Virus record (IMG/VR): IMGVR_UViG_3300043256_000021
Span: 1-20,437 of that record
DNA length: 20,437 nucleotides
Direction: 5' to 3' (one strand)
DNA from: a virus
Shown here: positions 1 through 20,437 of the stretch, piece after piece
Position numbering within the stretch: the first letter of the stretch is position 1
How the letters are laid out: every line of letters starts with the position of its first letter
The notes under the pieces: model-generated
What the model was told of the DNA's origin: nothing
Seen by the model: the letters and a program-made list of their open reading frames with translations, nothing else
The model's database searches: none
Program-made: the position numbers and the translations under genes

Positions 1-279
1 AGCATCGTCCGATGATTGCGAGAAACCTCGACCCTTCAGCCATTCGGCTGCCGACTCTTCGGTTAGTTCACCGTCCACTTCCGTCTCGAAGATATCCGAT
101 AGTCCTTTGAACCCTTCAGGCATTAGGGAGGAGGCTTCCTGCACTCGCTTAACCTTAGCGACTGCATTTTTACCTGCCGTCTTAACCGCTTTGTTCAGAC
201 GATTCACATCTTCACGCAGCCCTCTAATGACCTCATTGTCCTCAGGCGGAGTGCCTTCGATACCAGTGTTGTCAGACAT
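1..279 (-). CDS. Probable capsid scaffolding protein, N-terminal part (cut by window edge)
   Basis: An open frame runs from an ATG at 279 to the left edge (93 codons, no stop). A GGGAG Shine-Dalgarno-like sequence lies about 9 bases upstream of the start. The protein begins MSDNTGIEGTPPED, then has a charged, probably coiled-coil stretch at residues 16-45 (LREDVNRLNKAVK and following), and then GFKGLSDIF followed by GELTEESAAEWLKGRGF. A short acidic start, then a Lys/Arg/Ala-rich helix, then a GELTxExAxxW segment is the usual look of phage capsid scaffolding proteins, which template procapsid assembly and leave before maturation. Its place after portal and virion genes also fits, and the major capsid gene would be expected further left, outside the window. 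The assignment rests on pattern and order, not on a catalytic motif. It is the first gene after promoter-like copy P3 and has a roughly 155-base leader. Confidence 0.55.
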   Translation of the reverse strand, partial: MSDNTGIEGTPPEDNEVIRGLREDVNRLNKAVKTAGKNAVAKVKRVQEASSLMPEGFKGLSDIFETEVDGELTEESAAEWLKGRGFSQSSDDA

Positions 280-436
280 ACTATGTGCTCCCATTTCTGT
301 ACTATCACACACGGGAATGTGTGACGCAGCGATTCAATTGCCTATCCGTTTCTTTTACAGGCGGGACGACGCCATTACACCGTCTAGTGGTGCCTCCTAA
401 GATAGGGGAATCATAAACCTATCTGTGATCTTGCGT
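280..436 (-). promoter_or_regulatory. Structured 5' leader between P3 and the scaffold-like gene
   Basis: About 155 bases without a gene. Read leftward, it holds a 7-bp hairpin (AGATAGG/CCTATCT, 400-406 with 418-424, 11-base loop) and a second 7-bp hairpin (TCACACA/TGTGTGA, 305-311 with 318-324, 6-base loop). The second ends 25 bases before the start codon. An AGGAGG lies near 394 but no gene of useful length follows it. Neither hairpin is followed by a T run on either strand, so they are not obvious terminators. They could stabilise the mRNA or bind a regulator; this is inference. Confidence 0.4.
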
Positions 437-472
437 AGAGTATAACACCCAAGTAGAGATTCTATTCCCGAT
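437..472 (-). promoter_or_regulatory. Promoter-like motif copy P3 (leftward, before capsid genes)
   Basis: The minus strand carries GGGAATA (469-463), a 16-base spacer, then GTTATAC with TATACT at 444-439. It is one of five copies in the window (the others are near 12.59, 16.51, 18.17 and 18.23 kb). The segment TGTTATACT also reads as an extended -10 element. It lies immediately after the stop of the 518-codon gene and points at the scaffold-like gene. The promoter role is inferred from position, orientation and -10-like content. Confidence 0.65.
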
Positions 473-476
473 TCTT

Positions 477-2033
477 CTACGCCCCTTCGCTTATGGTAGC
501 CTGAAGCCCCTTCTTGATAGGTGCCCCTTCCCTGTTGAAGTCAGTGAAGATGGTAGCGGTTGGGTCATCAGCGATGCCTTCCTCACGTGCCAGCTTAGAC
601 ATAAGCAGCTTAGTCTTCTCAACATTGCCACCAATACCAGCCTCCGCCTCCAACACCTGCTGCGACGTAAGGTTGCCCTTACGCAGTCCACGCTCGCCAA
701 GAGCCAGAAGATCCCTGGCTGTACGGGAGAACAGTTGGGCTGCGCCCTCCTGGCTCAGGTCCGTAGCCTCGGAGATGTTGCGGAGATCCTGATCCGAAAT
801 CTCAAAGCCAGCGTTGTCAGCCATGAACTGCAACCCTGCAATCTCGGCAATCTCCAAGACCTCAGCCGGAGAGTTCCCGGCAAGCACATCAAAGTAGTCC
901 TCAAAGGAAGAGATTGATGTGCCCGTGAACTTCTCGGTCCACTTGGATAGCGCACCAGCAAACCCGACGTTTGTCTGTGCCTGCTTGAACACCTGAGCGA
1001 ACGTAGCGAACGCCGTGTCAGTCACACCCTTGTCCAGCAGCGACTGCAGTTGCGAGCCGTACCCGCCCTGCGGGTCCTGCGGTATGCCCAGCGACTTCAG
1101 TGAAGCCTCCACGTTCTGCTTGTACATGGCGTACAATGCTTCAGGGTCATCCGTCTCCCCATAAAAGTTCTCGATGCCTGGGTGCAGCACAGTCTTGTAG
1201 TACTCAGTGCCACGCAGCCCAGCCCTCACCTGTTCCTCAGTCCATCCGCCCTCAGCGGCCTTCGCCATGATGAGCGCAATGTCCGGATCACGTAGGGCTG
1301 CGCCCACAAGGGACGGGTCATCAATACCTGCGAGGATGCCAGCCTCCCGGCTGATGTCCTCAAGGTACCCATTGAACGTACCTGGTACGCCCTCGATCTC
1401 ATTGGCGGGTCCACCGTCAGTCCACTGAGCGATGACGTTCTCCTCGATTATGCCACCGATAGCTATCTCCCCACCACCAAGGTTGGGTCCTACGGCCTGC
1501 TCCAAGGCTGCGGCCGAATCGTACCTGTAGTAGAACTGGTGCCCCGAACCGGGAGGATACTCGTATGCCACCACGTAGTAGTCGGGCTGGCCTGCCTCGT
1601 TCCTCACCCTGTGGATCGTGCCGCCTGCCATGATGCCAGGGTACTCGGGTCCGCCAGCCTCAGGATCGATAATGGGGTCTTCGATGTCCTTGAGTTCTTC
1701 CCCCGCTACAGTCTCCGGTCCCAACAGTGTCGGGAACCGCTCCACGGCAGCAGCCTTCAGCGAAGATACGTTCGCCTCCTCGCTGGCATTAGGGTCATTG
1801 ATCCAATAGTTCAGATCATCCCCCGGCTTGAAGAAGCCCGCAGTCTCAAGCAACCCGACAAACTCCTTGCGTTCCTCCGAGCCAGTCTCCGTACGCTCGA
1901 ACGCCTTAGCAATCAGGTTCTCGTAGTCCGCAGCGGTAGCCCTGCCGCTCGTGTAGTAGTCTACGTCAGACGTGATGCCTTCCGGCTCAAGTATGCCAAG
2001 CAAGCCCTCGAATAGTTCTTGTCTGGTTGCCAT
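477..2033 (-). CDS. Probable virion-associated protein, 518 aa, function unknown
   Basis: The ATG at 2033 overlaps the stop of the preceding gene by one base (TAATG), which suggests translational coupling. The product is acidic and lacks signal peptide or membrane segments. The N-terminal third is rich in Glu/Asp/Gly. Residues about 135-185 are aromatic and beta-like (DYYVVAYEYPPGSGHQFYYRY). The C-terminal half is largely helical, and its last 100 residues (ARDLLALGERGLRKGN and following) look like a helical bundle. No enzyme motif was recognised. Because it ends a block that runs portal, small protein, giant protein, 334-aa protein, this gene, then scaffold, it is probably a minor or internal virion component delivered or assembled with the giant protein. 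P3 follows the stop codon at once. Confidence 0.6.
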   Translation of the reverse strand: MATRQELFEGLLGILEPEGITSDVDYYTSGRATAADYENLIAKAFERTETGSEERKEFVGLLETAGFFKPGDDLNYWINDPNASEEANVSSLKAAAVERFPTLLGPETVAGEELKDIEDPIIDPEAGGPEYPGIMAGGTIHRVRNEAGQPDYYVVAYEYPPGSGHQFYYRYDSAAALEQAVGPNLGGGEIAIGGIIEENVIAQWTDGGPANEIEGVPGTFNGYLEDISREAGILAGIDDPSLVGAALRDPDIALIMAKAAEGGWTEEQVRAGLRGTEYYKTVLHPGIENFYGETDDPEALYAMYKQNVEASLKSLGIPQDPQGGYGSQLQSLLDKGVTDTAFATFAQVFKQAQTNVGFAGALSKWTEKFTGTSISSFEDYFDVLAGNSPAEVLEIAEIAGLQFMADNAGFEISDQDLRNISEATDLSQEGAAQLFSRTARDLLALGERGLRKGNLTSQQVLEAEAGIGGNVEKTKLLMSKLAREEGIADDPTATIFTDFNREGAPIKKGLQATISEGA

Positions 2034-3037
2034 TAGAGTTGCCCCGCTACTAGTTCTGCTGCCTTACCTATCTTGCCAAACAGCGTAATGTCCTTCCGAC
2101 CTCGCACCATCTGTGCCGCACCGATGTCAACGTCAGTCAGGGGTGTGCCTGTCTGCGCCAGCCATACCGCACGCTCATCAGCATCCTCTGCACCCATACC
2201 AAGCTGTCTCAGCCTGGCTACCTGGTCGGGGATCCAACGAGACTCCGAAGCTGACTCGGGCCTGAGTGTGTGAATCCTCTTGTAGTCGTCCTGTTCACGG
2301 ATAGCCTCAAGTACCACCTGGTTCGGATCGATAGTCTCACCACCGGAACGCGCAATGTCCCAGGCTTGCCTGTGCGCAGCGCCATACATGTCCGAGTACT
2401 TCTGTACCAGGTCCTCAGCCTCATCGCCTGTCAAGGTGTTGAGCATGGACTTCACTGTGTCCTCAATGACTTCACGCATAGGGCTGACGTACACGGGGCC
2501 ACGTGCCCCGCCTCCGCCGCCTCCGCCTGGCTGACCCCACAGTCCCTCGTCCGCACCTAGCTCAGCGAGCACCTCGGGACCAGAGTTCAGCTTCTCTGCC
2601 AACCAGCCTATCTGCTGATCGGAAAAGCCCTTAGCCTGCGTACCCTGCTCAAGGTTTGTGTTCGACATACGCAGCGGCGTGATCAGCTTCGAGCGGAACC
2701 CCTGCTCGTCTGGATCACCGAACTGAATGTTCCACCAGAGTTCCGGCCTAGTCGTCATGTTTGCCCAATACGCCTCTACCGCAGCAAGCTCCTCGCCTAC
2801 CAGTGGACTATACCCTATGCTCTCAGTATTGGGTTCCCATACCTCTGAACGTTCTGGTACGGTCTCCCAGGGAAGCAGGCCCGTCTTGTCTCGGATCTCC
2901 TCAGCGGCACGGTCCCACCAGTTGCTGTCCAGGATCGGACGCTTGGCCCTCTGCTCTGCAGCAAGCTCATCGTAGTCTACTTCAGCTTCACGCTTCGCCC
3001 TCTGCTCCGCTGCCAGTCTGTCGAATAGTCCAGCCAT
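2033..3037 (-). CDS. Probable virion-associated protein with poly-Gly linker, 334 aa
   Basis: The frame stays open upstream to 3121, but the ATG at 3037 is preferred: it forms a TAATG overlap with the end of the giant gene and has GGGAG 12 bases upstream. The protein starts MAGLFDRLAAEQRAKR, and LAAEQRAKR is repeated at residues 25-33, a small internal duplication. A run of seven glycines (about residues 172-180) separates an N-terminal Trp-rich part from a C-terminal helical part containing MREVIEDTVKSMLNTL. No catalytic motif was recognised. Two domains joined by a flexible linker, coupled translation and position between the giant protein and the 518-aa protein suggest a structural or injection-complex role. 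That role is inferred from context only. Confidence 0.6.
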   Translation of the reverse strand: MAGLFDRLAAEQRAKREAEVDYDELAAEQRAKRPILDSNWWDRAAEEIRDKTGLLPWETVPERSEVWEPNTESIGYSPLVGEELAAVEAYWANMTTRPELWWNIQFGDPDEQGFRSKLITPLRMSNTNLEQGTQAKGFSDQQIGWLAEKLNSGPEVLAELGADEGLWGQPGGGGGGGARGPVYVSPMREVIEDTVKSMLNTLTGDEAEDLVQKYSDMYGAAHRQAWDIARSGGETIDPNQVVLEAIREQDDYKRIHTLRPESASESRWIPDQVARLRQLGMGAEDADERAVWLAQTGTPLTDVDIGAAQMVRGRKDITLFGKIGKAAELVAGQL

Positions 3038-6000
3038 TATTCCAAATCTCCCTTGTAGTTGCCGAGCAACTGTGCGACGATAGCCTCCACCGTACTCTCT
3101 TGGAACACCCTCATGCCCCACGTAATGAACTCGTCCCGAAGGTCGGGCCTACCAATGAACTGCTCTTGCACCTTGGAGAACACCCAACGCTGCTGCACAT
3201 GTCCAGCGTTACTAAGCGGCGACTTCTCCAGCGCATTCAACTGCCTATGGACAGCCACAGCGTAAGGCACCAGCCACTCCATCGAGATGGGTAGGGCACC
3301 GAACTGCTCGAAGTTCTCAATCGGGTAGTTGCTGATATTCTCCAGCACCCCGAACTCTCCCTCGGCTCTGAGCCTACGGTCGAACTCATCGTTGATGCGG
3401 TTCTGATGGTCGTCCCTCGCCTTGCGGGAACCGTCATTCATCTCAATGTACCCGCCACCGATACGGTACTTCCGTGCAAGCAGTGCATCCTGATCGGACT
3501 TCCAATCGAAGATCTGCCGTGCTATTTCCGTCGTTGGAAGGTATGCCTTAGCCTCGGGATAAATCTCAATGATGTGATCCACATCCTCCCAGGACAGCCA
3601 TTCAAGCTTGTCGGCAAGCTTAGCGTCAGCCAAGGACTTCTTGTGATCGTAGTCCATAGCGTTCCAGCTACGTGCCGCAGGCGAAGCGAATGCCACACCT
3701 GCAATGATAATCTCCCTGCCGGAGTTCTCTCTACGCCAGCGGGCGATAGAGTTGTAGGCAGTGGTGAGTTCCTCGCCGGTGTCAGCATCCTCAACCTTGG
3801 CATACTGCAACTGCAACTCATCGCTGTAGTCGCCCCAAGCAGTCCAGTACTCATTTATGATCTGCTGCCTAGGTGACACTTCCCAATCGGCATAGCGACC
3901 ATCGTTGTACACGTCCACTGCCGCATAGGCAGAGTCACGGATACCGATCAGCATGCCACGTATCCTGCGTGCCTCCTGAGGATCACTCGGGAACAGGTCA
4001 AGCTCGATCTCCTGCATCGCTATGTCCATAGCCTCAATGATCTCCACCTGGTTGTTGTGTGCGAAGTCCACGTAGTTGTCAGCGACCTTCAGGCTGTGCT
4101 CGGCCCAAGCGCCATCATTCACGATCTCGTCTTCCATCTCTAGCGCACGCCACTTCTCGTCATACAGTTCACTGATGTCCTTCTGACGGGCACCGTCCTG
4201 AATCATCAACTGTGCCTGCCGCATCGGGTCGTTCCCGTACTCCTCGATGTAGATCATCTCCCGCTCCACCTGAATCAGCATGGACCGGATCTTGTACCGA
4301 AGCACGTCGATGGGGAGGGGCAGGATCTCGCCTGCCTCCACCTGAGCGAAGTACTCGGTTATGTCGGCAGCCCACACCGGGAGGCCAGTGCCACCCCAAT
4401 AGGTGCGGGGAGCAATGGCTGCCAGAATGCTAGACCTGCCGCCGTGCTGGCGCAGGAACTCTAGCTTAGCCGCAGAGCCAGTATCATCCGCAGCCCAGGC
4501 TGCCACCATGCTCCATGCGTCCCTGGCGTTGCCGCTATCGAACGGAGTAGGCATAGGGTTGCCCTCAGACCACTGCTCCGCAGTGACACGGGACTGGTGG
4601 TAGTACTGGCGTAGCGTAGCTGCCTCATCAGGCATCTTCGGGTTGAACGGCATAATCACACCGTACACCGTCTGTAGGAATGAGCGGGAAGCTGCGATCT
4701 CCTTCGTTTCCTTGGCGATCAAGTCATCAATGGCGTGCAGTTCATCCTGCAGTGCCAGCCACTCAGAACTGTCCACTTCCTTGCTGATCATCTCTTCGGC
4801 AATCTCACCCGAGCGGGTGAGTACCCCCGTCTGCATCTCCAGCATGATGATGGCGTCTGCCCTAGCGGTACCCATTCCGGTACGGCCAGTCGGACCCATC
4901 AGGGTATTTGGCAGCCACATAGCCGCACCATCCTCACCATCGTTCAGCCACAAGCCTATAGTGCGGGCCATGTTCGACACGACCCTAGGCGTGTAGTCCG
5001 ACACAACCTCCTGGAGTGAGTCAGTCATGCCGTACGGGAATAGCAGATTCTTGATGAACTGTCCTGCCAACGTAGTGCCCGGGTGCATGAACGTTATGCC
5101 TGCAGGCACAGTAATGGTGGAGAACCCCAGGGTTCCCGACTGCAGTTGCATGAACTGCTCTTCTGACACTGCACCAGACTCAAGCAGCACTGCACGATTC
5201 GCCGTCAAGAACTCAGTCTTGTCGGTTACGTTCTCGGTAGCGAGGTACAGTTCGAGGTTCGTTTCGTCTCCCACCACACTCGGCTCAGATGTAGACGTGA
5301 ATGGCAACTGTGCTGTGAGCGCAGAAGCGGGGTACGCCATTGCGGGGTTCAGGCCGAACTGCATACGTGCGGTCGGCAGGGTGCCACCGCCCCTACCGAA
5401 GAACTCGTACGGGTGATTGAACCGAAAGTTCACTTCATCGGGGGTTAGGTCCAGATCAGCAGACGTGAAGATCTCGGCGATCTGCTCTACCAGGATAGCC
5501 GGTGCCATCAGTGCAAGGTGGCCTGCACGAGATACTGCCTGTCCAACTAGGTTGTCCGTATGTGGGTCGGCAGCGAACTGCATGTCCCAGCCTACCACTG
5601 CACCGTCACGGTCATACCGTGGCTGCAGCAGGCCATTTCTCTTTAGTGTGGTGAACACGTGATCGAACGTACGGAGCATCCTAGCGTGCCCGATACCCAT
5701 GCCGCCCTGTGCGGCAGGGATGTTCCAGGTCCAAGCCTTTACGATCTCGTACTGTGCTGCGAAGAACGGGAAGATCTCGTTCATCTTCTTGAGGTACGGC
5801 GTCTGTGCCTCCACGAAGAAGAAGGTCTTCTGAACGTGCTCCAACGCCTTCTGGTTAGCGGCGAAGTTCGCACCCTCCTCAGTCATGCCGAGGCGAATGT
5901 AGTTCTCCTTGTACCGCTTGAAGGTAGTGATGAACGCAGGCCTACGCTGCAACTGTGCAGGCAGTTCATGCCCGAACTTGTTGAGTGCCCACTGGTTGTA

Positions 6001-9000
6001 CGACTTGAGCGGAGTCTTCCAACCGTCCGCTTCCTTGCCGTAGCCGAAAACGCCACGTGGATTCACCACGCCAACCACAGACTGAGGCAGCTTGAAGTCG
6101 GTGCCGTTGGCAGCCTGGATCAGGTCAGCGATAGTGTCCGGATCGTCCACGTCCACGATGTAGTTCACACCATTGATCTCCGAGACGAAGCCACCCCTGC
6201 GGAGGGCGTTCACGTTCTCGGGGGTGAGGACATCACCGAAGATGTCGTCTACGTACGGACCGATCTTGTTCTTGAAATACCACTCTGCTAGCTGCAGATC
6301 TGTCATGGAGTCTACGGACATGCCATCAAAACGGGCCATGTTCTTGATCGGCTCCTCCATTACATTCCAGGAGCCAGAGTTTACGAACTTACGAGCAGCG
6401 TATGCATTGTCAGTGCCGCCGGCACCGACCCTACCTACCTGTTCAAGGTAGGCGAGGGCTGCAGGATCTCTCAGATCCCTAGCCCATATATTACCAATGG
6501 CGGTGGTGTAACCTTCCAGCAGTTCAGGTGAACGCCGTGTACCTATCGCCCACTCGTGACGGTACGAGGCTGAAGCAACCTCGGTCGTGAAGTTTTGTTC
6601 CATACCAGTCAGGGCAACTTCGTCCCAATTCGGGTCGAACAGTTCGCCCTTCACGTTCATTGGAAGGTTGTACTTCTGCGCAGCCTCATAGCCCTTGCGT
6701 TGACGAAACAGCGCTTGAGCGAGAGAGTCGTCCAGTACCTTGATAGCGTCAGTACTCGTAATCAGTTCAGTATTCAGGAACTTCCTGATGTCGTCGGCCT
6801 GGGCAGCAGCGTCATCAGCCACGCCCACATACCTGCGGACATCGGGGATGATCTCAGCTACACGATCCAGCATGACGGCCGGTTCGTCTGCCGCATTCAG
6901 GATAGCCCGCACACCAGCGGTGGCGGCCTGATACAGTGTACGCTCTTCCATAGCCCGCCCTATGTTACGGGACGCATGAATAGCTGTAACGGAACGGAAC
7001 GGGTGAGTGAAGAAGGATAGGCCATCAGCCATAGACGCACGCCAAGCGTTGTCTAGCATCTCGTTGCCCATCCATCCGATGGGCCTCCATGCCAGCATAG
7101 ACACAGAGAAGGCATTACGCAAGCGGCCCCAGGATTCACCAAAGGACTGCCCGAACCTGGCTGCATAGCCCAGCCCGTCACCAAGCCCGGAGGCACGAGG
7201 GCGGACCACGGCGTACGCAGTAGCGAACTGCTCATCCAGAGTCATGGCGGCCCAGCGAGCAGCAGGCTCAGACTTCGTGCCTAGCGTAGCACCAAAGTCA
7301 TCTATGATCTTCTGGCGGTTAGTCTTGTCTCTACCCCAGCCACGGTTACGCGACTTAAACACACGGTTAGTAGCCCGCTTCACCCTACGAATGTGAGCGG
7401 AGAATGCTCGCTGCTCGGGAAGCTGAACGAACTGCCTCGTCTGCGACGGGAGTAGCGGCTGCAAGCCCTCAGAACCATCGACCCTTAGGCCGGAGGTAAG
7501 CTGTTCGGAGTTATTGATGACCGCATACTCTAGCTCAGACGTAGACTTCTGGTTGAACTTCAGGAGGCCAAGCATGATCTCCTCATCACCCAAGTCGTCC
7601 GCAGCGTTGCGGAGAATCTGTAGTACCTGGGCCTGTGACGGATCATCCATGTACGCATCAATGCTCCGACGCACCAGGTCGGGATCCACATTCATCTGAG
7701 TGAGGAGCCTAGTCAGGTCACGCACACCGTCCTGCCTGTTGGCATAGCCGGTGGCGATACGAGCAGGGGTGTCATCCAAGAACACGGAGGCAACAAGGCC
7801 ACGGGCCTTACGTACAAGGAAGTTAGCCTCCGAGTACTTCTTGCCAGAGAACACACCGAACTTCTTACGCCAGAAGAAGATGTCGTCCATTTTGCTACCC
7901 ACACGGGTAGGCATGTCGGAGATGACCCATTTGGATACGGTGTCGCCCTTCGGGGCTATCATGCGGCGCTCGTATGCTGCGATTCGCAGCTTGTTGCTAG
8001 CTTCTGACAGTCCGGCGTGCTGCGCACCGCCACCTGCGAACTGTGTGATCTTGCCTGCATCACGCAGCCCTTCAAGGTCAGCGAATACGGCAGTGCCGTT
8101 AACTGTGGCTACATCAATGTTGTTGGCCTTCAGGTATGCCTGCAGCGCATCCTTCCGGATGCTGCCGTCAGGGCGTATCCCATTATTCTTGTACTTTGTG
8201 TTCCGCTTGATCCAGGCGATAGCCCTATCGAATCCTGCAGAGCCGGGGTTCAGGTTCTTGATCTGAGTGTCGCCCTTGGCGACATACGAGACTATACCAC
8301 CCTCGACGAGGGGATCTATGGCGGAGCCAAGAGAGCCGGAAGGCTTAAAGTCAGGGAACTGCGATGGGAAAAACGTAGTGGATCCGCCAAGATCCTCCAC
8401 CTTCGTAGCATTAGCAGCTATCACTTCAGTAGACATGAACCGTACCGTGACGTTAAGCTCGTCTTCGCCACGACCCAACTCCTGCAAAGCTGTAACTCTA
8501 TGATTGCCGTCACCGAGAATCGTTTCACCAGTGTTCGGATCTACAAGTATCTGTATAGCTTCGTCGGTGTCCTTCGGCACGAAGCCAGTCTCATCGATAG
8601 ATGCCTTCAGGGCATCAATCCGGATATCCCCGGTGCCCTTAATAATGTCTTCCGATGCACGGACATCTATCTCACGCATACTGAATAACTCATCAACGGA
8701 CATCTTGCCCGAAGGGGCAAGCTTGCTCCGTACCGCTGCCTCAGTCAGTGCAGCAGATTCATCAACCAACTGGATAGGGAAGTTGTGATACAACCCGCCG
8801 CCGTTAACCGCAGCGATATCACCAGCAGTGAACGTGCGGGGATCCAGATCAGTGAGGATGCGCTTCACATCAGAAGCAGCATCGATCTCCTCAGCTAGTA
8901 CGTTCGTATGCGACATCGATGTGGGATCCAGCAGGGAGCCACGCAGTGCAGCCGAGTACAGGTCTTCAATCTCTGCTGGGTCTGTCCTCCGGAGCAGCAT

Positions 9001-10404
9001 CTGCACAATGCCAGGGTCCACATTCCTGAGGCTAGGAATTTCCTCGACCACATTCGCATACGAGCCAGACTCAGCGATGAACTCGAACACGCCCTTCTTT
9101 CTCGCTGTGGCTATTAGGCCATCATGCGACTTGGCGAAGGCGGTCCACAGGATACGGGACGCGCGGCCACGTACACCAGTAGGAAGGCCTATCGCTATTG
9201 CTGCCTTCCTGGATCGGAACGGTACGAACTGCCGTGCAACCGCACGGAACCTAGATCCACCACGGACCACATCATCGATCATAGCTGCAGCCCTAACAGC
9301 CTTCAGCCCTGACAGGCTAGCAAGGGCGATGTTGGCAGGATCAATGAAGATATCGATGCCAGCACCGGCAAGCCCGGTGAACGTATACCAACCATCGGTA
9401 CCTACGTCATGCCCAAGGGAAAGGGCCATCGTCTCCTCAAGCTGCAACTCCTTGCGGTACCAGGCGTCTGCGGGATCAGAGGCTGCGGTCCACAAGGAAC
9501 CCAGCACTTCGTCCTGAATCCAATCGGCAGGGTTTGAGAAGACATGGGCACCCACACGACCGAACTTACCCCAAAAGGACTGGTCGTTCTCAGTGGCATA
9601 GATAGAGGATGCTTCCTGTGCAACCCAATTAGCAAACTCGATCTGATCCTCAAGAGAGTTCAGCGGCCTAACATCAAGGTACGCTGCCGATAGGGCGAAT
9701 ACACGCTTCTGTTCCTTCTCGGATAGACCCGCAAGAGATACTACCAGCATGTCCTTCGTCGTGGGATCTAGCTGATTCCCGAACGTAGCATAGAACTGAT
9801 CACCTATGTCTGACTGCATGAGGTATGTAGTTGAGGCCTGCAAGGCGAACTCTGGTACACTCAAGCCCATGAGTTCTGCACCAATCTGTTCTGAGATCCC
9901 GGCGAAGCCGAACCCATTACGGGTAGTGACCATCAGTTCAGGGTACATGACCAGGAACCTGTCTGCTAGCTGAAGCTCGTAGGCGTATTCAGGGTCAAGC
10001 TGCTGCGTCTGTACGAGCGCCCAATTCAGATACTCGGTGCTGCGGAACAGCGCCTCCGTCGAATCCATAGTTGGGGAACGGGCATCATCCTGATCCCCCA
10101 TACCCTGATCAAGGGCGAACATGCGCCGTGCCTGCTCGTCCCGCCAGTTCGTGACGTTACGGAACCCTTCACCAACACCGACAGGGAGGGAGCGGTCGAT
10201 GACATGCATCGACTGTCTCTCACCGTTCTCGGCACGGTACTTCACATAGGCCTCGTACTCTGCGGGTGAAGCCTTACCGTATACCCACGGATCATTCAGG
10301 GCATCTTGAACACCCTGAAGCCGACCCTCATCTTCTCCTAGGTGGAGGGATGCTCGGTCGGAAAGACCCGTAGTGGGCTGTACTTCTTCGCTATCCTCTG
10401 CCAT
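3037..10404 (-). CDS. Giant multidomain phage protein (2455 aa), ParB/Srx-like motif; polyvalent or injected virion protein candidate
   Basis: This single uninterrupted frame takes up over a third of the window. The ATG at 10404 (MAEDSEEVQP) overlaps the previous gene by 14 bases and has GGAAC about 7 bases upstream; a GTG at 10434 in frame has no ribosome site. Around residues 575-655 lies a segment that ends its core with DPNTGETILGDGNHRVTAL. The GDGNHR box (631-636) is the hallmark of ParB/sulfiredoxin-fold domains, which bind or cleave nucleotides or DNA. Further on, residues 1545-1551 read FPFFAAQ inside a helical stretch (PYLKKMNEIFPFFAAQYEIV), a pattern reminiscent of the helical domains of large polyvalent phage proteins. 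No T7-like RNA polymerase motif, lysozyme motif or zinc-protease motif was seen. Polyvalent proteins are giant, multidomain and thought to enter the cell with phage DNA. Position between portal and scaffold agrees with a virion protein. The gene is certain; the role is inference. Confidence 0.75.
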   Translation of the reverse strand: MAEDSEEVQPTTGLSDRASLHLGEDEGRLQGVQDALNDPWVYGKASPAEYEAYVKYRAENGERQSMHVIDRSLPVGVGEGFRNVTNWRDEQARRMFALDQGMGDQDDARSPTMDSTEALFRSTEYLNWALVQTQQLDPEYAYELQLADRFLVMYPELMVTTRNGFGFAGISEQIGAELMGLSVPEFALQASTTYLMQSDIGDQFYATFGNQLDPTTKDMLVVSLAGLSEKEQKRVFALSAAYLDVRPLNSLEDQIEFANWVAQEASSIYATENDQSFWGKFGRVGAHVFSNPADWIQDEVLGSLWTAASDPADAWYRKELQLEETMALSLGHDVGTDGWYTFTGLAGAGIDIFIDPANIALASLSGLKAVRAAAMIDDVVRGGSRFRAVARQFVPFRSRKAAIAIGLPTGVRGRASRILWTAFAKSHDGLIATARKKGVFEFIAESGSYANVVEEIPSLRNVDPGIVQMLLRRTDPAEIEDLYSAALRGSLLDPTSMSHTNVLAEEIDAASDVKRILTDLDPRTFTAGDIAAVNGGGLYHNFPIQLVDESAALTEAAVRSKLAPSGKMSVDELFSMREIDVRASEDIIKGTGDIRIDALKASIDETGFVPKDTDEAIQILVDPNTGETILGDGNHRVTALQELGRGEDELNVTVRFMSTEVIAANATKVEDLGGSTTFFPSQFPDFKPSGSLGSAIDPLVEGGIVSYVAKGDTQIKNLNPGSAGFDRAIAWIKRNTKYKNNGIRPDGSIRKDALQAYLKANNIDVATVNGTAVFADLEGLRDAGKITQFAGGGAQHAGLSEASNKLRIAAYERRMIAPKGDTVSKWVISDMPTRVGSKMDDIFFWRKKFGVFSGKKYSEANFLVRKARGLVASVFLDDTPARIATGYANRQDGVRDLTRLLTQMNVDPDLVRRSIDAYMDDPSQAQVLQILRNAADDLGDEEIMLGLLKFNQKSTSELEYAVINNSEQLTSGLRVDGSEGLQPLLPSQTRQFVQLPEQRAFSAHIRRVKRATNRVFKSRNRGWGRDKTNRQKIIDDFGATLGTKSEPAARWAAMTLDEQFATAYAVVRPRASGLGDGLGYAARFGQSFGESWGRLRNAFSVSMLAWRPIGWMGNEMLDNAWRASMADGLSFFTHPFRSVTAIHASRNIGRAMEERTLYQAATAGVRAILNAADEPAVMLDRVAEIIPDVRRYVGVADDAAAQADDIRKFLNTELITSTDAIKVLDDSLAQALFRQRKGYEAAQKYNLPMNVKGELFDPNWDEVALTGMEQNFTTEVASASYRHEWAIGTRRSPELLEGYTTAIGNIWARDLRDPAALAYLEQVGRVGAGGTDNAYAARKFVNSGSWNVMEEPIKNMARFDGMSVDSMTDLQLAEWYFKNKIGPYVDDIFGDVLTPENVNALRRGGFVSEINGVNYIVDVDDPDTIADLIQAANGTDFKLPQSVVGVVNPRGVFGYGKEADGWKTPLKSYNQWALNKFGHELPAQLQRRPAFITTFKRYKENYIRLGMTEEGANFAANQKALEHVQKTFFFVEAQTPYLKKMNEIFPFFAAQYEIVKAWTWNIPAAQGGMGIGHARMLRTFDHVFTTLKRNGLLQPRYDRDGAVVGWDMQFAADPHTDNLVGQAVSRAGHLALMAPAILVEQIAEIFTSADLDLTPDEVNFRFNHPYEFFGRGGGTLPTARMQFGLNPAMAYPASALTAQLPFTSTSEPSVVGDETNLELYLATENVTDKTEFLTANRAVLLESGAVSEEQFMQLQSGTLGFSTITVPAGITFMHPGTTLAGQFIKNLLFPYGMTDSLQEVVSDYTPRVVSNMARTIGLWLNDGEDGAAMWLPNTLMGPTGRTGMGTARADAIIMLEMQTGVLTRSGEIAEEMISKEVDSSEWLALQDELHAIDDLIAKETKEIAASRSFLQTVYGVIMPFNPKMPDEAATLRQYYHQSRVTAEQWSEGNPMPTPFDSGNARDAWSMVAAWAADDTGSAAKLEFLRQHGGRSSILAAIAPRTYWGGTGLPVWAADITEYFAQVEAGEILPLPIDVLRYKIRSMLIQVEREMIYIEEYGNDPMRQAQLMIQDGARQKDISELYDEKWRALEMEDEIVNDGAWAEHSLKVADNYVDFAHNNQVEIIEAMDIAMQEIELDLFPSDPQEARRIRGMLIGIRDSAYAAVDVYNDGRYADWEVSPRQQIINEYWTAWGDYSDELQLQYAKVEDADTGEELTTAYNSIARWRRENSGREIIIAGVAFASPAARSWNAMDYDHKKSLADAKLADKLEWLSWEDVDHIIEIYPEAKAYLPTTEIARQIFDWKSDQDALLARKYRIGGGYIEMNDGSRKARDDHQNRINDEFDRRLRAEGEFGVLENISNYPIENFEQFGALPISMEWLVPYAVAVHRQLNALEKSPLSNAGHVQQRWVFSKVQEQFIGRPDLRDEFITWGMRVFQESTVEAIVAQLLGNYKGDLE

Positions 10405-10882
10405 TGAACTGTTCCAAACGGGTATCAAAGTCACGCTGTCTGATCAAGGCTGCCTTGGTGCCCGTAGGGCGATTCATCTCCTGTGTGATTCTCTGTACGA
10501 ATGCCCTCTGCAACAGCCCGCTTGATGTCGGTGATACCGCCAGGCGGCGTAGCAGTGGCAGCCAGTTGGTGAAGCTGATCTTGTTCTCTAGTGGTGCGGT
10601 GCCGGCCCCTGCGAGGTTGCCACCAATCTTAGCACCAGCGAACTCTACCGCATCCGGTGCAGCGAACTGACTGTCGCCAGCTACTGGCTGCGCCTGTGGG
10701 GTAGCGGCAACAGTTACCGTCTGCGACTGCTGGGTGTCCTGTATGGCCTGCTGTCCAGCTTCAAGCTCCTGCACGTCGCCCTGCTGCAAGGAAGACCCAT
10801 CGGACAAGCCGGGGGTACCGTCAAGGTCATGCCTCTTCGAGTCCTTGCCAACACCCTTTGATCTGACTGGTGAGTTAGCCAT
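10391..10882 (-). CDS. Small Gln/Pro-rich protein after portal, 163 aa, unknown
   Basis: The ATG at 10882 lies one base beyond the portal stop codon and has AGGAG seven bases upstream, inside the end of the portal gene. The first 95 residues are rich in Gln, Ser, Ala and Pro and look disordered (QQSQTVTVAATPQAQPVAG). The C-terminal 60 residues are basic and probably helical (NWLPLLRRLAVSPTSSGLLQRA). No known domain was recognised. The end overlaps the start of the giant gene by 14 bases, so the two are probably co-translated. A linker, chaperone or minor virion role next to the portal is possible but unproven. Confidence 0.6.
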   Translation of the reverse strand: MANSPVRSKGVGKDSKRHDLDGTPGLSDGSSLQQGDVQELEAGQQAIQDTQQSQTVTVAATPQAQPVAGDSQFAAPDAVEFAGAKIGGNLAGAGTAPLENKISFTNWLPLLRRLAVSPTSSGLLQRAFVQRITQEMNRPTGTKAALIRQRDFDTRLEQFNGRG

Positions 10883-10883
10883 G

Positions 10884-12557
10884 CTATGCTCCTAGGAGGG
10901 CTTGCGGCGGTACGCCCGGTAGTGCCTCCGCTGGTGCGGTGGCTTCCGGAGGCGGCTGGGTCAGGCCGGTTTCGGGTACCGGCTGCTCCACAGCCTGCTG
11001 CGACTGAGCAACGAACGCCTCCTCGTACTTGATAACGGCCTCGGACCAGGACAGGCCATCCTTTTCCATCTTGGTGCGGAACTTGGCCCACAGCACCATG
11101 TCGATAGCGCCGTTCTGCGCCTGTGCAAGGAACCCTTCCATAGCTATATTGTCGATCTTGTCGAGGTCAAGTTCTCGCATGATGCGCTGGGCGTCGTTTC
11201 CGCCAGGCATCGATTCGATCGCCATCCTCTTCGGTTTGAGTTCACCCTGCCAAGCCTGTACATTCTCAAGGAACGACTGATACGATCCACCAACTCCAAA
11301 TCCATAAGCGACTCGGACGCCTCTGCGTCCATTGATATCCTTCGCAGGCGTGTACTCTTCGACATTGCGCTGACCCTTGATCGTAACGGAGATGGACTTC
11401 TTATCCCCACCGTACAGTAGCTCATCCATCTCAAGGCTGACAGCCACAAGGTCCTGATACCCTGCCTGTATCGCATCCCAAAAGCGAGCAACCGAGTTGT
11501 CTACCGAATCGTTCAGAGAGTCGAGGGTCTTAGCGCCCACGTAGGCACCCTTCCCGTCAACCTCACCCTGACGAACCTCGGGGTTCCGGTTCAGGATTCG
11601 CTGATACTTCTCCAGAGTACTCAAGTCTCTGTCAACCTGAATGTTAGCTGGCGGGGTAAGCTGACCGATCTGTCCGTGCTCGCTGAGCGTAGCTACGGCA
11701 TTCGGACCAAGCGTCAACTCCCCCGTCAGACCCTTCACCCACGTGATCGGATAGATGACCCGATCCAGGTAGGCGATCTTCTGTGTGATGATGCGGGACA
11801 CCGCAACCATCAGCGAAATCTGTTCCTTGAACTGTGACTTGCCAGTCTTGTTCGGGGAGAACGTGGAACGGTACACACCTGGCACCATGCCCAGCCCGTG
11901 CTGCGCCACCTTCTGCCCATCCGGACCGACCTGTGCCCATACCTGGTCGTCCAAGTACTCGTACACAATCACGTCAGACTGCACAACCTTGCCTTCCTTG
12001 TCTACGCCACGGGCTAAACCCAGGCGTACCGCCTCTGATCTGATCATCTTCGTCTCGAAGATCAGATCAGACAGTTCATCAATGTAGGAACCGATGCGCC
12101 GCTTCGCACCGGGGAAACAGTTGCGGGGGTCACGAGCCTCGAACCGAGGCGTCTTAGACTTGCCGTCAGGCACAACGATAGCTACGAACTTGCCCAACCC
12201 CACTAGATTCCATGCGTTAGTGAACAGGAACGCCGAATCGAACGGCCTAGCGTCCTGGAAATATCCGGTAACGATCTTCTCCAGCTTCGCCGCCTTCCGA
12301 ATGGAGGCCTGCGACAGGTTCATAGGATCAACCTGCACCTCAGGGGCACGTGCAACGGTCTGCGCAAGGTCATCCCATGCGAGACTGATGAAGTTGACTT
12401 CATGCCTAGGCGTGTTCTTGGGGAAGAAGTCCACAAACTCCTGTGGTAGCTCACCCTCATACACGCTAGCAAGGTTGAACATATCTTCAAGATCATCGGC
12501 CATTGCGGCCTTACGTACCTGAACAGTTGCTCTCAGGCTTGCATACAATTTGGACAA
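10884..12557 (-). CDS. Portal protein
   Basis: A 557-residue product directly after the large terminase, the usual place and size for the dodecameric portal, through which DNA is packaged and ejected. The start is taken as TTG at 12557, because GGAG sits six bases before it; the first in-frame ATG (12503) has a poorer site. The central region is portal-like: a basic segment near residue 148 (GAKRRIGSYIDELSD), a core (FSPNKTGKSQFKEQISLMVA), and a long helical stretch ending LDSLNDSVDNSVARFWDAI before the crown-like C-terminus. The last 45 residues are a Pro/Gln/Ala tail. P2 lies just upstream and gives a leader of only about 14 bases. The assignment rests on synteny and general features; no single diagnostic residue exists for this family. 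Confidence 0.75.
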   Translation of the reverse strand: MSKLYASLRATVQVRKAAMADDLEDMFNLASVYEGELPQEFVDFFPKNTPRHEVNFISLAWDDLAQTVARAPEVQVDPMNLSQASIRKAAKLEKIVTGYFQDARPFDSAFLFTNAWNLVGLGKFVAIVVPDGKSKTPRFEARDPRNCFPGAKRRIGSYIDELSDLIFETKMIRSEAVRLGLARGVDKEGKVVQSDVIVYEYLDDQVWAQVGPDGQKVAQHGLGMVPGVYRSTFSPNKTGKSQFKEQISLMVAVSRIITQKIAYLDRVIYPITWVKGLTGELTLGPNAVATLSEHGQIGQLTPPANIQVDRDLSTLEKYQRILNRNPEVRQGEVDGKGAYVGAKTLDSLNDSVDNSVARFWDAIQAGYQDLVAVSLEMDELLYGGDKKSISVTIKGQRNVEEYTPAKDINGRRGVRVAYGFGVGGSYQSFLENVQAWQGELKPKRMAIESMPGGNDAQRIMRELDLDKIDNIAMEGFLAQAQNGAIDMVLWAKFRTKMEKDGLSWSEAVIKYEEAFVAQSQQAVEQPVPETGLTQPPPEATAPAEALPGVPPQALLGA

Positions 12558-12573
12558 GGTATTCTCCGTTGCT

Positions 12574-12612
12574 CGTTAGTGTAACAACCAAATCGGGATT
12601 TTATTCCCAATT
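12574..12612 (-). promoter_or_regulatory. Promoter-like motif copy P2 (leftward, before portal)
   Basis: The minus strand has GGGAATA (12608-12602), 16 bases, then GTTACAC with TACACT at 12583-12578. The GGGAATAA encodes the last residues and stop of the terminase gene (TGG GAA TAA), so promoter and coding end are merged. Between the two boxes it agrees with copy P1 at nearly every base, far more than chance allows. Predicted transcription starts about 14 bases before the TTG of the portal gene. Confidence 0.68.
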
Positions 12613-14541
12613 CCGTAGTGTGTCTAGGTTTATTGTTACTTGCTGGTCAAGTATGTGTTGTGGTGCATTCGGGTCTAGTTGCTTAGGGGCTATGATCCTT
12701 GAAACATCTATCAGTGCAGCAATAGAAAGATCAGCTAGCCAAAGCCCCATCACAGTATCATTGGGTTCTGCTGGGTAGCGAACCAACTGTGACAGCAAAG
12801 CTTCCGCCTTCTGTCTGTCTTGTGGTAGATTATAGGGCACAGAAAACCGTCCTTGTTCCATATGTCGGGACAATAGTGGAATACCCATCGAAGGGTCCCA
12901 CTTCGTGTCTGTTGTGAACCATTCGTCAATGATGAACCTATGCTTGAGAGACGCTTCCTTGAGACGGGGGTCCCTGGCAAGCGCCTTCTGATAGGCGTTG
13001 ATCTCGATACGTACCCTATCTACCCTGAACGTCGATGCGTACAGGCCGATAGTGTCAGGATGCATCTCTGGTGACTGGCGCTTATGCCAATAGTCCACAA
13101 GATACCTGCGCTCGCACACCTTGCAAGCCTGCAGCACAATGAGGGCAGACTCCGAAGTTCCCTTTTTCTCCCCCGAGGCAGGGTCAAACCCTATAACACA
13201 GAACAGGTTGTGCGGCGATCCGCAACAGAACTGTACCTTGTATCCGAATGAACGATTGTAATCAAGTACGCCAGAGCGCTCCTCATAATGATTGAACGGT
13301 AGATACAGGCCCGTATCGGGGCTAGGAACAGGCTGAGGGTACGGATGCCTGATGACTTCTGGCCGGAAGTACTGCAACATGGACTGCGAAGCGTCCTGAT
13401 TGTAGCAAACCTCATAGGTGATGTCGCCCAGGGAGCGACGAAACTGCTCCAAGTAGTTGAACGTACGCATAGAGGCCCACAGAAGGCAGTGTTCGCCGTG
13501 GCGATCCTTCTCTTCCATGTCATCCTCAAGGGGCAGGCATACCTCATAATCGTGAGCCTTCTGCTTCACGAAGAAGATGTCGTTGTCATGGTCGTCATCC
13601 ATAGCCTGATAGGCATCCCCGGTAGGAGATGGCTGATGAGAGCCAATCCCGAGCAGGGGTGTCCACGGTTCACGGCGGGTCATAAGCTGAGACTTAACCC
13701 ACAGCACATCGTTAAACACCTGGGTTGGGGACAGGGATGCCTTCAGGTCGAACATATCGTCACCAAAGATGAAGTCAGCATCGAGGGACAGGATCGTGAC
13801 GCCCTTGCCGATAGCGGTTAGTGTCGGTGTACGCATGCGAGTTACACGGGTAGAAACCACGAACGAATTCTCGGACCATGATCCTTCGTTCTCGAACGGT
13901 CCGTAGTACTCAATCAGCTTCTCATTCGATTCTAGTTCAAGCTTCACGAACTTGACAGTCAGCTTGGAGATGTCGAGCTTACCTCCGCACCACAGGATAC
14001 GAATGTCCGGATTGCGGCAGATCAGCCAGAGGATAACATGGGCAGCCAGGTCCGACTTGCCGAATCTCGGTGGTGCAAGCAGGAAGATGGTAAGCATCTG
14101 TTCCGGATCTTTCACCCACTCGTTCAGGTCTACGTCGTTGAGGGCTTCGGTCAGGCCCAGGTAGTCGATTACCCATTGTGGCGGCACTTCCTTTAAGGCT
14201 AGGGTACGCACCAAATAGAACCATGCCAACTGGTGCTTCGGAGTTTCGTAGCGGAGGTTACGTGGGGCACGAAACATCGTGGACCGAAACTCAGGAAAGT
14301 TGTCAGGTTCTAAGAGGCGTTCCGCTTCGGGTTCGTATTCTTCTGTGCGTGCACCATCTGCTGCATTGGCGGCGAGGTCATTCTTGATGGTGGCGTTAAC
14401 CGGGGGCTTCTTGAGGTCGAAATGGTCCATCACAGCAAGGCCAATGCGCTTCAGCGACCATTGGCCTTTCAATCCCAACTCGAACCGCACAGTCCTCGAC
14501 GCAATGAAGCGACGACGACTGTGCGTGTTGTAGTCCTTCAT
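12601..14541 (-). CDS. terL: Terminase large subunit (DNA-packaging ATPase/nuclease)
   Basis: A 646-residue two-domain motor protein. The ATPase half has a Walker A loop APPRFGKS (residues 156-163), a variant lacking the usual first glycine, and a Walker B stretch DFIFGDD ending at residues 261-262. The nuclease half shows the three expected acidic positions of the RNase-H-like fold: D453 in GFDPASG, E513 in RIEINAYQ and D604 in LADLS. The protein powers packaging at the portal and cuts the concatemer. The ATG at 14541 directly abuts the stop of the repeat-protein gene (TAA then ATG), with only a weak AGAGAG upstream, so translation is probably coupled. No small terminase gene was recognised next to it. 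Confidence 0.9.
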   Translation of the reverse strand: MKDYNTHSRRRFIASRTVRFELGLKGQWSLKRIGLAVMDHFDLKKPPVNATIKNDLAANAADGARTEEYEPEAERLLEPDNFPEFRSTMFRAPRNLRYETPKHQLAWFYLVRTLALKEVPPQWVIDYLGLTEALNDVDLNEWVKDPEQMLTIFLLAPPRFGKSDLAAHVILWLICRNPDIRILWCGGKLDISKLTVKFVKLELESNEKLIEYYGPFENEGSWSENSFVVSTRVTRMRTPTLTAIGKGVTILSLDADFIFGDDMFDLKASLSPTQVFNDVLWVKSQLMTRREPWTPLLGIGSHQPSPTGDAYQAMDDDHDNDIFFVKQKAHDYEVCLPLEDDMEEKDRHGEHCLLWASMRTFNYLEQFRRSLGDITYEVCYNQDASQSMLQYFRPEVIRHPYPQPVPSPDTGLYLPFNHYEERSGVLDYNRSFGYKVQFCCGSPHNLFCVIGFDPASGEKKGTSESALIVLQACKVCERRYLVDYWHKRQSPEMHPDTIGLYASTFRVDRVRIEINAYQKALARDPRLKEASLKHRFIIDEWFTTDTKWDPSMGIPLLSRHMEQGRFSVPYNLPQDRQKAEALLSQLVRYPAEPNDTVMGLWLADLSIAALIDVSRIIAPKQLDPNAPQHILDQQVTINLDTLRNWE

Positions 14542-16455
14542 TTACTCTCTGTCGCTAGAGCTTCCTGTGGCTCTCGCCGCAACAACCACTGTATGGCTGA
14601 GCGAAGTCACTGTAGACGTAATCTTTGCTATATCCCCTACCGGGTCTGTAAACACGACCACGAACGGATTCTTACGTGTGCCTGAGCCGGTAACCGCAAT
14701 GTTGGCGATGTTGGACAGCGCTGTAAGGCGAGTGTCGATCAGTGCCGCATTGGCCGAGTACGCAATAGCTGCAGTCGTCTGTCCAGCATACGATAGTGTA
14801 AATGTGCCAGTATCACCGTCTACGACGATTTCCTGAGTCTCATTCACATTACTAACGCCAGTGGTATCTTCCACAACGCTGACCGTGACTGCCGCACCCG
14901 TAAGGGCTGTGGTGTCTGCTGTCATTATCGCCAGGTCCGCACCGCCAGGGGTCACGAACTCTACGGTGTACGGTCCACCGGCAGAGCCGGTAACGGTAGC
15001 GGCCGTAATCGAGGACAGCAACTCAAGTGCTGTCTCAAGGTCTGCGGCTGATACGTTGTACGCAACGCCGCTCGACATCTCCTGACTGTCATATGTCAGC
15101 TTGTATGTGCCGCCTGTACCGTTGTTTACGGTCACGACCTGCTGCTCATTCACTGCATCAACACCTGGGGTGTCGTCTGCAACAGTGGCGGTAGCCGTAA
15201 TCGTAAGGCTGTCGGTTGTGGTAATCTCGGCTTCCACACCTGACGGATCGGTGAACGCAATCGTCCACGGATCACCGGAAGTACCTGTACCCGTAACCGC
15301 AACCGTAGTAATCGAACTAATCAGTTCGAGCGCCGTCTTTAGGTCCGCAGCACTCACATCCCAAGCGATACCTGCTGTGGTCTGAGCTTCATGCGTTACG
15401 GTGAACGTGCCGCCATCAGCAAGGCCACGATGTATCGTCTGAATCTCATTCACAAGGTCAACACCCGGAGTCGCTACTGCGATAGTAGTAGAAGAATCCA
15501 GAAGGTTGGCATCGTCGGCTGTAATGGCTCCAACGTTACCCGCAGGATCAGCGAACGTGATGATCCACTTATCGCCCACATCCCCAACACCGGATACTTC
15601 CACATCTGTAATGGTGCTGAGTTCCTCTAGTTCGGTTTCTAGATTATCAGCAGCGATGTCATAGTTAAGCGGATCGGTTGTCTGACCGCCAAAGGTCAGG
15701 GTAAAGTTGCCGCCTGTAGAACCATTGTGAATGTTGACAATCTCGTACACGTTGTCTGCGCCTTGCTGCGTAGTGGCAATCGTAGTCGAACCAGCGAGCG
15801 TGGCGTCCACGATAGCTACTGACACCGCACCTGCATCCCCTGCCGGGTCTGCGAAGGTGATAATCCACGGGGAACCTGACGTACCTGCACCGGCCACCGC
15901 AACGTCCGTCACACCGTCAATGTTCGTGAAGTTTGTATCCACAGTAGCAGAGTTGGCGTCGTACGCTGTTGAAGCTGAGTCGTTTCCGCCGAACCCGAAC
16001 GTGATGTTTCCGGTGTCGGCATCTGTGTAGATCGAAGTAACCTGATATACGTTAGCTACGCCCTTCACCGATTCGGCAAGGGTTACGCTAGACGTAACAA
16101 GGCTAGCCCCGTCAGCGGTCATAAGCGCAATATCGCCAGCGTCGTCATCGAATGCTACGTCCCAATCACCAGTAGAACCAGTAACGTTCACTGTGGTAAC
16201 CGTAGAAAAGTCGGCTTCGATCCTTGTCTTAAGGGTGGCTGCTACCGCATCAAATGCGATGGCGCTTGTCGTGTCACTGCCTAGCGTGAGCGTAAACGTC
16301 CCGCCAAAGGCATCGTGAGTAACAGTTTGTACTTCTAGTATCTCGTCGGTACCAGACGACCTAACGTCAATCACAGCACTGCCATCAGCAGTAGCCCTAT
16401 CTTCGGGCCGTCCACGGGTGCGACCCGGACGTTTCCCGAAATGTACTGTAGGCAT
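14542..16455 (-). CDS. Six-repeat beta-rich phage surface/decoration-like protein, 637 aa
   Basis: The start is the ATG at 16455 (MPTVHFGKRPGRTRGRPED), with a perfect AGGAGG 8 bases upstream; the frame extends to 16503 but that start has no ribosome site. After a 36-residue basic leader come six tandem repeats at about 37-132, 133-232, 233-331, 332-431, 432-533 and 534-637. Each has the pattern VNExQ, then GGTFTLTxxGQTT, then AIAYDxxAADLxTxLExLSxI, then VxVTGxGTxGxPWxIxFxDPxG, then a Thr/Ser-rich end. This beta-rich repeat is common in phage and bacterial surface proteins and is probably an Ig-like or similar sandwich. Repeats may serve in capsid decoration, fibres or adhesion to the cell. 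Its position just before terL, with its own promoter-like copy P1, suggests high late expression. The specific role is inferred. Confidence 0.75.
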   Translation of the reverse strand: MPTVHFGKRPGRTRGRPEDRATADGSAVIDVRSSGTDEILEVQTVTHDAFGGTFTLTLGSDTTSAIAFDAVAATLKTRIEADFSTVTTVNVTGSTGDWDVAFDDDAGDIALMTADGASLVTSSVTLAESVKGVANVYQVTSIYTDADTGNITFGFGGNDSASTAYDANSATVDTNFTNIDGVTDVAVAGAGTSGSPWIITFADPAGDAGAVSVAIVDATLAGSTTIATTQQGADNVYEIVNIHNGSTGGNFTLTFGGQTTDPLNYDIAADNLETELEELSTITDVEVSGVGDVGDKWIITFADPAGNVGAITADDANLLDSSTTIAVATPGVDLVNEIQTIHRGLADGGTFTVTHEAQTTAGIAWDVSAADLKTALELISSITTVAVTGTGTSGDPWTIAFTDPSGVEAEITTTDSLTITATATVADDTPGVDAVNEQQVVTVNNGTGGTYKLTYDSQEMSSGVAYNVSAADLETALELLSSITAATVTGSAGGPYTVEFVTPGGADLAIMTADTTALTGAAVTVSVVEDTTGVSNVNETQEIVVDGDTGTFTLSYAGQTTAAIAYSANAALIDTRLTALSNIANIAVTGSGTRKNPFVVVFTDPVGDIAKITSTVTSLSHTVVVAARATGSSSDRE

Positions 16456-16489
16456 AGGTAGACCTCCTAGGAATATCCTTGCATATGCA

Positions 16490-16528
16490 ATAGTGTATAA
16501 CAACTAAATCAGGATTTTATTCCCACTA
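16490..16528 (-). promoter_or_regulatory. Promoter-like motif copy P1 (leftward, before repeat protein)
   Basis: The minus strand has GGGAATA (16524-16518), 16 bases, then GTTATAC with TATACA at 16499-16494. The bases GATAGT directly upstream also occur at copy P5. It lies between a terminator and the AGGAGG-preceded start at 16455, the classical position for a promoter. The expected leader is about 30 bases. Confidence 0.72.
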
Positions 16529-16537
16529 TCTGTTACA

Positions 16538-16566
16538 CACAAGAAAGCCCCCCGTTAGGAGGGGCT
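16538..16566 (-). terminator. Rho-independent terminator after the holin-like gene
   Basis: Read leftward, the sequence forms a GC-rich stem (AGCCCCTCC with GGGGGGCT, one bulged base, short loop, 566-546) followed at once by TTTCTTGTG. It ends the small-gene unit just upstream of P1. A second, smaller hairpin (CGGTGC/GCACCG, 586-602) lies between it and the holin-like stop codon and has no T run. Confidence 0.75.
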
Positions 16567-16607
16567 CCTCGCTCTTGCGTAGCAGCGGTGCAGAGAGCAC
16601 CGATGTA

Positions 16608-16928
16608 TTACTCTTCTAGGTCTGGTACTAGTGTCAACTGTACGGCAGCCTTGTTGATCTCTAGTTCGGCAACAACAACCTTTAGCTGCTCTTCTAGGTT
16701 ACGGGCATACAGTTCCAGCTGTGCCCTGCCAACATCACCAGCAACCTGCACCTGTGCGGTGACTACTGACTTGTCAACAATGCCCTGACCTATGATGTAG
16801 GTAGACACCACGAGTATGATGCCTGCGATTGTCTCGGGCGACAGATCGTATCCTGTACCTTCGGCAATAGCAATGCTGAATACGGTACCTACCGCTATCC
16901 AGAACTTCCTGCTCTTGAACTTACTCAT
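16608..16928 (-). CDS. Holin-like small membrane protein, 106 aa
   Basis: ATG at 16928 with GGAGGAG 7 bases upstream. The N-terminus is positively charged (MSKFKSRKFW), followed by a hydrophobic helix at residues 9-23 and a second at 33-50, separated by GTGYDLSPE. The C-terminal half is a soluble, probably coiled-coil segment with alternating charges (RNLEEQLKVVVAELEINKA). Two short helices with a basic start and LSPE turn are typical of small phage holins, which permeabilise the cytoplasmic membrane at lysis. No endolysin is seen beside it, so lysis function is likely but not proven; another small membrane protein is the alternative. The gene overlaps the preceding one by 8 bases and is the last before a terminator. 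Confidence 0.6.
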   Translation of the reverse strand: MSKFKSRKFWIAVGTVFSIAIAEGTGYDLSPETIAGIILVVSTYIIGQGIVDKSVVTAQVQVAGDVGRAQLELYARNLEEQLKVVVAELEINKAAVQLTLVPDLEE

Positions 16929-17088
16929 TGTCTTCTCCTCCGGTTGGATCGTCTTCCCTGCAACATAGGCACTTCATGCGCCTTACGTTCTCTTCCACGA
17001 AACCCTCAACGGTTTCGTCTTCGGAACCTGTTTGTAAGCCGAGAGAGGAACTTGTTGTAACTCCTACGGACGGGTCTGGTTTCGGCAT
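16921..17088 (-). CDS. Small acidic Cys-containing protein, 55 aa, unknown
   Basis: The ATG at 17088 has a strong AAGGAG with 7-base spacing, which decides this start over an upstream methionine at 17127. The product runs MPKPDPSVGV, then a Ser/Thr/Glu stretch, and ends with MKCLCCREDD, where three cysteines in CxCC could bind a metal or form disulfides. Its first 83 bases also lie inside the end of the 78-codon gene in another frame, and its last 8 overlap the holin-like gene. No function was recognised. The good ribosome site is the main support. Confidence 0.5.
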   Translation of the reverse strand: MPKPDPSVGVTTSSSLGLQTGSEDETVEGFVEENVRRMKCLCCREDDPTGGEDNE

Positions 17089-17242
17089 CTGGCATCTCCT
17101 TAGTCTGAATCTTGAACAACTGTACATGATAGCCTAGCTTCCTGTACTTGCTGCGGGCCTTAATGCCCTTCTCCTGGTTGGGGTAGTATCGTACGGCTGG
17201 AATCCTACCATCGAACCGGAGCACATACGGTTCACTCTTCAT
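17006..17242 (-). CDS. Small basic protein, 78 aa, unknown
   Basis: The ATG at 17242 sits inside the end of the metallopeptidase-like gene (overlap of 11 bases) and has no clear Shine-Dalgarno site, so translation would depend on coupling. The product is strongly basic: residues 6-48 (YVLRFDGRIPAVRYYPNQ and after) look folded, with several Tyr and Lys, and the C-terminus ends RLTNRFRRRNR. It could bind nucleic acid, but no named domain was recognised. Its last 27 codons overlap the start of the 55-codon gene in a different frame, so that stretch is read twice if both are real. Confidence 0.5.
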   Translation of the reverse strand: MKSEPYVLRFDGRIPAVRYYPNQEKGIKARSKYRKLGYHVQLFKIQTKEMPDAETRPVRRSYNKFLSRLTNRFRRRNR

Positions 17243-17585
17243 TGTCGATACTATACAGCATGTACGACATCACGTCAGGGTTGACACGCATCATAGACAC
17301 TAGCCGTGGTGTGACCAAGCCTATAATATCTTCTTCGTTCATGTTCAAATCCTGCATGCCCGCATTAATCCATATGCAGTGCATAATCTCGTGCCACAAC
17401 GTGTCACGTATGACTTGCTCAGCAACGCCATCGTCAATCAGGATGGAGAGGTTGTGGTGGTGAGATACACCGAGTAGCGCTTTACGCTCCTCGCCGCACT
17501 TAATCATCATCTTGTCATGGTCGTACTCGATTGTGTACAGGTGGGCACCAACCCACACTTCGGTGGGGCGCTTAACCTTCGACAT
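17232..17585 (-). CDS. Metallopeptidase-like protein with HEIMH motif, 117 aa
   Basis: The ATG at 17585 (MSKVKRPTEVW) overlaps the preceding gene by 14 bases; upstream methionines in the same frame lie too close to, or lack, a ribosome site. Residues 65-69 read HEIMH inside DTLWHEIMHCIWINAGM, the HExxH zinc signature on a helix. NEED at 83-86 supplies a candidate third ligand (Glu84 or Glu85) in the helix after a short loop. This spacing is common in small phage HExxH proteins of the zincin type. The first 55 residues are beta-like. It may be a protease or a metal-binding protein that lost activity; the substrate is unknown. It lies in the small-gene unit with the holin-like gene. Confidence 0.65.
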   Translation of the reverse strand: MSKVKRPTEVWVGAHLYTIEYDHDKMMIKCGEERKALLGVSHHHNLSILIDDGVAEQVIRDTLWHEIMHCIWINAGMQDLNMNEEDIIGLVTPRLVSMMRVNPDVMSYMLYSIDNEE

Positions 17586-17814
17586 TTGCACCACCAACAT
17601 CTCCGTCAAGTCCCAGCACATAGATGACGGCCTGCTCTACAAGGCCTTTAATGATGACCATAGCTTCTTGAGCCACATCTCCCTGAAAGGCACCCAAAAC
17701 GGCACGGACTTCCTTACCATTGACATACCATCTCAACCCCACATTCAAATATTCGATGCCGTCAACATCGTCGCTGAAAAACTCTACTTCAGGCAACTTG
17801 CTTGTCGAACTCAT
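17572..17814 (-). CDS. Small acidic protein, 80 aa, unknown
   Basis: ATG at 17814 with AGGAGG 7 bases upstream, the strongest ribosome site in this unit. It is the first protein gene after the tRNA cluster. The product is acidic and begins MSSTSKLPEVEFF. Beta-like residues (EYLNVGLRWYVNGKEVRAVL) are followed by a helix with hydrophobic spacing (EAMVIIKGLVEQAVIYVLG) and a Gly/Asp end. No domain was recognised. Its end overlaps the metallopeptidase-like gene by 14 bases, so the two are probably co-translated. Confidence 0.6.
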   Translation of the reverse strand: MSSTSKLPEVEFFSDDVDGIEYLNVGLRWYVNGKEVRAVLGAFQGDVAQEAMVIIKGLVEQAVIYVLGLDGDVGGANVEG

Positions 17815-17845
17815 TCTCTTCCTCCTATTTCGGTTCTAGGTTGTC

Positions 17846-17914
17846 GGGTGACGCCGGGAATCGAACCCGTCACGATGGAATCACAACCCACCTGCCCTCC
17901 CAGGGAACGTCACA
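17846..17914 (-). tRNA. tRNA-His (GTG), slightly degenerate
   Basis: The anticodon loop TTGTGAT lies on a stem GTGGG/TCCAT, whose first and last pairs are G-U. The T arm is CGGG-TTCGATT-CCCG, and the acceptor pairs GTGACG with CGTCAC. The D arm is short and irregular, and the total length of 69 bases is below normal. No CCA is encoded. The discriminator base is C, as in bacterial tRNA-His, but the extra 5' G partner is not clearly present. Confidence 0.68.
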
Positions 17915-17915
17915 G

Positions 17916-17986
17916 TACGAATGGTAGGAGTCGAACCCACGTCCCCGGGATGTAAGCCCGGTGCTACGCCTCTCAGCTACACTCGC
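17916..17986 (-). tRNA. tRNA-Val (TAC)
   Basis: Full cloverleaf: acceptor GCGAGTG with CATTCGT, D arm GCT/AGC, anticodon stem CCGGG/CCCGG with loop CTTACAT (anticodon TAC), T arm GTGGG-TTCGACT-CCTAC. The discriminator is A. No CCA is encoded. It lies one base from tRNA-His. Confidence 0.88.
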
Positions 17987-17991
17987 TTATG

Positions 17992-18063
17992 CTCGGGGGC
18001 AGAGACTCGAATTCCGATCTGATGGTTCAGAGCCACCTATCCTTCCAGTTGGACGATCCCCGA
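17992..18063 (-). tRNA. tRNA-Gln (CTG)
   Basis: Acceptor TCGGGG with CCCCGA, D arm GTCC/GGAT with GG in the loop, anticodon stem GGTGG/CCATC with loop CTCTGAA (anticodon CTG), T arm with TTCGAGT loop and one A-C mismatch at its top. A 5' T and discriminator G are usual for tRNA-Gln. No CCA is encoded. Confidence 0.82.
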
Positions 18064-18070
18064 TCGTGCA

Positions 18071-18148
18071 GGGGCGGGAGAACCGGCCCGATGCTTGCGG
18101 CAGGCCTTCGCCCATCAGCTAAGGCCGGTACCGAAACTTCCCACCCCC
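18071..18148 (-). ncRNA. Structured 5' RNA at the start of the P5 transcript
   Basis: Begins at the base where transcription from P5 is expected. An outer stem pairs GGGG and GGGA (148-139) with TCCC and CCCC (079-071). An inner perfect 7-bp stem ACCGGCC/GGCCGGT (129-123 with 088-082) encloses a further small fold, with GATG/CATC and GCG/CGC or alternatively GCCTT/AAGGC. It is not a tRNA: no TTCRA loop or 7-base anticodon loop fits. It may protect the tRNA transcript, act as a regulator, or be processed off. The two alternative inner folds are notable. Confidence 0.4.
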
Positions 18149-18152
18149 ACGC

Positions 18153-18190
18153 CAAGTACAACACCGGAACGGTCTCGTTTATTCCCACTA
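18153..18190 (-). promoter_or_regulatory. Promoter-like motif copy P5 (leftward, before tRNAs)
   Basis: The minus strand has GGGAATA (18186-18180), 17 bases, then GTTGTAC with TGTACT at 18160-18155. The preceding GATAGT is shared with P1. It points to the tRNA and small-gene unit and stands back to back with P4, 28 bases between the two GGGAATA boxes. Its spacer is one base longer than in P1-P3. Confidence 0.65.
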
Positions 18191-18210
18191 TCTCCAGAGA
18201 TTTGTGCAGG

Positions 18211-18250
18211 ATTCGGGAATAAAAACGGGTCGAATGGTGTTATACTAGGT
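18211..18250 (+). promoter_or_regulatory. Promoter-like motif copy P4 (rightward)
   Basis: GGGAATA (18215-18221), 17 bases, then GTTATAC with TATACT at 18241-18246. It is the only copy on the plus strand and heads the structured noncoding region and rightward small genes. Transcription is expected to start near 18253. Confidence 0.68.
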
Positions 18251-18365
18251 AAAGTAGCTAGCTACGAGCCGGCAGGCCCGCCAAGGGCCAGCAGGCGCTC
18301 CTACCTTCCCTCCCATAAGGGATCGGGGGTACTAGCGCACTTCCTTCCCAAGGAAGGGCGTGCTA

Positions 18366-18402
18366 TGCACTGATCCTCTGTCCAAAACAGAGGATCAGTG
18401 CA
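18366..18402. repeat. Perfect 16-bp inverted repeat
   Basis: TGCACTGATCCTCTGT (366-381) and its exact reverse complement (387-402) flank a 5-base loop, CCAAA. It is the strongest hairpin in the window. No T run follows on either strand, so a simple terminator is unlikely. Confidence 0.85.
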
Positions 18403-18505
18403 AATCGCATCAGTATTCTACCACTACCATGTAGGTACATCGGCCACAGTCACAATCTGATGCAATCCAAGCCCTATATGCAACGTTTAGACGTAAATAT
18501 GGGCA

Positions 18506-18646
18506 GGTACACATACATACGTACCATATACCCCCCGAAGGTGGGGTGGGTCTTCACTTCTTCATTTCCCCCCCCTGTATGGTTTCTTGGGATTTTCTGG
18601 TACATACCCATGTATGTATGTACGCATGTATACACATATGCATACG
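18506..18646. repeat. Alternating ATAC/GTAT-rich inverted repeats
   Basis: ACATACATAC (511-520) is complementary to GTATGTATGT about 100 bases downstream. Local stems also exist (GGTAC/GTACC at 506-525, and GTACATAC/GTATGTAC near 600-622). In between are C-rich and G-rich runs (531-549 and 567-575) that can form ACCCCCC/GGTGGGGT. Its composition differs from the rest of the region. It could be part of an RNA fold or a DNA element. Confidence 0.5.
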
Positions 18647-19036
18647 GTTGCGACCTTGGCCACCGACTGTGCGCTGTGGCGCACACGCATCGGGGGGAAT
18701 GATGCGAATGCATCATAGACACCGCTTCGTATCCATGAGACGATGTCCTTATCAACTCCCCGCACATAGGGGAGTGGGCCAAGGAGCCGGGGACGTGCGC
18801 ACGATGGCGCACCGCAGTCACCGCAGGGTGTCGTGTCCCGACCGATAGGAGCCAAGCCTGTAGGAATCGTAGCCTCAGGTGTCAACGCTGAGAGTAGCTG
18901 TAATCCTTTACTAGTTGGGTTGCCGATGCTGCGGACCTGTGAACGTCACATCGGAATGGTGTGATGCGATAGGTTGGCGGCACCGCTAGCCACAGGTAGG
19001 ACCGTTCGGTATTCCTGCCGTTCGCCGCACCCTGTG

Positions 19037-19071
19037 ACAGTGATGAAACCTTTCGAGGTTTCAGAACGATG
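19037..19071 (+). repeat. Repeated stem-loop module, copy A
   Basis: ACAGTGAT, stem GAAACCT/AGGTTTC with TTCG loop (045-062), then AGAACGATG. It matches copy B at 19127 in the flanks and most of the stem. The flanking CGCAC and GTGTG can pair around it. Confidence 0.7.
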
Positions 19072-19126
19072 GAGTGTGAATCCTTTGGCCGTCGTGACCC
19101 AACGCTATGGTATGAAAGTATGCTCA

Positions 19127-19161
19127 ACAGTGACGGAACCTCATCAGGTTCCGGAACGATG
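19127..19161 (+). repeat. Repeated stem-loop module, copy B
   Basis: ACAGTGAC, stem GGAACCT/AGGTTCC with CATC loop (135-152), then GGAACGATG. Relative to copy A, the second stem pair changes from A-T to G-C on both sides, while the loop is free to vary. It is enclosed by CCAACGC/GCGTTGG (19099-19105 with 19165-19171). Confidence 0.7.
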
Positions 19162-19287
19162 TAGGCGTTGGCACATACACAGTCGAACCCGATCCACGTC
19201 GGTTAAACAGTGGGAGAATTACTGACCAGCTACACACACCTATGACACGGTGATGCTGGTTGGTACTGCGTTAGCTTTAGATAGCAA

Positions 19288-19315
19288 GCACGCACGAGCT
19301 TCGGTTCGTGCGTGC
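19288..19315 (+). promoter_or_regulatory. 12-bp UUCG hairpin in leader of the 98-aa gene
   Basis: GCACGCACGAGC and its partner strand close a C(TTCG)G tetraloop, with one G-T pair. It ends 26 bases before the AGGAGG of the next gene. No T run follows, so mRNA protection or a processing site is likelier than termination. Confidence 0.55.
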
Positions 19316-19348
19316 GAGGGTATCTCAAGCTACACAGAGGAGGATACT

Positions 19349-19645
19349 ATGGGTACGAACCTGAAGGGTCGTGCAACGGCAGAGTTTGATGTCTTCTCAA
19401 CTAACCGTGACGGTCAGTTAGAGATTACCATTATGGCCGACTCAACCAGTGAGGAATGGAACGAGTCAAGTGATACGGTACATGGTACCGTTGCTCTTGG
19501 CCGTCTTGTTGCTGAAATTGGCAAGGTTGCCACGCCAGTTACTGCCAGCGAACGTCGGTTCACTGAGCAGGTATCGCTGTATGTTGCAGCGGGGCTTGGC
19601 GAAGACGAGGCGAATGCCTTGGCAGAGCAGGTCAACACAATCTAG
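19349..19645 (+). CDS. Small acidic protein, 98 aa, unknown
   Basis: The ATG at 19349 has AGGAGG 5 bases upstream; the frame is open back to 19250, but that part has no ribosome site and crosses the strong leader hairpin. The product starts MGTNLKGRATAEFDVF. Its N-terminal half is beta-like (GQLEITIMAD) and the second half helical (LGRLVAEIGKVATPVT, and SLYVAAGLGEDEANALAEQ). No cysteine, membrane segment or named domain was seen. It is the first protein gene of the rightward unit and is followed by two hairpins starting at its stop codon. Confidence 0.7.
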   Translation: MGTNLKGRATAEFDVFSTNRDGQLEITIMADSTSEEWNESSDTVHGTVALGRLVAEIGKVATPVTASERRFTEQVSLYVAAGLGEDEANALAEQVNTI

Positions 19646-19688
19646 GTGTGAACCTAGCTAGCGCCGGTGAGTATCACTACTCACCGGC
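19642..19688 (+). terminator. Tandem hairpins after the 98-aa gene, possible weak terminator
   Basis: CTAGGT/ACCTAG (642-657) begins at the stop codon, and an 11-bp perfect stem GCCGGTGAGTA/TACTCACCGGC (663-688) with a TCAC loop follows. The bases after it (TCTATGGTATGTT) are only moderately T-rich, so it may attenuate or set the mRNA end rather than fully terminate. Confidence 0.45.
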
Positions 19689-19722
19689 TCTATGGTATGT
19701 TCAACTATGAAAGGACAACCTA

Positions 19723-19953
19723 ATGCATGTAATCGATTCACTGTCGGCTGGTCCGATAGATGGAACAATCTCATGCAAGTGCGGATACTCCAAGTACACC
19801 GTATATCCCAACGCAGGTTGGGGCCGTCGGAGTGTGGGTATCCGCCGCTTGAATGGGAAGACGAAGGCGCAGTGGGTATGTGACAAGTTGGTTACGTACT
19901 ACATCACTCACGTTGCACGTGAGCAGCGGCTTACTCAGGTTCATGGTGCATGA
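19723..19953 (+). CDS. Small basic protein with CKC motif, 76 aa, unknown
   Basis: ATG at 19723 with AAAGGA 7 bases upstream. The product is Tyr- and Arg-rich: it starts MHVIDSLSAGP, then has ISCKCGYSKYTVYP and GWGRRSVGIRRLNGK, with one more cysteine in AQWVCDKL. Two close cysteines and a later one hint at metal binding but do not make a complete zinc knuckle. No family was recognised. It overlaps the following gene by 4 bases (ATGA), a sign of coupled translation. Confidence 0.6.
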   Translation: MHVIDSLSAGPIDGTISCKCGYSKYTVYPNAGWGRRSVGIRRLNGKTKAQWVCDKLVTYYITHVAREQRLTQVHGA

Positions 19954-20165
19954 TGCACTACCTGTATATCGAAGCGAATAACGGTGACGTGAGTGATATC
20001 ATTGCGGTGTGCTCAGACCACTGTGCACGCAGGTATGCCGACCTGAATGGCATAGAGTATCGGGGTTGGAACGGGTGCCATGAGCTAGAGTTCGCAATGC
20101 TATGCGAGTACTGCGATACCATAATGCCGGGTACTGAGGGCGTACAACTTACTATTTACTACTGA
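19950..20165 (+). CDS. Small Cys-rich, zinc-ribbon-like protein, 71 aa
   Basis: ATG at 19950 in an ATGA overlap with the gene before. The product is acidic with cysteines arranged as CSDHC (residues 21-25) and CEYC (52-55), plus Cys43 and several His. Two cysteine pairs about 26 residues apart fit a small zinc-ribbon or treble-clef fold, which in phages often means a nucleic-acid or protein adaptor. The C-terminus is TEGVQLTIYY. No direct ribosome site is clear; coupling probably supplies ribosomes. Confidence 0.6.
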   Translation: MMHYLYIEANNGDVSDIIAVCSDHCARRYADLNGIEYRGWNGCHELEFAMLCEYCDTIMPGTEGVQLTIYY

Positions 20166-20175
20166 GGAGGCAGTA

Positions 20176-20361
20176 ATGATGCACATGATTGAGTTGCATA
20201 GTGAGGAAAGCCCTACGGGCTTTCCGAACGATGACGACTTGCACGTATTCGATAACGTGGCACAGGATGAGGCTATCCATACGTTGTATGCTGGTATGTC
20301 CGATGACTATATGCCTACATGGGAGAGAGGTGAGGATGATGATGACGCTATTAGTTCCTGA
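20176..20361 (+). CDS. Small very acidic protein, 61 aa, unknown
   Basis: ATG at 20176 with GAGGAGG 5 bases upstream. The product is highly acidic, with NDDDLHVFDNVAQDE and ending ERGEDDDDAISS, and has no cysteine. Small acidic phage early proteins sometimes mimic DNA or bind host proteins, but nothing here shows this directly. The end overlaps the next gene by 26 bases in another frame. Confidence 0.6.
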   Translation: MMHMIELHSEESPTGFPNDDDLHVFDNVAQDEAIHTLYAGMSDDYMPTWERGEDDDDAISS

Positions 20362-20437
20362 ATGGGACTACCTGTATGATGATGAATGGTACGATGACGA
20401 TGTGACCTATGATGACTGGTCGGGTGACGATGAGTAC
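20336..20437 (+). CDS. Small acidic protein, partial (cut by window edge)
   Basis: Three consecutive ATG codons (20336, 20339, 20342) follow an AGAGG at 326-330. The frame is open to the right edge (34 codons). The visible part, after the methionines, is TLLVPEWDYLYDDEWYDDD and then TYDDWSGDDEY, dominated by Asp, Tyr and Trp. It overlaps the previous acidic gene and probably belongs to the same unit. A role as a DNA mimic is conceivable from composition only. Confidence 0.5.
   Translation, partial: MMMTLLVPEWDYLYDDEWYDDDVTYDDWSGDDEY

Follow-up and report, generated by a model that had tools for sequence, protein, structure and literature searches.

The noncoding junction between the two divergent arms of this phage genome probably encodes a new structured viral RNA, which judged from its sequence would be a regulatory leader of unusual length or else a free large RNA. 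At slightly less than even chances we favour a long untranslated structured leader of the rightward (early) transcript that is possibly processed. The best-supported feature of the region is a repeated hairpin element with constant flanks, AGUGA-(8-9 bp hairpin)-GAACGAUG.

The window, i.e. the whole stretch of DNA that was analysed, is a complete virus record of 20,437 bases. Late genes occupy its minus strand (Table 1). The gene at 10884-12557 would encode the portal protein, as it adjoins the terminase gene and has a relative in the virus genome G001. From the gene order we take the small plus-strand genes from 19349 onward to be early. The junction at 18064-19348 sits between these two arms. 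The terminase shares ~23-27% identity with its counterparts in Beephvirinae phages of Streptomyces. The nearest relatives, G001 (46 kb) and G002, form one IMG/VR lineage that shares the gene order, with identities of 40% for the terminase and 41-43% for the portal protein. Close relatives sought via the terminase were not found, family-level searches returned G001 and G002 only, and prokaryote genomes yielded none. G001 carries neither tRNA genes nor any sequence resembling the noncoding RNA.

Coding potential in the junction was judged from a codon score for which the late genes served as the training set; genes reach about 0 to +0.40 and wrong frames fall below -0.1. All ten ORFs of at least 40 aa within 18064-19348 scored between -0.14 and -0.70, which is the range of wrong frames. 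The longest ORF comprises 115 aa, a length that was equalled or beaten in 36% of shuffled sequences. ORFs of at least 80 aa numbered seven compared to 1.8 in shuffles, and none of the seven scored as coding. The codon scores rule out a protein-coding reading in any frame.

At its upstream end the region is headed by one of five sites with the pattern GGGAATA-N16/17-GTTRYAC, which are located at 469 (-), 12608 (-), 16524 (-), 18186 (-) and 18215 (+), where letter shuffles of the window predict 0.03. This family was found via the word GGGAATAAA (4 sites vs. 0.04 expected). Every site precedes a gene or tRNA unit, except that at 18215, which precedes the noncoding region; the two central promoters stand back to back. 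Since the promoter at 18215-18246 is a member of this family, position 18253 is a sensible start, and transcription would begin near it. The letters and the spacing of the actinobacterial SigH consensus GGAAT-N17/18-GTT are present in all five phage sites, which resemble the sigma-H/sigma-R promoters of actinobacteria (PMC10012870). In contrast to these, the phage sites additionally share an A after GGGAAT and RYAC after GTT. Both genome arms seem to be read by one alternative-type sigma factor of either host or phage. An actinobacterium is the likely host because of the terminase relatives and the promoter type.

Upon folding, the plus strand of 18253-19340 reached a minimum free energy of -463.7 compared to -378.8 ± 8.8 for shuffled sequences (z -9.7; 0 of 60 shuffles as low). 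For the minus strand a z of -8.1 was obtained. A separate run on 18253-19252 gave -10.4, while six late coding stretches of equal length ranged from -0.4 to -5.0. Omitting the first 150 bases, which include the perfect 16-bp hairpin, left z values of -6.9 (+) and -5.4 (-). The 5' part (18253-18650) is equally stable on both strands, with z -7.5 (+) and -7.9 (-); the stretch 18830-19240 folds on the plus strand only, with z -3.8 (+) and +0.1 (-). Over 18701-19300 the plus strand is favoured by up to 4.2 z units, where late coding DNA shows a standard deviation of 1.1. This strand argument is only moderate, because other early stretches swing in both directions. Hairpin density carries on past 19340, and the early coding sequence 19301-20100 folds equally strongly, with 400-nt z values of -4.5 to -7.5 (+) compared to a mean of about -1 for late genes. 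Strong folding is therefore a property of the whole transcript start and by itself no proof of a giant RNA. The initial annotation had described a promoter-headed, noncoding and hairpin-packed region of about 1.1 kb with no credible gene until 19349. This description is borne out by the promoter family, the codon scores and a folding z of about -10. Its count of about twenty stem-loops is fair, given that some 35 predicted helices with 4 bp or more have a mean probability of about 0.5 or higher.

Table 1. Features of the window around and within the noncoding junction.
Feature	Position	Strand	Remarks
Terminase large subunit	12601-14541	-	phrog_38, E 5.7e-32
Protein of tail-type repeats	14542-16503	-	tail-protein-like domains phrog_10909 and phrog_2839; between terminase and holin genes
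Holin	16608-16928	-	
Three tRNA genes (His, Val, Gln)	17846-18063	-	
Divergent promoter towards the tRNA genes	18155-18186	-	same GGGAATA family
Promoter heading the RNA	18215-18246	+	GGGAATAAAAACGGGTCGAATGGTGTTATACT = GGGAATA-N17-GTTATACT; GGGAAT-N18-GTT; also extended TATACT -10
Strongly folded RNA without coding signal (leader or large RNA)	18253-19335	+	z -9.7 for 18253-19340
5' domain with strong hairpins	18253-18404	+	includes perfect 16-bp hairpin 18366-18402; both strands equally stable
Multibranched domain with several hairpins inside	18645-18789	+	closed by CGGUU/AGCCG and CCUUGGCC/GGCCAAGG; pair probabilities 0.61-0.97
Long irregular hairpin	18918-18991	+	helix probabilities 0.82-0.99; within the plus-strand-favouring stretch
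Element copy 1	19038-19071	+	CAGUGA-(UGAAACCU UUCG AGGUUUCA)-GAACGAUG; on outer helix
Branched domain enclosing element copy 2	19085-19206	+	helix probabilities 0.69-0.98
Element copy 2	19128-19161	+	CAGUGA-(CGGAACCU CAUC AGGUUCCG)-GAACGAUG
Long terminal hairpin with cUUCGg loop	19272-19332	+	P 0.88-1.00; ends just 5' of the ribosome-binding site
First early gene after the RNA	19349-19645	+	98 aa; preceded by AGAGGAGG; codon score +0.27
Perfect 11-bp hairpin after the first gene	19663-19688	+	without T run
Element copy 3	20199-20233	+	UAGUGA-(GGAAAGCCC UAC GGGCUUUCC)-GAACGAUG; own outer helix; inside early ORF 20176-20361

The element was recognised in a 38-base repeat at 19037 and 19127, which is a hairpin whose 8-bp stem carries a 4-base loop and whose invariant flanks are AGUGA on the 5' side and GAACGAUG on the 3' side. 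A pattern search found copy 3, whose stem has 9 bp and whose loop has 3 bases, and nothing further in 1.15 Mb of other loci. The ORF that hosts this copy has a gene-like codon score of +0.30. All three copies have the same orientation and agree at each of the 13 flanking positions; when the window was shuffled 60 times, no pair of hairpins had more than 11 of these in common. Among the three copies four of the eight stem pairs are changed on both sides and none is broken. When copy 3 was omitted from a covariance model built on copies 1 and 2 and a copy on the contig L131 (see below), the model found it with 32.4 bits (E 2.6e-7). Each copy is predicted to rest on an outer helix, and the AGUGA/GAACG internal loop could form A.G, G-C, U-A, G.A and A.G, including two sheared G.A pairs. 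Because the contig ends at 20437, further copies may lie beyond it. Visual inspection of the element for a kink-turn or a hammerhead led us to discard both, since a closing stem suited to a kink-turn is missing and Rfam provides no match.

DNA relatives of the region in phages and plasmids were not found above chance. No homologue was found in these searches, and the covariation that was seen is that among the internal element copies. For the element itself, a double-element pattern gave ten chance matches in IMG/VR, all without stems. The single-element pattern CAGTGA-N20/21-GAACGATG matched 120 stretches there, a single one of which (L131) has a perfect 8-bp stem; for one such stem in 120 we estimate a chance probability of about 0.05. 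The L131 contig (4.8 kb) encodes a serine recombinase and a DNA methylase, and two of its small ORFs look to us like XRE-type regulators. The element lies in a noncoding island of ~600 bases at 2400-3050 (-) (z -8.1), which is located between the regulator, recombinase and methylase genes, is GC-rich within an AT-rich contig and reads as ending in an intrinsic terminator. For this island cmscan names no Rfam family, its local alignment with the phage RNA is no better than shuffled, such that nothing is shared but the element, and a search with it in phages and plasmids returned nothing. In the model alignment that includes L131, six of eight pairs are changed on both sides, with the L131 flanks being matched by construction. 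We regard L131 as a weak lead only. A GG/CC variant of the element gave 22 matches in prokaryote genomes with no stem above 6 bp, which is about chance level, and the element model added no convincing copy, neither among 24 records of phages and viruses nor among 396 genomes of actinobacteria. In its own right, the L131 island is an unclassified candidate for a structured RNA.

GOLLD is a large structured RNA of phages that is often encoded near tRNA genes, and ROOL is a large structured RNA of phages and prophages found near tRNA islands (PMC12286853). The initial annotation had proposed a giant phage RNA of this kind, because the region is long, lies in a phage and is close to tRNA genes. 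These three traits are generic, and that of the tRNA genes is weak: they are located 190 bases from the RNA in divergent orientation, on the opposite strand and behind a separate promoter. Comparing the window with the covariance models of Rfam release 15, among them the two that the annotation had suggested for a check, only tRNAs scored above the gathering score, and up to E 10 chance microRNA models alone were added. GOLLD (RF02032) gave no match at E 10, although the filters might miss a member that has diverged strongly; its 416-position Rfam model matches nowhere in the window, and no conserved 3' region of GOLLD was recognised. ROOL (RF03087) gave no match at E 10 either, which is a weaker negative with an uninformative control, the control genomes being also without ROOL. 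The present RNA further differs from GOLLD in that it is apparently co-transcribed with genes, and from ROOL in that no terminator was found at its 3' end. Of the proposed giant RNA, a promoter-headed, untranslated and strongly structured RNA of ~1.1 kb is well supported by the sequence; its assignment to the GOLLD/ROOL kind stays hypothetical, given the missing model match, the missing terminator and the recurrence of the element in a downstream gene. We do not file the RNA under GOLLD or ROOL because neither model gives a match and because location in a phage near tRNA genes is a loose trait, weakened here by the opposite strand and the separate promoter. A mode of action similar to theirs may nevertheless apply.

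Downstream of the last hairpin the ribosome-binding site of the gene at 19349 is unpaired in the local fold. The 98-aa protein has no Pfam match and no phage relative by tblastn. On the plus strand no terminator-like site was found between 18560 and the start of this gene, and the hairpin at 19663-19688 may possibly form the transcript end. Because of the lack of a terminator-like site, the open ribosome-binding site directly after the last hairpin and the recurrence of the element in a downstream gene, we prefer a leader over a free giant RNA; the equally strong folding of the early coding sequence adds to this preference. Transcription would start near 18253 from a promoter type that is common to other phage operons, cross ~1.08 kb of structured RNA and then, as the terminator is lacking, enter the gene at 19349. 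The leader would act as a folded RNA, whose function most probably resides in the recurring element, i.e. outer helix, AGUGA/GAACG internal loop and 8-9 bp hairpin. One protein or complex may bind at every copy on the transcript. Most likely the leader would serve to control the early transcript in cis, either via processive antitermination as for nut/put or via RNA processing or stability. The leader may also be cut off and persist as a free RNA. The nut sites of lambda and the putRNA of HK022 are hairpin elements with conserved flanking letters on early transcripts near the promoter; put comprises about 70 nt with two stem-loops and occurs once per early operon, the two copies being alike in sequence (PMC9378689). 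The present element resembles them as a repeated hairpin with conserved flanks in a phage transcript that the gene order suggests to be early. In contrast to nut/put, it is a single hairpin of unrelated sequence that occurs three times on one transcript over a distance of 1.2 kb, and antitermination by it is putative.

For a leader, copy 3 within an early gene is what one expects of a cis site on the transcript, and the plus-strand-only folding of 18830-19240 counts in the same direction. Against a leader, 1.1 kb is very long, multibranched domains such as 18645-18789 look too elaborate for a mere series of cis sites, and no homologue supports the structure. A weak terminator-like site at 18539-18560 lies inside the supposed leader, termination at the 3' end may occur even without a T-tailed terminator, and in copy 3 coding sequence and element could overlap by chance. 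The alternative of a large structured RNA that stands alone as a new class and works like GOLLD and ROOL, being abundant in infection, released from the early transcript and folded into a particle or scaffold, is possible but rather unlikely in our view. Length, folding, multibranched domains, an own promoter and the nearby tRNA genes in a phage genome point to it, and the structured island on L131 that ends in an intrinsic terminator is a weak hint of a wider class. It is opposed by the lack of any GOLLD, ROOL or other Rfam match, by the 3' end without terminator, by the continuation of folding and element into coding sequence, by the tRNA genes being on the other strand, and by an L131 match that has the chance probability given above and shares nothing else. 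Leader and free RNA are not mutually exclusive, provided that the leader is cleaved off and retained. The more specific idea of a new class of large phage RNA that is partly defined by the AGUGA/GAACGAUG hairpin, occurs in unrelated mobile elements (the phage and L131) and acts as a free structured RNA in infection appears improbable.

The location between two arms, the equal stability of both strands in the first 400 bases, which also speaks against a leader, and the perfect 16-bp inverted repeat would fit a DNA-level element at the divergent junction, such as a replication origin or a packaging or recombination site that consists of cruciform-prone inverted repeats. We consider this very unlikely, as neither iteron-like direct repeats nor an AT-rich stretch were found, 18701-19300 favours the plus strand, and the three element copies have one orientation and conserved letters outside the stem. 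Least credit, close to that of a DNA element, is given to a row of separate small RNAs or cis elements that has no overall fold and consists partly of remnants of lost genes. Most confident helices are indeed local, with only 25% of the bases having a single partner at P > 0.9, and 18404-18600 is barely structured in 200-nt windows; yet there is no coding trace in any frame and a single promoter heads the whole region.

To our knowledge, very large structured phage RNAs are few and their functions unknown. If the region is a free large RNA, it would be a 1.1-kb RNA outside the known families whose defined start and mutable repeated element offer a testable handle on large-RNA function. In the case of a leader, the element would be a new repeated RNA signal, to be added to the few phage RNA elements that direct transcription or the fate of RNA.

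Three observations concern neighbouring or related sequences. Upstream of the tRNA genes, the noncoding stretch 18062-18160 (-) forms a single long hairpin whose base comprises 12 bp (MFE -47 kcal/mol, z -2); this may possibly be a leader of the tRNA precursor. In G001 the terminase gene directly follows a holin-like gene, without the intervening repeat protein seen at 14542-16503 in the window. The G001 contig ends (L088 1-640 and L090 11382-12017) repeat each other with high but imperfect identity, and one small gene is present at both ends; this would be a terminal repeat or a tandem duplication.
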